Assembly (NCBI GenBank): GCA_943788095.1
Contig: CALSOZ010000002.1
Coordinates: forward strand, 1-64,000
Direction: 5' to 3'
Origin: an uncultured Flavobacteriaceae bacterium
Lineage (GTDB): Bacteria > Bacteroidota > Bacteroidia > Flavobacteriales > Flavobacteriaceae
DNA: 64,000 nucleotides
The position numbers were made by a program, and so were the translations under genes. This document shows, in pieces, positions 1 through 64,000 of the stretch; the first letter of the stretch is position 1, and each line of letters opens with the position of its first letter. The notes beneath the pieces are model-generated. The model saw only the letters and a list, made by a program, of their open reading frames with translations, ran no database searches and was not told the DNA's origin.

Positions 1-309
1 ATGGACGACTCTGTCAAATTTACCACTATCCCCTGCTGAGAAAGGGAAGGTTAACTCTTCCCAACCACTAGTTACTGAAGTAGTTAAAAACTTCTCAACG
101 TTATTTCCTGCATTTCCAATCTCTTCTAACTTTAATAGAACTTCGGTATTTGCTCTCGCAGACCATACTTTAATTTTTAAGCCAGTGTTTGCTACAAAAT
201 CTAATTTTGCATCTAAATCGTATTGGTTGTTATCCCAAGGATTGTTATTCGCCTTAACAACTTTTCCTACTTTACAAGAGGTGTTTACAGTATTATCATA
301 ATCTGGATT
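1..309 (-). CDS. Fragment of a secreted carbohydrate-binding-like protein (partial, both ends missing)
   Basis: On the minus strand the frame is open from about position 309 to the window edge. It reads VDNPDYDNTVNTSCKVGKVV, then a segment containing LKIKVWSARANTEVLLKLE and SGWEELTFPFSA. From memory of the family, this pattern (NPD...NTS.KVG, then KVWSP-like, then W..LTF.F) is the repeated beta-sandwich module of many flavobacterial secreted glycan-active or PKD-containing proteins. There is no start codon of its own. The preceding sequence belongs to a different protein family in another frame, so this is the middle of a gene joined abnormally to its neighbour. The continuation lies outside the window. 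Family assignment is by pattern recognition only. Confidence 0.45.
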
Positions 310-1144
310 GTCTACCCATGACGGCATACCAATTGTAAAGTCTTGGCTTTGTAGGGTCGTTGTCGTAATAAGCCCAAGCGCCTGTGGTGAGGTTGCTCCA
401 CTCCGTTGCACCAGTAACTTCTGGAATAGGAGTTCCATCACGGTAAGTGACCATCTCAGCGTTCTCTACCGTCCATTTTTGAGCGCCATAAGTGAGGTAA
501 TCATAACTGTTGCCGTCTTGGTCGGTTACTGAACCTATTCCGCCTACATTTTCGAGCAAGTTTATTCTATCTTCAAATGCAGAAATCAATTCATCAACTT
601 CTTCCTTTGAATAGATGTAGTTTTTGGTCACCGCATCCTGAGCCTCTGTGGGGTCTTGTAATTCTTTTATTTGTTGGTCGTTAGCAGAGTTGTTTTGTGC
701 CAGTACTGCTTCTAAATTTGGTGTTGTTGGTGTGGCATTGCCACTGTTTGCTGCATATAAAGCATATGGAACACTAAGCAGTTGTGTGGTGCCCATGGCT
801 ACATAGTTATTGCCTGTATCGGTGTCTAACTCAATGCCTAAATAATAGCTGCCTAAAGACCAATCGAGTTCTGAAAATACGCCTGTGTTGGCGGTGCCTT
901 GTCCAATCACAAGATTCACCTGTCCTAAATCGTCTGTTGGGACATAGTGTGTTTCTGTGAAAATAGGCACTGCAGTTAGTGAACCTTGAATGACGTTAAA
1001 CTTAAAATACACATTGGTATTTACAATTAAATCTCCAGAGCTGTTTCTGACCGTCGCTTGGTAATTAAACCCCTCTGGGGCTTGGGCCTGTAGTTGTGTG
1101 AGGGATGCTATGGCTAGACATAGGATGGCGTAAATTTTTTTCAT
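296..1144 (-). CDS. FISUMP-domain secreted protein, truncated at its C-terminus
   Basis: It begins with a signal peptide (MKKIYAILCLAIASLTQLQA) followed by APEGFNYQATVRNSSG, the N-terminal module common in Bacteroidota proteins that end in a Fibrobacter succinogenes major paralogous (FISUMP) domain. The FISUMP part starts around residue 205 (YGAQKWTVENAE) and runs to LYNWYAVMG near residue 277. Five unrelated residues and a TGA follow. A normal FISUMP domain continues for roughly 100 more residues, so the gene is broken within the domain. Its ATG overlaps the TGA of the upstream T9SS gene (ATGA), which suggests translational coupling. Function is unknown; it is probably exported to the cell surface. 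Confidence 0.75.
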   Translation of the reverse strand: MKKIYAILCLAIASLTQLQAQAPEGFNYQATVRNSSGDLIVNTNVYFKFNVIQGSLTAVPIFTETHYVPTDDLGQVNLVIGQGTANTGVFSELDWSLGSYYLGIELDTDTGNNYVAMGTTQLLSVPYALYAANSGNATPTTPNLEAVLAQNNSANDQQIKELQDPTEAQDAVTKNYIYSKEEVDELISAFEDRINLLENVGGIGSVTDQDGNSYDYLTYGAQKWTVENAEMVTYRDGTPIPEVTGATEWSNLTTGAWAYYDNDPTKPRLYNWYAVMGRQSRL

Positions 1145-1617
1145 TGCTTAATGATTTTATACGTATTGGTTTGTTTTGAATCTTTAGTAGTGACGGTTAT
1201 AAAGTAAGTGCCTGTTGTTAGTGTTTCAACACTTAAAGGCTGATGTTTTTGGTGTGGGGTTTGTAGAAGTTGTTTTCCGCTTATGTCTGTAATAACCAAC
1301 TCAAAGAATTGTTCTGTAGGGTGGGTGATAAAGAGAGCTTCTGTCACAGGATTTGGAAAGACCTTTACTTGTAATTGAAGTTCTGACGATTCTGTATTTA
1401 AGGTTGATAAGTCTAAAGACGGATAATAGCCATTTCCTAATTGGATGCTGCCATCTTCGGAAGTCATGGCACCAACCAGCACTTCGCCAGTGGTGTAGCT
1501 CAATTTGTTAGTGCCATTGTCAACTGTGCTGCCACCAGGGCCTATCACTTGTTTTGAAATGGTCTGAGACGACACACTCAAAGTCAACAGCATGCATAGT
1601 AATGTTATATGTTTCAT
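1141..1617 (-). CDS. T9SS type A sorting domain-containing protein
   Basis: The start was placed at the internal ATG that gives a clean signal peptide (MKHITLLCMLLTLSVSSQ). The open frame extends 39 codons further upstream but has no export signal there. The mature part is short and glycine-rich (VIGPGGS...GEVLVGAM). It ends in a classical type IX secretion C-terminal domain: VKVFPNPV, then LVITDISGKQL, then LTTGTYFITV and the terminal KIIKQ. The protein should be exported by Sec and then secreted or anchored through T9SS. The stop overlaps the start of the FISUMP gene by four bases, so the two form a transcription unit, a pairing I know from other flavobacteria. Substrate and role are not visible. 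Confidence 0.8.
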   Translation of the reverse strand: MKHITLLCMLLTLSVSSQTISKQVIGPGGSTVDNGTNKLSYTTGEVLVGAMTSEDGSIQLGNGYYPSLDLSTLNTESSELQLQVKVFPNPVTEALFITHPTEQFFELVITDISGKQLLQTPHQKHQPLSVETLTTGTYFITVTTKDSKQTNTYKIIKQ

Positions 1618-1705
1618 AAAAATTAATTGGTTCATAATATTAAAACAAACAATGTTCATTTTTTTCCATGACTGGTAAAAAAACCGATTCATTTGAAGTG
1701 TTATT

Positions 1706-2062
1706 CTAAAATGCACACTCCTCTTCAATTTCAATACCTAGCTGTCTGGCATGTAAAATAAAGTTTGATAAATTATCTTGCTCCCACTGGTTACAAACGA
1801 CAATTTCTGTCCCATCACCCAACATAATTGGGGCATCTATATAAAAGTATTGTTCATTTTTTTTGTCAATATCAGTCAATCTTTTAATAACTCCATCAAC
1901 CCCTTGCAACTCATCAAACCAAACTTTTTGCAATACGCTAAAACTCATTTTAGTTTTATAAATGTAATGTTCTACTATTTTCTGAACTAGCCTGGAATTG
2001 CTTTGCTTTTTTACCTTGAATTTCATGGAGTGTTTTGTAACACTTGTTGACATATCATTCAA
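1706..2062 (-). CDS. Hypothetical protein, 118 aa
   Basis: I do not recognise this gene. The predicted protein is basic at the N-terminus, has no signal peptide or membrane segment, and ends in a short acidic patch (GIEIEEECAF). Two in-frame ATGs lie at the start (residues 1 and 4); either could be used. A TAGTTTTG sequence, matching the Bacteroidota -7 box, sits about 20 bases upstream (2081-2088). It lies just upstream of the T9SS/FISUMP pair on the same strand, separated by about 90 bases, and is divergent from the gene at 2156. The charged composition suggests a cytoplasmic protein. Confidence 0.5.
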   Translation of the reverse strand: MNDMSTSVTKHSMKFKVKKQSNSRLVQKIVEHYIYKTKMSFSVLQKVWFDELQGVDGVIKRLTDIDKKNEQYFYIDAPIMLGDGTEIVVCNQWEQDNLSNFILHARQLGIEIEEECAF

Positions 2063-2142
2063 TTTATTTGATGTTTATTGCAAAACTAAATTAAATTAAT
2101 TTAAATATTAGCCCAATACTAGCCCATAACTTATTTTTTTCA

Positions 2143-2150
2143 TATTTTTG
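2143..2150 (+). promoter_or_regulatory. Candidate -7 promoter box of the gene at 2156
   Basis: TATTTTTG matches the Bacteroidota -7 consensus TAnnTTTG and lies only five bases before the ATG at 2156. If used, transcription would start at or next to the start codon and give a leaderless message. No good -33 TTTG is visible at the expected spacing. Confidence 0.3.
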
Positions 2151-2155
2151 GAATT

Positions 2156-3451
2156 ATGGAAGATGTGATTAAAAAATTAAAGCACGAAATCTATCAAAAA
2201 TTGGGTTTTGAAATTCAACGTCAAGCCGATGTTCGCTACTTCCACCAAAGCATTCTTTCAGAAGAAAAATTAAATATTGGTTTTAATACCTTGCGTCGTT
2301 TCTTTGGGTTTTTACCAGAAAAAACTCCCCAGCTAAAAACATTGGAAGTTCTTTCCCAATTCTTGGGCTACAGATCCTATTCCGATTTTTTAAGGTTTAA
2401 TAATAAAGATCAAAATTGGGCCTACTGGACTTTTGTCAATGATTTTGAAAATTTAGACACGATCGATTCCGAGCAAATCCAAAAATTAGTTGATTTAAAA
2501 CCAAATCCTGATTATGTATTGTTTTTAAGCCAAATTATAAAAGCCTTTATATATCGAAATCGAATCGATTTATTGAAGATTATTTTTTCTAATCATCAGA
2601 TTCACTTTAAAATCGATTCTAAGAATGCCGAGGTCTCAAAATTAGCTTATGCGGTATGTGGTCTTTTACGAACTTTGCCGCAAAGTAAGTATGAAGGACT
2701 AGAAGCCTTGCTTTCGGATGCTTATGTTTTTAAAACACATATTTTAGATTTTTACATTGACTACGCCCATTTTAACGGCTATTATGGGTATTTAAATGCC
2801 GCAAGATTTGCATATGACACACAAGTAGGACATCGAATTTTTATCAATCTCACCAAAAATTACCATCTGTTATTATCAGGAAAATCAAGTTTTGAAGTCT
2901 ACGAACCAGCGGTTTCAAAGCTAAAATTATACTCCGTACTACACGGACGTTTATTGGGGTATCAGTTGTTGACTCATCATTTTAAATCCAAACAAGCCGT
3001 AGATTCCAAGGTGTTAGAGATTCTTAAAGCTGGAGAATCCTATTCTAAAGTCTTATTTTATATAGAGGTCGTTCCTGCGCTTATATTTACCAAGCAGCTG
3101 AAAGTTTTAGAACTGATTTTTGACCGTTATCAAAATGAACTTTTAAAAAAGTCCTATTGGCAATATCATTTAAACCAGAACACCTATTTGATTGCTAGGG
3201 CGCTACTTGACTTAAAAAAACAGAACTATAAAAACGCCCAATCGAACCTCAACAAAATTAATTTAGAATCGAACACCTCCGATTCGTACTACCATTATAT
3301 GAAGTTATTCTACTGTATCGTAGCCTATCAATTAGAAAAAGATACAACAGCCAACCCTAAAATTCTTTTAGCGATTGAAATGGACTACAAATCCCTTGTG
3401 AAAGCCACGGGTTTTAAACGATTTAATTTAACCCTATTAAAAAAATATTAG
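2156..3451 (+). CDS. Conserved-looking hypothetical protein, 431 aa, N-terminal HTH-like region
   Basis: I do not recognise a named family. Residues 1-80 contain NIGFNTLRRFFGFLPEKTPQ followed by LEVLSQFLGYRSYSDFLRF. This resembles the compact helical N-terminal module found in many uncharacterised Bacteroidota proteins, where it looks like a DNA-binding or adaptor region. The remaining 350 residues are predicted to be mostly alpha-helical, rich in Leu, Tyr and Lys, and may form TPR-like helical pairs. There is no signal peptide or membrane helix. It is followed after 10 bases by a DMT transporter gene on the same strand and could be co-transcribed with it. Confidence 0.6.
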   Translation: MEDVIKKLKHEIYQKLGFEIQRQADVRYFHQSILSEEKLNIGFNTLRRFFGFLPEKTPQLKTLEVLSQFLGYRSYSDFLRFNNKDQNWAYWTFVNDFENLDTIDSEQIQKLVDLKPNPDYVLFLSQIIKAFIYRNRIDLLKIIFSNHQIHFKIDSKNAEVSKLAYAVCGLLRTLPQSKYEGLEALLSDAYVFKTHILDFYIDYAHFNGYYGYLNAARFAYDTQVGHRIFINLTKNYHLLLSGKSSFEVYEPAVSKLKLYSVLHGRLLGYQLLTHHFKSKQAVDSKVLEILKAGESYSKVLFYIEVVPALIFTKQLKVLELIFDRYQNELLKKSYWQYHLNQNTYLIARALLDLKKQNYKNAQSNLNKINLESNTSDSYYHYMKLFYCIVAYQLEKDTTANPKILLAIEMDYKSLVKATGFKRFNLTLLKKY

Positions 3452-3461
3452 CTAACTTTCT

Positions 3462-4286
3462 ATGGAATATTTAATTTTGTCCGCATTGTTTTTTGCAGTT
3501 AACAATGTCTTATGGAAATGGATTGTAGCAGATTATTTACCCCTTCAAGTGATTGTCAAACGCTCGATGTTTACAAGTTTATTAGGAGTTGTTTTTTTAG
3601 GCGCGAATGGCTTTGCAATGTACACCACATTTAGTGAGGTGCTCTTTGTCAATCTCACTTGTATTATTGGCGCCCTTGGTCTTGTATTTATGATTTATGC
3701 CTTAAAAGAAAGTAGTCTTAATAATTTTATACACTATAGTTTATTGGGCAGTATAGGCACGGCTTCATATCTTTATTTTATTGAAGACATCATTCCGCAA
3801 AATTATGTTTTAGGAATTCTTTTGATCTCCTTCGGCTTTTGTACGTTTTTATGGAATCAACGGTTTAATTCTAAAACAGTTCAGTTTTCTGCCCACCGCA
3901 ATTTGGCATTGATGACCCTTTGTTTTTCTATTTCAGGAATCATGCAATGGTATAATTTAAAAACCTATGATGTGATTTTTCTTGCGGTCCATCAAGAAGT
4001 TGAGGTTTTGATTGTTGCAGGAATTATCATGTGTTATTTGAAGCAACCAATTTTGTCATTTTTTAAATTTGATTACATCCTATTGATGGCGCCGATTGTT
4101 ACCATTGCAATTATTGCCGGCATGTATGGTTTAAAAATGACCAACCCTTTTATCTCTAGTATTGTGAGTTTGACAACCCCCATGCTGACAATGGTGTTGG
4201 CTGTACTCGTATTAAAAGAGCACTTTAAATGGTATTATGTCAGCTCCATGTTTATGGTCATATTAGGGGCGTGGATGCTTACTTAA
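3462..4286 (+). CDS. EamA/DMT-family transporter
   Basis: The 274-residue protein is almost entirely hydrophobic, with about ten predicted transmembrane helices in two five-helix halves, as in the drug/metabolite transporter superfamily. The last helices (SSIVSLTTPMLTMVLAVLVL, then KWYYVSSMFMVILGAWML) match the typical EamA ending. It acts in the cytoplasmic membrane; the substrate cannot be inferred. It follows the hypothetical gene at 2156 by 10 bases and converges on metK with a 7-base gap. Confidence 0.75.
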   Translation: MEYLILSALFFAVNNVLWKWIVADYLPLQVIVKRSMFTSLLGVVFLGANGFAMYTTFSEVLFVNLTCIIGALGLVFMIYALKESSLNNFIHYSLLGSIGTASYLYFIEDIIPQNYVLGILLISFGFCTFLWNQRFNSKTVQFSAHRNLALMTLCFSISGIMQWYNLKTYDVIFLAVHQEVEVLIVAGIIMCYLKQPILSFFKFDYILLMAPIVTIAIIAGMYGLKMTNPFISSIVSLTTPMLTMVLAVLVLKEHFKWYYVSSMFMVILGAWMLT

Positions 4287-4293
4287 GGATTTT

Positions 4294-5547
4294 TTAAATG
4301 CCAAAAGCATCTTTAATCACATCGACATAATCCAGTTTTTCCCACGTAAACAATTCAACATTCAAAGTCAAGCTTTCGCCATTCGGTTGATGAAAAGTTT
4401 TAGTCACTGTCTTGTGTTCGCGACCCATATGTCCATAAGCAGCAGTTTCGCTATAAATTGGACTTCGGAGTTTTAATCGTTTTTCGATGGCTGCTGGTCG
4501 TAAATCAAATAATTTTGAGATATTATTTGCAATTTCACCATCGGTCAAATTAAAAGGACAAGTTCCGTAAGTATCCACAAACACACCCATAGGTTCCGCA
4601 ACCCCAATGGCGTAACTCACTTGTACTAAGACTTCTGAACAAATTCCGGCAGCCACCATATTTTTGGCAATATGACGTGTGGCATAAGCCGCACTACGGT
4701 CTACCTTACTAGGGTCTTTCCCAGAAAAAGCGCCACCACCATGAGCACCTTTCCCGCCATAGGTATCCACGATAATTTTTCGTCCTGTAAGACCGGTGTC
4801 TCCGTGTGGTCCACCAATTACAAATTTACCCGTTGGATTGATGTGATAAGTAATTTGATCATTAAATAATTCTTGAATCTGAGCAGGCAGTTTTGCGACC
4901 ACTCTTGGGATTAATTTTGTTTTTAAATCCTCTCGAATTTTTGCCAACATAGCGGTTTCTTCGTCAAAATCGTCATGTTGTGTAGAAATGACGATCGCAT
5001 CAATTCGTTTCGGTGTATTGTCATCATCATATTCAATCGTAACCTGGCTTTTAGAATCGGGTCTTATATAAGAAATTTCGGTGCCTTCGCGGCGCATGGC
5101 TGCTAATTCGATCAATATACGGTGTGATAGATCTAATGCCAACGGCATATAGTTTTCGGTTTCATTGGTCGCATATCCAAACATCATTCCTTGATCGCCA
5201 GCGCCTTGCTCTTCTTCACTTCCTCTGTCCACACCTCTGTTGATATCTTCTGATTGCTCATGAATGGCAGAAAGCACCCCACAAGAATTCCCGTCAAACA
5301 TATATTCTCCTTTGGTATAACCAATTTTATTGATGGTATCGCGTGCAATTTTTTGCACATCCAAATACGTTTTAGATTTAACCTCTCCAGCTAAAAAAAC
5401 TTGCCCTGTTGTAACCAGTGTTTCACATGCCACTTTTGAATCGGGGTCAAAGGCTAAAAAATGATCGATTAAAGCATCACTAATTTGGTCGGCAACCTTA
5501 TCTGGATGGCCTTCTGAAACGCTTTCGGATGTAAATAAATAACTCAT
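4294..5547 (-). CDS. metK: S-adenosylmethionine synthetase
   Basis: Makes S-adenosylmethionine from methionine and ATP in the cytoplasm. Diagnostic motifs are [18 protein letters not shown] near the N-terminus, [12 protein letters not shown] near residue 120, and the glycine-rich loop [16 protein letters not shown] near residue 265. The start at 5547 ([17 protein letters not shown]) was chosen because the family begins just before this motif; the longer open frame adds 12 unsupported residues. Length, about 417 aa, is normal. It is a single-gene unit with a -7 box and a probable SAM-II riboswitch upstream, so feedback by its own product is likely. It converges on the DMT transporter gene. Confidence 0.95.
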
Positions 5548-5601
5548 AAACAGTGTTTTATGAGAACAAAAATTGGATTGCAAAGCTGGTGGAGTAGTGT
5601 T

Positions 5602-5655
5602 TACTGCTTTAGCTTTTTTTTAATGAGGTTGCAATCAGATCAAATTTGTCCTCCA
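5602..5655 (-). promoter_or_regulatory. Probable SAM-II riboswitch upstream of metK
   Basis: Read on the minus strand, the leader has a short stem (GGAGG with CCTC) closing a loop that ends in TTGCAA directly before the 3' strand. An A-rich stretch and AAGCTAAAGCAG follow. The SAM-II class has the same order: P1, a loop ending UUGCAA, the P1 3' strand, an A-rich linker, then AGCUAAA-type sequence that folds back into the loop. Here CTG in the loop can pair with CAG at the 3' end to form the pseudoknot. The position just after a -7 box and before metK fits. The match was made by eye, not with a covariance model. Confidence 0.6.
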
Positions 5656-5664
5656 ATGATAATG

Positions 5665-5672
5665 CAAATTTA
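5665..5672 (-). promoter_or_regulatory. -7 promoter box of metK
   Basis: On the minus strand this reads TAAATTTG, a full match to TAnnTTTG. A transcript starting about seven bases downstream would begin right at the 5' edge of the SAM-II-like fold. The -33 region is only T-rich. Confidence 0.45.
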
Positions 5673-5765
5673 CTGAATATAGAATGAATAAAAAAACTTT
5701 ATATCTAATGGTTTTATGTTGACAATAATTTATTTCGTTTATTTTTACGATCTAATTAAATTGAA

Positions 5766-6857
5766 ATGCAACGTTTGCTTATTTGGTGTTTTATTGTTTC
5801 TTGCTTCGTTGGTTCTTCACAAAAAAAGCTTAGTAGCACCTATTTAGATATTAACTATTTTAAAGGATCGATCCCACTTCATAATACGGACATACTGCAC
5901 CTCATTCAAGGACATCCAGAAGGAGTTATTGTTGGTTGGAACCATCGAACCAATGGGGAAAAGGATTGGGAGCAACGCTATAATTACCCAGATTTTGGCG
6001 CCTCTTTCATGTATCAAGATTTAAAAAATGAGGTGCTTGGGAACACCTTTGGATTTTATGGGCATTTTAATTTTTACTTCCTAAAACGCCGATTGATGTT
6101 ACGCGTAGGTCAAGGCTTTGTGGTCGCCACTAACCCATATGATAAAAAGTCCAACCCAAAAAACATTGCATTTGGAACGAAAGTATTGGGCAGTCCATAC
6201 CTGATGCTCAACTATAAAAAACCAAACGTACTAGGTCCTATCGGCATTCAATCGGGCTTGGTTTTCTTTCACGCCTCCAATGGAAAATTCAAAGCGCCCA
6301 ACACAAGTGTGAATACCATTGCATTTAATATCGGGATCAATTACGATTTAGATACAAAGAAAGTCGTTTACAAAGAGTCTACAGATCACCCTGCTGTTTC
6401 CAAAACGTTCAAATACAATTTTGTACTGCGTTCTGGTCTCAGTCAAATGGATGTGGTAGGAAGTGAACAGTTTCCGTTTTATACACTTTCAGCCTACGCG
6501 GACAAGCGTATTAATTTTTTCAGTGCATTTCAAGTGGGGGTTGAAGCGTTCTTTTCAAAGGGTTTACAAGAAGAAATTAAGTATCGAAGTGTGGCCTTCC
6601 CCGAAGAGCCGTCAGACCCCAATGCCGATTATAAGCGGGTGGGAGCTTTTCTAGGCTATGAATTATTTATTAATAAATGGTCGGTGGTTGCTCAGACCGG
6701 GTATTATCTGTATTATCCTTTTGATTTTGAAGGTCGTATCTATAATAGAATTGGTTTGAAATATTATTTTAGTGAAAAATGGTTTGGAGCTTTTTCTGTC
6801 AAATCCCACTTAGCAAAAGCAGAGGCCCTTGAATTTGGAATAGGAATACGATTATAA
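5766..6857 (+). CDS. Acyloxyacyl hydrolase (PagL-like lipid A deacylase)
   Basis: A signal peptide (MQRLLIWCFIVSCFVGSSQ) is followed by a protein with alternating beta-strand character throughout, ending in an aromatic-rich strand, as expected of an outer-membrane beta-barrel. FFHASNGKFKAPNTSVN near residues 175-190 corresponds to the catalytic His-x-Ser-Asn signature of PagL enzymes, which remove an acyl chain from lipid A. At 363 residues it is longer than proteobacterial PagL but typical for Bacteroidota members. One base separates its stop from the start of the GIN-domain lipoprotein, so they form an operon. Activity on lipid A is inferred from family membership. Confidence 0.75.
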   Translation: MQRLLIWCFIVSCFVGSSQKKLSSTYLDINYFKGSIPLHNTDILHLIQGHPEGVIVGWNHRTNGEKDWEQRYNYPDFGASFMYQDLKNEVLGNTFGFYGHFNFYFLKRRLMLRVGQGFVVATNPYDKKSNPKNIAFGTKVLGSPYLMLNYKKPNVLGPIGIQSGLVFFHASNGKFKAPNTSVNTIAFNIGINYDLDTKKVVYKESTDHPAVSKTFKYNFVLRSGLSQMDVVGSEQFPFYTLSAYADKRINFFSAFQVGVEAFFSKGLQEEIKYRSVAFPEEPSDPNADYKRVGAFLGYELFINKWSVVAQTGYYLYYPFDFEGRIYNRIGLKYYFSEKWFGAFSVKSHLAKAEALEFGIGIRL

Positions 6858-6858
6858 T

Positions 6859-7605
6859 ATGAGAACAGTATTTTACACACTAGTGTTATTGGTCACCCTT
6901 TCTTGCGATAAAGAAGACGCTTGGGACTGTATTCAAACCGCTGGTGCGCCGGCAGTTCAAGTTTTGAATGTGGAAGCTTTTGAGAGAATTTTAGTCAACC
7001 GAGATATTAAATTGGTGGTTAAACAAGGACACGATTATAAAGTAGAAATTCAAACAGGGGAAAACTTGCTTGGTACTATTGAAGTCGTAGTGGTGGATCA
7101 TGAACTCCAACTGTCCAACACCAACAATTGTAATTACGTAAGAGATTTTGGACTAACCAAAATGATCGTAACCACACCGGCTTTGAAAGGAATTAGAAGT
7201 AGTACACAATATTTAACGTCGTCGGAAGGGGTTTTGAATTTTGAAAGCCTGGCACTTGTCTCAGAGAATTTTAATTCGAATTACCTAAGTTCAGGCGATT
7301 TCAAGCTGACTATAGACACCCAAAGCCTCAGTGTCGTTGCCAACAATCTTTCTTCATTTAATATTTCTGGAACGGTAGAAACGCTGACTATAGGCTTTTA
7401 CGCGGGTTTGTGTGAATTTAAAGGAACTGATTTAGTGGCTCAACACGTAAAAATATTCCAAAGAAGCAGTCACGATATTACCGTCAATCCGCAACAATCT
7501 TTATCAGTCGATATCCGAAGTGTCGGAGATGTCATCAGTGTTCAGAGGCCGCCAGTGGTAGAGCTTGAGCAATATTACACAGGTCAGTTGTTGTTTTTAG
7601 ATTGA
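6859..7605 (+). CDS. GIN-domain (DUF2807-like) lipoprotein
   Basis: The N-terminus MRTVFYTLVLLVTLSCDKED is a lipoprotein signal with Cys at residue 16. The mature chain starts with VLNVEAFERILVNRDIKLVVKQGHDYKVEI, which matches the entry of the head-GIN domain, a beta-helix-like fold with repeats. Later repeats alternate short hydrophobic strands with Ser/Asn turns, as in that family. Function is unknown; it is presumably attached to the outer membrane. It shares a promoter with the acyloxyacyl hydrolase. The following 220 bases hold no gene before the pheA leader. Confidence 0.7.
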   Translation: MRTVFYTLVLLVTLSCDKEDAWDCIQTAGAPAVQVLNVEAFERILVNRDIKLVVKQGHDYKVEIQTGENLLGTIEVVVVDHELQLSNTNNCNYVRDFGLTKMIVTTPALKGIRSSTQYLTSSEGVLNFESLALVSENFNSNYLSSGDFKLTIDTQSLSVVANNLSSFNISGTVETLTIGFYAGLCEFKGTDLVAQHVKIFQRSSHDITVNPQQSLSVDIRSVGDVISVQRPPVVELEQYYTGQLLFLD

Positions 7606-7827
7606 TCTAGATGCATTAAGCAACACATTTAGAGCTTGTTCTAAGTCAAGTCGTGCAAAAAGCATCTAAATTAATTCAGTAAAAAAGAGACTTAAAAATA
7701 TATTTTATCGATTATAGGCCGCTTTTCATTGAATTATCTATAAATTTTCTACACATTGCATAAAAAAAAGAAATTAAGTTTTAATTTCTAAAAAATATAT
7801 ATACTTTAGCTTTTCAGTTAAACAATT

Positions 7828-7905
7828 ATGACCACAGTAAATTACATATTTTATAGCTTTTACTATTTCTTTTTTAGAAAAAAGAACGAGGCGCTGTGTA
7901 TGTAA
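7828..7905 (+). CDS. Phe/Tyr-rich leader peptide of the aromatic amino acid operon (25 aa)
   Basis: A short frame reads MTTVNYIFYSFYYFFFRKKN then EALCM and a stop. Ten of residues 6-16 are interpretable as a control run: five Phe and four Tyr plus Ile and Ser. It lies 57 bases before pheA and ends 28 bases before a terminator hairpin. The arrangement is that of a ribosome-mediated attenuator: when charged Phe-tRNA or Tyr-tRNA is scarce, the ribosome stalls in this run and the terminator fails to form. Bases 7839-7848 can pair with 7899-7908, giving a candidate competing hairpin. The peptide was found by reading the leader directly and is far too short for usual gene callers. Confidence 0.8.
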   Translation: MTTVNYIFYSFYYFFFRKKNEALCM

Positions 7906-7932
7906 TTTATCAATATAAATTTTAAATATAAG

Positions 7933-7961
7933 TCTCGATGTAAACATCGGGATTTTTTTTT
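7933..7961 (+). terminator. Attenuator (intrinsic terminator) directly before pheA
   Basis: The arms TCTCGATGT and ACATCGGGA form a 9-pair stem (one G-T) with a very small loop, followed by nine T residues. The pheA ATG is the next codon, so read-through is required for expression. A competing hairpin AATTTAT-CAAT-ATAAATT lies just upstream (7904-7921). Confidence 0.8.
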
Positions 7962-8789
7962 ATGACAAAAAAAGTAGCCATACAAGGAATAGAAGGATCA
8001 TTTCATCACATCGTTTCTCAAAAGTATTTTGAGGAAACTGTGGAGGTGCAACCCTATCTTTCATTTAGTGAAGTGGTCGAAAGCTTGTTGTCCAAGACCT
8101 CAGATGTTGCTGTGATGGCATTAGAGAACTCTATTGCAGGGTCTATCATTCCAAACTATGCGCATATCAATGATCAAGATTTGCATATTACAGGCGAATA
8201 TTTTTTAGAGATTCAACATAATTTGATGGCGCTAAAAGGCCAGTCCATTGAAGATATCAAAGAAGTTTTTTCACATCCAATGGCATTGTTGCAGTGCAAA
8301 GATTTTTTTAAACAGTATCCTCACATAAAGTTAATTGAAGATACAGATACTGCAGAGGTTGCGAAACGCATTTCAAAATATCAGTTTCAAGGAATTGCAG
8401 CAATAGCGAGTTTGGAGGCCGCTAATATTTTTGATTTAGAGATTTTGGCCAAAAGCATTCAAACCATCAAGCACAACGAAACCCGATTTGTGATTGTCGA
8501 AAGAGATCCGATTCTACAAAATGTAGAAAACATTAGTAAAGCTTCTGTGAAATTTCTTTTAGACCACAAGCGTGGCAGTTTAGCTGCCATGCTAAACGTG
8601 ATGAGTGATTGTAATTTGAATTTAACAAAAATTCAATCGTTACCAAAAATTGATACTCCCTGGAAATATGCCTTTTTTGTAGACATTACATTTGAGGACT
8701 ATTCCGAATACGAAAAAGGGAAAGCCATTATGAAAATCATGGCTGAGGAATTTAAAGTTTTAGGAGAATATAAAAACGCCAAAAAATAA
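7962..8789 (+). CDS. pheA: Prephenate dehydratase
   Basis: Converts prephenate to phenylpyruvate, the committed step to phenylalanine. The dehydratase domain occupies about residues 3-180, with ALENSIAGSIIPNY near residue 50 and the catalytic-site HNETRFVIV near 170. A C-terminal ACT regulatory domain follows (KRGSLAAMLNVMSDCNLNLT near 205), which suggests allosteric Phe feedback. Length, 275 aa, is normal for a monofunctional enzyme, unlike the enterobacterial chorismate-mutase fusion. The ATG abuts the attenuator. Its stop overlaps the start of the aminotransferase by one base. Confidence 0.93.
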   Translation: MTKKVAIQGIEGSFHHIVSQKYFEETVEVQPYLSFSEVVESLLSKTSDVAVMALENSIAGSIIPNYAHINDQDLHITGEYFLEIQHNLMALKGQSIEDIKEVFSHPMALLQCKDFFKQYPHIKLIEDTDTAEVAKRISKYQFQGIAAIASLEAANIFDLEILAKSIQTIKHNETRFVIVERDPILQNVENISKASVKFLLDHKRGSLAAMLNVMSDCNLNLTKIQSLPKIDTPWKYAFFVDITFEDYSEYEKGKAIMKIMAEEFKVLGEYKNAKK

Positions 8790-9931
8790 TGGTCACTGCC
8801 AATCGATTACATACCGTCGAAGAATACTACTTTTCTAAGAAATTAAGGGAAGTCAATGCACTTAAAGCAGCAGGCGCCCCGATCATTAATTTAGGCATCG
8901 GAAGCCCAGATTTGGCGCCACCAAAGTCCGTTATTTCTGCTATTACCGACAGTCTGACGGATGCCTCAGCACACAAATATCAAAGTTACCAAGGGCTGCC
9001 AGCATTGCGGGAAGCCATGGCCAATTTTTACCAAACACATTACAATGTTACTCTGAATCCCAAAAACGAAGTTTTACCTCTTATTGGAAGTAAAGAAGGG
9101 ATTATGCATATTTCAATGGCGTACCTAAATGAAGGCGATGCGGTGTTGATTCCAAATCCAGGCTATCCAACCTACACTTCTGTGACCAAATTAGTAGGAG
9201 CAGAACCTGTTTTTTACGATTTACAAGCGAGCTCCAATTGGCAGCCAGACCTAGCAGCCTTAGAAGCGATGGATGTGTCTAAGGTAAAAATCATGTGGGT
9301 CAATTATCCACACATGCCAACGGGTACTTTAGGTGATCAAACCGTGTTAAAAGCATTGGTTGATTTCGCCAAAAAACAGTCTATTTTACTGATCAACGAC
9401 AATCCTTATAGTTTCATTTTAAATGACAACCCCTCAAGTATTTTTAATACTCAAGGCGCAAAAGAGGTCTGTTTAGAACTGAATTCTTTGAGTAAAACCT
9501 TCAATATGGCCGGATGGCGGGTAGGAATGTTAACAGGCTCGGCAAATCATTTACAGAACGTAATTAAAGTCAAAAGCAATATGGATTCCGGAATGTTTTA
9601 TGGCATTCAAAAAGGAGCGATTGAAGCCCTGAACAGTTCAAAAAATTGGTTCAAGGATTTAAACAAAATCTATGCGGAACGCCGTACACTTGTGTGGGAA
9701 TTAGCCAGCGCTCTCAACTGCACATTTGAAACCACCACTTCGGGAATGTTTGTATGGGCCAAGTTACCCTCTGGTATAAAATCAGAAACTTTTATTGACA
9801 ACTTATTACAAGAGCATCATATATTTATTGCGCCAGGCACCATTTTTGGAAGCAATGGCGAAGGCTATATTAGATTCTCATTATGTGCGCCCAAAGACAG
9901 TATTCAATCTGCAATAAATCGAGTGTTATGA
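8789..9931 (+). CDS. Pyridoxal-phosphate aminotransferase (class I/II), probably for Phe/Tyr
   Basis: A fold-type I aminotransferase of 380 residues. Visible features are INLGIGSPDLAPP near residue 35, the cofactor region, NYPHMPTGT in the position of the usual NPxNPTG motif near residue 172, and the lysine region SLSKTFNMAGWRVG near 240, where SKTF carries the Schiff-base Lys. Placement between pheA and tyrA in an overlapping operon points to transamination of phenylpyruvate and 4-hydroxyphenylpyruvate, an inference from context. Its TGA overlaps the ATG of tyrA. Confidence 0.85.
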   Translation: MVTANRLHTVEEYYFSKKLREVNALKAAGAPIINLGIGSPDLAPPKSVISAITDSLTDASAHKYQSYQGLPALREAMANFYQTHYNVTLNPKNEVLPLIGSKEGIMHISMAYLNEGDAVLIPNPGYPTYTSVTKLVGAEPVFYDLQASSNWQPDLAALEAMDVSKVKIMWVNYPHMPTGTLGDQTVLKALVDFAKKQSILLINDNPYSFILNDNPSSIFNTQGAKEVCLELNSLSKTFNMAGWRVGMLTGSANHLQNVIKVKSNMDSGMFYGIQKGAIEALNSSKNWFKDLNKIYAERRTLVWELASALNCTFETTTSGMFVWAKLPSGIKSETFIDNLLQEHHIFIAPGTIFGSNGEGYIRFSLCAPKDSIQSAINRVL

Positions 9932-10779
9932 AACAGGTAAGCATCATAGGGATCGGATTGATTGGTGGAAGTTTTGCACTGGATTTAAAGGACTATATGT
10001 CAGGAGTTCATATCATAGGAATTGATCAGAATGAAGCCCATTTAAAAGAAGCCTTAGAATTAGAGATCATCGATCAAATAGGGGATTTAGACTCCCTTAA
10101 AACGGCAGATTTGGTCGTGTTGGCAATTCCTGTAAATGCAGCGATTAAAGCCTTGCCACAAGTTTTAGAATTGATAGCGGACCACACAGTCGTCATCGAT
10201 ATGGGATCAACTAAAGAAGCGATTTGTAAAGCTGTGGCAACGCATCCAAGACGCGCTCAATTTTTAGCCACACACCCCATTGCCGGTACTGAATTTTCGG
10301 GACCTTCCGCTGCGATCAAAGGATTATTTAAGAATAAAACCAACATTATTTGCGAGGTCGAAAAAACCTTACCAGTATTAGGAGAGGAGATGTTAGCCCT
10401 TTTCAAAACCATGGGAATGCGCTTGCGTTTTATGCCGGCGAATGATCATGATAAACACATTGCCTATGTGTCGCATTTGTCACACATTAGTTCCTTTATG
10501 TTGGGAAAAACGGTGATTGATAAAGAAAAAAATGAACGCAATATTTTTGACATGGCAGGCAGTGGATTTGAGTCCACCGTGCGATTGGCAAAAAGTTCGC
10601 CCGATATGTGGACCCCAATTTTTGAACAAAACAAAGCCAATATTATAGAAACGCTGACCGAGTACATTCAGAATTTAAATCAGTTTAAAGCCTATATGGA
10701 GCAAGACGATTTTGAAGCGGTCTATAATGAAATGAAAAACACAAATCATATAAAACAAATATTAAAAGGAATTGCTTAA
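9928..10779 (+). CDS. tyrA: Prephenate dehydrogenase
   Basis: Oxidises prephenate to 4-hydroxyphenylpyruvate with NAD(P), the first dedicated step to tyrosine. The start at 9928 (MKQVSIIGIGLIGGSFALDL) places the Rossmann motif GxGLIGGS at the N-terminus and overlaps the preceding stop as ATGA; the longer frame begins inside the aminotransferase gene and is rejected. THPIAGTEFSGP near residue 110 and the helical C-terminal region with HLSHI..FMLG near 190 are family features. Length is about 283 aa. No ACT domain is present. Confidence 0.93.
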   Translation: MKQVSIIGIGLIGGSFALDLKDYMSGVHIIGIDQNEAHLKEALELEIIDQIGDLDSLKTADLVVLAIPVNAAIKALPQVLELIADHTVVIDMGSTKEAICKAVATHPRRAQFLATHPIAGTEFSGPSAAIKGLFKNKTNIICEVEKTLPVLGEEMLALFKTMGMRLRFMPANDHDKHIAYVSHLSHISSFMLGKTVIDKEKNERNIFDMAGSGFESTVRLAKSSPDMWTPIFEQNKANIIETLTEYIQNLNQFKAYMEQDDFEAVYNEMKNTNHIKQILKGIA

Positions 10780-10791
10780 TTATAACAAAAA

Positions 10792-11874
10792 ATGGAAAAC
10801 AAAAAAGAACTAGGAAATTGGTTAAATGAGTTAAATCTCGACCACCCTTTAGTCATCGCTGGCCCTTGTAGTGCCGAGACCGAAGAACAAGTATTGCGTA
10901 TTGCGCATGAACTGAAAGACACAGACGTAAGCTATTACCGTGCAGGAATTTGGAAACCACGAACCCGTCCAGGAAATTTTGAAGGCGTCGGCGCATTGGG
11001 TCTCAAATGGCTTCAAAAAGTAAAGGCGGAAACCGGACTAAAAACCGCGACCGAAGTAGCCAATAGAGCCCATGTAGAATTGGCTTTGGAACATGACATC
11101 GATTTGCTTTGGATTGGAGCCCGCTCTACAGTGAGCCCATTTATTGTACAAGAAATTGCAGATGCTTTACAAGGCACCGATAAAATTGTGTTGGTTAAAA
11201 ACCCTGTGAATCCAGATTTAGCCTTGTGGTTAGGAGCCATTGAGCGTTTGGCAACAGCAGACATCAAAAACTTAGGGGTAATTCACAGAGGATTTTCATC
11301 TTATGAAAAAACAAAATACAGAAATACGCCCGAATGGCAAATGGCGATTGAACTGCAAACCAAGTTTCCAGATCTTCCATTAATCAACGATCCGTCTCAT
11401 ATTACAGGAAAACGCGATATGATTTTTGATGTGTCTCAAACAGCACTCGACTTGAATTTTGATGGATTGATGATTGAAACCCATCACGATCCTGATAATG
11501 CCTGGAGTGATGCGGCACAACAAGTAACACCTGCCTCTTTGATTCAAATTATGAAAGATTTAAAAATCAGAAAAGAATCGACACCAGAAGTTGCTTACAA
11601 CAATCAGCTTCAGAATTTACGCGCACAAATAGACGTGATGGACAACCAATTGTTGGAAACTTTAGGAAAGCGTATGAAAGTGGCTGAAGGCATTGGCACT
11701 CTCAAAAAACAAGAAAACGTGGCGGTATTACAAAGCAAACGTTGGAATGAGATTTTAGGGAAGATGGTCCTCGAAGGCGAACAACACAACTTGAGTGAAG
11801 AGTTTATCCTCAAACTGTTTAAAGCAGTGCACCAAGAATCGATCAATCACCAAGAATTGATCTTGAATAAGTAA
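10792..11874 (+). CDS. Bifunctional DAHP synthase / chorismate mutase
   Basis: Combines the first step of the shikimate pathway with chorismate to prephenate conversion. Residues 1-260 form a 3-deoxy-7-phosphoheptulonate synthase of the short type, with VIAGPCSAETEEQVL near residue 21, YYRAGIWKPRTRPG near 50 and INDPSHITGKRD near 200. From about residue 275, LRAQIDVMDNQLLETLGKRM begins an AroQ-type chorismate mutase helix bundle. In known fusions of this kind the mutase domain senses prephenate or aromatic products and regulates the synthase. It is the last gene of the attenuated operon and is followed by a strong terminator. Confidence 0.92.
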   Translation: MENKKELGNWLNELNLDHPLVIAGPCSAETEEQVLRIAHELKDTDVSYYRAGIWKPRTRPGNFEGVGALGLKWLQKVKAETGLKTATEVANRAHVELALEHDIDLLWIGARSTVSPFIVQEIADALQGTDKIVLVKNPVNPDLALWLGAIERLATADIKNLGVIHRGFSSYEKTKYRNTPEWQMAIELQTKFPDLPLINDPSHITGKRDMIFDVSQTALDLNFDGLMIETHHDPDNAWSDAAQQVTPASLIQIMKDLKIRKESTPEVAYNNQLQNLRAQIDVMDNQLLETLGKRMKVAEGIGTLKKQENVAVLQSKRWNEILGKMVLEGEQHNLSEEFILKLFKAVHQESINHQELILNK

Positions 11875-11880
11875 AACTAA

Positions 11881-11910
11881 AAAGCCTCGCATTGCGAGGC
11901 TTTTTTTTTA
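11881..11910 (+). terminator. Intrinsic terminator of the aromatic operon
   Basis: A perfect 7-pair GC-rich stem (GCCTCGC / GCGAGGC) with loop ATT, flanked by A and T runs, lies seven bases after the stop. The symmetry means it could also stop transcription from the island on the other strand. Confidence 0.9.
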
Positions 11911-12028
11911 GTTGCGCTAACTCAAAGACTTTGCGCAGTGGCGGGTACACTGGGCACGAGCAATAGATGCTCGCGCTAGCGAGGGGTTTCTATTTCTTTC
12001 ATTCTTTATTTCTCGGCTCTAATTGGTT

Positions 12029-12097
12029 ACAACGTTCCGTGTATGGTGTTGTAGCTATCCCGCTGGGTAGCTATGCACTATACACACTGTTATCAGC
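12029..12097 (+). repeat. attC-like palindromic element 1
   Basis: Outer trinucleotides AAC (12031-12033) and GTT (12089-12091) can pair. After unpaired spacers comes a 10-pair stem (GTGTATGGTG 12039-12048 with CACTATACAC 12076-12085), a small bulge, a 6-pair stem (TAGCTA / TAGCTA), an extra T and a CCC/GGG tip. The right end reads GTTATCAGC and faces the HEPN gene; the same 9 bases in inverse orientation begin element 2. Paired end boxes, spacers and a variable stem with extrahelical bases are the design of integron attC sites, but only AAC/GTT of the canonical cores is kept. Bases 11911-12028 hold no gene, only small hairpins such as GAGCA/TGCTC. Confidence 0.5.
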
Positions 12098-12099
12098 TT

Positions 12100-12651
12100 T
12101 TATAATCCTATCACTCTGTTCCAATCAGCTATATACATATAGATTCTTTGAAATTCTGACGGAAGCAACATACGATTGTGTGCGATAAAATTCCTTGCTT
12201 TCTCCAATTCATCCATTCTTTGGTTTAACCAATGCTGCGAAGGGATTAGATTATTAAAATGCTCCCATTTCTCAATCATTATTTTTGCAAGCATTCCAAA
12301 GTCAATAAATCCAAGCAGGTCACTTTTTTCTCCTTCCAACCAAGAGTCTTTCAATGCTGGAGTTTGTCTCCCTTCGGCATTACTATTCATTTTAGGGTGC
12401 AATTTATCCCACCAATCCAAGCCAACATTTTCTTCGAGAGTTTCTCTAATAAATGACCGTATTTCATTTTCAAAGCAATTTAGAACAGCATACAATCTTG
12501 CCATTTCTAAGGCTTGGTTTCTTCTTGTTACTCCGAATGGAGAAAGAGAATCGGCTCCGATCTGAATGCCAGCCTTTTGAAATTCTGAAGCTTCGGATTC
12601 GAACATTAGTCCGCGAAAAAAGAAATCTCTTATGTCTTTTTTATCAATCAA
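12100..12651 (-). CDS. Swt1-type HEPN domain protein (candidate RNase)
   Basis: The 183-residue protein is helical and ends with MDELEKARNFIAHNR near residues 147-160. It contains the HEPN signature R-x4-H (R153 and H158 in RNFIAH), the catalytic pair of metal-independent HEPN ribonucleases. The upstream part (ARLYAVLNCFENEIRSFIRE and WWDKLHP) matches what I recall of the Swt1-like HEPN family. Such domains occur in toxin and abortive-infection systems and in RNA processing. It overlaps the upstream DUF5343 gene by eight bases, so the two are co-translated partners. RNase activity and any defence role are inferences. Confidence 0.7.
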   Translation of the reverse strand: MIDKKDIRDFFFRGLMFESEASEFQKAGIQIGADSLSPFGVTRRNQALEMARLYAVLNCFENEIRSFIRETLEENVGLDWWDKLHPKMNSNAEGRQTPALKDSWLEGEKSDLLGFIDFGMLAKIMIEKWEHFNNLIPSQHWLNQRMDELEKARNFIAHNRMLLPSEFQRIYMYIADWNRVIGL

Positions 12652-13267
12652 TTAAATGCTCTTTTAAGGATTTAAAAATCGCATTATAAACTTCAACGTC
12701 CTTCGTGGCTGGCAAATGGATTTGAATGTTATAATGAAGACCAACTTTATTGGTAGGAAGTTCAGGAATAAAGTTATTGCTTTCTTTCTTTTCAGGTTCA
12801 ACTTCAATTTTTGTTTCTTCAGTTTTTACCGGTTGCTTCTTTGCTTTTCCGCTTAAATCTGCAAGTCCCAAAAGAGCATAGAAAGTGTTTGTATGAAGCT
12901 TAGCTACGTTGTCACTTGCATTGTGATAACTTTTAAACTTTCCTTGAATCAATTCTCTATCTCCTTCAGTTGGGTTGGCTTTGATTAAGAAAATATCACT
13001 ATACGCTTCCTTCAAAGCTTCTCCCATTATCTCTCTTGACTTTGCGTGATTTCTGTATTCATGATAGCGCTGTGTAGGAGTACCATCTGAAGAAAGAAAA
13101 CCAAGTGATTTAAGCAAGGGAATAAATGGTCTGTGATTATTTGACTTATATCCCCAGTCCTTTAAGATTTGATGGATAAATTTGTCTGGTGCTTGAGCAT
13201 CACGGATTCTACCAAAGAATTCCTCTAGTGATCCATAAGCTTGTGTGTAGCTGGTTGGTAATCCCAT
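12644..13267 (-). CDS. DUF5343-domain protein
   Basis: The first 150 residues, starting GLPTSYTQAYGSLEEFFGRI and including KDWGYKSNNHRPFIPLLKSLGFL then DGTPTQRYHEYRN, match my recollection of DUF5343, a family of winged-helix-like proteins of unknown function. A Lys/Glu-rich linker (about residues 143-162) leads to a small C-terminal domain (VGLHYNIQIHLPATKDVEVY). The gene is the first of a two-gene unit with the HEPN protein. A regulatory or antidote role towards the HEPN partner is a guess from gene order. No promoter of the Bacteroidota type is seen; element 2 lies directly upstream. Confidence 0.65.
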   Translation of the reverse strand: MGLPTSYTQAYGSLEEFFGRIRDAQAPDKFIHQILKDWGYKSNNHRPFIPLLKSLGFLSSDGTPTQRYHEYRNHAKSREIMGEALKEAYSDIFLIKANPTEGDRELIQGKFKSYHNASDNVAKLHTNTFYALLGLADLSGKAKKQPVKTEETKIEVEPEKKESNNFIPELPTNKVGLHYNIQIHLPATKDVEVYNAIFKSLKEHLID

Positions 13268-13292
13268 AGTATTATTTTTTATTCATTTTATT

Positions 13293-13426
13293 GCTGATAA
13301 CGGTCTCGGCTATGAGTAGTTGCGTGAGTTAGCGATTGACTTTGCAAGTACACACCAAGCTGAAAATCCGCGAGGATTTTCAGAAGTAGGCGAGAACAAG
13401 CAATTACTTATAGCCATTGTTGTGTG
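13293..13426 (-). repeat. attC-like palindromic element 2
   Basis: Left end GCTGATAAC (13293-13301) is the inverse of the GTTATCAGC end of element 1. A 16-base arm (GGCTATGAGTAGTTGC, 13308-13323) pairs with GCAATTACTTATAGCC (13400-13415) using two G-T pairs. Inside lies a second perfect 10-pair hairpin with a GCGA loop (13360-13383). The right end GTTGTGTG (13419-13426) supplies GTT to pair with AAC (13299-13301). Architecture is the same as element 1: end boxes, spacer, stem, variable interior. It separates the DUF5343 gene from the lipoprotein gene. Confidence 0.55.
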
Positions 13427-13429
13427 GCG

Positions 13430-14008
13430 TTATTTTTTATTTTTTGGGTTAATTCCATTCAGTTTGGCACTAGCAAATTGATAGCCGAAAACAGAGTCCA
13501 TTAAATAACTTTCCATTCCAGTTTCAGGAATTAGGTTATTGTAAAGCTCAAAATTCTCTATTATTTTAGTCAGAACTTCTTTTTCCATAGTAAACTCTAC
13601 TTTATATCTAAATGTTGATTCTATTATCTCATTATTGTTATTCAAGTAATAAATTATTTGATTTGGAACTTCTGAATACATAAAATCATTTGCTAAATCA
13701 ATATCAGACGTGTATGCTGTTTCAGTTATTACTTTTGGTTCGTAATGGTATTTGATTATCGGACCACCATAATAACCAGAACCTGGATAATCAAGATGAC
13801 CTTTGGTGTTGTAAAATTCCAATTGTTTTGTCCGACCAACAGAGTCAACCAACTCTTTCACGTAGTTTTTCCCTTTAATCTCTTTTATGTTAAATTCAAT
13901 TAGTTCTATTGAGCTTGCCGTAAATCTTATTTCGTGATACCTAATATCATCGATTTTTCTTTCAGTGCAAGAAGTCAATATTATAAATATGATTAATATT
14001 TTTTTCAC
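13430..14008 (-). CDS. Putative lipoprotein in a cassette-like setting, 192 aa
   Basis: The N-terminus MKKILIIFIILTSCTERK is a clear lipoprotein signal with Cys at residue 14. I do not recognise the mature sequence, which is rich in Ile, Glu, Tyr and Asn, predicted mixed alpha/beta, with a glycine/tyrosine patch DYPGSGYYGGPIIKYHYEPK near residue 75. Single small lipoprotein genes between palindromic elements are common in flavobacterial accessory arrays. The gene is AT-richer than the flanking housekeeping genes and reads against rsgA. Its two sides carry inverted copies of GTTGTGTG followed by a C and TTA (13419 and about 14018-14032), which supports a mobile or cassette-like unit. Confidence 0.55.
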   Translation of the reverse strand: MKKILIIFIILTSCTERKIDDIRYHEIRFTASSIELIEFNIKEIKGKNYVKELVDSVGRTKQLEFYNTKGHLDYPGSGYYGGPIIKYHYEPKVITETAYTSDIDLANDFMYSEVPNQIIYYLNNNNEIIESTFRYKVEFTMEKEVLTKIIENFELYNNLIPETGMESYLMDSVFGYQFASAKLNGINPKNKK

Positions 14009-14024
14009 AGAGTTTTTTTAATGA

Positions 14025-14079
14025 CACACAACTACAGTATATAAACCACTAGTGGTGTTTATTTCCTTTATATCTTGTT
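14025..14079 (+). repeat. attC-like palindromic element 3 (weaker)
   Basis: Begins CACACAAC (AAC at 14030-14032), then a spacer, ATATAAA (14039-14045) pairing with TTTATAT (14067-14073), and GTT (14077-14079). A CCACTAGTGG palindrome lies in the loop. Its ACACAAC end faces the lipoprotein gene and is inverse to the GTTGTGTG end of element 2. The stem is AT-only, so chance pairing is possible. Confidence 0.35.
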
Positions 14080-14081
14080 TG

Positions 14082-14124
14082 GAGTGACACAATACATCCC
14101 AAATTGGTGTGTATTGTACCACTC
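14082..14124. repeat. Strong dyad-symmetric hairpin upstream of rsgA
   Basis: GAGTG, ACAATACA and CCA on the left are mirrored by TGG, TGTATTGT and CACTC on the right with two-base symmetric interruptions, giving a 43-base near-perfect dyad. There is no T run after it. It could be a transcription-factor operator or an outer part of element 3. The remaining 316 bases up to rsgA (14125-14440) are AT-rich and I see no gene in them. Confidence 0.5.
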
Positions 14125-14440
14125 TAGTTCCCAAGTGTATTTTGTAATTCCAAAAAACAACATCTAACACTTCGGTTCAATGACTTTTGAAGATTCAGAT
14201 TTGGGGGTCGTCATCACCCAAACTTAAAACATATTTTTGAGTCTCCCAAAAAATAAGCGTCAAAATTTAAAGTTAAATACCTGACTACTAACTACTTGTT
14301 TTTTAAAACAAATAAAATTTCAATTAATTTTAAGCTGCATATTTCATGAAATCAACGAAAAGTGAGTTTCTTTTAATCACCGTAAACATAAATTTTTTAG
14401 CTTATTATTTGTTTCTTTGTTGAGATATTTAAAATCAAGA

Positions 14441-15391
14441 ATGACAGGCACTGTATATAAATCGACTGGAAGTTGGTACTCTATTAAATCGGATCGTGGA
14501 GAATTCTATGAATGTCGGATCAAAGGGAAGTTTCGAATTCAGGGCATTAAAAGCACCAATCCTTTAGCCGTTGGCGATCGAGTCGATTTTGATTTAGAAA
14601 CGAGTAATAACACAGAAACTGGAGTCATCACTACCATTCATCTGCGTACCAACTACATCGTTCGGAAATCGGTGAACCTCTCCAAACAAACCCATATCAT
14701 TGCGAGTAATATTGATCAAGTATTTTTATTAATTACGATTGACAGCCCTCCCACCTTCACAAGTTTTATCGATCGTTTTTTAGCAACTACCGAGGCGTAT
14801 GCCATTAAAGCTATTTTACTTTTTAATAAGGCAGATGTGAACGACCAGGCCACTCAAAAAATAGTACAAGAACTATCAGAACTCTACGAAAGTATTGGCT
14901 ACCAATGCTTAAGTATTTCTGCTTTGACAGGCGAGAATATCGAAGCGGTGAAAGCCTTGATGACTGGAAAGGCTAGCATGTTTGCAGGACATTCAGGCGT
15001 TGGAAAATCGACTTTGGTCAATGCGATTGAGCCGGGTTTAAATATCAAAACAAAAGAAATTTCAGAACAGCACAAACAAGGACAACACACCACCACTTTT
15101 GCCGAAATGTTTGATTTGAGTTTTGATGCTCGAATTATAGACACCCCTGGCATCAAAGGATTTGGCGTGGTAGATATGGAACCAGCAGAAGTGGATCATT
15201 ATTTTCCAGAGTTATTTGCTTTGAAACAGTCCTGTAAATTTCATAATTGTCTGCATTTGCACGAACCTCAATGTGCGGTTAAAGTAGCCCTCGATAATGG
15301 CGAAGTAGCAGCTTCCCGCTATAAAAGTTATACCCAAATTTTGGAAGGTGATGACGAACATTATCGAACGGATAACTACGAACCAAAATGA
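14441..15391 (+). CDS. rsgA: Ribosome small subunit-dependent GTPase A
   Basis: A circularly permuted GTPase acting late in 30S subunit maturation. The start at 14441 (MTGTVYKSTGSWYSI) was chosen because it begins the OB-fold that opens the family; the longer frame adds eight residues. The OB-fold covers residues 1-75. The GTPase then shows NKAD (near 133), the P-loop GHSGVGKSTL (near 188) and DTPG (near 235). The C-terminal zinc site is C-KFHNCLHLHEPQC. Length, 316 aa, is normal. Its TGA overlaps the ATG of dtd, so the genes are coupled. Confidence 0.95.
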   Translation: MTGTVYKSTGSWYSIKSDRGEFYECRIKGKFRIQGIKSTNPLAVGDRVDFDLETSNNTETGVITTIHLRTNYIVRKSVNLSKQTHIIASNIDQVFLLITIDSPPTFTSFIDRFLATTEAYAIKAILLFNKADVNDQATQKIVQELSELYESIGYQCLSISALTGENIEAVKALMTGKASMFAGHSGVGKSTLVNAIEPGLNIKTKEISEQHKQGQHTTTFAEMFDLSFDARIIDTPGIKGFGVVDMEPAEVDHYFPELFALKQSCKFHNCLHLHEPQCAVKVALDNGEVAASRYKSYTQILEGDDEHYRTDNYEPK

Positions 15392-15840
15392 GAGCAGTCA
15401 TCCAAAGAGTCACCGAAGCTAGTGTCACCATTGACGGAAATAAAGTGGCCGATATCAACTCTGGACTTTTAGTACTTTTAGGAATTATTGATTCCGATAC
15501 TACAGAAGATATCCAATGGTTGAGCAACAAACTGACCAATCTCCGCATTTTTAACGATGCCGATGGTGTGATGAATACCTCTCTAAAAGACAGCAACGGC
15601 TCAGCCATTGTAGTAAGTCAGTTTACATTGTACGCCCAAACCAAAAAAGGCAACCGCCCCAGTTATATCAAAGCCGCGAAACCCAAAATTGCGAAACCAC
15701 TTTATGAGCAATTTGTAAAACAATTTGAGGCGGACTTAGGGCAGACCATCCAAACCGGAGCGTTTGGCGCCGATATGAAAGTTGCCCTTTTGAATGATGG
15801 CCCTGTAACGATTGTGATGGATTCTAAAGCGCGGGAATAA
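15388..15840 (+). CDS. dtd: D-aminoacyl-tRNA deacylase
   Basis: Removes D-amino acids (and mischarged glycine) from tRNA. The protein begins MRAVIQRVTEASVTIDG, the family N-terminus. It contains the catalytic SQFTLYAQTKKGNRPSY near residue 75 and the Gly-cis-Pro-type motif NDGPVTIVMDS at the C-terminus, both diagnostic. Length of 150 aa is exactly typical. It overlaps rsgA by four bases and is followed after 90 bases by the MazG-like gene. Confidence 0.95.
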   Translation: MRAVIQRVTEASVTIDGNKVADINSGLLVLLGIIDSDTTEDIQWLSNKLTNLRIFNDADGVMNTSLKDSNGSAIVVSQFTLYAQTKKGNRPSYIKAAKPKIAKPLYEQFVKQFEADLGQTIQTGAFGADMKVALLNDGPVTIVMDSKARE

Positions 15841-15930
15841 GGACTGGCGTGTTAAGTCGTTATTTTAGTAAATATAATTTGATTTCATTTGAACATTGAC
15901 TAGTTTAGTCCTTCATTAATTTCTCATAAA

Positions 15931-16257
15931 ATGGACCTTCAACACGCACAAAAAACCGTCGATAACTGGATCAAAGCCCATGGCGTTCGCTATTTTAATG
16001 AACTTACCAATATGGCACAACTCACCGAGGAAGTGGGCGAAGTGGCACGAATCATCTCCAGACGCTACGGAGAGCAAAGCGAAAAAGAAAGTGACAAAAA
16101 TAAAGATTTAGGTGAAGAATTGGCCGATGTTTTGTTCGTTGTTCTTTGTTTAGCCAATCAAACTGGTGTAAATTTGCAAGAGGCTTTTGACAAAAAGCTA
16201 GACATTAAAACCAAACGGGATCACAACCGTCATCATAGCAACGAAAAACTAAAATAG
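15931..16257 (+). CDS. MazG-like nucleotide pyrophosphohydrolase
   Basis: A small all-alpha NTP pyrophosphatase of 108 residues. The metal-binding pattern EEVGEVARIISRRYGE near residue 33 and DLGEELADVLFVVLCLAN near residue 61 provide the conserved acidic residues (ExxE...ExxD) that bind magnesium in the MazG family. The likely role is cleaning non-canonical or excess nucleoside triphosphates, though the substrate is not visible. Two bases separate it from aroA, so they are in one operon. Confidence 0.85.
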   Translation: MDLQHAQKTVDNWIKAHGVRYFNELTNMAQLTEEVGEVARIISRRYGEQSEKESDKNKDLGEELADVLFVVLCLANQTGVNLQEAFDKKLDIKTKRDHNRHHSNEKLK

Positions 16258-16259
16258 AT

Positions 16260-17486
16260 TTGCATCTTTTCCTTCAACATTCAACCATCAACCCAAGTAC
16301 CGATATTACGATTACAGGGTCCAAAAGTGAGTCCAACCGACTGTTACTATTAAAAGCACTTTTTAAAAACTTAGAAATTAATAATATTTCTAATTCGGAC
16401 GACAGTCAGTACATGCTCAAAGCATTAAAGTCGGATGATTCCACAGTCGATATTCATCACGCCGGGACCGCGATGCGTTTCTTGACGGCCTATTTTGCGA
16501 CCTTAGAAGGCAAGACAACTCTATTAACAGGTTCCCAACGGATGCAGGAACGTCCGATCAAAATTTTGGTGGATGTTCTCAGAGAATTGGGTGCAGACAT
16601 TACATACGACAAAGAGGAAGGCTATCCCCCTTTGCGAATTACGGGGAAAACCCTAAAAAATGACGAGGTTCGTTTGAAAGCAAATGTAAGCAGTCAGTAT
16701 ATTTCAGCCTTATTGTTAATGGCCACGAAACTTAAAAATGGCTTGAAATTACATCTTGATGGAAAAATCACTTCGGTGCCCTACATCAATATGACCCTTT
16801 CCTTACTGAATCAAATAGGGGTTGAAACGTCTTTTGAAGGCCAGCTGATTCAAGTAAAACCATATCTAGACACCGTTTCAAAAACCCTTACCGTGGAATC
16901 GGATTGGTCTTCGGCTTCCTATTTTTATAGCATCATCGCGCTGAGCCCCGTAGGGACTCAAATAAATCTGAGCACGTATAAAAAAGATAGTTTACAGGGA
17001 GATGCGATCTTACAAGCTATTTACAAACAATTGGGGGTGACGACCACTTTTGAGGGGTCTAACATCAACCTAAAAAAGACGACGACTCAATTACCAGACT
17101 GCCTAAATTTAGATTTGGCCAATGCGCCTGACATCGCCCAAACCATTGTAGTGACTTGTTTAGGACTTCAAATGAACTGTAACTTAACAGGATTACACAC
17201 GCTCAAAATTAAGGAAACGGACCGGTTGGAAGCATTGAAAAATGAGATTCATAAATTTGGAACTACGATTGAAATTACCAATGACAGCTTACATCTTTTA
17301 GATCCAAAATTATTGACGCCCAATGCCATTGTTGAAACGTATAACGATCATCGAATGGCCATGGCCTTTGCACCGTTGGCACTTCGGACTGAATTTTCTA
17401 TAAAAGATGCGGAGGTCGTTTCTAAATCCTTCCCTGATTTTTGGGAAAATTTAAAACAATTAGGTTTCCAGAACACTGAATCCTAA
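16260..17486 (+). CDS. aroA: 3-phosphoshikimate 1-carboxyvinyltransferase (EPSP synthase)
   Basis: Joins shikimate-3-phosphate and phosphoenolpyruvate in the shikimate pathway. Motifs are ITGSKSESNRLLLLKAL near residue 20 (substrate-binding Lys, Ser and Arg), HAGTAMRFLTAYFA near 70, LKIKETDRLEAL near 320 and YNDHRMAMAFAPLAL near 360. The best start is TTG at 16260, two bases after the MazG-like stop; no ATG is available before the conserved region. Length, 408 aa, is typical of the Bacteroidota form. It is the only shikimate gene in this cluster and lies 4.4 kb from the attenuated aromatic operon. Confidence 0.93.
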   Translation: MHLFLQHSTINPSTDITITGSKSESNRLLLLKALFKNLEINNISNSDDSQYMLKALKSDDSTVDIHHAGTAMRFLTAYFATLEGKTTLLTGSQRMQERPIKILVDVLRELGADITYDKEEGYPPLRITGKTLKNDEVRLKANVSSQYISALLLMATKLKNGLKLHLDGKITSVPYINMTLSLLNQIGVETSFEGQLIQVKPYLDTVSKTLTVESDWSSASYFYSIIALSPVGTQINLSTYKKDSLQGDAILQAIYKQLGVTTTFEGSNINLKKTTTQLPDCLNLDLANAPDIAQTIVVTCLGLQMNCNLTGLHTLKIKETDRLEALKNEIHKFGTTIEITNDSLHLLDPKLLTPNAIVETYNDHRMAMAFAPLALRTEFSIKDAEVVSKSFPDFWENLKQLGFQNTES

Positions 17487-17504
17487 AAATAAAGGTTCAA
17501 TTAC

Positions 17505-17536
17505 TTGACATCGCCTATTTTGAGGTCGTATATTCG
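17505..17536 (+). promoter_or_regulatory. Candidate promoter of queA
   Basis: TTG at 17505-17507, a 21-base spacer and TATATTCG at 17529-17536 (one mismatch to TAnnTTTG) lie 25 bases before the queA start. This is a moderate match only. Confidence 0.35.
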
Positions 17537-17560
17537 CAGCTTGATATCTAAAAAACACGC

Positions 17561-18610
17561 ATGAAATTATCACACTTTAGCTTTGATTTGCCAGACGAAT
17601 TATTAGCAGAATACCCTTCCGAACACAGAGATGAGTCTCGACTCATGGTCTTAAATCGTGAGAAACAAACCATCGAACACAAATACTTTAAAGATTTAAT
17701 TGACTATTTCGATGAAGATGATGTGATGATTCTTAATGATACCAAAGTGTTCCCAGCACGATTGTTTGGAAACAAAGAAAAAACAGGGGCTCGTATCGAA
17801 GTTTTTCTTCTTAGAGAATTAAATTCAGAGCAACGTTTGTGGGATGTATTAGTCGATCCAGCGCGTAAAATTAGAATTGGGAATAAACTCTATTTTGGAG
17901 ATGATGAAACCTTGGTTGCTGAGGTGATTGATAATACAACCTCAAGAGGCCGTACGCTTCGGTTTTTATATGATGGATCATATGAGGAGTTCAGAAAAAA
18001 ACTAACCCTCCTTGGTCAAACACCCCTTCCAAAGTATATCAATAGAGAGGTTGAGGCTTCCGACGAAGAACGCTATCAAACCATTTATGCTAAAAATGAA
18101 GGTGCCGTGGCAGCTCCAACTGCTGGACTTCACTTTTCTAAGCATTTATTAAAACGTTTAGAAATCAAAGGAGTTAACTTTGCGAACCTCACACTTCATG
18201 TTGGACTAGGAACGTTCAACCCTGTTGAAGTAGAAGACTTGTCCAAACATAAAATGGACAGTGAAGAAATTATTATACCAGCACAAACAGCAACGATCGT
18301 TAATAAAGCACTGGTTGAAAAACGTCGTATTTGTGCTGTTGGAACGACTGCGATGCGTACGATCGAAAGCTCAGTTTCTTCGAAAGGGAATCTCAATGAA
18401 TATGCCGGATGGACCAATAAATTTATTTTCCCTCCGTATGACTTTTCAATTGCAAACTGTATGATTACTAATTTTCATACGCCAAAATCTACTTTACTTA
18501 TGATGACTGCAGCGTTTGGAGGCCATGATTTTGTAAAAAGAGCATACGAAGAAGCTGTTAAAGAAAAATATAAATTCTATAGCTATGGCGATGCCATGCT
18601 CATCATTTAA
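17561..18610 (+). CDS. queA: tRNA preQ1(34) S-adenosylmethionine ribosyltransferase-isomerase
   Basis: Transfers and isomerises the ribosyl part of SAM onto preQ1 in tRNA to make epoxyqueuosine. Family features run from [19 protein letters not shown] at the N-terminus through [15 protein letters not shown] near residue 57, [12 protein letters not shown] near 182, [12 protein letters not shown] near 213, and the C-terminal [17 protein letters not shown]. Length of 349 aa is normal. A modest terminator follows; rlmN begins 62 bases later. Confidence 0.95.
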
Positions 18611-18621
18611 TGAAATGACCT

Positions 18622-18649
18622 AAAAGCCTCGCTACAGAGGTTTTTTTTA
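18622..18649 (+). terminator. Intrinsic terminator after queA
   Basis: AAAAGCCTC, a six-base loop and GAGGTTTTTTTT form a short stem (four GC pairs plus a G-T and A-T pairs) with a U tract, 11 bases after the queA stop. Confidence 0.65.
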
Positions 18650-18672
18650 TTTTTAATCACTATTTATCTGTT

Positions 18673-19716
18673 ATGAATTCCATCAAAAAAGACATACGTG
18701 CGTTATCAAAAGAGGATCTAAGGTCTTTTTTTACAACACAGGGAGATCAAGCTTTTAGAGGAACTCAAGTTTATGAATGGCTTTGGCAAAAGGGAGCGCA
18801 TCATTTTGATGACATGACCAATTTATCTAAAGACACCCGATTGATGTTGGATGCCAATTTTAGTATCAATCATATCGAAGTCGATTCAATGCAACGCAGC
18901 ACAGATGGGACCATTAAAAATGGCATTCGACTTCATGACGGAATGATCGTTGAATCGGTTTTGATTCCAACATCCAAACGATCCACCGCTTGCGTGTCTT
19001 CACAAGTTGGCTGTAGTCTCGACTGTAAGTTTTGTGCGACGTCACGATTAAAACGCATGCGAAACCTGAATCCGGATGAGATTTATGATCAAGTGGTTGC
19101 TATTGACAAACAAAGTAAATTATACCACAACCGACCACTTTCCAATATTGTTTTTATGGGAATGGGGGAGCCCTTAATGAATTATAACAATGTTCTCAAA
19201 GCCATCGACAAAATCACATCCAAAGAAGGCTTAGGGATGTCGCCAAAGCGAATTGTAGTGTCCACTTCAGGGGTGCCTAAAATGATTAAAAAAATGGCTG
19301 ATGATCAGGTTAAATTTAATTTAGCCGTTTCGCTTCATTCTGCGATTGATGCTGTTCGTACGTCGATCATGCCTTTTAATGAAACCTTTCCTTTGAAAGA
19401 TTTGCGTGAAGCACTACAACATTGGTACGACGCCACCAACCGAATTATTACATACGAATATGTCGTTTGGGAAGGCATTAATGATACCAAAACAGATATT
19501 GAGGCACTGATAAAGTTCTGTCAATTTGCGCCCAGCAAAGTCAATCTAATTGAATATAACCCCATAGATGACGGAGAGTTTCAACAAGCAAGTTCTACTG
19601 CCATCGACCTCTATGTATCCATGTTAGAAGCTAAAAACATTACTGTAACCGTGCGTCGTTCTCGAGGAAAGGACATTGATGCTGCTTGCGGCCAATTGGC
19701 CAATAAGGACGCATAA
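18673..19716 (+). CDS. rlmN: Dual-specificity 23S rRNA (A2503) / tRNA (A37) methyltransferase
   Basis: A radical SAM enzyme that makes 2-methyladenosine in 23S rRNA and some tRNAs. The iron-sulfur motif is in CVSSQVGCSLDCKFCATS near residue 115 (C-x3-C-x2-C), followed by NIVFMGMGEPLMNY near 158. The C-terminal catalytic cysteine is in DIDAACGQL near 340, which completes the two-cysteine mechanism. Length of 347 aa is typical. The downstream neighbour is convergent and 16 bases away. Confidence 0.95.
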   Translation: MNSIKKDIRALSKEDLRSFFTTQGDQAFRGTQVYEWLWQKGAHHFDDMTNLSKDTRLMLDANFSINHIEVDSMQRSTDGTIKNGIRLHDGMIVESVLIPTSKRSTACVSSQVGCSLDCKFCATSRLKRMRNLNPDEIYDQVVAIDKQSKLYHNRPLSNIVFMGMGEPLMNYNNVLKAIDKITSKEGLGMSPKRIVVSTSGVPKMIKKMADDQVKFNLAVSLHSAIDAVRTSIMPFNETFPLKDLREALQHWYDATNRIITYEYVVWEGINDTKTDIEALIKFCQFAPSKVNLIEYNPIDDGEFQQASSTAIDLYVSMLEAKNITVTVRRSRGKDIDAACGQLANKDA

Positions 19717-19732
19717 GTTCTCTACTAAAACT

Positions 19733-20770
19733 CTACGGGGCAGGATTTGGTATCGCAGCATGAATTGCATTGATACGATCTAAAGTTTCCTGCGACAGTT
19801 CGGTATCAATACTCTCAATATTTTCTTTGAGTTGCTCTAAGTTTGTAGCTCCAATAATATTACTGGTCACAAATGGCCGTTGGTTGACAAATGCCAAAGA
19901 AAGCGTGGTAAGGCTGATCCCTAAATCTTTTGCGAGTTGTAAATATTGTTTGGTTGCTTCGGTTGATTGTTCACTACTGTAGCGCGCAAATCTCGGAAAC
20001 AATTTTAGCCGTGCATTATCTGCAGCTGTGCCTTCAATATATTTTCCTGAAAGGACTCCAAACGCTAGTGGAGAGTAGGCCAAAAGCCCAATATTTTCAC
20101 GTAATGAAACTTCTGCTAAATCGCCTTCAAACACACGATTCAACATTGAATACGCATTTTGGGTGGTACTAACGGGTGTCAAATCATGATTTCGAACTTC
20201 TTCGGCATATCGCATGGCGCCCCAAGCTTTCTCATTTGAGATTCCAATAGCCCGAATTTTACCTTCATCCAAAAAGGTTTTTAATTTGTGCAATACTTCA
20301 TTAAAATTGTCTGTCCATGGGTCGTTTGGACTCGGTTTAAAATCACGGACTCCAAATGTATTGGTTTGGCGCTCCGGCCAATGTAGTTGGTATAAATCAA
20401 TATAATCCGTTTGTAAACGCTGCAATTCTAAATCCAATGCTTCTTTAATGGAATTGTCACGAAATCCGGTGGTTCTAATGTGTGCGGTATAATCGCCAGG
20501 TCCTGCAATTTTACTGGCAATAATGACTTTATCTCTTGTGTTATTTTTTTTGAGCCAAGTTCCAATATATTTACTGGTAAGCCCTTGAGTTTCTGCTGTT
20601 GCAGGCACTGGATAGAGTTCGGCAGTATCAATAAAATTGACTCCGTGTTCTAAGGCGAAATCCATTTGAGCATGGCCTTCGGCCTCAGTGTTTTGATTTC
20701 CCCAGGTCATGGTGCCAAGGCAAATTTTACTCACTTTAATATCTGTACTCGGAAGTTTGGTGTATTTCAT
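19733..20770 (-). CDS. Aldo/keto reductase (Tas-like)
   Basis: A NADPH-dependent TIM-barrel oxidoreductase. Catalytic residues are recognisable in order: FIDTAELYP near residue 47 (Asp and Tyr), the lysine in IIASKIAGP near 85, and the histidine in DLYQLHWPER near 128. GLLAYSPLAFGVLSGKY near 225 and the C-terminal GATNLEQLKENIES bind the cofactor. Overall layout is closest to the Tas group of this superfamily. The substrate is not known. Its ATG overlaps the OmpA-family stop by one base (TAATG), so both are one transcript. Confidence 0.9.
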   Translation of the reverse strand: MKYTKLPSTDIKVSKICLGTMTWGNQNTEAEGHAQMDFALEHGVNFIDTAELYPVPATAETQGLTSKYIGTWLKKNNTRDKVIIASKIAGPGDYTAHIRTTGFRDNSIKEALDLELQRLQTDYIDLYQLHWPERQTNTFGVRDFKPSPNDPWTDNFNEVLHKLKTFLDEGKIRAIGISNEKAWGAMRYAEEVRNHDLTPVSTTQNAYSMLNRVFEGDLAEVSLRENIGLLAYSPLAFGVLSGKYIEGTAADNARLKLFPRFARYSSEQSTEATKQYLQLAKDLGISLTTLSLAFVNQRPFVTSNIIGATNLEQLKENIESIDTELSQETLDRINAIHAAIPNPAP

Positions 20771-21729
20771 TAATTGTTATTTAAAAGCTTTGATATTTCA
20801 TCTAATTTTGGGGTCAATACCACTTCAATACGTCTGTTTTTTGCTTTTCCTTGCGTTGTTTCGTTCGAAGCAATTGGCGCAAATTCGCCCCGACCCGCAG
20901 CCGTTAGATTTTCCGGGTTGATAGCTTCGTTTTCTCTTAAAATTTGAACGATTGCTGTGGCGCGTTTGGTAGATAAATCCCAGTTATTTGCAATCGGTCC
21001 ACCACTCGAAAAAGGATCGTTATCTGTGTGGCCTTCAATAAGTACTGCGATGTCTGGATTGGCTCCTAACACAGCTCCGAGTTGTTCGATAGCTGTTCGT
21101 CCTTCAGCGCCAATAGCCCAACTACCCGATTTGAAAAGTAATTTATTTTCCATCGATACATACACGTTTCCATTGCGTTGTTCAACCGTAAGTCCTTTGC
21201 CTTCAAAGGCAGTTAGTGCATTTGAAATCGCATTTTTTAAATCACGCATCGCTTGATCTTTAGAAGCAATTAAGGCTTCTAATTCTGCAATGCGTTGTGA
21301 GCGTTCTTGCAGGTCGGCTTTTAATTTTAAAAGTCGATCATTCTCTGTGACTAAAGCCAGTTCTTTCGCCTCTAATTGTGCCAAAAGTTCTCTGTTTTTT
21401 TGCACATTGTCTGCGATGGCTTTTGAACTATTTTGTTCCAAGGCTGTATATGAATCATTCAGTGCATCATATTTTTTTTGAAGCGCAATTACTTCTTGTT
21501 GCAGTTGATTTCGTTCTAAAAGCGTTGCATCATAGTCGCTTTGTAAATGATCAAGTTGATTTTGAAGACTGTTTTTGTCATTTAAAACACCTTCATTGGT
21601 AGCGCTTAAGTTATCATAATCATTTTTGAGGCTTGTATATTTACCTTCTAGTTCTTTGTAAATTTTAGACGACACACAAGAAGTTGAAGTGCTAAGTACG
21701 AGCGTTAATATTAAGAGTCTTTTTATCAT
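20770..21729 (-). CDS. OmpA-family lipoprotein with long coiled coil
   Basis: The N-terminus MIKRLLILTLVLSTSTSCVS is a lipoprotein signal with Cys at residue 18. Residues 25-165 form an uninterrupted heptad-rich coiled coil (Leu/Glu/Lys/Gln). The C-terminal third is an OmpA-like peptidoglycan-binding domain: LLFKSGSWAIGAEG, then VLIEGHTDNDPFSS near residue 240 and LSTKRATAIVQIL, then AAGRGEFAPIASN and NRRIEVVL. It should anchor the outer membrane to the cell wall. It is co-transcribed with the aldo/keto reductase. Confidence 0.9.
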   Translation of the reverse strand: MIKRLLILTLVLSTSTSCVSSKIYKELEGKYTSLKNDYDNLSATNEGVLNDKNSLQNQLDHLQSDYDATLLERNQLQQEVIALQKKYDALNDSYTALEQNSSKAIADNVQKNRELLAQLEAKELALVTENDRLLKLKADLQERSQRIAELEALIASKDQAMRDLKNAISNALTAFEGKGLTVEQRNGNVYVSMENKLLFKSGSWAIGAEGRTAIEQLGAVLGANPDIAVLIEGHTDNDPFSSGGPIANNWDLSTKRATAIVQILRENEAINPENLTAAGRGEFAPIASNETTQGKAKNRRIEVVLTPKLDEISKLLNNN

Positions 21730-21752
21730 TGTATGTTATTTATAAAATTATG

Positions 21753-22513
21753 TTATTGTAATTCAACTAAAACTGGGCAGTGGTCACTGTGAACTGCTTC
21801 AGAAAGTATAACGGCACGTTTTAGTTTTTCTTGTAAAGGCAATGAAACTAGTGTGTAGTCCAATCGCCACCCTTTGTTGTTGGCTCGAGAGTTTGCTCGG
21901 TAACTCCACCAGCTATAGTTATGGGTTCTGAATTAAATTCGCGAAATGCATCCACAAAACCATTGTTTAAAAATTGAGTCATCCAAGCGCGTTCTTCAGG
22001 TAAAAATCCAGAAACATTTTTGTTTCTTACGGGGTCGTGTATGTCAATCGCTTCGTGGCAAATATTATAATCGCCACATATGACTAGGTTAGGAACTTCT
22101 TTTTTTAACGTGTTTATATAGTCTTGAAACAAATCCATATATTCAAGTTTGTGTTCTAAACGCGCCAAGTTGGTTCCAGAGGGCAGGTATAAACTCATGA
22201 CCGAAACGCCGTCAAAATCTGCACGAATATTGCGACCTTCAAAATCCATTGATTCAATACCGGTTCCAAAAACGATGTTGTTAGGTTTGGTTTTTGATAA
22301 AATAGCGACCCCGCTATAGCCTTTTTTTTGGGCACTAAACCAATAGTTATAGGCGTATCCAGCCGCTTCAAAAACACTCAAATCGAGTTGATCCTCTTGC
22401 GCTTTAATCTCTTGTAAACAGATCACATCAGGATTGGCACTTTGCAGCCAATCGATAAACCCTTTTTTCAACGCAGCGCGAATTCCATTTACATTGTAAG
22501 AAATAATTTTCAT
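21753..22513 (-). pseudogene. xth: Exodeoxyribonuclease III, one-base frameshift near the C-terminus
   Basis: An AP endonuclease and 3'-5' exonuclease of base-excision repair. MKIISYNVNGIRAALKKGFI, VICLQEIKAQ (metal-binding Glu) and GDYNICHEAIDIHDP are intact. After FREFNSEP the annotated frame becomes meaningless. One frame over, the sequence resumes HNYSWWSYRANSRANNKGWR, then LDYTLVS and the catalytic HSDHCPVLVEL, ending at a TAA at 21753-21755. The slip lies in a CCC run (about 21939), and one extra C would restore a normal protein of about 253 residues. This is most likely a sequencing or assembly error and the gene is probably functional. Confidence 0.88.
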
Positions 22514-22632
22514 CTATTATGATAATAATTTTAGCTAAAATAATTAATAGAGTACTTTTACCCTAAATATTTAGTCTTGTTTTAATGAAAACTATCAACA
22601 AAATATTTTAGGTTGTTTTTAGTTTAAGAGTC

Positions 22633-25600
22633 ATGATGAAGCACTGTTTTACCGTTTTATTTCTTATATCCCTTACGCATACCTCTTGGTCTCAAGAAGC
22701 GATGTCTTTGTATAGAACCAAAATACTAGCGGTTAAAGACACGGTTCAAATCGACACGGTGAGTCTCAACCCCTCTAAATTTTCTATTTCAAATTTAAAA
22801 AACGAACGTATTCCGTCGTCCAAATACACGATAGATTTTCAAAATGCACTGCTGACGTTTAAAACGCCAATAACAGTCGATTCGATCCGCGTAAACTATT
22901 TGAAATATCCTGTTTTTATCACTAAAATGTATCAAGAATTAGATGAACGGATCATTGTCAATAGTACGGGAAATTTACGAAATCTGTATAAGTTATCACA
23001 GCCGAACTCCGATCGGGTCGTCCTTCCTTTTGATGGTTTAGTGTCTTCTGGAAGTATTTCTAGAGGGGTCACAATTGGGAATAATCAAAACGCTGTTTTA
23101 AACAGTGAACTCGACCTTCAAATTAGCGGTAAACTAAATGACAAAGTAACTTTACGAGCTTCTATTCAAGACTCAAATATTCCGTTGCAAGAAAATGGCT
23201 ATTCACAACAATTAGATGAGTTTGATCGGGTTTTTGTAGAAGTATTTAGTAAGCACTGGGGCATTCGAGCAGGGGATATTGATTTGGTAGATTCTCTATC
23301 TTATTTTGGACGCTTTTCTAAACGTGTTCAGGGATTGTCCTTGACCACTAATTTTAACAATGAGGAATCTGAATACACCGCATTTGCTTCTGGTGCTCTA
23401 GTTCGAGGGCAGTTTAGAAGCAGTCAATTTACAGCCCAAGAAGGCAATCAGGGACCTTATAAACTAGTAGGTCCTAATAATGAACTTTATGTTTTAGTGG
23501 TTTCTGGAAGTGAAACAGTGTACGTGAATGGAATTCCTCTTGCAACGGGGTGCCACAGAAGACTATATTATAGATTACAATGCTGGCGAAATTATCTTTA
23601 ATGCAACCTATCCAATCACTTCCGAAATGCGAATTACGGTCGACTATCAATACAGCGAACGCAATTACTCCCGATTTATAGGGTATGCGGGCAGTCGCTT
23701 TAAAACTAAAAAATGGAAACTTGGTGTTTCTGTTTACAATGAAAATGATTTAAAGAACCAACCGCTTCAACAATCTTTAAGTTCGGATCAAGCTGCGATT
23801 TTGTCCAATGCCGGTGATGATTTATCGTTGATGACAGCACCTTCGGCAACTCTTGAATCGTATAATGCAAACCGAATTTTATATAAGAAAGTTATTGATA
23901 ATGGAGTGGAAGTATTTGAATTTTCAAACAATGCCGAGGATGAATTGTATCGTGTGAATTTTACGGCGGTAGGGTTTCAACAAGGAAATTATAGAATTAG
24001 AAGTTCCAATGCCATCTCTAACATCTACGAATACATTCGCCCCTAGTAAACGGCAGTCAAAGCAAGGCAGATTATCGAACCAATCGTTCGGCTTGTGGCC
24101 CCTGTGAAAGCTGCAAATAGCGGTTGTGAATGGGGCTTATCATCCTAACCGACAACACCTACTATTAGTTTCGAGTTTGCCGCCAGCAATAACGATCTGA
24201 ATCTATTTTCCGCCCTAGAAGATCAGGACAACACTGGGTGTCGCCACTCAATTGTCGATTGCCCATCAATTACTTGGAAGCCTTCCAAAATATGGACGTT
24301 AAATTTGAGCATCCGACTTTGATTACATTCAAAACGACTTTCAGCAATCGGTTGAGAGGTACTGTATAATCCAGAGTTCAATCGAGACTGGAACCTTGAA
24401 CAGCCTTCTGGCAATCCAGTTATTTACAGATCCCTTGGAGACCAAGTATTTATAACAACTGCGGCGCAATTACTACATCCCCAGAATGAGGGCAAGTTAA
24501 TCTACCAGTTTCAGCATTTAAATTTTAATAAAGACTACGATGGGTATCTAGTCATGTGATTTTTAGCTAAACTAAAGCTTGACCGCTTCCATTTAGTTTC
24601 TAATTCTAGTCTTTTGGAACCACAGATGGGGTGGTCCTCTAGTTCTCGTTTTTATAGGTCCAATACTCAGCTCAAAGTATAGCTATTCAAAAAGGGTGGG
24701 CAGGAGTTGGATTTATCTTCTGAGCACAACGAAAAAAAGCAGCTTGTTTCAAACCGGTTCGACCCGGTCAGTCCAAAAGTTCAAGCGCATATGAAGTTTT
24801 TACTGGGATTGGAGATTCGACCAAGGTGTTTGCCAAGCTTGGATATATTCATCAGTGTCAATGACAGCCTTCAAAATAACCGTCTGGCGAAGAGTGAATT
24901 CTATCAGACACTTATTATTTGGACTCTAAATGGATTCACACTAAAAACACATTACTTGAGTCTGTATGCTAATTACAGGGAACTTCAAATCAGAACACGA
25001 TTCTTCACAGTCCTCGCAAAAGTCTATCAATTCCAGATTGCAGTATCAGCCAGAAGTTTGCCAATAACTCTCATTCACTGGAATTCGCTTTATGAGACCA
25101 ACGCGGGCCGATCTACCCCAGCAAGATTTTACGTACGTGGAGGTTGAATCCAGGTCAGGGTAAGCTTTGTGTGGTTCGATTACAATGAGAACGGCATTCA
25201 GGAATTAGAAGAATTTGAAGTGGCTCAATTCCAGGATCAAGCTACGTTTTTGTACGCATGTGTTGCTCCCCAACCAGGTTTACATTCGGACGCATCAAAA
25301 CAAACTTGAGCCAGTCGCTGACTCTTAATCCCATTCAGTGGGTCAAATTCAACTTACAGTCAACTTCCAAGAAATTTTTGGTCTCATTTCTATAATCAAA
25401 GCTACCTTTTTAATCGATCGGAAAGATAAAAATAACAGCGAATCTGTTCCGATTAAATCCTTTTCAGTCTCAAGTCCTGAAGATCAACTTGGCGCTTCAA
25501 TCTAAGCGTTAGAAATCAGTTGTTCTTCTAATCGGGGTAAACAGCATTATACGGTTTCGTATAGCTATTCAGATTCCAAAGGCTACGGAATGTGCTTTCG

Positions 25601-26162
25601 TTTGGGTATGTCGAAGCTACAGTCTGCTCAGCCATCAGCTCAAGTTTTATCGCACAAAATTCAAAGACCAATGGTTGCTTAGTCTCCAATCTAATCTTAG
25701 ATGAAATTAACCGAAGTGATAGCGAGAACTTTTCTTCTAAAAACTATCAGCTCAAGTCAGTCGCTTCTGAAGCCCGAAAACTATCGTATTTGTTAGATGA
25801 CAACAAACGATTTGATCTGTTTTATCAGTATCATAATAAAGGACAACTTCAATTGGAGATTCTGAGCAGCTAACTCAACAGAAAGTATGGCGCTGTCTTT
25901 TACGCTTATCTCAGAAGTCGAAAAGCCTGCTGTTACAGGAGAATTTAATTATTTTTCAAATCAATTTACGGGAAATTCGAACAGCCCGGTTGCGTATCAA
26001 ATGATGCAAGGCTTACAGCCAGGCACCAACTTTACGTGGTCCTTAATTGCCCAAAAAAAACTGACCAAGTTTTTAGATTTGAATCTTAATTATTTTGGAC
26101 GAAAAAGTGAAACAAGTCGTACCATCCACACAGGAACTGTGCAGTTAAAAGCCTATTTTTAA
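22633..26162 (+). pseudogene. Large flavobacterial outer-membrane protein, fragmented by many frameshifts
   Basis: A signal peptide (MMKHCFTVLFLISLTHTSWS) starts a protein that would be about 1,150 residues if all frames were joined. The first frame is clean to about 23550, where a one-base insertion near GCAACGGGG shifts it; the next frame continues correctly (ATEDYIIDYNAGEIIFNATY). From about 24050 to 25880 the coding signal survives only in short pieces scattered over all three frames, for example VWFDYNENGIQELEEFEV near 25180. The end is clean again (FTWSLIAQKKLTKFLDLNLN and TVQLKAYF). The conserved C-terminal strand suggests an outer-membrane barrel. I know such proteins in flavobacteria only as uncharacterised. 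Confidence 0.7.
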
Positions 26163-26252
26163 TTGTTTGTAATGATTTTTATTAAAATAGGGATAGCACC
26201 TTAAGATGAACTGCATAAAATAGATCGAAACTAGAACCTGTAATTCCGACTG

Positions 26253-26582
26253 TCATTTATTCTTCTTTTGAAGTACTGGGATTGTAAATGTTACAAATAG
26301 TCCACCCATTCCGGTTGCTAAGATGTCTCTTTTATCTAAAACGCCTCCTCGGGCGTTATCAAATACTTCTTTGGCAACGCCCGCTAAAAGTGAAGTACAA
26401 AAGCCAGTAATCATAGCTTTCGTTTTGTTTTTGTACCTTTGATACGACATATCGTATCCAAATGCTCCAGCAATACTCCCAGCTGAGAAATGTAGTCGTT
26501 TATCGCGTTCTTCTAAAATAAATGTTTGTCCTAACACGGAAAGTCCAAACATAAAAATAATAATGTGGATGAGGTTTTTCAT
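26253..26582 (-). CDS. Small secreted or membrane protein, DUF2279/YfiM-like pattern
   Basis: A 109-residue protein with a signal peptide (MKNLIHIIIFMFGLSVLGQ). The mature part reads DKRLHFSAGSIAGAFGYD, then a second hydrophobic helix (MITGFCTSLLAGVAKEVFDN) and GGVLDKRDILATGMGGLFVT. The H...AKE..D...D..D..T..GG spacing resembles the YfiM/DUF2279 group of small membrane lipoproteins of unknown function. That assignment is tentative. It lies directly after the broken outer-membrane gene, convergent with it. Confidence 0.55.
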   Translation of the reverse strand: MKNLIHIIIFMFGLSVLGQTFILEERDKRLHFSAGSIAGAFGYDMSYQRYKNKTKAMITGFCTSLLAGVAKEVFDNARGGVLDKRDILATGMGGLFVTFTIPVLQKKNK

Positions 26583-26663
26583 AGCTTAGTTTTTAGTTAA
26601 ATTGATTATTTTTAATGCTAGTTATAGCGTACTTTAGTTACCTGTCCTTTACGTATTCTCTCC

Positions 26664-27238
26664 TCATTTTATGAGAAGAATCCTGAATGCGTTATATGAA
26701 TTATTTAATGAAGGACTACAAACACCAATAATTCCACCATTGGCAGTCGTAGGCAAAAAAGGGGCAGCATAGTAGCGGTAAAAATGGAGTCAATTTGCGT
26801 AGGTAATGGGATTGCTTTAATAAAAAACGGTACTGGTCATTTTACCTTCAATAAAGCAAACACCCGAAATTTGGGTTGGGGGCTAAAGTAGGATTCAGTA
26901 GGCTCTGTGATGTTTGGGACTGAAGATCAGTTGCCCTTAAAGCCATTATTTGATTTGGTTGGGAATTTTAATAAGACACTTCCTTTACAAATAGGCTTTA
27001 CTGATGCAAAGGTAGTTGTTGCTGTAGGCGCCAATATAGAATTCGCATTCATAGGACTGTCATACCAAACACCTCCAGATTGAATATGTGAAACTGGAGG
27101 TGTTTGGAGCCAATTAGTTCTAAAGTCTTAGGTGTTGCCAACAGTTACGGAATTTAACTGTGCATGAGATAAAGATCGAAAGCTTAGAACGCTGAAAATA
27201 AACAACGCTAAAAGTGCTGTGTAATTACGATTAAACAT
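26664..27238 (-). pseudogene. Remnant of a small secreted protein, interrupted by stop codons
   Basis: A plausible signal peptide (MFNRNYTALLALFIFSVLSF, then RSLSHAQ) starts at 27238. The same frame continues past a TAA at 27128-27130 with DFRTNWLQTPPVSHIQSGGV and WYDSPMNANSILAPTATTTF, then meets a TGA. Further protein-like sequence in another frame ends at 26664 (PFLPTTANGGIIGVCSPSLN). No family was recognised. Two stops and a frame change mean it is either decayed or badly sequenced. The region 26583-27437 contains no intact gene. Confidence 0.4.
27065..27107. repeat. 14-base perfect inverted repeat inside the secreted remnant
   Basis: CCAAACACCTCCAG (27065-27078) and CTGGAGGTGTTTGG (27094-27107) are perfect inverse complements around a 15-base loop. 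There is no T run on either side, so it is not a classical terminator. Confidence 0.6.
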
Positions 27239-27437
27239 CAATATTTTACTTAAAAGTTTGGTCTTATGCAAGTTATAAAAAAAATGAATTTTTTTTAAAA
27301 TGGAGATTATTTTTTTTTGGCAGACAGAATTATCAAAAATCAAATGATTTATACGGGGGCTATACAATTGAAAACCTATTTTAAAATCATTTTATCAAAA
27401 TAAGTATTATATTTAATGATCAAAACCTACTTTAGTT

Positions 27438-27977
27438 ATGAAAACAATCCAGTTATTTAGTCTTATTTTTTGTTTTAGTTTTTTTGGACATGCCCAAAAC
27501 GATTCTTCCTCAATTTTTAGCAGACGTCAAGAAGTCAAAATCGGTATAGTTAAACTTTTAGCGGGTCCCATTTTTGAAGGGACTTATGAGTATATTCCAG
27601 ATCGAAATATCGGCTATGGTGCAAGTCTGTTATTTAATTTTAATACCTCTAATGACTATTTCGAAAATTTTTCGATTTAACCTTTTTTTAGAATGTATTT
27701 CCAGAAAGATGAGCAATTTGGAGCGAAAGGATTTTTTGTTGAAGCATTTACATCCTTTTATACGGGTAAAGAAGATTCAGATACTCTATTTGGCGCTGAC
27801 AGAAATAATAATGACTCTTTTTTTGAAACCGCCTTTGGGTTTTCATTTGGTAAAAAGTGGATTAATTTAAAAGGATTTGTGTTTGAAGCTAAATTAGGTT
27901 TTGGTAGAAACCTTTTAGGAAACTCCTCTATTGATGCCATTATTAAAGGCGATTTGTATGTGGGGTATCGTTTTTAG
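27438..27977 (+). pseudogene. DUF3575-like secreted protein with an in-frame stop
   Basis: Signal peptide MKTIQLFSLIFCFSFFGHAQ is followed by VKIGIVKLLAGPIFEGTYEY, the DUF3575 outer-membrane beta-barrel pattern. After NFSI a TAA (27678-27680) interrupts, but the same frame continues without loss: PFFRMYFQKDEQFGAKGFFV, then FGFSFGKKWINLKGFVFEAK and the terminal GDLYVGYRF. With the stop replaced the protein would be 179 residues, normal for the family. Either a single error or a genuine nonsense mutation explains it. The function is unknown. It converges on the lectin/T9SS gene, overlapping it by four bases. Confidence 0.65.
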
Positions 27978-30475
27978 AGCCGCAATGAAAAATGGGCATT
28001 GTATTTACTAGAGATTCCATCAGAGTTGATATAGCTAATTTCAAACCAGTAATCTGTTCCTGTTAGCCTGGTTCCATTATACGTGCCATCCCAACCATTG
28101 CCACTAGGTCTAATTTGCTTGATAAGTTTTCCATATCGGTCAAAAATCCTAATTTTAGCTGAGGCTTGGTTTTCTAAACATTTGATGTTCCAAGTGTCAT
28201 TGAATCCATCATTGTTTGGCGTAAAAAACTTTGGAAAATAGATGAGGTTGATGTTTTTTTCTGGTACGGTACTACATCCGAGAACTTCCCTTGCTCTTAC
28301 GGTATGCGTTTCACACCCAAATACATTCTCAAAAACGCCACTGTTTTGCCAAGGACCGCCATCAATCTGATATTCATAATCGCCATTACCACCGGTAGCA
28401 GTTGCAACGATGGTTTGATTGTCTTCAAAGTCTTCTGAAATAACTTTGGTATCTAATGAAAGTATACTTATCAGTGTTGGATTTATTGTAATATTAAACG
28501 CATGTTGGTTATTACAGCTCGGATTTGTGGGCGATTCGCCATATACATACAAGGGGGTCGAGGCAGATAAAATATCTCCTGCGTTGAGCAATGTTCCACC
28601 GCCATTAGGCAGCGTAAAATAATTTCCTATAGTGAGTGCTGGAAGTGTGTAACTTTCACAACTAAACACATCTGCTGGAGTATCAATAGCAGGCGTGGTA
28701 TCAATTGTTATATTAAATTTGTGTTCATCGCTACAATTTGGTGTTGTTCCTGTTTCTTCATACACAAACAAGGTTACGGAGGTCAATATGACCTCTCCAT
28801 CATTCAGTTGTGTTCCACCGCCATTTGGGGCGGTAAAGTATTTTCCAACGGTGAGTGCTGGTAGTGTGTAGCTATCGCAAGAAGTTACATCTGCTGGTGT
28901 GTCAACCGTTGGGGTTGCATTTATTGTCACATTGAATGGGTGTTCATTAGTACAACTTGGATCTACGGTTGATTCGGCATATACAAACAAGGGTGTTGTA
29001 GTTGATATAACCTCTCCAGCATTAAGTTGTGTTCCCCCACCATTGGTTGCGGTATAATAGTTTCCGTTGGTGAGTGCTGGTAATGTGTAGCTGTCACATC
29101 TAATCACATCGTCTGGAGCGTCAATAATAGGTTTGGTGATAATTGTAATATCAAAGTCATGTTCATCGCTACAATTTGGTGTGGTTCCTGTTTCTGCATA
29201 CACGTAAAGGGTCTTGGAAGCAGAGACCACCTCTCCATCATTCAGTTGTGTTCCACCGCCATTTGGGGCGGTAAAGTATTTTCCAACGGTGAGTGCTGGT
29301 AGTGTGTAGCTATCGCAAGAAGTTACATCTGCTGGTGTGTCTACCATTGGAACGGTATGAACCGTAGCCGTCACCTCAGTTCTTTTTCCAGTGGTACACG
29401 TAGCCACCCAAAAGGTAGTTGAAGATGTTAAAGTAGGACTGTACGTGGTCCCATTGTGTAAAGGTGTTCCTCCAGTCTCATTGGCAAACCAATAGATGTT
29501 GGTTGTGTTTGATGTAGCAGTCAAGTTGACCGGCTTATTGCTACAGCTTTCCGAAGGAAATACATTTAAAACTTGAGGACTAAATTTTGTCGATGCTGAA
29601 ATGTTTAAAGGAGGTTCCCCCATGCCCCCGTATTCTATAACAAACCCTTTCGCTTGATAGTTTGAAGACTGCCCAGCGGTGTCATTGGGTAAATCGTTCC
29701 AAGACCCTGGTATGCCTGTATTGAAAGTGATGTGCGCATAATCTTCACCACTGCCAAAATCATTAGGCTCACCGCTGTTCCAGTTGGTATACGCTAAGTT
29801 ATCGCCCGCTTCTGGTCCTGTTGCCCATTTCCAGACGCCTTCAATTCCAGCGTCAGAGGCACCAATCCAGCCCGTACCCGTCGTTAATTCACCAGCAATT
29901 TGGGCTTCGTCAACAGCTGTCAAGGTTGCTAAATAGCCTTGTAATCCAAAATATGTTCTGCCTTCAGCTGCCGCTTTGGCAGCAGTCCAAGTTATTAAAT
30001 TTGCAGGAACAAATTCATAGTAATGGCCATTTGAGGCTAAATAGTTAGCTGAACCAACAGTTAATGAAAAGGTTTTGGCACCTGGATTTGCGTTGCTGCT
30101 ATAAAAAACAACGTCATAAACGGCTGCTTTAATATCTGTAATTAAAGCAGGGCCGCCCCCGACTCCGGTCAATATTAACTTTGCTTCATCTACTTTCCAT
30201 TCAGATTCTACATTGGGGTGCGAACCTATTAAAATTAATTCGTCTTCCCCGGAAACATAACCTGTTGAAATTTGAATATAAAAGGCGTCTATGCTTGTAT
30301 CATCTGGATCTGAAATATCAAAAGAAATTACAATTGGTAGTTGGCTTTGTGGACAATAGATTTGGTCCCCACTAGCAGTTACCGTTGGAGGAGTGTTTTG
30401 TCCAAAAGAGGTCAAAGTGTTTAAAAACATGATTACAAATAAAACGTATGTTATCCCTAATTTCAAGTTAGTCAA
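27974..30475 (-). CDS. Secreted C-type-lectin and repeat protein with T9SS type B (gliding-motility-type) C-terminus
   Basis: A large secreted protein (833 aa). Residues 1-26 are a signal peptide. Residues 150-280 form a C-type lectin domain (AKAAAEGRTYFGLQGYLATL, GVWKWATGPEAGDN, YTNWNSGEPNDFGSGEDY, and the closing KGFVIEYGG). An Ig-like module follows (about 300-370). Then come four tandem units of about 73 residues, each with DTPADVTSCDSYTLPALTVG and NGGGTQLNDGE-like text. The C-terminal 90 residues are the type B sorting domain (FPKFFTPNNDGFNDTWNIKC, IFDRYGKLIKQI, NGWDGTYNG). It should be exported by T9SS and displayed at the surface, probably as a glycan adhesin. Its start overlaps the end of glyQS by eight bases. 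Confidence 0.9.
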   Translation of the reverse strand: MTNLKLGITYVLFVIMFLNTLTSFGQNTPPTVTASGDQIYCPQSQLPIVISFDISDPDDTSIDAFYIQISTGYVSGEDELILIGSHPNVESEWKVDEAKLILTGVGGGPALITDIKAAVYDVVFYSSNANPGAKTFSLTVGSANYLASNGHYYEFVPANLITWTAAKAAAEGRTYFGLQGYLATLTAVDEAQIAGELTTGTGWIGASDAGIEGVWKWATGPEAGDNLAYTNWNSGEPNDFGSGEDYAHITFNTGIPGSWNDLPNDTAGQSSNYQAKGFVIEYGGMGEPPLNISASTKFSPQVLNVFPSESCSNKPVNLTATSNTTNIYWFANETGGTPLHNGTTYSPTLTSSTTFWVATCTTGKRTEVTATVHTVPMVDTPADVTSCDSYTLPALTVGKYFTAPNGGGTQLNDGEVVSASKTLYVYAETGTTPNCSDEHDFDITIITKPIIDAPDDVIRCDSYTLPALTNGNYYTATNGGGTQLNAGEVISTTTPLFVYAESTVDPSCTNEHPFNVTINATPTVDTPADVTSCDSYTLPALTVGKYFTAPNGGGTQLNDGEVILTSVTLFVYEETGTTPNCSDEHKFNITIDTTPAIDTPADVFSCESYTLPALTIGNYFTLPNGGGTLLNAGDILSASTPLYVYGESPTNPSCNNQHAFNITINPTLISILSLDTKVISEDFEDNQTIVATATGGNGDYEYQIDGGPWQNSGVFENVFGCETHTVRAREVLGCSTVPEKNINLIYFPKFFTPNNDGFNDTWNIKCLENQASAKIRIFDRYGKLIKQIRPSGNGWDGTYNGTRLTGTDYWFEISYINSDGISSKYNAHFSLRL
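28791..28903 (+). repeat. 113-bp direct repeat, copy 1 (inside the lectin/T9SS gene)
   Basis: Identical to 29229-29341 by direct comparison. It encodes part of one 73-residue repeat unit. The copies are 438 bases apart, exactly two units, which suggests a recent duplication or gene conversion. Confidence 0.8.
29229..29341 (+). repeat. 113-bp direct repeat, copy 2 (inside the lectin/T9SS gene)
   Basis: Second identical copy of the repeat at 28791. The intervening unit is related but clearly diverged, so identity is not due to general constraint. Confidence 0.8.
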
Positions 30476-32012
30476 TTTTATTTAACCAATATTTCATGGC
30501 AACTTCATTGTTAATAATCGTTTTTAAATCCTCAATTTTCACACGTTGTTGTTCCATAGAATCTCGATGTCTAATCGTAACGCATTGGTCTTCCAAAGAA
30601 TCGTGATCCACCGTAATACAAAAAGGAGTTCCTAAAGCATCCTGACGGCGGTAGCGTCGTCCAACGGCATCTTTTTCATCATAAACCACATTGAAATCCC
30701 ATTTTAAATCATTCAAAATCGTTTTTGCAACTTCTGGTAATCCATCCTTTTTTACAAGCGGAAAAACAGCTGCTTTTATTGGCGCTAAAACAGCAGGCAA
30801 TTTCAACACGGTTCGGGTTGTATTATTTTCTAAAGTCTCCTCCATTAATGCATTTGAAAATACGGCCAAAAACATACGATCCAATCCAATCGAGGTTTCC
30901 AGAACGTAAGGAACATAGCTTTTATTTTCTTCGTGATCAAAATATTGAAGTTTTTTGCCTGAATGGGTTTCGTGTTGATTTAAATCAAAATCGGTTCGCG
31001 AATGGATGCCTTCTAATTCTTTGAATCCAAACGGAAATTTAAACTCAATATCTGCAGCAGCATCTGCATAATGGGCTAATTTATCGTGGTCATGGAATCG
31101 ATAATTATCTGCGCCAATACCCAATGATAAGTGCCATTTCATACGTGCTTCTTTCCAATAGTCATACCATTTTCCTTGGGTTCCTGGTTTGATAAAAAAC
31201 TGCATTTCCATTTGTTCAAACTCTCGCATTCTAAAAATAAACTGTCGTGCGACAATTTCGTTTCGAAAAGCTTTCCCTGTTTGCGCAATTCCAAAAGGGA
31301 TTTTCATACGACCGGTTTTTTGTACATTCAAAAAATTCACAAAAATACCTTGGGCGGTTTCAGGCCGTAAGTACAAATCCATGGCGCTTTCTGCAGAAGC
31401 TCCTAGTTTGGTACCAAACATTAGGTTGAATTGTTTCACATCGGTCCAGTTTCTGCTTCCAGTCAATGGATCTGCTATTTCCAACTCTTCAATAAGGGCT
31501 TTTACGTCGACTAAATCTTCATTTTCTAAAGATTTACCCATGCGTGCTAAAATACTTTTTATTTTAGCTTGATAATCTACAACGCGGCCATTCGTGGCGA
31601 TAAATTCTGCTTTGTCAAAGCTATCGCCAAATCGCTTTTCAGCTTTCTTAATTTCTTTTTCAATTTTACCTTCAATTTTGGCACAATAGTCTTCGATTAA
31701 AACATCGGCTCTGTACCGCTTTTTAGAATCTTTATTATCAATCAAAGGGTCGTTAAAAGCATCGACGTGACCAGAAGCTTTCCATGTGGTTGGATGCATA
31801 AAAATAGCGGCATCTAATCCCACAATATTATCATTCATTTGGACCATGGCTTTCCACCAGTAATCACGAATGTTTTTCTTTAATTCTACCCCGTTTTGAG
31901 CGTAGTCATAAACAGCACTTAAGCCATCATATATTTCACTGCTTTGGAATACAAATCCGTATTCTTTTGCATGTGATATTACTTTTTTGAAAGTATCCCC
32001 TTGATTTGTCAT
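30468..32012 (-). CDS. glyQS: Glycyl-tRNA synthetase (single-chain, dimeric type)
   Basis: Charges tRNA-Gly. The class II signatures are visible: SSEIYDGLSAVYDYAQNG at residues 24-41 (motif 1 region), ARQFIFRMREFEQMEMQFFI near 255 (motif 2) and the motif 3 region GLDRMFLAVFS near 375. The C-terminal anticodon-binding domain begins near residue 405 (LAPIKAAVFPLVKKDGLPEV). Length of 514 aa is typical for the bacterial single-polypeptide enzyme, not the tetrameric GlyQ/GlyS form. It is followed by the T9SS type B gene with an eight-base overlap. A TATTTTTG box lies five bases before its start (32017-32024, minus strand). Confidence 0.95.
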   Translation of the reverse strand: MTNQGDTFKKVISHAKEYGFVFQSSEIYDGLSAVYDYAQNGVELKKNIRDYWWKAMVQMNDNIVGLDAAIFMHPTTWKASGHVDAFNDPLIDNKDSKKRYRADVLIEDYCAKIEGKIEKEIKKAEKRFGDSFDKAEFIATNGRVVDYQAKIKSILARMGKSLENEDLVDVKALIEELEIADPLTGSRNWTDVKQFNLMFGTKLGASAESAMDLYLRPETAQGIFVNFLNVQKTGRMKIPFGIAQTGKAFRNEIVARQFIFRMREFEQMEMQFFIKPGTQGKWYDYWKEARMKWHLSLGIGADNYRFHDHDKLAHYADAAADIEFKFPFGFKELEGIHSRTDFDLNQHETHSGKKLQYFDHEENKSYVPYVLETSIGLDRMFLAVFSNALMEETLENNTTRTVLKLPAVLAPIKAAVFPLVKKDGLPEVAKTILNDLKWDFNVVYDEKDAVGRRYRRQDALGTPFCITVDHDSLEDQCVTIRHRDSMEQQRVKIEDLKTIINNEVAMKYWLNKID

Positions 32013-32028
32013 GTTACAAAAATAAATA

Positions 32029-32048
32029 ACCCCTATGAATTAAGGGGT
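32029..32048. repeat. Inverted repeat between glyQS and comF
   Basis: ACCCCT and AGGGGT flank an eight-base AT-rich centre in the 89-base divergent promoter region. It could be an operator for either gene. Short, so low weight. Confidence 0.3.
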
Positions 32049-32101
32049 AGAATCGATCAAAAATATGAAATATTATTTTATTTTTAAGCGCCCCAAAACT
32101 T

Positions 32102-32800
32102 TTGCTTATGCTTTCAAAATTGGTAAATCTTTTTTTCCCGAAAACCTGTCAAGCCTGCAACCATGTTTTAACAGATTATGAAACGCATATTTGTGTGAAG
32201 TGTCGCCATGAGTTACCATTGACCAATTACCATTATGAGCGCCCCGAAGTTGTTAAAAAAATATTTTATGGGCGTGTGGAACTAGAAGCAGCGACCGCCT
32301 TATTTTATTTTCATAAAGAAGGATTGGTTCAACACTTATTACATAAGTTAAAGTACAAAGGTCAGGAACAACTTGGGCAGGTTTTTGGGGTCTGGCTAGG
32401 AGCAGAGCTCCAGGAATCGTCTTATTTTAAATCGATTGATGTTGTAATTCCGGTTCCGGTTCACTCCAAAAAATTAAAACAAAGAGGCTATAATCAAGTG
32501 GCACTTTTTGCGAAACATTTAGCCAAGTCTCTCAATGCGTACTATGACGATTCTGTGTTATTAAAATCGATGAACACGAAAACTCAAGTTTTTCAATCCC
32601 GAGAAGAACGTTTTCAATCGGTTGCAAATACTTTTTACGCCAAAAACCTGTCGAGGATTGATGGCAAACATGTGCTTTTAGTCGACGATGTAATTACGAC
32701 CGGTGCCACCATTGAAGCCTGTGCATTGGTTTTGAATTCAGGAGCTAAGATTCGTTTAAGTTTAGCAACGATTGCAATTACGCATTCCATTTTTCGTTAG
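32102..32800 (+). CDS. ComF-family phosphoribosyltransferase-like protein
   Basis: Begins with a zinc-ribbon-like element (CQACNHVLTDYETHICVKC, four cysteines, residues 17-35). A PRT domain follows: VIPVPVHSKKLKQRGYNQVA near residue 118 and HVLLVDDVITTGATIEACA near 190, the PRPP-binding loop. This pattern defines the ComF/GntX family linked to DNA uptake and transformation. Length of 232 aa is normal. Role in competence is inferred from the family. The start could be either of two ATGs two codons apart. Divergent from glyQS. Confidence 0.9.
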   Translation: MLMLSKLVNLFFPKTCQACNHVLTDYETHICVKCRHELPLTNYHYERPEVVKKIFYGRVELEAATALFYFHKEGLVQHLLHKLKYKGQEQLGQVFGVWLGAELQESSYFKSIDVVIPVPVHSKKLKQRGYNQVALFAKHLAKSLNAYYDDSVLLKSMNTKTQVFQSREERFQSVANTFYAKNLSRIDGKHVLLVDDVITTGATIEACALVLNSGAKIRLSLATIAITHSIFR

Positions 32801-32840
32801 TACTAAAATATGTTGTTTCTTTGTATAAAATGTACGGTCA

Positions 32841-34442
32841 ATGGGTAAGAAGTTTGCTAATTTTGGGTTTTTAGTTCTTGTAAGTTTAATTTTGACGCAC
32901 TGCGCCAATAGAGGCACAACTTCGGGTGGAGACAAGGATGTAACGCCACCAGTGGTTATTAAATCGGTGCCAGAGAATTTTTCCGTTAATTTTGATGCCA
33001 CAGAAATCAAAATTTATTTCGATGAATACATTAAAATGAAAGACTTGCAAAGGCAACTTATCATTTCGCCACCCATGGATCCAGAACCAGAAATCACCCC
33101 ACTGGGCACAGCGAGTAAATTCATTACGATTCGGATTTCTGATACACTTTTGCCCCATACGACCTATGCCTTTAATTTTGGAGAAAGTATTGCCGATAAT
33201 AACGAGGGTAATTTATTTCCGTATTATAAATATGTATTTTCCACTGGAAGTTATATTGACTCGCTATCTGTTTCAGGGGTCGTCAATGATGCCTTACAGA
33301 AGGAAGTTGATGAACGTATAGCGGTTTTATTATACGAAGTCGATTCAACGTTTACAGATTCTATCATCTATAAGAGAAAACCCAAATATGTAGCGGTGAC
33401 CGATAGTGTTTCTGGGTTTAAGTTAGAAAACATTAAAGAGGGAACTTATTTTTTAGCCGCACTTAAAGAAGAAAATTCTAATTACACATTTCAATCCAAA
33501 ACAGATAAAATTGGGTTTAGAAAACGCTTTATTACAGTCCCTTCCGATACGGCCTATGTGTTGCGAATGTTTAAAGAAACGGTTGATTACAAATTTAAAC
33601 GGGCTCGACAAGTTTCACAAAACAAACTTTCTTTTGGTTATGAAGGTGATGGTAAAGCGATGCAGGTAAAATTGCTTTCAGACGCGCCTGAGAATTTTAC
33701 TTCGATCCTCACTAAAGAGAAAGGAAAAGACACTCTGAACTACTGGTACCGTCCAAAATTAGAAGTGGATTCTTTGATTTTTGAAGTCACTCATTTACAA
33801 TCGATAGATACTGTTGTGGTGAGAATTAAAGATTCCAAATCGGATTCATTAGTTTTTAAATCAGAGTTCTCCCAACTCAAATTACTTGAACCTTACAAAT
33901 TAAGTGCGACAATTCCTTTAGATTCTATTGACGAAACAAAAGTGCGTGTGAGAGATAAGGATTCTCTTTTTCAAGGGGCAAGCATGGTTTTAGATTCCTT
34001 TTCCAATATGGTTGATTTAAATTTTGATAAAACAGAGAAAAACACCTATAATATTCAAATTCTTCCAGGGGCTTTTATCGATTTTTACGGCGCTCAAAAT
34101 GATACCTTGAACTTTAAAGCAACTACAAAGCTAGCTTCAGATTACGGGAATTTAAGAATCAATATTAGGAATGGAGCTTATCCACTGGTTGTTCAGGTTA
34201 CCGATCTAAAAGGAGTGGTTGTGGAGTCTTTCAACGCTCAAGATGCTTCGCCGATAGATTTCAAAGACGTCATTCCAGGCACCTATCTCTTAAGGGCTAT
34301 TTTTGATTTGAACCAAAATGGACTCTATGATACGGGACGTTATTTAAATAAAACGCAACCCGAACGCGTGAGTTATGCCTCAGAGCCTATTGAAGTTCGT
34401 GCGGGATGGGATACTACCGAGGAGTTTATTTTAGATGATTAA
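32841..34442 (+). CDS. Ig-like-domain lipoprotein (SbsA Ig-like)
   Basis: Lipoprotein signal [20 protein letters not shown] then Cys at residue 21. The mature region starts with [20 protein letters not shown] and [20 protein letters not shown], the bacterial SbsA Ig-like module that opens a widespread uncharacterised Bacteroidota lipoprotein family. The rest is beta-rich, and a C-terminal segment ([25 protein letters not shown]) resembles a carboxypeptidase-regulatory-like repeat. It is likely exposed at the outer membrane. It converges on sdhB with a four-base overlap. Confidence 0.75.
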
Positions 34443-35185
34443 GATTTTAAACTCGCTTTAATCAATTCACGGTTCATTCGCGCTATGTTTTCTAGTGAAA
34501 TGCCTTTAGGACATTCAACCTCACAAGCTCCCGTATTGGTGCAGTTTCCAAAGCCTTCTAAATCCATTTGAGCCACCATATTTTGAACACGATCCGTGGC
34601 TTCAATCTGTCCTTGTGGGAGTAATGCATACTGAGATACTTTAGCCCCTACAAACAACATAGCCGATGAGTTTTTACAACTAGCAACACAAGCACCACAT
34701 CCAATACAGGTGGCAGCATCCATGGCCTCATCAGCATCGTGTTTTGAAATTGGAATCGAATTTCCATCTTGTGTATTTCCAGAAGTATTTACGGAGATAA
34801 AACCGCCTGCATGTTGGATTCTGTCAAAAGCAGATCGATCTACAATCAAATCTTTTATGACGGGAAACGCTTCTGCTCTAAAGGGTTCGATGAAAATAGT
34901 GTCACCATCCTTAAATTTACGCATGTGTAATTGACAAGTCGTAACCAACCTGTCGGGTCCGTGAGCTTCACCATTAATATATAAGGAACAAGAGCCACAA
35001 ATACCTTCTCTACAGTCATGGTCAAACGCCACTGGCGAATCGCCCGTAGTGATGAGTTGTCTGTTTAGTACATCCAACATTTCAAGAAATGACATGTCTG
35101 GAGAAATATCTTGAATTGGATATTCTACAATTTTCCCTTCAGTTTTGGCGTTCTCTTGTCGCCATATTTGTAATGTTAAATTCAT
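34439..35185 (-). CDS. sdhB: Succinate dehydrogenase / fumarate reductase iron-sulfur subunit
   Basis: Electron-transfer subunit with three clusters. Visible ligands are [15 protein letters not shown] near residue 60 ([2Fe-2S]), [11 protein letters not shown] near 159 ([4Fe-4S]) and [12 protein letters not shown] near 214 ([3Fe-4S]). The length of 248 aa matches the type B enzyme of Bacteroidota. It is the last gene of sdhCAB, nine bases after sdhA. It takes electrons from FAD in SdhA to the haem-containing SdhC in the cytoplasmic membrane. Confidence 0.95.
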
Positions 35186-35193
35186 AGCAGTGC

Positions 35194-37191
35194 TTATTTG
35201 TATGAGCGTTCTTTAACTTCAATGTTTTCGTAAACTAATGCTTCTTTATGCAATTTAGCATCCTTAGGTGCTCCTTTATATTCCCATGCAGATACAAACT
35301 GAAATTCTTTTCGTCGTTGTGCTTCACCCTCGGGAGTTTGATATTCTTCTCTAAAATGACCTCCAGCAGATTCTTCACGAACCAACGCATCTTTTGCAAA
35401 CAATTCGCCCAATTCTAGGAAGTCAGCCACACGGCCTGCTTTTGCGAGTTCTTCATTAAACTCATTTGCAGAACCTGGCACTAATACCTCTTTATAAAAC
35501 TCATCACGAAGTGCCGAAATTTCTTCGATCGCTTCTTTTAATTCTTTTTCATTACGAGCCATTCCACATTTGTTCCACATAATTTTTCCAAGTCGCTTAT
35601 GGAAATAATCTACGGGTTTGGTGCCTTTATTGTTGACAAAGTGATTGATTTCTGACTTCACTTTTGCTTCTGCTTCTTCAAATTCTACAGAATCCGTTGA
35701 TATAGGTCCTGTTCTAATGTCATCAGATAAATAATTTCCAATGGTGTATGGCAATACAAAGTAACCATCGGCGAGTCCTTGCATTAAGGCCGATGCTCCT
35801 AATCGATTTGCGCCATGTTCTGAGAAGTTAGCTTCTCCAATGGCATACAATCCAGGAATGGTTGTTTGTAAGTTATAATCTACCCAAACACCGCCCATAG
35901 TATAGTGCACTGCTGGATAAATCATCATAGGAGTTTCGTATGGATTTTCATCCACAATTTTTTCATACATCTGGAACAAGTTCCCGTACTTACTTTTAAC
36001 GAGCTCTTTTCCTAAGGTTTGAATGAGGCTTGCATCGTTTTCATCCAATCCTTTAATGTGTGCTTGTTCTTTTCCATATCTGAGGATTGCCTCTGCAAAA
36101 TCTAAAAAGACCGCTTCACCTGTTTTATTCACTCCAAAACCAGCATCACAACGTTCTTTCGCGGCTCGAGATGCCACATCTCTTGGAACTAAATTTCCAA
36201 ACGCAGGATATCGTCTTTCTAAAAAGTAATCGCGTTGGTCTTCAGCAAGATCTGTTGGTTTTAAGTCTCGATTTTGAATTGCTTTCGCATCTTCTATATT
36301 TTTTGGTACCCATATCCGTCCGTCATTCCTTAGGGATTCAGACATGAGTGTTAGTTTTGATTGATGATCTCCCGAAACCGGAATACATGTTGGGTGGATT
36401 TGTGTGTAACAAGGATTTGCAAAATAAGCACCTCGCTTGTGTGCTTTCCATGCTGCGGTGACATTACTTCCCATCGCATTTGTAGAGAGGTAAAATACGT
36501 TTCCGTAGCCTCCTGAGCCTAAAACAACCGCGTGAGCCGAGTGACGTTCAATTTCACCAGTCACTAAGTTTCGAGCAATAATTCCACGTGCTTTTCCATC
36601 GACCACCACCACGTCTAACATTTCGTGACGGTTATACATTTTAATTTTTCCTCGCCCAATTTGACGGTTCATCGCAGAGTAGGCCCCTAATAATAATTGT
36701 TGACCTGTTTGACCTTTTGCATAAAAGGTTCTCGACACTAAAACTCCTCCAAAAGAGCGGTTGTCTAACAATCCACCATAGTCTCTTGCAAAAGGAACCC
36801 CTTGAGCAACACACTGGTCAATAATATTGGTTGAAACTTCTGCTAATCGATGCACATTTGCTTCGCGAGAACGGTAGTCGCCCCCTTTGACGGTATCATA
36901 AAATAAGCGGTACGTAGAATCGCCATCCCCTTGATAGTTTTTTGCTGCGTTGATCCCTCCTTGAGCTGCAATGGAGTGTGCACGACGGGGAGAATCTTGA
37001 AAACAAAACGCTTTTACATTATAGCCAAGCTCGGCAAGTGTTGCCGCTGCAGAGCCTCCTGCAAGACCTGTGCCTACAACGATTACGTCGAGCAGACGTT
37101 TGTTGGCAGGGTTTACAAGGTTAATATTGTTTTTATGATTGGTCCATTTATCTGCTAAAGGACCTTCTGGTATTTTTGAATCTAAAGCCAT
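35194..37191 (-). CDS. sdhA: Succinate dehydrogenase / fumarate reductase flavoprotein subunit
   Basis: Catalytic subunit of the tricarboxylic acid cycle enzyme that oxidises succinate to fumarate. The FAD-binding motif is [19 protein letters not shown] at residue 36, and [18 protein letters not shown] near 70 carries the histidine that binds FAD covalently. [19 protein letters not shown] near 430 and [18 protein letters not shown] near 456 complete the core. Length of 665 aa is typical for the Bacteroidota type B enzyme. It sits between sdhC and sdhB. Confidence 0.95.
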
Positions 37192-37202
37192 AATCCTATG
37201 TT

Positions 37203-37886
37203 TTAGTGTGTATTATTAAAAAAGTGGAACAGGGCGATGACGATAAATCCTAATGGGATAATGATCGCATACGCAATTCCAAAACCTTTTAATGATTTAG
37301 TGAATTTATTGTTAGCACCAACCGATTGAAATGCGGAATTGAATCCGTGAAGTAAATGCAATGACAGAAAAATAAATCCAACACAATAGAGGCTAACGCG
37401 CCAAAGCGGCACAAATTTGTGTTGAAGCTCCTCAAAATAACGATACCCTGATCCGTCTTCTAAAAGCCCCGAATTATCACCAACAACATATTTGATGTTT
37501 AATTCAGGAATCCAGAAATCAATAAAATGAATCACTAGAAAGACTAAAATGAATCCACCACTATAGATCATATTTCTACTCATCCAAGTCGAGTTTGCAT
37601 TTCCGTTATTTTTTGCGTAGCCTATTTTTCGGGCTGATTTGTTTTTAAACTCTAAAACAAACCCAATGGCAAAATGAAAAATAACGCCAAAAATAAGCAC
37701 TGGTTGTAGCACAAATTGCACTAACGGGTTGGTTCCCATAAAATGAGACACTTCGTTAAAAGTATCGGGGTTGATGACCGATAAAATATTGATCGCAAAA
37801 TGCTGTAAAATGAAAAACATAAGGAAAAATGCAGAGAGCGCCATCGCTATCTTTTTTCCAATTGAAGAACTTAAAAATCCACTCAT
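37203..37886 (-). CDS. sdhC: Succinate dehydrogenase cytochrome b subunit
   Basis: Single-chain membrane anchor of type B succinate:quinone oxidoreductases, with five predicted transmembrane helices. The start at 37886 ([20 protein letters not shown]) was chosen because the family starts just before SIGKK; the longer frame adds 13 residues that overlap the promoter. Candidate haem-ligand histidines are H29 (LQHFAIN), H80 (IFHFAIGF), H134 (VIHFIDF) and the C-terminal LHLLHGF. Only a fused cytochrome b is present, as in this class. It is first gene of sdhCAB. Confidence 0.92.
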
Positions 37887-37911
37887 TATTTTATGATATT
37901 TTTTAACCACA

Positions 37912-37942
37912 CAAAGGTACTTCACGACAACGTTTTAGGCAA
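37912..37942 (-). promoter_or_regulatory. Promoter of sdhCAB
   Basis: On the minus strand TTG (37940-37942), a 20-base spacer and TACCTTTG (37912-37919) match the Bacteroidota -33 and -7 elements. Transcription would begin about 20 bases before the sdhC ATG. Confidence 0.6.
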
Positions 37943-38070
37943 TAACATTGCGAATAATTTTACTATTTAGACTTGTTTCAAATAAGCTTCTCTCGTGGTT
38001 AGTATTTTAATGATTTAAACCTCACATATTATCATATTTTTTTTAAATTTGATTCAAACAAATTAAGATT

Positions 38071-39366
38071 ATGAAATACCATCCGATTTCTTCACAATTA
38101 TTTACTAAAAATAGAACAAAGCTGTCACAACTGATGACGCCTAATTCTATTGCGGTGTTTAATTCTAACGACGTTTTTTCTACAGGAGCTGACAGTACAC
38201 TCCCTTTTGAACAACATCGAAATATTTTTTACTTAAGTGGAGTGGATCAAGAAGAAAGTATTTTAGTTGTTTTTCCTGATGCTCGTGAAAAAGCACATCG
38301 TGAAATCTTATTTGTAAAAGAGACCAATGATCATATCGCTGTTTGGGAAGGCGCAAAACTTAGTAAGTCTCAGGCAACCGCTGTATCGGGAATCCAAACG
38401 GTGTGTTGGCTGGAAGAATTTGATTCTATTTTTCCAAAATTGATGTCAGAGGCCAAAACATTTTATTTTAATAACAATGATCATTATCGCCAAGCAGTTG
38501 AAATGGAAACTCGCGATGATCGTTTTTTAAAGATGATAAAGTCAACCTATCCGAAACATGAAATCTTACCAAGTTTTCCTATGATGGAATCGATTCGAGG
38601 GGTGAAAGAACCCGAAGAAATTGCTCTCATTCAAACGGCTTGCGACATTACTGAAAAAGGGTTTAAAAGAGTCTTAGGATTTGTGAAACCCGGGGTTATG
38701 GAATACGAAATTGAGGCAGAATACACGCATGAATTTCTTAGAAATCGATCAAAAGGATTTGCGTATACACCCATCATTGGATCGGGATATAATGCGTGTG
38801 TGTTACACTACATAGAAAACAATCAAGCGTGCATGGACGGCGATATGTTACTCATGGATGTGGCTGCAGAATACGCCAACTACTCCAGTGATATGACACG
38901 CACAATTCCTGTTAATGGCCGCTTTACTGCGCGTCAAAAAGCGGTATATCAAGCCGTTTTAAATGTCAAAAATGAAGCGACTCAATTGCTTGTTCCAGGG
39001 GTTCTGTTAGATGAATACCATAAGGAAGTTGGTAAAATGATGACCTCGGAACTTTTAGATTTAGCGTTAATCGATAAGGCCGATGTCCAAAATGAGGACC
39101 CAAAATGGCCTGCTTATAAAAAATATTTCATGCATGGGACGTCTCATCATATGGGATTAGACACCCACGATTTAGGAGCGATCAAAACGCCTGTCACCTC
39201 TCAAATGGTTTTTACTGTCGAGCCAGGGATTTATATCCCTAAAGAAAAAATGGGCATTAGACTGGAAGACGATGTGGTCGTTCAAGCCGATGGCCCACCT
39301 TTAAATTTAATGCAACAGATTCCTATTGAAATTGAAGACATTGAAGATTTGATGAATTCGAATTAA
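38071..39366 (+). CDS. Aminopeptidase P family Xaa-Pro peptidase
   Basis: A creatinase-fold metallopeptidase that cleaves residues before proline. The N-terminal domain (residues 1-165) is the aminopeptidase P-type. The catalytic domain carries the two-metal site: LLMDVAAEYANYSSDMTRT near 272 (two Asp), HGTSHHMGLDTHD near 353 (His), VEPGIYIP near 390 and RLEDDVVV near 405 (Glu). Length of 431 aa is normal. It is preceded by a TAAATTTG box (38044-38051). The stop overlaps the end of the convergent metal-binding lipoprotein gene by four bases. Confidence 0.9.
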   Translation: MKYHPISSQLFTKNRTKLSQLMTPNSIAVFNSNDVFSTGADSTLPFEQHRNIFYLSGVDQEESILVVFPDAREKAHREILFVKETNDHIAVWEGAKLSKSQATAVSGIQTVCWLEEFDSIFPKLMSEAKTFYFNNNDHYRQAVEMETRDDRFLKMIKSTYPKHEILPSFPMMESIRGVKEPEEIALIQTACDITEKGFKRVLGFVKPGVMEYEIEAEYTHEFLRNRSKGFAYTPIIGSGYNACVLHYIENNQACMDGDMLLMDVAAEYANYSSDMTRTIPVNGRFTARQKAVYQAVLNVKNEATQLLVPGVLLDEYHKEVGKMMTSELLDLALIDKADVQNEDPKWPAYKKYFMHGTSHHMGLDTHDLGAIKTPVTSQMVFTVEPGIYIPKEKMGIRLEDDVVVQADGPPLNLMQQIPIEIEDIEDLMNSN

Positions 39367-39863
39367 GCTTTTTTAGCGCAGCATTCTTTTTTACAATCGT
39401 TGGCACAGGTTTTTTTATCAGCTGCATTTTTGTCTTTACAACAGGCTTTTTTGCAGTCTTTTTTACAGTCTTTTTTGAAGCTCGAAAATGCTTCAACAGT
39501 TTTCATGTTTTCTACAGAATACGTTTTTCCAACTGAAGAAACAGTTTTTGTGATGCTCACTGGGTTGACTTTTGCAACATCGTATTCGATCATCGCCATT
39601 TCATTTTTAAAATCGACGGTTGCAGATTTTACACCTTCCATTGCTGCAAGTTTTTTCTCAATGGTTTTAGCACAACCCATTTCACAGGTCATTCCTTTAA
39701 TTCCAAATTCTGCTTTAGAATAGATGGCATTAGGGTCGAGTTGATGTTCGGCTTTTTCTGTAGCTGTTTCAACTGTTTTGATTTCAGCCTTCGCTTCATT
39801 TTTACAAGAAAAAAGGAGCACTAAAATGAATGCTGAGGCTAAGATTGTTTTTAAATGTTTCAT
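39363..39863 (-). CDS. Heavy-metal-associated (HMA) lipoprotein with Cys/Lys-rich tail
   Basis: The signal MKHLKTILASAFILVLLFSC marks a lipoprotein (Cys at residue 20). Residues 52-115 are an HMA domain: FGIKGMTCEMGCAKTIEKKL carries a variant metal-binding loop with two cysteines (GMTCxxxC). The last 40 residues are an unusual run of KDCKKxC-type repeats with 10 cysteines and no histidine, ending CCAKKA. This suggests binding of soft metals such as Cu(I), Zn or Cd outside the cytoplasm; the metal is not proven by sequence. No partner transporter is adjacent. Confidence 0.8.
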   Translation of the reverse strand: MKHLKTILASAFILVLLFSCKNEAKAEIKTVETATEKAEHQLDPNAIYSKAEFGIKGMTCEMGCAKTIEKKLAAMEGVKSATVDFKNEMAMIEYDVAKVNPVSITKTVSSVGKTYSVENMKTVEAFSSFKKDCKKDCKKACCKDKNAADKKTCANDCKKECCAKKA

Positions 39864-39953
39864 AGTGTTTCGTTTAGGTATTTAAACAAATGTAAAAATA
39901 ATTCGTTGTTATTCTAATTTATTAACCAATTTTGTAAATAATAATACTATCTA

Positions 39954-40829
39954 ATGAACCAAGAGCAAAAAAAATGGATGTATCTCTCTGTCCTCGCTAT
40001 TGTATGGGGCAGCTCCTTCATTCTGATTAAAAAAGGGTTAATCGGCTTAACGCCATTGCAGCTGGGCAGTTTACGAACAGTTATTTCTTCAATCTTTATC
40101 TTTATCATTGGGTTTAAATCTCTCAAAACGATTCTGTCTCATCAATGGAAATGGGTAGTTTTATCGGGTTTTTTAGGGACTTTCTTGCCCAGTTTCTTGT
40201 TTGCATTTGCAGAAACTGAAGTCGATAGTGGCGTTGTGAGTATCCTAAATGCGTTAGTGCCTTTGAATGCTATTTTAATAGGGCTGGCAGTTTTTAAAAT
40301 CGTTTCTACAAAAACGCAAATTTTTGGAGTTTTACTTGGTTTTATTGGGGCTTCGATGCTCATTTTTAACAGTATGGAGCTCAACCCAGATCAAAATTAT
40401 CTATTTGCAGGTTTCGTTATTTTAGCCACCCTGATGTATGGGTTCAATGTAAACATTATTAAACATTACCTCCAGGAAGTGAAGCCAATTGCCATAGCAA
40501 CAGGAAATTTTGCTGCGATTGTAATCCCTGCTTTACTCGTTCTAATTTTATCAGATTTTTTTAATGTAAAAACTTTTGAAAACGAAGCAATCTATTCTTC
40601 AATTGGATACATTGCTATATTATCGTTGTTTGGCACAGTAATGGCCAAAATTATATTTAATAATTTAATCCAAATTTCAAGCCCTGTATTTGCATCTTCT
40701 GTAACGTATTTAATGCCACTAGTGGCACTGCTTTGGGGTCTGCTCGATGGAGAGCTTTTTGGATTAGATCAAGGTTTTGCATCTCTATTGATTTTGTGTG
40801 GCATTTATTTGGCCAATAAAAAAGCCTAA
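39954..40829 (+). CDS. EamA/DMT-family transporter
   Basis: Ten transmembrane helices in two EamA halves. The first starts WMYLSVLAIVWGSSFILIKK GL (the WGS.F..I motif of the family), and the second ends with VTYLMPLVALLWGLLDGE, typical of the last pair of helices. Length of 291 aa is normal. Located in the cytoplasmic membrane, substrate unknown. It is not closely related to the DMT gene at 3462. A hairpin overlaps its stop codon and may end transcription. Confidence 0.85.
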   Translation: MNQEQKKWMYLSVLAIVWGSSFILIKKGLIGLTPLQLGSLRTVISSIFIFIIGFKSLKTILSHQWKWVVLSGFLGTFLPSFLFAFAETEVDSGVVSILNALVPLNAILIGLAVFKIVSTKTQIFGVLLGFIGASMLIFNSMELNPDQNYLFAGFVILATLMYGFNVNIIKHYLQEVKPIAIATGNFAAIVIPALLVLILSDFFNVKTFENEAIYSSIGYIAILSLFGTVMAKIIFNNLIQISSPVFASSVTYLMPLVALLWGLLDGELFGLDQGFASLLILCGIYLANKKA

Positions 40830-40850
40830 AACAGTTTAGTTTTAGACTTT
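40818..40850 (+). terminator. Probable terminator overlapping the DMT transporter stop
   Basis: CTAAAAC (40826-40832), a six-base loop and GTTTTAG (40839-40845) form a stem extended by AAAAG/CTTTT. The stop codon is inside the 5' arm. The stem is AT-rich, so it is only moderately strong. Confidence 0.5.
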
Positions 40851-40880
40851 TCGATATATAGGATTATTGTTGAGCTTTTT

Positions 40881-41990
40881 TTAGAATACTTTAAATTCAG
40901 TTCTTCTATTTTCTCGATGTTCTGAATCTGAACATTTTTTAGAATCATCACAATCATTTAATAAGTTGGATTCTCCGTATCCTACTGCAATCAAGCGTTT
41001 TGAGCTAACTCCTTTACTTCCTAAATAGTCAACTACTGCTTTTGCTCTTCTTTCGGATAATCTTAAATTAGAATTCACATCTCCTTGAGAATCGGTATGA
41101 GAGCCAATTTCTACAATTGAAGTGGAGTCCTCTTTTAAAATTGACCAGATATGTTTATCAATAAGTCGCTTTGATTCGGGTGTTAATGCAGCACTTCCTG
41201 ATGCATAATAAATAGGAACCACTCCAACGCGTTTAGGAATCGTACATGGTACGACTCTCCAAGCGCTCATTCCGCCTTTTTTAACCAATATTTTTTTTGT
41301 AATATTAACAAATTCTGCTGGAACGGTCTTTGTTCTCGTAGTCTCATCAGAAACTAATACTTTTTGACTAACAGTCTGCGTAACTGCAGGAATAGTCACT
41401 GTTTTTGTAGTCGCTGGACTAACTTCAACTTTTCTTTTTATTAATTTGTAATTCCCTTTTATTCTTGTTTTTTGAATCGATGCAGGCGATAAAATTTTTC
41501 TAACTGGAACACTTCTATATACCGCAGGGTATTTACGGTAATGAAATATGCGACAATCGTCAGGGTTAATAGAAGGACAATCTGGGTCGTTCTTACCAGC
41601 TACCCAAGATTCACTTTCAGCCAAGACTTCTACTTCTTTTTCGTTTACTTCAAACCTAGGGTTGTTAACGCTAATTTTGTTGTAGGGTTCTTTGAGCCAT
41701 ACAGTGTCTGTAATTGTTTTGTATACAGCAGGAACGTTTACATATCGCTTTGAGCTTGGTTTTAAAACAATATCATAAGTCCCTGTTTTGTAAACAGCTG
41801 GTACGACTTCTAAAACTTCATGTCTAGGGACGCTTTCTACTTTAATAGTTTCTTCTCGATATTCGTCAGGAGTAACACATTTGACATAACATTTCCCTGG
41901 TTCGGGGTTTTCGGGTTGATTTTCTAAATACTCTTGAGAGAATACCACGCTGGTACCGAGCATTGCGAAAATGATGTAGGATGTTTTCAT
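40881..41990 (-). CDS. OmpA-family outer-membrane protein with repeated PAVYKT segments
   Basis: Start placed at 41990 (MKTSYIIFAMLGTSVVFSQE), which gives a signal peptide; ten more codons upstream are open but lack one. Residues 30-250 consist of short beta-strands in a repeated rhythm (VVPAVYKTGTYDI, NVPAVYKTITDTV, KYPAVYRSVPVRK, TIPAVTQTVSQKV, TVPAEFVNITKKI). The last 100 residues form an OmpA-like peptidoglycan-binding domain (YASGSAALTPESKRLID, IVEIGSHTDSQGD, LSERRAKAVVDYLGSKG, NRRTEFKV). Conserved Cys pairs occur at CYVKC and DPDC...DDC. Likely peptidoglycan-attached; the function of the repeat region is unknown. Confidence 0.85.
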   Translation of the reverse strand: MKTSYIIFAMLGTSVVFSQEYLENQPENPEPGKCYVKCVTPDEYREETIKVESVPRHEVLEVVPAVYKTGTYDIVLKPSSKRYVNVPAVYKTITDTVWLKEPYNKISVNNPRFEVNEKEVEVLAESESWVAGKNDPDCPSINPDDCRIFHYRKYPAVYRSVPVRKILSPASIQKTRIKGNYKLIKRKVEVSPATTKTVTIPAVTQTVSQKVLVSDETTRTKTVPAEFVNITKKILVKKGGMSAWRVVPCTIPKRVGVVPIYYASGSAALTPESKRLIDKHIWSILKEDSTSIVEIGSHTDSQGDVNSNLRLSERRAKAVVDYLGSKGVSSKRLIAVGYGESNLLNDCDDSKKCSDSEHRENRRTEFKVF

Positions 41991-42173
41991 AAGTAAATTT
42001 ATTATAGATTTAGGTGTCACAAATTTAAAATTAAAAAAACAAAAACATAATTTTTTTTAAATTTCACTTTTAAGCCTTTGAAATACTAAAGAAGGATATT
42101 AAACCATTATACTTACTAGACTCAATTATTTGTAACTTAAATATAAAAATTTAGATCTAAATGAAATATTTTA

Positions 42174-42204
42174 TTTGTAGGTTAAGATAATAGAATTATA
42201 TTTG
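42174..42204 (+). promoter_or_regulatory. Promoter of rplU-rpmA
   Basis: TTTG (42174-42177), a 19-base spacer and TATATTTG (42197-42204) match both Bacteroidota promoter elements without a mismatch. The predicted 5' leader is about 58 bases long. Confidence 0.8.
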
Positions 42205-42268
42205 CACCCGCCTTACTTTTTTGGTAGGGAGTATTTATATTAACTAATCTAATTAAAAACGTTACGCT

Positions 42269-42814
42269 ATGTACGCAATTGTAGAGATAGCAGGGCATCA
42301 ATTCAAAGTTGAAAAAGACCAAAAAGTCTTTGTTAACCGTTTGCAAACAGAAGAAGGAAAAAAAGTCACTTTTGACAATGTACTTCTTTTAGCAGATGGC
42401 AGCAAAGTTACTGTTGGCGCCCCAGCTATAGACGGCGCTCAAGTAGGAGCCAAAGTCTTAAAGCACCTTAAAGGTGATAAAGTGATCGTATTCAAAAAGA
42501 AACGACGAAAAGGATACAGAGTTAAGAATGGTCACCGCCAATCTTTAACTGAAATTCAAATTGAAAGTATTGTTGCTTCAGGCGCTAAAAAAGCAACACC
42601 AGCGAAAGCTGCTACGCCAAAAGCGGAAGCCAAGCCAGTGACTAAGAAAGAAGTTTCTAAGCCAACGGCCAAAAAAGTTGCTGCACCAAAAGCAGAAGCT
42701 ACACAGGATTTCACTGCAATGACAGTTGCACAATTAAAAGAATTAGCAAAAGCTAAAGGGATTTCTGGAATTTCAGCAATGAAAAAATCAGATTTAATTT
42801 CAGCTTTAAGTTAG
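42269..42814 (+). CDS. rplU: 50S ribosomal protein L21 with C-terminal extension
   Basis: Residues 1-103 are a standard L21 (MYAIVEIAGHQFKVEKDQKV at the start, KKKRRKGYRVKNGHRQSLTE near 73). It is followed by an Ala/Lys/Pro-rich linker (residues 110-148) and a short helical SAP/Rho_N-like module (FTAMTVAQLKELAKAKGISG, then MKKSDLISAL). Ordinary L21 is about 103 residues, so roughly 78 residues are extra; I know comparable tails in other Bacteroidota L21. The extension may bind nucleic acid. It is first gene of a two-gene operon with rpmA. Confidence 0.95.
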   Translation: MYAIVEIAGHQFKVEKDQKVFVNRLQTEEGKKVTFDNVLLLADGSKVTVGAPAIDGAQVGAKVLKHLKGDKVIVFKKKRRKGYRVKNGHRQSLTEIQIESIVASGAKKATPAKAATPKAEAKPVTKKEVSKPTAKKVAAPKAEATQDFTAMTVAQLKELAKAKGISGISAMKKSDLISALS

Positions 42815-42843
42815 AATTTATAACATATTAAAATCGAAATAAA

Positions 42844-43104
42844 ATGGCACATAAAAAAGGAGTCGGAAGTTCGAAAAATGGTAGAGAATCAGAATCAAAA
42901 CGTCTAGGCGTAAAGATTTTTGGTGGCCAAGCAGCTATTGCTGGCAACATTATCGTAAGACAACGTGGTACTGCACATAATCCAGGTGAGAATGTGTATG
43001 CCGGAAAAGATCATACCCTTCATGCTAAAGTGGACGGCCTTGTGAAATTTGCAAAAAAGAAAAACAACAGATCATATGTGTCTATTGTTCCCTTTGAAGC
43101 ATAA
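42844..43104 (+). CDS. rpmA: 50S ribosomal protein L27
   Basis: Small basic protein of the peptidyl-transferase region. [21 protein letters not shown] at the N-terminus and [19 protein letters not shown] in the centre are the standard sequence, and the length of 86 aa is right. The N-terminus directly starts at AHKKG with no cleavable extension like that of Firmicutes L27. It is 29 bases after rplU and before a strong bidirectional terminator. Confidence 0.97.
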
Positions 43105-43120
43105 GTTTTCAAATGAAATT

Positions 43121-43154
43121 TAAAAAAAAGCCTTGCATTGCGAGGCTTTTTTTT
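43121..43154. terminator. Bidirectional terminator after rpmA and the GNAT gene
   Basis: A-run, GCCTTGC, ATT, GCGAGGC and a T-run form a 7-pair stem (one G-T) with a short loop, symmetric enough to serve both convergent genes. Confidence 0.88.
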
Positions 43155-43163
43155 GTGATACAA

Positions 43164-43679
43164 TTAGCTGATTAATTTCTCAAACGCCAAGCGTTTGTCG
43201 TTGTTCTCTAAATAAATGACACCACAATAGTGATATCCTAACTTTTTGAGCAACCCTTGCATTCCTAGATTTTCTTCGTGTGTGTCAATCCGCATGGACT
43301 TAATATTGTTTTGTTTTAGGTTTTGTTCACACTGGAAAAAAATGAATTTTGCAATTCCCTTGCCTCTGAATTTATTACTCACAGCCATTCGATGAATGAC
43401 CCCGTACGTTGCATTATTTTTGGTAAGCCATTGCCCTTCGATATGTTTGTAAGTCGGTTCATTTCTTGTAGTAAACATGGCCGTTGCTAACAGGCTAGAA
43501 TCTTCTGATTTCACAACATAACTTTCGGTATTCTTGATGTCTTTTAAAATTGCTGATTCGTTAGGATACCCGTTTTGCCATTGCTCAATATGTTGTGAAG
43601 CTAAGTACGCCTGAGCCTGCCCAATGATGTGCATTATTTCGGATAGATCCTTTTTTTTAGCACATATAAATTTCATCAT
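43164..43679 (-). CDS. GNAT-family N-acetyltransferase
   Basis: A 171-residue acyltransferase. The acetyl-CoA site is visible in VIHRMAVSNKFRGKGIAKFI (R/Q-x-x-G-x-G/A near residue 112), and the following helix ends in SMRIDTHEENLGMQGLLKKL GY, the C-terminal GNAT core. MKFICAKKKDLSEIMHII starts it. The substrate cannot be predicted. Single gene on this strand, ending at the shared terminator. Confidence 0.85.
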   Translation of the reverse strand: MMKFICAKKKDLSEIMHIIGQAQAYLASQHIEQWQNGYPNESAILKDIKNTESYVVKSEDSSLLATAMFTTRNEPTYKHIEGQWLTKNNATYGVIHRMAVSNKFRGKGIAKFIFFQCEQNLKQNNIKSMRIDTHEENLGMQGLLKKLGYHYCGVIYLENNDKRLAFEKLIS

Positions 43680-43705
43680 TTTTTAGGTTTTAGATGAATC
43701 TTAAT

Positions 43706-43735
43706 CAAAAAAAAGCCAAAGTAAAAACTTTGGCT
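43706..43735 (-). terminator. Terminator of ahcY
   Basis: On the minus strand AGCCAAAG, a six-base loop, CTTTGGCT and an eight-T run make an 8-pair perfect stem 20 bases after the ahcY stop. Confidence 0.88.
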
Positions 43736-43755
43736 CAGATATAAAAATAATTTAT

Positions 43756-45072
43756 TTAGTAGCGGTAATACTCTGGCTTATAAGGGCCTTGTACTTCTAC
43801 CCCTATATAACTCGCTTGATCCTTGCGGAGTTCTGTGAGTTCAACACCAATTTTTGCAAGGTGAAGTTTGGCTACTTTTTCATCTAAATGTTTAGGTAAC
43901 ATATAAACTTCGTTGTTGTAGGCATCTCCATTGGTCCATAGTTCAATTTGAGCTAATACTTGGTTTGTAAAAGAATTACTCATCACAAAACTTGGGTGTC
44001 CAGTAGCACATCCTAAATTCACTAAACGGCCTTCGGCTAAAACAATAATGTCATTTCCGTCAATGGTATATTTATCGACTTGTGCTTTGATTTCAACTTT
44101 AGTATCGCCATGTGTGTCATTGAGCCATGTCATGTCAATTTCATTATCGAAGTGGCCAATATTACAAACAATGGTTTTGTCTTTCATTGCTTCAAAATGA
44201 TTGCTCTGAACGATATCTTTATTTCCCGTAGCTGTGACAACAATGTCTGCAGTTGGTAAAACAGTCTCCAGTTTTTTCACTTCAAATCCATCCATCGCTG
44301 CTTGTAAAGCACAAATCGGATCTACCTCAGTTACTGTAACAATACTACCAGCCCCTTGAAAAGAAGCAGCAGTTCCTTTTCCAACGTCTCCATAGCCGCA
44401 AACTACAACGCGTTTTCCTGCGAGCATAATATCAGTGGCACGACGTACTGCATCTACAGCACTTTCTTTACAGCCGTATTTGTTATCAAATTTACTTTTA
44501 GTCACCGAATCATTCACATTGATTGCGGGCAAAGATAACGTGCCGTTTTTCATGCGTTCATATAAACGGTGAACGCCAGTTGTTGTTTCTTCACTAAGGC
44601 CATTAATTCCAGCCATTAATTCTGGATAGTGGTCAAAAACTAGGTTGGTTAAATCCCCTCCGTCATCTAATATCATATTTAAAGGTTGGCGATCTTCCCC
44701 AAAAAACAAGGTTTGTTCGATACACCAATCGAATTCTTCTTCAGTTAAGCCTTTCCATGCGTACACAGGGATTCCAGCGGCGGCGATTGCAGCTGCGGCT
44801 TGATCTTGTGTTGAAAATATATTACAAGAACTCCATGTAACATCCGCTCCTAGAGCAACCAAAGTTTCAATTAGAACAGCGGTTTGTATGGTCATGTGTA
44901 AACAACCAGCAATTCGAGCGCCCTTAAGCGGTTGGCTGTCTTTATATTCTTCACGAAGACTCATTAAGCCTGGCATTTCTGCTTCAGCAAGTTCAATTTC
45001 TTTGCGTCCCCAATCAGCAAGAGACATGTCTTTTACTTTGTAAGGTACGTAGGGGGTGGTTTTTACGTTCAT
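43756..45072 (-). CDS. ahcY: Adenosylhomocysteinase
   Basis: Hydrolyses S-adenosylhomocysteine to adenosine and homocysteine, closing the SAM cycle with metK. Start placed at 45072 ([20 protein letters not shown]). Motifs include [21 protein letters not shown] near residue 52, the NAD-binding loop [20 protein letters not shown] near 238, [11 protein letters not shown] near 315, and the ending [17 protein letters not shown], typical of the family. Length is 438 aa. It is a single gene with its own promoter and terminator. No SAH riboswitch was recognised upstream. Confidence 0.95.
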
Positions 45073-45147
45073 AGAATTGTTTTTAAACACAGTTTTTAGA
45101 AAATAATTTTCTAAAATAATGTATTTTCGTTTTTTAATTTAACACTG

Positions 45148-45155
45148 CAAAGATA
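45148..45155 (-). promoter_or_regulatory. -7 promoter box of ahcY
   Basis: The minus strand reads TATCTTTG, a full match to TAnnTTTG, about 75 bases before the ahcY ATG. A TTTA lies at 20-base spacing as a partial -33. The element abuts the divergent phosphopantetheinyl transferase gene. Confidence 0.5.
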
Positions 45156-45178
45156 ACTATTAACTTTTTAAAAATTAA

Positions 45179-45811
45179 ATGCCACTTTACAAATCACTCG
45201 TTTTAAACTCACAAACTATTGTTAAAATCTGGAAAATTTCTGAGTCTAAGGAATTTTTTGCGAAGCAAATAACACTCAAGTCTGAAAGTTTGGAACGTGT
45301 TAACGGGATGAAAAGTGAATTGCACCAGCGAGGGTTTTTGAGTGTTCGAATGTTGTTGTCCGAATTCGGATATTCGGACGAAGATCTGGTTTATGATTTA
45401 TTCGGAAAGCCTCATTTAAAAGATGGTAAGCATATTTCTATTACGCACTCTTACAACTTTTCAGCAGTAGTTGTCAGCTCAAAACAAGTGGGAATTGATA
45501 TTGAAAAACAACGTGATAAAATCACTAAGATTGCGACTAAATTTATAGGATTTGAAGCCTCATACTTGAATGAAAACGACTCCAAACTTATTCAAAAACT
45601 AACATGGATATGGTGTGTAAAAGAATCTCTTTATAAATTATATGCCACCCCCGGAATGGTTTTTAAGAAGCATTTCTTGGTAGTGCCTTTTGGAAATGAG
45701 TCCAATACTACAGCAGCTTGGATTATTCATAACAACAGTCGGTTAAAGTTTAAAGCTATTTTCATGGAGTTTGAAGGCTTTGGGTGTGCGATTGTTGGGC
45801 CTAATTTGTAA
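45179..45811 (+). CDS. 4'-phosphopantetheinyl transferase superfamily protein
   Basis: Transfers the phosphopantetheine arm from CoA to acyl or peptidyl carrier proteins. The two family signatures are present in order: VGIDIEKQRDKI near residue 103 (the (V/I)GxDxE metal motif) and WIWCVKESLYKLY near 142 (WxxKExxxK). ISITHSYNFSAVVVSS near 88 is the substrate histidine region. Length of 210 aa suits a Sfp-like enzyme. The carrier protein target is not known. 12 bases separate it from the pnuC-type gene. Confidence 0.88.
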   Translation: MPLYKSLVLNSQTIVKIWKISESKEFFAKQITLKSESLERVNGMKSELHQRGFLSVRMLLSEFGYSDEDLVYDLFGKPHLKDGKHISITHSYNFSAVVVSSKQVGIDIEKQRDKITKIATKFIGFEASYLNENDSKLIQKLTWIWCVKESLYKLYATPGMVFKKHFLVVPFGNESNTTAAWIIHNNSRLKFKAIFMEFEGFGCAIVGPNL

Positions 45812-45822
45812 TATAATTTTAA

Positions 45823-46455
45823 ATGAACCAAATTTTTAATTTTTTATTCGAACAATACAGCACGTACGACTCTTTGGATGTTTTTCTAGAGATTGTTGCG
45901 GTAGCGTTTGGTTTTGCGTCGGTTTGGTATTCTAAACAGAATAATATTTTGGTGTTTCCAACAGGAATTATTAGCACGTCTATTTTTGTATATTTGTTAT
46001 TCAAATGGCAGCTAATTGGAGATATGATGATCAACGGCTATTATTTTGTAATGAGCCTGTATGGTTGGTACATTTGGACTCGAAAAGTAGATGGAGACCA
46101 TGTAACCCCAATTTCAAAAACAACTAAAAAAGAACAGTTTACATTGGTTGTTATTTTTGGCGCAGCGTTACTATTAGTGTATCTTATTTATCAGATTTTT
46201 GATATGTGGACGAGTTGGGTTGCATATGTAGATACCTTCACAACAGCTTTGTTTTTTGTGGGAATGTGGCTGATGGCCAAACGTAAGATAGAAAATTGGT
46301 ACTTTTGGATCATTGCAGATGTTATATCAGTACCATTATATTTTTATAAAGGATTTACATTTACGAGTATACAGTATTTAGGGTTTACAATTTTAGCAAT
46401 ATTTGGATTTTTAGCATGGAAAAAGCGCTTAAGCAACAGCCCTCTAGCTGTATAA
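45823..46455 (+). CDS. PnuC-family vitamin transporter (nicotinamide riboside or thiamin)
   Basis: Integral membrane protein with about seven helices. Family features are NGYYFVMSLYGWYIWTRKV near residue 70, and IENWYFWIIADVISVPLYFY near 160, with the duplicated aromatic pattern that lines the substrate site. PnuC proteins carry nicotinamide riboside; the PnuT subtype carries thiamin. The next gene is a NadR-like kinase, but the nearby TonB receptor has a TPP riboswitch, so either substrate is possible. It overlaps the kinase gene by 40 bases. Confidence 0.85.
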   Translation: MNQIFNFLFEQYSTYDSLDVFLEIVAVAFGFASVWYSKQNNILVFPTGIISTSIFVYLLFKWQLIGDMMINGYYFVMSLYGWYIWTRKVDGDHVTPISKTTKKEQFTLVVIFGAALLLVYLIYQIFDMWTSWVAYVDTFTTALFFVGMWLMAKRKIENWYFWIIADVISVPLYFYKGFTFTSIQYLGFTILAIFGFLAWKKRLSNSPLAV

Positions 46456-46985
46456 AAGTAGTATTATTTGGGCCCGAGTCAACAGGTAAAACGACTCTGT
46501 CAAAAGATTTAGCTGCCTATTTTGGCACGGATTGGGTCCCCGAATATGCACGGGAGTACTTACAAAACAAATGGGATCAGGAGCAAAAAACTTGTGAAGC
46601 CAAAGACTTGATGCCAATTGCGATAGGACAAATGCGATTGGAAAATGAAGGTGCTCTCAAAACAGATGAAATATTGTTCTGTGACACCAATCTTTTGGAA
46701 ACGAAGGTGTATTCTGAAGTCTATTATGATGGGTACTGTGACCCGGTTATTGATCATTATGCCAAAAAACACAGCTATGATTTATACTTTTTATGCGATA
46801 TTGACGTTCCATGGGAAGCAGATGATTTAAGAGATAAGCCCAATGATCGAAAAAAAATGTTTTCGGCCTTTGAAGGTGCGTTGAACGCTTTAGAACTTCC
46901 TTATGTAATTTTGAGTGGCTCTAAAACAGAACGTTTAAAAAATGCTGTTAACCATATTAATCAACTTTTAATCCCACAAATTTGA
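46416..46985 (+). CDS. NadR-like P-loop kinase
   Basis: A 189-residue P-loop protein: VVLFGPESTGKTTLSKDL near residue 15 (Walker A), VPEYAREYLQNK near 40, FCDTNLLETKVYSE near 85 and DLYFLCDIDVPWEADDLRD near 115. The pattern (GPESTGKTT...VPEYAREY...D.R) is that of the ribosylnicotinamide kinase part of NadR. It lacks the adenylyltransferase domain. It would trap an imported vitamin by phosphorylation. The reaction partner depends on the substrate of the overlapping pnuC-family transporter. Its stop overlaps the TTG start of the DUF4301 gene. Confidence 0.85.
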   Translation: MEKALKQQPSSCIKVVLFGPESTGKTTLSKDLAAYFGTDWVPEYAREYLQNKWDQEQKTCEAKDLMPIAIGQMRLENEGALKTDEILFCDTNLLETKVYSEVYYDGYCDPVIDHYAKKHSYDLYFLCDIDVPWEADDLRDKPNDRKKMFSAFEGALNALELPYVILSGSKTERLKNAVNHINQLLIPQI

Positions 46986-48532
46986 ATTTTACTCCTTCAG
47001 ATCTTGAACACATACAAAGCTTAGGATTAAGCCTTGAGACTATTAAGAAGCAAATTAAAACGTACAAAGGGTCCCCAAATTATATAAATTTGAGTGCATC
47101 CGCTAAGATAGGAAATGGAATCCTGAAACTTTCTGAGTCCGATTGGAACGATTTCATCAACTATTATGATGATGAAAAAAATGCACTTAAAGTTGTCAAG
47201 TTTACGCCCGCATCAGGTGCAGCCTCTCGTATGTTTAAGTTGTTACAGGAGTTTTTGTCTAAATATGATCCTCAAAAAGAAACAATCAATTCGTATATAA
47301 ATAAAAACAAGTCTGTAGAGTTGTTTCTGTTTTTTGTAACGATCGAAAAGCTGCCTTTTCATGACGAGGTCGTCGATAAAATGCAACTAATGATGCCAGA
47401 TTATGATCTACTTAATTTGGACCAAAAAAGACTTCTGTTTGTAAAAAGTATCTTAGATGAGGATTATCTAAATTATTCGAATATTCCTAAAGGTCTTTTG
47501 CCTTTTCATCAATACCAAAATCATACTTCCACTGCTTTTGAAGAGCATTTATTTGAAGCTTCAAAATATGCTTCTGTTAACGGTAAAGCCCAATTACATT
47601 TTACAGTTTCAAAAGCCCATTTAGAACAATTTAAAACCAAATGGGCGGCTATTCAGTCTATTGTGGAGTCGAAAACGAACACCAAATTTAAAATTTCTTT
47701 TTCATGTCAAGAACCCAATACCAATGTATTGGCGGTAGATTTAAAAAACCAGCCATTTAGGTTAAATGATAAACTATTTTTCAGACCTTCTGGACATGGC
47801 GCATTAATAAAAAACCTGAACCAAATCGATGCAAATATTATTTTTATTAAAAACATAGATAATGTAGTGGTTGACAGGTTTTTAGAGCGTATCTCAAGCT
47901 ACAAAAAAGGTCTCGCAGGCGTACTTTTAAAGCTTCAGTGTCAAGTGTTTAAATACGCCAAAGTCTTAGAGTCTACTGAAATTTCGGATGTTCAAATTGT
48001 TGAAATCGTAGATTTTTTAACACAAAAATTAAACATTTGTGTCAGTTCCGAGTTTAATAAATATGCTTATAAGTATCAAATTGATTATTTGAAATCAAAA
48101 ATAAATCGTCCTATTCGTGTCTGTGGGATGGTAGAAAACGAAGGTGAACCTGGAGGAGGTCCGTTTTGGGTTAAAGCAGAGAATAGCGAAATATCTTTAC
48201 AAATAGTTGAAGCTTCACAGGTGAATCTAAAATTAAGTCGTCAGAAAACTATTTTGATGAATGCCACGCATTTTAATCCGGTCGATATTGTTTGTGGTAT
48301 TAAAAACTACAAAGGAGAAACCTATGATTTAAAACAATTCATAGATCCAAAAACGTATTTCATTACCAAAAAATCAAAGTACGGTAAACAACTAAAAACA
48401 TTAGAACAACCGGGTTTATGGAATGGTAGCATGGCGCATTGGAATACGGTTTTTGTTGAGGTTCCAATTATTACATTCAACCCTGTTAAAACGGTTAATG
48501 ATCTTTTGAAATTTACGCATCAAGCAAAATAA
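46982..48532 (+). CDS. DUF4301 family protein
   Basis: A 516-residue protein that I recognise as the DUF4301 family of unknown function: it starts NFTPSDLEHIQSLGLSLETI, has VKFTPASGAASRMFKLL near residue 75, HGALIKNLNQIDANIIFIKN near 275 and RVCGMVENEGEPGGGPFWV near 380. The central part (nucleotidyltransferase-like, with ASGAASRMFK resembling a GxGxR(M/L) loop) suggests a sugar-nucleotide or nucleotidyl transfer fold; that is inference. The start is TTG within the TTGA overlap with the kinase gene. Tight overlap places it in the vitamin-salvage operon. Confidence 0.75.
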   Translation: MNFTPSDLEHIQSLGLSLETIKKQIKTYKGSPNYINLSASAKIGNGILKLSESDWNDFINYYDDEKNALKVVKFTPASGAASRMFKLLQEFLSKYDPQKETINSYINKNKSVELFLFFVTIEKLPFHDEVVDKMQLMMPDYDLLNLDQKRLLFVKSILDEDYLNYSNIPKGLLPFHQYQNHTSTAFEEHLFEASKYASVNGKAQLHFTVSKAHLEQFKTKWAAIQSIVESKTNTKFKISFSCQEPNTNVLAVDLKNQPFRLNDKLFFRPSGHGALIKNLNQIDANIIFIKNIDNVVVDRFLERISSYKKGLAGVLLKLQCQVFKYAKVLESTEISDVQIVEIVDFLTQKLNICVSSEFNKYAYKYQIDYLKSKINRPIRVCGMVENEGEPGGGPFWVKAENSEISLQIVEASQVNLKLSRQKTILMNATHFNPVDIVCGIKNYKGETYDLKQFIDPKTYFITKKSKYGKQLKTLEQPGLWNGSMAHWNTVFVEVPIITFNPVKTVNDLLKFTHQAK

Positions 48533-48544
48533 TTTAAAAAAATC

Positions 48545-48575
48545 TTTACAATTTTTGAAATCTAAACTATATTTG
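48545..48575 (+). promoter_or_regulatory. Promoter of the TPP-regulated TonB receptor
   Basis: TTTA (48545-48548, three of four -33 bases), a 19-base spacer and TATATTTG (48568-48575) fit the Bacteroidota promoter. The expected transcript starts next to the riboswitch. Confidence 0.6.
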
Positions 48576-48582
48576 CACTGTT

Positions 48583-48660
48583 CTCAAAAAAGGGGTGCCG
48601 ATATCGGCTGAGATCATACCCATTGAACCTAGAACAGGTAATGCTGTTTAGGGATGTGAG
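48583..48660 (+). promoter_or_regulatory. TPP (thiamin pyrophosphate) riboswitch
   Basis: Contains GGGGTGCC, GGCTGAGATCATACCC, ATTGAACCTA and GAACAGGTAATGCTGTT then TAGGGA, the conserved parts of the THI element in the correct order. CTCA (48583-48586) and TGAG (48657-48660) close stem P1. The downstream 113 bases lead to the TonB receptor. High TPP should lower its expression. No clear intrinsic terminator was seen between the riboswitch and the ATG, so translational control is possible. Confidence 0.95.
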
Positions 48661-48773
48661 TTTCAATTAAAAATAATTTTAATTGAAGTCTTAACGAAGC
48701 AATTGCTTCATCAATTTAGTAACCAATTTATAAAGAATAATGACCTCTTTTTATTCGATATTATTTTTATCGT

Positions 48774-50936
48774 ATGAAAAAATCTATGCTATCATGTGTG
48801 CTATTTCTTGTTTCCTCTGCAATGTGCGCGCAACAAAATCAAGTCAAAATTGATTCCACTCAAACACAAACCTTAGAAGAAGTTTTGGTACAGTCGGTTC
48901 GAGTAAAACCAAACGCACCAATTACCCATTCAAATGTCACGAAGGCACAGTTAGAACCCCGAAATCTCGGCCAGGACCTCCCCATTTTATTAAATTATTT
49001 ACCTTCGGTTGTGACCACAAGTGATGCCGGTGCTGGTATTGGATACACTGGAATTAGAGTTCGAGGGGTCAGTCCATTATCTACAAACATTACGATTAAT
49101 GGAATCCCATATACGGATGCAGAATCCTTAGGCACCTTTTGGGTTAATTTACCAGACTTTACTTCTTCGGTAGAAAGTTTACAACTCCAAAGAGGGGTTG
49201 GGACGTCTACAAACGGTTCTGGCGCTTTTGGAGCCAGTATTAATATTCTGACCGATGCCACTTCAAAAAAGCCATCTGCTGAAATCTCAAATTCTTTTGG
49301 GAGTTATAATACGAGGCGTCATACCGTTAAATTCAGTACTGGAAAAATCAATGACGTTTTTGAACTTTCAGGGCGTTTTTCTCAAATTAATTCCGACGGC
49401 TATGTAGATCGTGCTTTCTCAGATTTAAAATCCTATTTTTTACAAGGGACTTATAATAAAAATGGGACGCTTATTAAAGCATTGGTTTTTGGGGGTCATG
49501 AAAAAACGTATCAGGCTTGGGAGGGCTTGACTCAAGATCAAATTGATGAAAACCGTCGCCAAAACCCCTATACTTATGAAAATGAAATTGACAATTACAA
49601 ACAAGATCATTATCAACTTCATTGGAATCAGAAATTTAACCAAAAATGGTCCACGAATTTAGGATTGAATTACACTTTTGGACGCGGTTATTTTGAGCAA
49701 TATCGATCGGATGATGCGGTTGCGACTTATGGTGGAATCGTAGAGGCAACAGGAGTTGATTCCTATGGAACGGATGTTACCGATTTAATTAGAAGACGCT
49801 GGCTCGATAATGAATATTATGTTTTAAATGCGACTGCAAACTACAGAGAGGCCAAGCTAGATCTTATCTTTGGTGGGTCATATAGCACCTATGATGGCGA
49901 CCATTTTGGGGAAGTGATTTGGGCTAGACAATTTTCAGAGTATGCATCCATTAGAGATCAATATTATTTTGGAAATGGAAAAAAAACAGACTTTAGCGTA
50001 TTTGCAAAAGCGACCTATACCTTGAATTCTAAAATTGATATTTTTGGAGATTTGCAACTTAGAAATGTGGGTTACAAAACGTCAGGATTAACCTCCGATT
50101 TAGTAAACATGTTAATTGATGAATCCTACAGTTTTTTCAATCCTAAAATAGGGGTGTCCTACAAATTGGCAACCTATTCCAATCTGTATGCGTCCTACGC
50201 AAGAGCGAATAGAGAACCAAGTCGTGGGGATTTTGAAAGCAATCCAGACGTCAAGGCAGAACAGTTAAATGATTTTGAAATGGGGTGGCGTTACAATAAA
50301 AACTCATTGATGCTAAATATCAACACTTATTATATGCAATATAATGAACAACTCATTTTAACAGGTGCTTTAGATGACGTAGGGGCACCCGTCAGAACCA
50401 ACAGTGGCGATAGCTATCGACTTGGTCTAGAGATTGAAGCTGTGTATACTGCTTCAGATAAATTGACGGTGCAACCCACTTTGACATTAAGTTCTAATAA
50501 AAATATGCAAACTTTTGCTCAAGTGGATGGCGTTTTAAAAGATTTTGGAACTACAAATATTTCTTTCTCTCCAGAAATTGTGGCTTCAAATGCAATCATT
50601 TATTCACCATTGCAGAATTTAACAATGAGTTTTTTAACCAAATATGTTGGGGAACAGTACATGGGAAATACCGATACAGCGACTTCAAGACTTGAGAGTT
50701 ATTTTGTGAATGACTACAATGTGTCTTATAAATGGAATCCGAAATCAGTATTTACATCGGTAGTAATTTCAGGGCTCATAAATAATATTTTTGATAAAGA
50801 ATACGTCTCAAATGGTTATTACTACACTTATGAGGATGATTGGTCAGTTCCTGGTCAACTAACAACAATTGAAGGTGCGGGGTATTACCCTCAAGCCACT
50901 AGAAATTTCTTAGTTGGATTGACTTTAAAGTTTTAA
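48774..50936 (+). CDS. TonB-dependent receptor, thiamin-regulated
   Basis: Outer-membrane active transporter (720 aa). A signal peptide (MKKSMLSCVLFLVSSAMC) precedes TLEEVLVQSVR near residue 30, a TonB-box-like region. The plug follows with GIRVRGVSPLSTNITINGIP and FWVNLPDFTSSVESLQLQRG near 100-140. The barrel ends with the characteristic terminal strand RNFLVGLTLKF. It shows no large N-terminal CarboxypepD repeat. The TPP riboswitch implies import of thiamin or a thiamin precursor. The upstream genes pnuC and the NadR-like kinase could supply inner-membrane transport and trapping. A terminator follows. Confidence 0.92.
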   Translation: MKKSMLSCVLFLVSSAMCAQQNQVKIDSTQTQTLEEVLVQSVRVKPNAPITHSNVTKAQLEPRNLGQDLPILLNYLPSVVTTSDAGAGIGYTGIRVRGVSPLSTNITINGIPYTDAESLGTFWVNLPDFTSSVESLQLQRGVGTSTNGSGAFGASINILTDATSKKPSAEISNSFGSYNTRRHTVKFSTGKINDVFELSGRFSQINSDGYVDRAFSDLKSYFLQGTYNKNGTLIKALVFGGHEKTYQAWEGLTQDQIDENRRQNPYTYENEIDNYKQDHYQLHWNQKFNQKWSTNLGLNYTFGRGYFEQYRSDDAVATYGGIVEATGVDSYGTDVTDLIRRRWLDNEYYVLNATANYREAKLDLIFGGSYSTYDGDHFGEVIWARQFSEYASIRDQYYFGNGKKTDFSVFAKATYTLNSKIDIFGDLQLRNVGYKTSGLTSDLVNMLIDESYSFFNPKIGVSYKLATYSNLYASYARANREPSRGDFESNPDVKAEQLNDFEMGWRYNKNSLMLNINTYYMQYNEQLILTGALDDVGAPVRTNSGDSYRLGLEIEAVYTASDKLTVQPTLTLSSNKNMQTFAQVDGVLKDFGTTNISFSPEIVASNAIIYSPLQNLTMSFLTKYVGEQYMGNTDTATSRLESYFVNDYNVSYKWNPKSVFTSVVISGLINNIFDKEYVSNGYYYTYEDDWSVPGQLTTIEGAGYYPQATRNFLVGLTLKF

Positions 50937-50959
50937 AAAATTAAATCGATGAATGATCA

Positions 50960-50986
50960 AAAGCGTGCTTCGGTGCGCTTTTTTTA
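50960..50986 (+). terminator. Terminator of the TonB receptor
   Basis: AGCGTGC, TTCG tetraloop and GTGCGCT form a 7-pair stem (two G-T), followed by a run of T residues. Confidence 0.85.
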
Positions 50987-51421
50987 GTTAGATATAAATA
51001 GTGTATTCCCACTACTTTCTACAAAATAAGCTTTGAGTCCACAGCGTAACGACCCATCTCCTAAGGGTTGGCCTGTACTTAAGCTGTATGTGTTAGCGTC
51101 GGAACACCCGCAAACGCCCTCAACACCGCTAATGGAAAGTATTGAACAATCGTTAAAAATATGATTTGGATCTGCAGCATCATAGGCAACATAGCCGATG
51201 CCTGTATTATTAACGATAATCCCGCCATTACCTGCGTTAGGAACATAAACTGGATTGTTAGGAAATGTTAACTGGTTGTACTGCGAAAGATTAAGGTTTA
51301 GAGATGTGACGACATTAATATTGACCAAAAAATTACAAGCCGAATCAGAGTTATTACTTTTGGAACACCCGCTGCAAATCAAGATTAGGATACTGTATAT
51401 TTTTAAGTTTTTAAGTCTCAT
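50984..51421 (-). CDS. Rieske-fold-like lipoprotein without histidine ligands
   Basis: Start placed at 51421 (MRLKNLKIYSILILICSGC), which gives a lipoprotein signal with Cys at residue 19. The mature chain has beta-strands and DPNHIFNDCSILSI, GVEGVCGCSDANTYSL and GQPLGDGSLRCGLKAYFV. The order DCS...V.C.C...Y....G....G resembles flavobacterial Rieske-like proteins, but no CxH/CxxH pairs remain, so it probably does not bind a Rieske cluster. It converges on the TonB receptor. Role unknown. Confidence 0.6.
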   Translation of the reverse strand: MRLKNLKIYSILILICSGCSKSNNSDSACNFLVNINVVTSLNLNLSQYNQLTFPNNPVYVPNAGNGGIIVNNTGIGYVAYDAADPNHIFNDCSILSISGVEGVCGCSDANTYSLSTGQPLGDGSLRCGLKAYFVESSGNTLFISN

Positions 51422-51513
51422 TTTTTTAGATTGACACATCATATTTGTAACGCCGATTTTTTTTATTTTCCGTCACAAATTACGACAAAAATCACAATAC
51501 GATAAATATTTTG

Positions 51514-51521
51514 TATATTTG
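51514..51521 (+). promoter_or_regulatory. -7 promoter box of greA
   Basis: TATATTTG is a full match to TAnnTTTG; no good -33 element is seen. It predicts a transcript beginning near 51528, exactly where a hairpin starts. Confidence 0.5.
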
Positions 51522-51527
51522 TAAGGC

Positions 51528-51547
51528 AATCTCGTGAAAACGAGATT
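51528..51547 (+). promoter_or_regulatory. Perfect hairpin with GAAA loop at the 5' end of the greA leader
   Basis: AATCTCGT-GAAA-ACGAGATT forms an 8-pair stem capped by a GNRA tetraloop, followed by TTTGTGTTT. It lies about 75 bases before the greA ATG. It could stabilise the message 5' end or act as a weak terminator. The position at the predicted +1 makes ordinary attenuation unlikely. Confidence 0.6.
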
Positions 51548-51621
51548 TTTGTGTTTAGTTTTAAAATTTATTTTAAACTATGCAAAACCTAAATGAACGA
51601 CGACTTTAAAAATTATTAGTT

Positions 51622-52095
51622 ATGAGCAATGTATCTTACTACACGGCCGAAGGATTAAAAAAATTAAGAAATGAGTTAAAACAACTCAAAGATGTAGAGC
51701 GCATCAAAGCGTCGCGCGCCATAGCAGAAGCCAGAGACAAAGGTGATTTAAGTGAAAACGCAGAATACGATGCTGCTAAAGAAGCACAAGGCATGCTTGA
51801 AATGCGGATTGCAAAACTCGAAGACACCCTTGCAGGAGCCCGTCTTATTGACGAATCTCAACTCGATGCTTCCAAAGTGTTGGTGTTGTCCAAAGTGAAA
51901 ATAAAAAATCAGTCCAACGGGATGGAGCTAGACTATCTCCTCGTTGCTGATGGTGAAGCGGATTTAGCTGCCGGAAAAATTTCGGTAAATTCCCCAATTG
52001 GGAAAGGGTTGCTAGGTAAAAGTGTTGGAGATGTTGCAGAAATACAAGTGCCTAGCGGGATTATTAAGTTTGAAATCATGAATATTTCTAGATAA
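51622..52095 (+). CDS. greA: Transcription elongation factor GreA
   Basis: Rescues backtracked RNA polymerase by stimulating transcript cleavage. The N-terminal coiled coil (residues 1-75) carries GLKKLRNELKQLKDVERIKA and the tip acidic residues in DKGDLSENAEYDAAKEAQG. The C-terminal FKBP-like domain follows. Length of 157 aa is standard. Its leader has an unusual 5' hairpin. The HIT gene begins 24 bases downstream and may share the transcript. Confidence 0.95.
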   Translation: MSNVSYYTAEGLKKLRNELKQLKDVERIKASRAIAEARDKGDLSENAEYDAAKEAQGMLEMRIAKLEDTLAGARLIDESQLDASKVLVLSKVKIKNQSNGMELDYLLVADGEADLAAGKISVNSPIGKGLLGKSVGDVAEIQVPSGIIKFEIMNISR

Positions 52096-52118
52096 ATTAA
52101 TATTTATAAGAACCCCCT

Positions 52119-52508
52119 ATGCCTTCGATTTTTACCAAAATAGTTAACAAAGAAATACCCTGTTATAAGGTAGCGGAAACGAACGATTTTTTAGCATTTT
52201 TAGATGTCAATCCCAATGCCAAAGGGCATACGCTTTGTATCCCCAAAAAAGAAGTCAATAAGATTTTTGATTTAGATGCTGCGACATATTTAGCTTTGAT
52301 GGAGTTTTCACGAACAGTGGCCATTGCACTTGAGAAAGCAATTGATTGTAAACGTGTTGGAATGACCGTTATTGGTCTCGAAGTACCTCATGTGCATGTG
52401 CATTTAATTCCTCTAAACGCTATGGACGATGCTCAATTTATTAAAAAAGAAGCCCTGCTTCCACAAGATTTTGAAGCCATCGCTCGCAAAATCAGTTCGT
52501 TCTTATAG
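52119..52508 (+). CDS. HIT-family nucleotide-binding protein (HinT-like)
   Basis: The 129-residue protein carries the histidine triad HVHVHLIPLN near residue 93 (H-x-H-x-H), and MPSIFTKIVNKEIPCYKVAE at the N-terminus. NPNAKGHTLCIPKKEVNKIF near 30 is the other half of the nucleotide pocket. The family hydrolyses AMP-linked phosphoramidates. Probably co-transcribed with greA. It overlaps the end of the convergent histidine kinase gene by six bases. Confidence 0.93.
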   Translation: MPSIFTKIVNKEIPCYKVAETNDFLAFLDVNPNAKGHTLCIPKKEVNKIFDLDAATYLALMEFSRTVAIALEKAIDCKRVGMTVIGLEVPHVHVHLIPLNAMDDAQFIKKEALLPQDFEAIARKISSFL

Positions 52509-53655
52509 TCGTTTTATGCGCATTTGAATCGTCGTGCCTTTGCCAATTTCAGACTCAAGAACTTTGATTTTGCCTTTGTGATATTCTTCAATAATTCTTT
52601 TGGTAAGTGAGAGTCCTAACCCCCAACCACGTTTTTTAGAGGTAAATCCAGTTTCAAAAATTCTGTTAAATAGCTTTTTTGAAAGCCCTTTTCCTGTATC
52701 TCGAACGTCAATTAAAATAAACGAATCTGAAGCGTCTATAGATAGTTCAATATGCCCCTCGCCTTTCATAGCATCGATTCCATTTTTGACTAAATTTTCT
52801 ATAGCCCAGCTAAACAGTTCTGGATTCAGGGCTGCCAAAAGGTGTTCTTCTGGCGCATTCATTTTAAATGTAATTAATTGACTGCTTCGAGCTTCTAAAT
52901 AGTCAAAAGAGTCTTTGGTAGCTGCTACGATATTGGTGGTCTTTAGTAACGGGACGGAGCCCAATCTTACTAAAGCGCTCGGTAATGATTTCTAGGCGTT
53001 GAATATCTTTTTCAATCTCAGAAATATAATTAGGGTTAACAGATTCTGTTTTTAAGAGTTCAGTCCACCCAATAAGCGAGGAAAGTGGTGTTCCAATTTG
53101 GTGTGCAGTTTCCTTTGCCATCCCGGTCCAAAGCTTGTTTTGAGACGCTATCCGAGAACTTTTATAGAAAAAATAGACCACGGCGCTAAATAATAAAATG
53201 ATCACGACAAGTGCCAAAGGATAATACTTGAGTTTGTTTAATAAATCTGAATTACCATAGTACATAGTCGACAAAACTTGCCCTTCATAAATGACTTTAA
53301 TAGGTGTGTTTTCTTGACTAAATTTAAGAGTCAATTTTTTAAGATATTCCTGATTGTTTTGAGTGCGTTTTTTGATGTTTTTAGATTGAAATTTTCCCTC
53401 AGAATCTTCAATAATCATTGGAGTTGAGGTGTTGCTTTGAATGATCTTCAAAGGGAAATCACTAACATCTCCCTTAAGGTCAATCATTTTTCCAAGCTCC
53501 ATTTGTGCCAGAGAAAAGTTCTCCATTTTTATGCGTTCTTCTTCTTTGAATTTTTGAAAAAAGCGATAGGTGTTCCATAAAATCAATGAAATAATCAAGA
53601 ATGAAATGACAGTCGCTACCCAACGTAGAAAATGTTGTTTTGAATAATTTTTCAT
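52503..53655 (-). pseudogene. Sensor histidine kinase, split by a one-base frameshift
   Basis: The first part has two transmembrane helices (residues 13-32 and about 145-165) flanking a small extracytoplasmic domain, then the H-box MAKETAHQIGTPLSSLIGW near residue 185. The second part has the ATPase domain with N-box PELFSWAIENLVKNGIDAMK, DTGKGL and GWGLGLSLTKRII. The slip lies in GGG (about 52963): read with GG, the sequence continues KIGSVPLLKTTNIVAATKDS in the second frame. Likely a homopolymer error, leaving an intact kinase of about 383 aa. No response regulator is adjacent, so it is an orphan here. Confidence 0.88.
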
Positions 53656-53821
53656 TGGTTTATTTTTTTCAATTTTAAATATAATGTATTTATGTTTAAT
53701 TTATTGCTTTATATTATTGCTTTCTCCTTTTAGTTGGGCTCTTAATTTGTTAAATTTGTATATATTTATAAAAAGCATTACATTAATTGTCATTATTAAA
53801 AATAAAATTGAATTAACAAAA

Positions 53822-54199
53822 ATGGAAGTACAAGGAAAAATTAAACTTATTGGCGAAACGCAATCTATTGGTTCAAATGGATTTAGAAAACGCGAATTGG
53901 TGGTCACGACAGACGAACAATATCCACAACACGTTTTAGTGGAATTTGTTCAAGACAAAACAGATTTATTAAACAACTTTCAAGTTGGACAACAGATCAA
54001 AGTAGGAATTAATTTACGCGGAAGAGAGTGGATTAATCCACAAGGAGAAGCTAAATATTTTAATGCGATTCAAGGTTGGAGAATTGAGAATTTACAACAA
54101 GCTCAGGCCCCTGCAAATGCTGCTCCAGTAGCACCCGCACAAGCTTTTGAGCCAGCAACAGATTTAACAGCCGATGAACCGAATGATTTACCGTTTTAA
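53822..54199 (+). CDS. DUF3127 family protein with SSB-like C-terminal tip
   Basis: Start placed at 53822 (MEVQGKIKLIGETQSIGSNG); the longer open frame upstream is a hydrophobic non-coding stretch. Residues 1-95 are a compact, beta-rich, OB-like domain (RKRELVVTTDEQYPQHVLVEF and INLRGREWINPQGEAKYFN). A flexible Ala/Pro/Gln-rich linker follows, then the acidic terminus DEPNDLPF. The layout (OB-like fold, disordered linker, D-L-P-F end) copies that of single-strand DNA-binding protein SSB, whose tip recruits repair proteins. The family function is not established. Confidence 0.8.
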   Translation: MEVQGKIKLIGETQSIGSNGFRKRELVVTTDEQYPQHVLVEFVQDKTDLLNNFQVGQQIKVGINLRGREWINPQGEAKYFNAIQGWRIENLQQAQAPANAAPVAPAQAFEPATDLTADEPNDLPF

Positions 54200-54236
54200 T
54201 CAAAGTTAAAACAATAGACGCTTCAATATAATAAGA

Positions 54237-54875
54237 ATGCGGTGGCTAAGCAAAACCATTGAGTTTCCACCACTAACTGAAGCAAATCCAGAAGGACTTT
54301 TGGCAGTTGGTGGTAATTTATCACCAGAGCGGGTTTTATATGCATATCAAAATGGAATCTTTCCTTGGTATGAATCAGAACAACCGTTGTTATGGTGGGC
54401 GCCAGACCCTCGTTTTGTATTATATCCCAATAAATTAAAGGTTTCCAAAAGCACCAAACAGATTTTGAGAAATCAAGCCTTTGAAGTTACAGTAAATCAA
54501 AACTTTAGAGATGTTATTGAAGCCTGTGCCAATATCAAAAGAGTCGCTCAATCTGGCACATGGATCACTCCGAGTATGATTGAGGCGTATTGCGAATTAC
54601 ATCGAAGAGGGTTTGCGAAATCAGTGGAGGTGTGGCAAAACAATAAATTGGTAGGAGGCTTATATGGAATCGAGCTCGAAGGCACAATATTTTGTGGTGA
54701 AAGTATGTTTAGCTATGTAAGTAATGCAAGTAAAGTTGGCTTTACTAGTTTTATTCAAAACTCAAACTACAAACTAGTCGACTGTCAGGTGCATACCGAT
54801 TATTTAGAAAGTTTAGGGGCAGAACATATTTCAAGATCGAGTTTTATGGAAGTATTACAAGAACTAAAACACTAA
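54237..54875 (+). CDS. aat: Leucyl/phenylalanyl-tRNA--protein transferase
   Basis: Adds Leu or Phe to the N-terminus of proteins as an N-degron for ClpS/ClpAP. Diagnostic motifs: GLLAVGGNLSPERVLYAYQN GIFPWY near residue 21, PLLWWAPDPRFVLYP near 50, and GGLYGIELEGTIFCGESMFS near 138. Length of 212 aa is normal. It follows the DUF3127 gene by 37 bases and is likely in the same transcript, although no functional link is known. Confidence 0.95.
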   Translation: MRWLSKTIEFPPLTEANPEGLLAVGGNLSPERVLYAYQNGIFPWYESEQPLLWWAPDPRFVLYPNKLKVSKSTKQILRNQAFEVTVNQNFRDVIEACANIKRVAQSGTWITPSMIEAYCELHRRGFAKSVEVWQNNKLVGGLYGIELEGTIFCGESMFSYVSNASKVGFTSFIQNSNYKLVDCQVHTDYLESLGAEHISRSSFMEVLQELKH

Positions 54876-54910
54876 TTGAATACATATAATTTATAGTAAA
54901 AATATCGCCT

Positions 54911-55759
54911 ATGCTCACCAAAGAAGATTTCCAATCATATTCTACAATAGAATCGTTTAAAAAAGTGATAAAATCTAAAATTTCTAATAAAAATTTTGAG
55001 TCACTTATTGATACAATCGAATATGAGTCTGAACTTTTAAAACTTCAAGCCGAATTGGTTGATTTACAACAATGGACTGCCAAACATAAAATGCGTGTCT
55101 GTGTACTTTTTGAAGGACGAGATGCTGCTGGTAAAGGAGGTGCAATTCGACGCTTTACCGAACATCTAAATCCACGTTCTATGCGTGTGGTAGCACTCCC
55201 AAAGCCCACGGAAATCGAAAAAGGGCAATGGTATTTTAGGCGCTATATCAAAGAATTACCAGAGCCAGGCGAACTTGTATTTTTTGATCGAAGTTGGTAT
55301 AATCGGGCGGTTGTGGAGCCCGTCATGGATTTTTGTACGGACGATGCATATAATAAGTTTATGGTTCAAGTTCCTGAGTTTGAACATATGCTTTATGAGG
55401 ATGGTGTGGTCATTATCAAGTTTTGGTTTTCAATTTCAAAAGATGAACAAAAAAGACGCTTCAATTCTAGATTAAAAAACCCGCTAAAGCAATGGAAATT
55501 CAGTCCTGTAGATAAAGAAGGACAAAAAAGATGGGATAAATACACCTTTTATAAAGAGCAGATGTTTAGTCAAACTCACAACTCTTTTAGTCCTTGGATT
55601 ATCATTAAAACAAACAGTAAAAAGCAAGCGCGTTTAGAGAGTATCCGCCACGTTTTGTCGCGTTTCGATTACGACCGAAAAGGAAGTTCTAAGACAACGG
55701 TTCTTCCAGACCCCAATGTTGTTCAACGGTATCATAGAATGATCAATCAAATCGATTAA
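54911..55759 (+). CDS. ppk2: Polyphosphate kinase 2 family protein (copy A)
   Basis: Transfers phosphate between polyphosphate and nucleotides. The Walker A-like loop is in VLFEGRDAAGKGGAIRRFTE near residue 68, the lid and Walker B region in VFFDRSWYNRAVVEP near 128, and RRYIKELPEPGE lies between. It has one PPK2 domain and a 40-residue helical N-terminal extension. Whether it prefers ADP, AMP or GDP is not visible. Two bases separate it from a second, clearly different ppk2 gene. Confidence 0.92.
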   Translation: MLTKEDFQSYSTIESFKKVIKSKISNKNFESLIDTIEYESELLKLQAELVDLQQWTAKHKMRVCVLFEGRDAAGKGGAIRRFTEHLNPRSMRVVALPKPTEIEKGQWYFRRYIKELPEPGELVFFDRSWYNRAVVEPVMDFCTDDAYNKFMVQVPEFEHMLYEDGVVIIKFWFSISKDEQKRRFNSRLKNPLKQWKFSPVDKEGQKRWDKYTFYKEQMFSQTHNSFSPWIIIKTNSKKQARLESIRHVLSRFDYDRKGSSKTTVLPDPNVVQRYHRMINQID

Positions 55760-55761
55760 TT

Positions 55762-56532
55762 ATGGAAGAACTTACATCTAAAAATTTAAAAAATCTTAAA
55801 AGTAAACGCGGTCTTCAATTGTTGCTAAGTAACAAGGATATGACGGTTTCAAAAGCGTTACGGATTTTAAATCACGAATCAAAATTAAAACGTTTACAAG
55901 AAGAATTGATTAAGCTCCAACAATGGGTGGAGGCCAACGGCGAGAAGTTAATTATAATTTTCGAAGGCCGCGATGCTGCTGGGAAAGGCGGCGCAATTCG
56001 GCGTGTGACCCAACACTTAAATCCAAGGGAATTAAATGTCGTTGCACTTCCAAAACCCACAGATGAAGAAAAAAACCAATGGTATTTTCAGCGTTATGTG
56101 AAAAACTTACCTCGAAATGGTCAAATTACGTTTTTTGATCGTAGTTGGTATAATCGTGCTGTAGTGGAACCTGTCAATGGATTTTGTACAAAAGAAGAGT
56201 ATGATGTTTTTATGAATCAGGTAAATGAGTTCGAAAAAATGATCATTGATTCGGGCGTTCGAATCGTGAAGTTTTATTTCTCTATTTCTAAAGATGAACA
56301 ATCCAGACGTTTTGAAGATATCAAATCGAGCCCTGTTAAAAAATGGAAATTCAGTAAGGTAGATGAAACAGCTCTAGACCTTTGGGACGACTATACGGAG
56401 TATAAAACTAAAATGTTTGATAAAACGAATACTGAAATAGCCCCTTGGATAATTATTAGAGCTAATAAAAAAAGTAGAGCACGCGTAGAAGTTATTGAGA
56501 AGCTATTGGAGATAGTCCCTTACAAAGATTAA
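55762..56532 (+). CDS. Polyphosphate kinase 2 family protein (copy B)
   Basis: Second one-domain PPK2 with the same motifs: IIFEGRDAAGKGGAIRRVTQ near residue 66 and TFFDRSWYNRAVVEPVNGF near 126. Compared with copy A it shares the core but differs at most surface positions, so the pair is an old duplication rather than an assembly artefact. It starts two bases after copy A, which suggests a heteromeric partnership or different nucleotide preference. Its stop overlaps the end of the convergent tag gene by four bases. Confidence 0.9.
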   Translation: MEELTSKNLKNLKSKRGLQLLLSNKDMTVSKALRILNHESKLKRLQEELIKLQQWVEANGEKLIIIFEGRDAAGKGGAIRRVTQHLNPRELNVVALPKPTDEEKNQWYFQRYVKNLPRNGQITFFDRSWYNRAVVEPVNGFCTKEEYDVFMNQVNEFEKMIIDSGVRIVKFYFSISKDEQSRRFEDIKSSPVKKWKFSKVDETALDLWDDYTEYKTKMFDKTNTEIAPWIIIRANKKSRARVEVIEKLLEIVPYKD

Positions 56533-57099
56533 ACTTCATCATATCTAAAACACTGGATTTCATGGTCGTTCACCATTCCAGTAGCCTGCATGTGTGCATA
56601 CACGACTGTGCTGCCTACAAATTTAAACCCACGACCTTTCAGGTTTTTACTTATTTGATCGCTTAATGGCGTATTTGGAGGGGCGTTTTTATAATTTTTG
56701 ACCGCATTTTTTATGGGTTTTCCGTTCACAAACGCCCAAATATAATTGCTAAAATTTCCAAATTCTTTTTGTACTTCAAGAAAAGCTTGCGCATTTGTAA
56801 TTGCTGCTTTGATTTTTAATTTGTTTCGAATGATCCCTTTGTCAATAAGTAACGAATCAAATTTTGTAGCATCATAATTCGCAATTTTTGTATAATCAAA
56901 ACCCTCAAAGGCATTTCTAAAATTTTCGCGCTTCCTTAAAATTGTGACCCAACTCAGTCCAGCTTGAAACGTTTCTAAAATTAAAAACTCAAATAACGTC
57001 TGATCATCGTACACTGGAACCCCCCCATTCCAGATCATGGTAGGCCTCGTAAAGAGGGTCTCCCACACACCATCCACAACGTTGTTTTGTTTGCTCCAT
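56529..57099 (-). pseudogene. tag: DNA-3-methyladenine glycosylase I, frameshifted near its N-terminus
   Basis: Removes 3-methyladenine from DNA. From 57099 the sequence reads MEQTKQRCGWCVGDPLYEAY HDLEWG, the normal start with the zinc-site Cys. Then a seven-base C run (57020-57026, plus strand) shifts the frame; six would be correct. The remainder in the shifted frame is intact: VPVYDDQTLFEFLILETFQAG LSW, then KGRGFKFVGSTVVYAHMQATG with the second zinc His. The 192-residue open frame starting at 57107 therefore begins with an artificial N-terminus. Single homopolymer error is the likely cause. Confidence 0.9.
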
Positions 57100-57108
57100 G
57101 CCCTCAAG

Positions 57109-57651
57109 TTATAAAAAACTCATTTCTAAAAAGAAGGAAAAACTAATTAATTTTTCTTGTTCTCTATATCCAAAGCTTTTTTCTGTGAATTCAATGCCAA
57201 TCAATGTAGAGTTTTTTTGTTGATCGTCAATAACTTCAACGCCCAATCCAAGCTTATAAAGAAAACCAGTTTCAAAGTTGTGACCTACCCCTAAAAGTCG
57301 CCCGTAACTAGATCTTAAAAATATATTTTCGTCCTTTTGAACCACGTTGTATCGGAAACTCAAATGTAAAGGCATAAACATTAAACCCGATTCTGAATGC
57401 CAATCGTACTCTAGGTTAACGCCGATGGAGCTTCTGGGGTCAAATTTATATCCAATTGTATTGTTTAAGAAAAAGGCATTAAATCTAAAAAACGGCTCAC
57501 CGTCGTCATCGGCTCCAACAACATTGTCTTCATTTATAGTAAGGGTTGTTGCAAATCCAAGCTTATAAAATAAGCCAAATTTTTCAGTAGATTCTTGAGA
57601 GGATAAATTAAGACATGTTAGTAAAAGAACAAGGGATACGAAAATTTTCAT
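57109..57651 (-). CDS. Small outer-membrane beta-barrel protein, 180 aa
   Basis: The signal peptide MKIFVSLVLLLTCLNLSSQE is followed by regularly spaced beta-strands with alternating aromatic residues and polar turns (FGLFYKLGFATTLTI, NTIGYKFDPRSSIGVNLEYD, LHLSFRYNVVQKDEN) and a C-terminal strand ending FFLEMSFL, consistent with an eight-stranded barrel. I do not recognise a named family. It lies just upstream of tag on the same strand, ten bases apart. Confidence 0.6.
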   Translation of the reverse strand: MKIFVSLVLLLTCLNLSSQESTEKFGLFYKLGFATTLTINEDNVVGADDDGEPFFRFNAFFLNNTIGYKFDPRSSIGVNLEYDWHSESGLMFMPLHLSFRYNVVQKDENIFLRSSYGRLLGVGHNFETGFLYKLGLGVEVIDDQQKNSTLIGIEFTEKSFGYREQEKLISFSFFLEMSFL

Positions 57652-57689
57652 GCGTTTGTTTTTTTTTAAATTTTAAAACGATCATTAAT

Positions 57690-58376
57690 TTAATTTTGAT
57701 ATAAATTCGTCGATTGAAATGGCATCTTCAACAGAAAATTCGCCAATTTTCGTACGTCGAAGTGCGGATAGATGCGCCCCAGTGTACTCAATGCTTTTCC
57801 AAAGTCATAGGCTAATGATCGAATATAAGTGCCTTTGCTACAAGTGACGCTAAAGTCAACGGATAAACCTTCTATTTTTGTAATTTTAAACGCATTAATG
57901 ATAACTTTTCTAGAGTCAATTTTAACGGCCTCCCCAGCACGTGCAAATTCGTACAAGCGTTTCCCTTCTTTTTTTAACGCAGAAAATACGGGTGGAAATT
58001 GATCAATCTCTCCAGTAAATTTCTCAGTCGTTTGATGAATCAATTCAGGAGTAATATGTGCCGTTGGGTATGTTTTATCGATTTCGGTTTCTAAGTCATA
58101 AGAAGGAGTAGTACTGCCCAAAATAAATGTACCCGTATAGGTTTTAACTTGTCCTTGAAAGGTGTCGATTTGTTTGGTCATTTTGCCCGTACAAATCACC
58201 AAAAGCCCCGTCGCTAAAGGGTCTAAAGTCCCGGCATGACCCACTTTTATTTTTTTCAAATTAAAGGCTTGACGAATGTGCCAACGTAGTTTATTCACCA
58301 CTTGAAACGAGGTCCATTCCAGAGGTTTATCAATCAACAAAAGCTGTCCGTCTAAATAATCTTGAGCCGTTTTCAT
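57690..58376 (-). CDS. truB: tRNA pseudouridine(55) synthase
   Basis: Makes pseudouridine 55 in the T loop of tRNAs. KPLEWTSFQVVNKLRW at the start, KKIKVGHAGTLDPLATGLLV with the catalytic Asp near residue 50, GTFILGSTTPSYDLETEID near 80, and SVTCSKGTYIRSLAYDFGKA near 178 are standard. The length of 228 aa is short but normal for Bacteroidota, which lack the C-terminal PUA domain. Six bases separate it from uppP in the order ftsX-DUF3098-uppP-truB. Confidence 0.95.
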   Translation of the reverse strand: MKTAQDYLDGQLLLIDKPLEWTSFQVVNKLRWHIRQAFNLKKIKVGHAGTLDPLATGLLVICTGKMTKQIDTFQGQVKTYTGTFILGSTTPSYDLETEIDKTYPTAHITPELIHQTTEKFTGEIDQFPPVFSALKKEGKRLYEFARAGEAVKIDSRKVIINAFKITKIEGLSVDFSVTCSKGTYIRSLAYDFGKALSTLGRIYPHFDVRKLANFLLKMPFQSTNLYQN

Positions 58377-58382
58377 TTTGGA

Positions 58383-59174
58383 TTAAAGTGTTGTGATGAT
58401 GGCAAAAACACCTACGGTTAAACAGTAATATGCAAAATATTTTAATTGACTGTTTTTAACCAAACGAATCATTAAGGTACAGGCAAAAAGTCCAGCGATA
58501 AAAGCGGCTAAAAACCCCGCAGATAAACTGCTAAAATTATCAGTATGATAACTCAAATCGCCACTAAGAATATCTTTAGCAATTTTTCCAAAAATTAACG
58601 GGATCACCATTAGAAATGAAAAGCGTGCTGCTTTTGATTTGTCGTTCCCCAATATTACAGAAGTAGAAATGGTGGCACCTGAGCGTGAAATACCAGGCAG
58701 CATCGCAATTGCTTGTGCAACGCCTATAATGAGTGCGTCCCAAAAACTCACTTTTTTTGTGGTTTTTTTAGCCCGATCTGCCAAAAACAATAATAAAGCA
58801 GTGACAACCAGCATGGCGCCAACAAGTAAAATATTATTGCCAAAAAGGGCTTCTAACTCTTCCTCAAAAAAAATCCCTACAAACCCAGCAGGCAGCATTG
58901 AGATCATTATTTTGACAATAAACTGGGTCTCATCATTCCATTTGAATTTGAACAATGCAGTAAGTATTGAAGCGATATCTTTTCTAAAGATTACCAAGGG
59001 TGCTTAATGCGGTTGCAAAGTGTAGGACCACGGTAAAGATCAAGCTGTCTTCTGGGATGGAATCATCGCCCAGTAAGGACTTTTCCAATTTCCAAGTGTC
59101 CACTCGAAGACACCGGTAAGAAACTCGGTTAGTCCTTGGATGATACCGAGTAAAATGCTATCAAAAATATCCAT
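58383..59174 (-). pseudogene. uppP: Undecaprenyl-diphosphatase with several frameshifts in its N-terminal quarter
   Basis: Regenerates the lipid carrier for cell-wall synthesis. From residue 70 on it is intact (VIFRKDIASILTALFKFKWN to VFAIITTL), with the catalytic-site loop MLPGISRSGATISTSV. The beginning reads MDIFDSILLGIIQGLTEFLx correctly, then breaks. The expected continuation (PVSSSGHLEIGKSLLGDDSI PED, then SLIFTVVLHFATALSTLVIF) is present but split across frames by about four indels in 180 bases (59000-59110). The complete gene would encode about 264 residues, the normal length. Because the protein text is fully conserved, sequence error is far likelier than decay. Confidence 0.88.
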
Positions 59175-59427
59175 TTATTTTTTGAAATTTTTAAGGATCG
59201 CATAAATCTGAATTCCAAACCCAATCAAAATAAGGGTAGGGGCAACTCGGATTCTTCGGATGTTAAATATTTCTGGATTAAACACATTTGGATCGTCAGA
59301 ACCTCCGCCTGCCATCAGGATGAAAGCCCAAGGCTATGAGTCCTAAGCCAATAAACATCCATTTGTAGTTTTGTCTTTCAAAAATAAAATTGGACTTCGT
59401 GTTTTCTTTTCGTTTTTGTTCTCCCAT
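59175..59427 (-). pseudogene. DUF3098 family membrane protein with one frameshift
   Basis: Reads MGEQKRKENTKSNFIFERQN, YKWMFIGLGLIALGF, then after one extra C (about 59318) continues in another frame ILMAGGGSDDPNVFNPEIFN, IRRIRVAPTLILIGFGIQIY, AILKNFKK. This is the small two-helix DUF3098 protein found between ftsX and uppP in Bacteroidota; it would be about 83 residues. The function is unknown. Its TAA overlaps or abuts the uppP ATG. Sequencing error likely. Confidence 0.8.
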
Positions 59428-59508
59428 AATTAATTAAATTTCTTGAATATAAAAGTTTTAATAAAATTTAAGTATGTTTTAAATTAGTGTAGTGATTGGG
59501 TCTAAATA

Positions 59509-60384
59509 TCAATAAAGTTGATCTGTTTTTAGGTTTAAAAAGCGTTGGGTTGCAAAAAATGTACTCCACCAAGTAATGAAAACCCCTACCATAAAAACAG
59601 CAGCAAACAAGATTCCAATTGAGAGTTGGTTTTGAGTCAATTCAAATTCGGGAAACGATTTATCTATATAATACAATACAACAGCGATGCCTGCGATCGC
59701 TATTAGCGATCCGATAATTCCAAGTCGAATACTACGCCAAATAAAAGGCCTGCGAATGAATTTTTTGGTCGCGCCTACCATTTGCATCGTCTTAATTGTA
59801 AAACGCTTTGAATGAACCGCCAATCGGATGGAGCTGTTTATTAAAAGCACCGCAATAGCCGTAAAAATCCCACTAATAATTAAAACCCATAAGCTGAGGC
59901 GTTTGACATTGCTATTCATTAGTGAGACCAAATCTTTGTCGTATTTAATATCTTCTACAAAGTTTTTTTTCAGGGTACTTTCGGAAATACTATCGAGGCG
60001 TCTCGCGGTGACATATTCGGCTTTGAGGTTCACTTCAATTGAGTTTTTTAAAGGGTTATAGCCAACATCATTTAAAAAGTCTTCGCCATATTCGAGTTTC
60101 ATGAAGTCGGCAGCGGATTCTTTAGAAATAAATTTGGTGTGTTTCACATAATCTGAGAACGCTAAGCTTTTTTCAAGCTGCTTGATTTCAACTTCTTTTG
60201 AAGTGTCTTCTAAGTAAATTGTAAGAACGACCTGTTCTTTAAAATTGTCCGAAACAGACTTAGCATTGAGCACTAATAACCCTAAAAGTCCCAATAAAAA
60301 AAGGACTAGGGCAATGCTAATAACGACCGAAAAATAGGACGAAATTAAGCGGCGTTTTTGATGTTTTTCAAAAGATGAACTCAT
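59509..60384 (-). CDS. ftsX: Cell division protein FtsX
   Basis: Membrane half of the FtsEX complex that activates peptidoglycan hydrolases at the septum. It has the family topology: one helix near residues 15-35, an extracellular domain (residues 40-165, with VVLTIYLEDTSKEVEIKQLE), then three helices near 170-190, 215-240 and 260-280. The cytoplasmic segment FTIKTMQMVGATKKFIRRPF interacts with FtsE in the family. Length is 291 aa. ftsE is not adjacent. It heads the ftsX-DUF3098-uppP-truB group. Confidence 0.92.
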   Translation of the reverse strand: MSSSFEKHQKRRLISSYFSVVISIALVLFLLGLLGLLVLNAKSVSDNFKEQVVLTIYLEDTSKEVEIKQLEKSLAFSDYVKHTKFISKESAADFMKLEYGEDFLNDVGYNPLKNSIEVNLKAEYVTARRLDSISESTLKKNFVEDIKYDKDLVSLMNSNVKRLSLWVLIISGIFTAIAVLLINSSIRLAVHSKRFTIKTMQMVGATKKFIRRPFIWRSIRLGIIGSLIAIAGIAVVLYYIDKSFPEFELTQNQLSIGILFAAVFMVGVFITWWSTFFATQRFLNLKTDQLY

Positions 60385-60542
60385 AGCAAATGTCTTTCAA
60401 CTGTAAAAGTATAAAAAAACTTACTTAAATGGCTAGTATTTCCCTCAAAACAAATAAACAGTTCCGAGTCCTGCTGTTTCATGAAACTTAGTTTTTTTCT
60501 AGCTAAATAAACCGTAAATTTGCCCCTGTTAATGACGTTAAT

Positions 60543-63500
60543 ATGATGTACAATTTCAATGAAATTGAAGCCAAATGGCAAAAATACTGGGCAGAACAAC
60601 AAACCTTCAAAGCCGAAAATAATTCAACCAAGCCTAAATACTATGTTTTGGATATGTTTCCTTACCCAAGTGGTGCAGGGCTCCATGTCGGGCATCCGTT
60701 AGGGTATATTGCGTCCGATATTTATGCGCGCTTTAAACGTCATAAGGGGTTTAACGTATTGCATCCGCAAGGCTATGATAGTTTTGGGTTGCCAGCAGAA
60801 CAGTATGCCATTCAAACGGGCCAACACCCAGCAATTACAACGGAGGCCAATATAAAAACCTATCGACGACAACTCGATCAAATGGGCTTTTCATTTGATT
60901 GGTCGCGTGAGGTGCGCACCTCGTCACCAGATTATTATAAATGGACCCAATGGATTTTTATTCAATTATTTAATTCTTGGTATAACAATTCTTCAAATAA
61001 AGCCGAGTCGATCGATACTCTTGTTGATGTATTTTCCAAAGAAGGTAATTCAAATGTAGATGCGGTTTGTGATGCTGCAATACCTGTGTTTTCTGCCGAT
61101 GAATGGAATTCATTTCCGAGTGATCGTCAACAGCAATTATTATTACAATACCGACTCACATACTTAGCAGAAACAGAAGTAAACTGGTGCCCTGAGCTAG
61201 GAACCGTGTTAGCAAATGATGAGATTGTTAATGGTGTTTCCGAACGTGGGGGATATCCGGTGATTCGAAAAAAAATGACCCAATGGAGCATGCGAATTTC
61301 TGCCTATGCCGAGCGGCTTTTGCAAGGACTTGACACCATTGATTGGACAGATGCTTTGAAAGAAAGTCAGCGCAACTGGATTGGTAAATCCGTGGGGGCA
61401 ACAGTGGTGTTTGATTTAATAGATCATGATTCAACGATTGAAGTGTTTACAACCCGTCCAGATACAATTTTTGGGGTGTCTTTTATGACCCTTGCACCCG
61501 AGCATGAATTGGTTCATCAGATCACAACACCTGCACAAAAATCGCTGGTCGATGCCTATGTGTTAGCCACTGCAAAACGCAGTGAACGCGAACGGATGGC
61601 CGATGTAAAAACAATTTCTGGCGTGTTTACGGGCGCCTATGCCGAGCATCCATTTACAAAAAAAGCCGTTCCGGTTTGGATTGGAGATTATGTTTTGGCA
61701 GGATACGGTACTGGTGCTGTGATGGCCGTGCCTTGCGGGGATCAACGGGATTATGATTTTGCAAAACATTTTAACATTGAAATTCCAAATATTTTTGAAG
61801 GCATCGACATCAGTAACGAAGCTTTTACAGATAAAGGAACGACCATTATTGCGAATAGCGATTTTTTAAATGGTCTGGAATATAAAGAGGCGTCTAAGCG
61901 AGCAATTGAAGCTTTAGAAGCAAAAAATCATGGTTTAGGAAAAATCAATTACCGCCTTCGCGATGCGGTTTTTTCGAGACAGCGGTATTGGGGCGAACCC
62001 TTTCCAGTGTATTACATTAATGGGTTGCCACAAATGATTGCGGCAGAACATTTGCCAATCTGTTTACCCGAAGTTGAAAAATATTTACCTACCGAAGAAG
62101 GCGAGCCACCACTCGGTCGTGCCGAGGTTTGGGCGTGGGATACCACCCTAAATACGGTGGTTGAAAATCATAAAATAGATCACAAAACCATATTTCCATT
62201 AGAGCTCAATACCATGCCGGGATGGGCGGGGAGTTCTTGGTATTTTAACAGATACATGGACCCACATAATACAACCGAATTTGCAAGTTCCGAAGCCTTG
62301 AATTACTGGAAAGAAGTCGATTTATATATTGGTGGGAGCGAGCACGCCACAGGGCATTTGCTCTATGCACGCTTTTGGCAAAAATTCTTGTTCGATTTAG
62401 GAGTGGTCCCTGTAGATGAGTTTGCCAAAAAACTAATCAATCAGGGAATGATTTTGGGGAACAGTGCGTTTGTTTATAGAGTTAATTTAAAAATAATTAA
62501 TAAATCGAAAATAGATATTGATGATAAAGGGAATCAGAGATACCCATTAGATGCTCTGGAAGAAGTTACAGTAAGATCAAATGTATTTGCTTCTAACAAA
62601 TTTTTGGAATCTATCACCAAAAACTCTATTTCTACCTCAAATTCTGTTTTCACCGCTCAAAATTTGGAAATATCTGAAGTGTTAATGAGAGCTTTTAAGA
62701 TTGATGACAAAGGCATTGGTCTAGTTAAAGATCATTCACATTTGTTATGGATTAGTTATGATCCAATTCGCATTGACGTAAATAATGTTGATGCATCTGA
62801 TCGAATTATTGATTTTAAAAAATTACAATCTTGGAAGGAATTTGACAACGCTAATTTTCTTGATGACCAGGGTGTTTTGATTAAAGAGGGTGGAGAGTTT
62901 ACAACAGGAAGAGAAGTCGAAAAAATGTCTAAATCCAAATACAATGTCGTAAACCCCGATGATATTATTTCAGATTACGGCGCGGACAGTTTACGGCTTT
63001 ACGAAATGTTTTTAGGGCCACTAGAACAATACAAACCGTGGAACACGTCTGGAATTACAGGGGTTCATAATTTTCTTAAAAAATTATGGAAACTATATAT
63101 TGGTCAAGACGGACTTAAAGTTACAGAGGCAGAACCATCAAAAGACCACTTAAAAACACTCCATAAAACCATTAAAAAAGTCACTGAAGATATCGAGAAT
63201 TTCTCGTTTAATACGTCGGTCTCTACCTTTATGATTGCGGTTAATGAACTGACTGCTCAAGGTTGCACCTCAAAAACTATTTTAGAACCCCTTTTGGTTC
63301 TAATAGCTCCTTATGCGCCACACATTGCAGAAGAATTATGGGAGCAATTAGGACACATAGAATCCATCACAACGGCCGAATTCCCAGAGTTTGACGCCAG
63401 TCATTTGGTAGAAAGTGTCAAAGCATATCCAATTTCATTTAACGGTAAAATGCGATTTACACTAGAATTGCCATTGGATTTAAGTAAAGAAGAAATAGAA

Positions 63501-63602
63501 GCGGCTGTCATGCGGAATGAAAAAACGCTTGCACAATTAGAAGGGCGCGTTCCGAAAAAAGTGATTGTTGTCCCTGGTAAAATTGTAAACATTGTTGGAT
63601 AA
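60543..63602 (+). CDS. leuS: Leucyl-tRNA synthetase
   Basis: Class I synthetase of 1,019 residues. Signatures: PYPSGAGLHVGHPLGYIASD near residue 39 (HIGH variant HVGH), WSRE then the editing domain (VFTTRPDTIFGVSFM near 300, GTGAVMAVPCGDQRDYDF near 390), GSEHATGHLLYARFW near 598 and EKMSKSKYNVVNPDDII near 795 (KMSKS). Two insertions make it longer than the 860-residue E. coli enzyme: one near residues 145-195, common in Bacteroidota, and a second before KMSKS (about 640-790). The stop overlaps the SemiSWEET start. Confidence 0.95.
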   Translation: MMYNFNEIEAKWQKYWAEQQTFKAENNSTKPKYYVLDMFPYPSGAGLHVGHPLGYIASDIYARFKRHKGFNVLHPQGYDSFGLPAEQYAIQTGQHPAITTEANIKTYRRQLDQMGFSFDWSREVRTSSPDYYKWTQWIFIQLFNSWYNNSSNKAESIDTLVDVFSKEGNSNVDAVCDAAIPVFSADEWNSFPSDRQQQLLLQYRLTYLAETEVNWCPELGTVLANDEIVNGVSERGGYPVIRKKMTQWSMRISAYAERLLQGLDTIDWTDALKESQRNWIGKSVGATVVFDLIDHDSTIEVFTTRPDTIFGVSFMTLAPEHELVHQITTPAQKSLVDAYVLATAKRSERERMADVKTISGVFTGAYAEHPFTKKAVPVWIGDYVLAGYGTGAVMAVPCGDQRDYDFAKHFNIEIPNIFEGIDISNEAFTDKGTTIIANSDFLNGLEYKEASKRAIEALEAKNHGLGKINYRLRDAVFSRQRYWGEPFPVYYINGLPQMIAAEHLPICLPEVEKYLPTEEGEPPLGRAEVWAWDTTLNTVVENHKIDHKTIFPLELNTMPGWAGSSWYFNRYMDPHNTTEFASSEALNYWKEVDLYIGGSEHATGHLLYARFWQKFLFDLGVVPVDEFAKKLINQGMILGNSAFVYRVNLKIINKSKIDIDDKGNQRYPLDALEEVTVRSNVFASNKFLESITKNSISTSNSVFTAQNLEISEVLMRAFKIDDKGIGLVKDHSHLLWISYDPIRIDVNNVDASDRIIDFKKLQSWKEFDNANFLDDQGVLIKEGGEFTTGREVEKMSKSKYNVVNPDDIISDYGADSLRLYEMFLGPLEQYKPWNTSGITGVHNFLKKLWKLYIGQDGLKVTEAEPSKDHLKTLHKTIKKVTEDIENFSFNTSVSTFMIAVNELTAQGCTSKTILEPLLVLIAPYAPHIAEELWEQLGHIESITTAEFPEFDASHLVESVKAYPISFNGKMRFTLELPLDLSKEEIEAAVMRNEKTLAQLEGRVPKKVIVVPGKIVNIVG

Positions 63603-63864
63603 TATAGATAACATCGAAGTGATAGGGCTCATTGCAGCCTGTTTAACAACCTATGCGTTTTTGCCTCAAGTGTATAAAACGTGGAAAACCAAAGATGTAT
63701 CGGCATTTTCATTGCCAACCTTTTCGTTATTCTTTATTGGAATTGTATTTTGGCTGGTGTATGGAATTTATAAAGAAAGCCTGTCAATGATTTTAGCGAA
63801 TTCGGTGACTTTAGCATCATCATTTACCCTGTTGGTTTTTATTTATAAATACAGAAAACGTTAA
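63592..63864 (+). CDS. SemiSWEET-family sugar transporter
   Basis: A 90-residue protein with three transmembrane helices. LIAACLTTYAFLPQVYKTWK near residue 13 carries the PQ-loop motif (FLPQ) that forms the substrate gate. FSLFFIGIVFWLVYGIYKES and the final helix MILANSVTLASSFTLLVFIY complete the single three-helix bundle, and such proteins dimerise to transport sugars. The start is a TTG (63592 or 63595) overlapping the leuS stop. No ATG is available in front. Substrate is unknown. Confidence 0.85.
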   Translation: MLDNIDNIEVIGLIAACLTTYAFLPQVYKTWKTKDVSAFSLPTFSLFFIGIVFWLVYGIYKESLSMILANSVTLASSFTLLVFIYKYRKR

Positions 63865-63939
63865 AATAGACAGTCCGTTTTTTAGTTTTTAAAATTGGCG
63901 CTATTTTTGATATTATATGTCAAACTAAAATAATATATT

Positions 63940-64000
63940 ATGGGATCCTATTATCTTTTACTTGGTGCAATCGCCTTAGCGAGTTGGTTGGTCAGTTCAA
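63940..64000 (+). CDS. Probable zinc metallopeptidase, first 20 residues (partial)
   Basis: ATG at 63940 begins MGSYYLLLGAIALASWLVSS, cut by the window end. The start with aromatic residues followed by a transmembrane helix ending SWLVSS matches the membrane zinc metallopeptidase (YugP-like) proteins I know in Flavobacteria. The active-site HExxH would be beyond the window. Assignment rests on 20 residues only. Confidence 0.45.
   Translation, partial: MGSYYLLLGAIALASWLVSS

Follow-up and report, generated by a model that had tools for sequence, protein, structure and literature searches.

A conserved leader with phenylalanine and tyrosine codons and mutually exclusive, co-varying pairings as the probable attenuator of a flavobacterial pheA operon

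The pheA-aminotransferase-tyrA-DAHP synthase operon found in the window, i.e., the whole 64 kb stretch of flavobacterial DNA analysed here, is very probably controlled by a ribosome-mediated transcription attenuator, as judged from sequence comparison and predicted folds. The anatomy of the leader, its conservation, its mutually exclusive and co-varying pairings and its conserved spacing are established below. A short gene rich in aromatic codons would probably switch the biosynthesis genes on at amino-acid shortage. Attenuation by a translating ribosome was the core of the original prediction, and it is supported by the conserved frame and hairpin, the co-varying antiterminator and the near-constant spacing of the control codons. 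The parts of the leader and of the operon are, in window coordinates:

7802-7809, + strand: promoter -7 box TACTTTAG, Bacteroidota type TAnnTTTG
7828-7905, + strand: leader frame of 25 residues, MTTVNYIFYSFYYFFFRKKNEALCM, from the ATG at 7828 to the stop TAA at 7903-7905
7840-7848, + strand: 5' strand of the putative protector, pairing with 7899-7907 (extended to 7837-7849 with 7898-7910 in the predicted fold)
7843-7875, + strand: control run YIFYSFYYFFF, five Phe and four Tyr codons in 11
7867-7886, + strand: inner hairpin of the predicted fold, 7867-7874 with 7879-7886, in which Phe codons pair with a purine-rich stretch on their 3' side
7887-7892, + strand: 5' strand of the antiterminator, CGAGGC, pairing with 7932-7937, with co-variation in 143 loci
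7899-7907, + strand: 3' strand of the putative protector, from the predicted fold of the window and the pairing in 49 sequences
7930-7961, + strand: intrinsic terminator, 11 pairs (7930-7940 with 7945-7955) and nine T (7953-7961)
7932-7937, + strand: 3' strand of the antiterminator, GTCTCG, doubling as part of the 5' arm of the terminator
7962-8789, + strand: pheA, prephenate dehydratase (Pfam PDT, 6.1e-55; NCBIfam prephenate dehydratase, 4.6e-55, under the model cut-off)
8789-9931, + strand: class I/II aminotransferase (Pfam Aminotran_1_2, 1.2e-61)
9928-10779, + strand: tyrA, prephenate dehydrogenase (NCBIfam prephenate dehydrogenase, 2.3e-115, over the cut-off), with the start set at 9928 in a frame open from 9883
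10792-11874, + strand: DAHP synthase-chorismate mutase fusion (Pfam DAHP_synth_1, 3.4e-37; CM_2, 1.8e-21)

The main elements of the leader are those that had been predicted. Its 25-residue peptide carries five Phe and four Tyr within 11 residues, and the expected hairpin of nine pairs is present as 7932-7940 with 7945-7953, inside the 11-pair stem, with the nine T running up to the ATG of pheA at 7962. In isolation, the terminator hairpin has a predicted folding energy of -12.4 kcal/mol (z -5.9). The leader as a whole (7818-7961) reaches -32.8 kcal/mol (z -5.1), and 0 of 200 shuffled sequences fold equally well. Upstream, 173 of 180 loci have a box matching TAnnTT[TA]G no more than 80 nt 5' of the start of the leader frame, while mononucleotide shuffles give a mean of 25.9 and a maximum of 36. 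From the placing of the Bacteroidota box at -12 to -5 in PMC9723704, the transcript of the window would start near 7814. That the operon makes both Phe and Tyr agrees with its genes for prephenate dehydratase, an aminotransferase, prephenate dehydrogenase and DAHP synthase/chorismate mutase. The frames of pheA and the aminotransferase overlap by one base (8789), and those of the aminotransferase and tyrA by four bases (9928-9931) if tyrA starts at 9928; these overlaps suggest coupled translation.

To map the distribution of the element, 199 genomes of the family were searched, of which 178 have pheA, and the 150 with the most similar PheA were examined. An aromatic short frame followed by a terminator lies upstream of pheA in 147 of these 150 genomes, so the conservation of frame and hairpin, proposed earlier as a check, extends across Flavobacteriaceae. 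The script itself counts 29 of 30 and 115 of 120 genomes (144 in total); the other three carry the element roughly 430-650 nt upstream of pheA (F/Y/W values 7, 9 and 9), under a looser rule of at least five F/Y/W in 12 and a terminator within 160 nt. No element was found within about 840 nt upstream of pheA in G040, nor within the 379 nt remaining upstream on the contig in G052. In L107 the terminator is present and the contig begins inside the leader, with the model match starting at position 19. In the genus of the window, 17 of 18 genomes have pheA, and frame and terminator are found at all 17 loci.

A set of 80 named loci (the best 80 of 259, partly on the same contigs as the family sample) has the terminator in 80 of 80 and the frame in 79, the remaining locus, L038, beginning inside the leader. 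The gene order pheA-aminotransferase-tyrA-DAHP synthase/chorismate mutase is kept in 79, and the contig of the 80th ends early. One locus, L025, is titled as an uncultured Rhodobacteraceae; its sequence is flavobacterial, with a PheA 87% identical and the same leader, which indicates that the metagenome bin is mislabelled or contaminated. The contig end at L089 1-32 resembles a sequencing-library transposase adapter, and we take its first bases to be probably not genomic.

Outside the family, 35 of 98 order and class loci with pheA, those with the most similar PheA, were examined. At least seven aromatics in 12 together with a terminator occur in 13 of these 35 (raw count), e.g., MKLFNTYYFGYFYYFSKSRG in L329, and in the other 22 the arrangement is missing or weak. 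A member of the same order with a genome of about 0.6 Mb (L310) lacks a Phe/Tyr leader upstream of pheA. From the counts of 147 of 150 and 13 of 35, the element is, as far as these sequences tell, family-wide and extends into the class with patchy presence. All counts were made on the sequence upstream of pheA, because model R1, which alone matches 153 of 199 family genomes at E up to 0.001, also gives weak matches at sites away from pheA; in the genome of the window itself, the second-best place reaches 37.4 bits (E 0.0016). R1 was therefore rejected as a stand-alone census.

The central evidence for a switch is the pairing of 7887-7892 with 7932-7937. In an alignment of the window and 48 relatives, 98.3% of the cells of this helix are paired, against 8-41% in slid controls, and the terminator reaches 99.2% in the same 49 sequences. 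The changes in the antiterminator are one-sided only within this set, so shuffling is uninformative there. A broader set of 143 loci was therefore used, consisting of 115 loci of the 120-genome scan, L001 and 27 of L098-L125, with L008 and L107 left out. Here the terminator arm falls into classes, GTCTCG in 81 loci, GTCCCG in 34, GTCCTG in 15, and others, and the leader strands follow: where the arm differs from one lineage to another, the antiterminator strand differs with it, as in GTCTCG/CGAGAC and GTCCCG/CGGGAC. At least six contiguous pairs, G-U allowed, are possible in 135 of 143 loci, with dinucleotide shuffles giving a mean of 36.9 and a maximum of 45, and eight loci have fewer than six; in this count and in those over 135 and 140 loci below, the helix is the one of best complementarity at each locus, a choice that favours the attenuator model. 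With the same choice, at least six Watson-Crick pairs are found in 86 of 143 loci, versus 4.9 in shuffles. When the arms are swapped between the two large classes, the share of loci with six Watson-Crick pairs drops from 0.59 to 0.07 and from 0.76 to 0.0. The GTCCTG class is less clean, with 0.33 for its own arms and 0.32 for GTCCCG arms.

The position of the antiterminator strand is tied to the control run. In 109 of 135 loci the last run codon ends 9-11 nt 5' of the strand. The leader stop lies at a variable distance from the strand, and in some loci it precedes it. For the RNA that a ribosome halted at the run would not mask, the antiterminator is part of the predicted structure at 139 of 140 loci. 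In the window, the antiterminator fold of 7885-7941, with the terminator 3' arm absent, is predicted at -13.0 kcal/mol; with both arms present the terminator fold is preferred (-15.1 vs -13.0 kcal/mol). As the terminator is the more stable structure, the switch would have to act by the order of synthesis, as textbook attenuators also do.

A further pairing, 7839-7848 with 7899-7908, had been put forward as the structure competing with the terminator. Its existence and conservation stand; its role does not, since the stem does not overlap the terminator and leaves it free, and the competitor is instead the helix 7887-7892 with 7932-7937. In the 49 sequences, 83.0% of the cells of 7840-7848 with 7899-7907 are paired, with two-sided changes in six of nine pairs. 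For this stem and the terminator together, 24 cells show two-sided change, compared with at most 13 in slid controls; counted by pairs the number is eight, barely above the controls (up to seven). The stem is absent from the RNAalifold consensus of the 49 sequences and belongs to the fold predicted for the window leader without a ribosome. In the ribosome-free leader at least half of the antiterminator strand is predicted to be paired in 127 of 140 loci, and in the window only two of its six bases are. The stem is best read, on the strength of these folds and alignments, as the putative protector of the ribosome-free leader. The region of the inner hairpin forms a hairpin in the RNAalifold consensus as well, with mostly one-sided changes.

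We suggest the following mechanism. Shortly downstream of the promoter, a ribosome would begin to translate the leader frame. With an ample supply of charged Phe- and Tyr-tRNA, it would pass through the aromatic codons, reach the stop at 7903 and cover 7887-7892; 7930-7940 could then pair with 7945-7955, and transcription would stop at the T run that precedes pheA. When either charged tRNA runs short, the ribosome would stall in the run and open the protector, leaving 7887-7892 free to pair with 7932-7937 before the 3' arm of the terminator is made, and the polymerase would enter pheA. With no ribosome, the protector fold would form and then the terminator. The sequence features by which an attenuator is recognised are found here: an aromatic frame, an intrinsic terminator, an exclusive antiterminator (weaker in the GTCCTG class) and the strand spacing. 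That the ribosome stalls, in which direction the operon responds, and that Tyr counts besides Phe, as does Trp in relatives, are inferred.

Other readings of the same arrangement can be weighed against attenuation. One is a chance short frame in front of an ordinary terminator of an upstream transcript; in T-rich sequence such as this, Phe and Tyr codons appear readily. How often chance would produce the combination was counted as a frame of 10-45 codons with at least seven (or eight) F/Y/W per 12 residues and a terminator-like hairpin within 130 nt. At either threshold the only match on both strands of the 64 kb window is the pheA leader, and at eight of 12 the loci of the 80 named relatives (821,669 bases, both strands) give 75 matches at the pheA leader and 0 elsewhere. 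Together with the co-variation and a promoter box that separates the leader from the upstream gene, this leaves a chance frame virtually no probability, and the conservation among the sequences compared refutes it. Alternatively, the hairpin might mainly hide the start of pheA, so that the leader controls translation rather than termination. The T run of the window touches the ATG, which places the hairpin beside the start; in relatives, however, it ends 0 to 105 nt before the pheA start (as assigned by script), and farther in a few, while all 125 loci compared (overlapping sets) retain the hairpin and a run of at least five T, and we regard this reading as very unlikely. A nascent-peptide arrest leader like TnaC, which would sense the free aromatic amino acid in the ribosome and not tRNA charging, appears a shade less likely still: members of the genus share a highly conserved peptide, but in the family at large its residues vary freely except in the aromatic run, and the peptide end follows the antiterminator strand, which would be expected of selection on the RNA.

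The most probable rival keeps the attenuator and concerns only what is sensed, namely that Phe alone counts, with Tyr (and Trp) codons carried along in a T-rich run that must also pair with the purine-rich stretch on its 3' side. Phe is indeed the commonest residue, with 665 Phe, 380 Tyr and 78 Trp over the last ten run positions of 143 leaders, and the Phe codons also build the inner hairpin. On the other hand, none of the 143 leaders lacks Phe or Tyr in its run, the operon makes Tyr as well, and the residue three before the run end is Tyr in 109 leaders, Phe in 32 and another in two, although the columns near this anchor are aromatic partly by construction. Taken together, sensing of Phe alone seems rather unlikely.

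Trp occurs in the run of 90 of the 143 leaders. It is missing from all 17 leaders of the window's genus and present in the five rows of the sister lineage. On a FastTree tree of PheA and TyrA with 81 rows (80 labelled, 52 with Trp), the Trp state changes at least eight times, counted without regard to direction. The Trp codons could be thought to replace a missing Trp attenuator. This is not supported, since 141 of the 199 genomes of the family match the Bacteroid-trp model at an E of 0.001 or less, 123 of them over the cut-off. The window's own genome is among those with a match, even though its pheA run has no Trp:

L338 1521-1577, own genome: Bacteroid-trp attenuator, with leader MNQSLNNTWWWCSRKKKS, three Trp codons and a terminator (49.5 bits, cut-off 49)

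On its 3' side follows a TrpE gene at L338 1590-3041 (TIGR00564, 2e-126, under the model cut-off). Given a separate Trp attenuator in 141 of 199 genomes, a Trp codon in the pheA leader would report demand on the common precursor. It can be speculated that one attenuator integrates all aromatic amino acids and that lineages edit the sensed set by swapping codons in the run, a proposal to which the comparison of leaders gives a little less than an even chance. If true, the integration of the aromatic amino acids stands in front of an operon that also feeds the shikimate pathway. The natural variants of the run, with and without Trp and in several pairing classes, form a series in which the sensing of shortage by codons could be measured.

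The libraries of known families hold no counterpart of the element. At gathering scores, Rfam 15 has no match at the pheA leader; the best local match below them is PyrR, with an E of 0.096 and 27.4 bits where the cut-off is 54. The sole match in the window lies elsewhere, a SAM-II riboswitch at 5599-5659 (- strand, 61.4 bits) that adjoins the 5' side of metK (4294-5583, - strand; TIGR01034, 6.6e-153); the riboswitch also occurs in L018 and L035. Neither a T-box nor any other Rfam riboswitch matches at the leaders of 15 relatives' loci, and the Pfam and NCBIfam profiles give 0 families for four leader peptides at up to E = 1. The present work gives the full anatomy of a Bacteroidota regulatory element without a match in the RNA and protein family libraries searched, and suggests how flavobacteria control the synthesis of Phe and Tyr. 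Earlier comparative work on attenuators reportedly includes Bacteroidetes.

In the literature, the closest account is that of PMC9723704 (2021), where Flavobacterium psychrophilum has a transcribed, structured 5' element upstream of pheA that lacks an Rfam hit and is shared by further genera of Flavobacteriaceae; the section in question also finds "strong clues" that leader peptides attenuate operons for amino-acid biosynthesis. It concerns the same gene in the same family, and we liken the two by description, not by sequence. In the parts of that paper drawn on here, the pheA element is not tied to attenuation by name, and its leader peptide, antiterminator and sensed amino acids are not given; the element is anticipated in part. 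Table 1 of PMC2864571 has a motif likewise named for pheA, a candidate cis-regulatory element with no Rfam number there, which is set apart by its description as one of Actinobacteria. The passages used from PMC4833913 and PMC7366714 treat Bacteroidetes leader genes in general terms. Our literature search, with most subscription journals outside its coverage, found no other paper on the element among the matches listed. In sum, the mechanism is ordinary, well supported, conserved far beyond the source organism and partly anticipated; the additions are a complete anatomy, a switch whose strands co-vary, a correction of the competing helix and a set of aromatic control codons that is mixed and changes among lineages.

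The architecture is that of the Escherichia coli leaders pheL, pheM, ilvL and thrL, in which a peptide with control codons is combined with exclusive protector, antiterminator and terminator pairings, and ilvL and thrL also mix codons for several amino acids. In E. coli, pheL precedes pheA and has Phe codons and no Tyr. The leader of the window differs from pheL in mixing Phe with Tyr, and with Trp in many relatives, and in standing before an operon that includes tyrA and DAHP synthase. The nearest system in the same bacteria is Bacteroid-trp (RF01692), listed for Bacteroidetes in the part of PMC2864571 consulted. Its model has no match at the pheA leader, at gathering scores or up to E = 10. 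The two share control codons and a terminator; however, Bacteroid-trp has Trp codons only (TWWW) and stands before trp genes, while the leader described here places Phe and Tyr codons before pheA.
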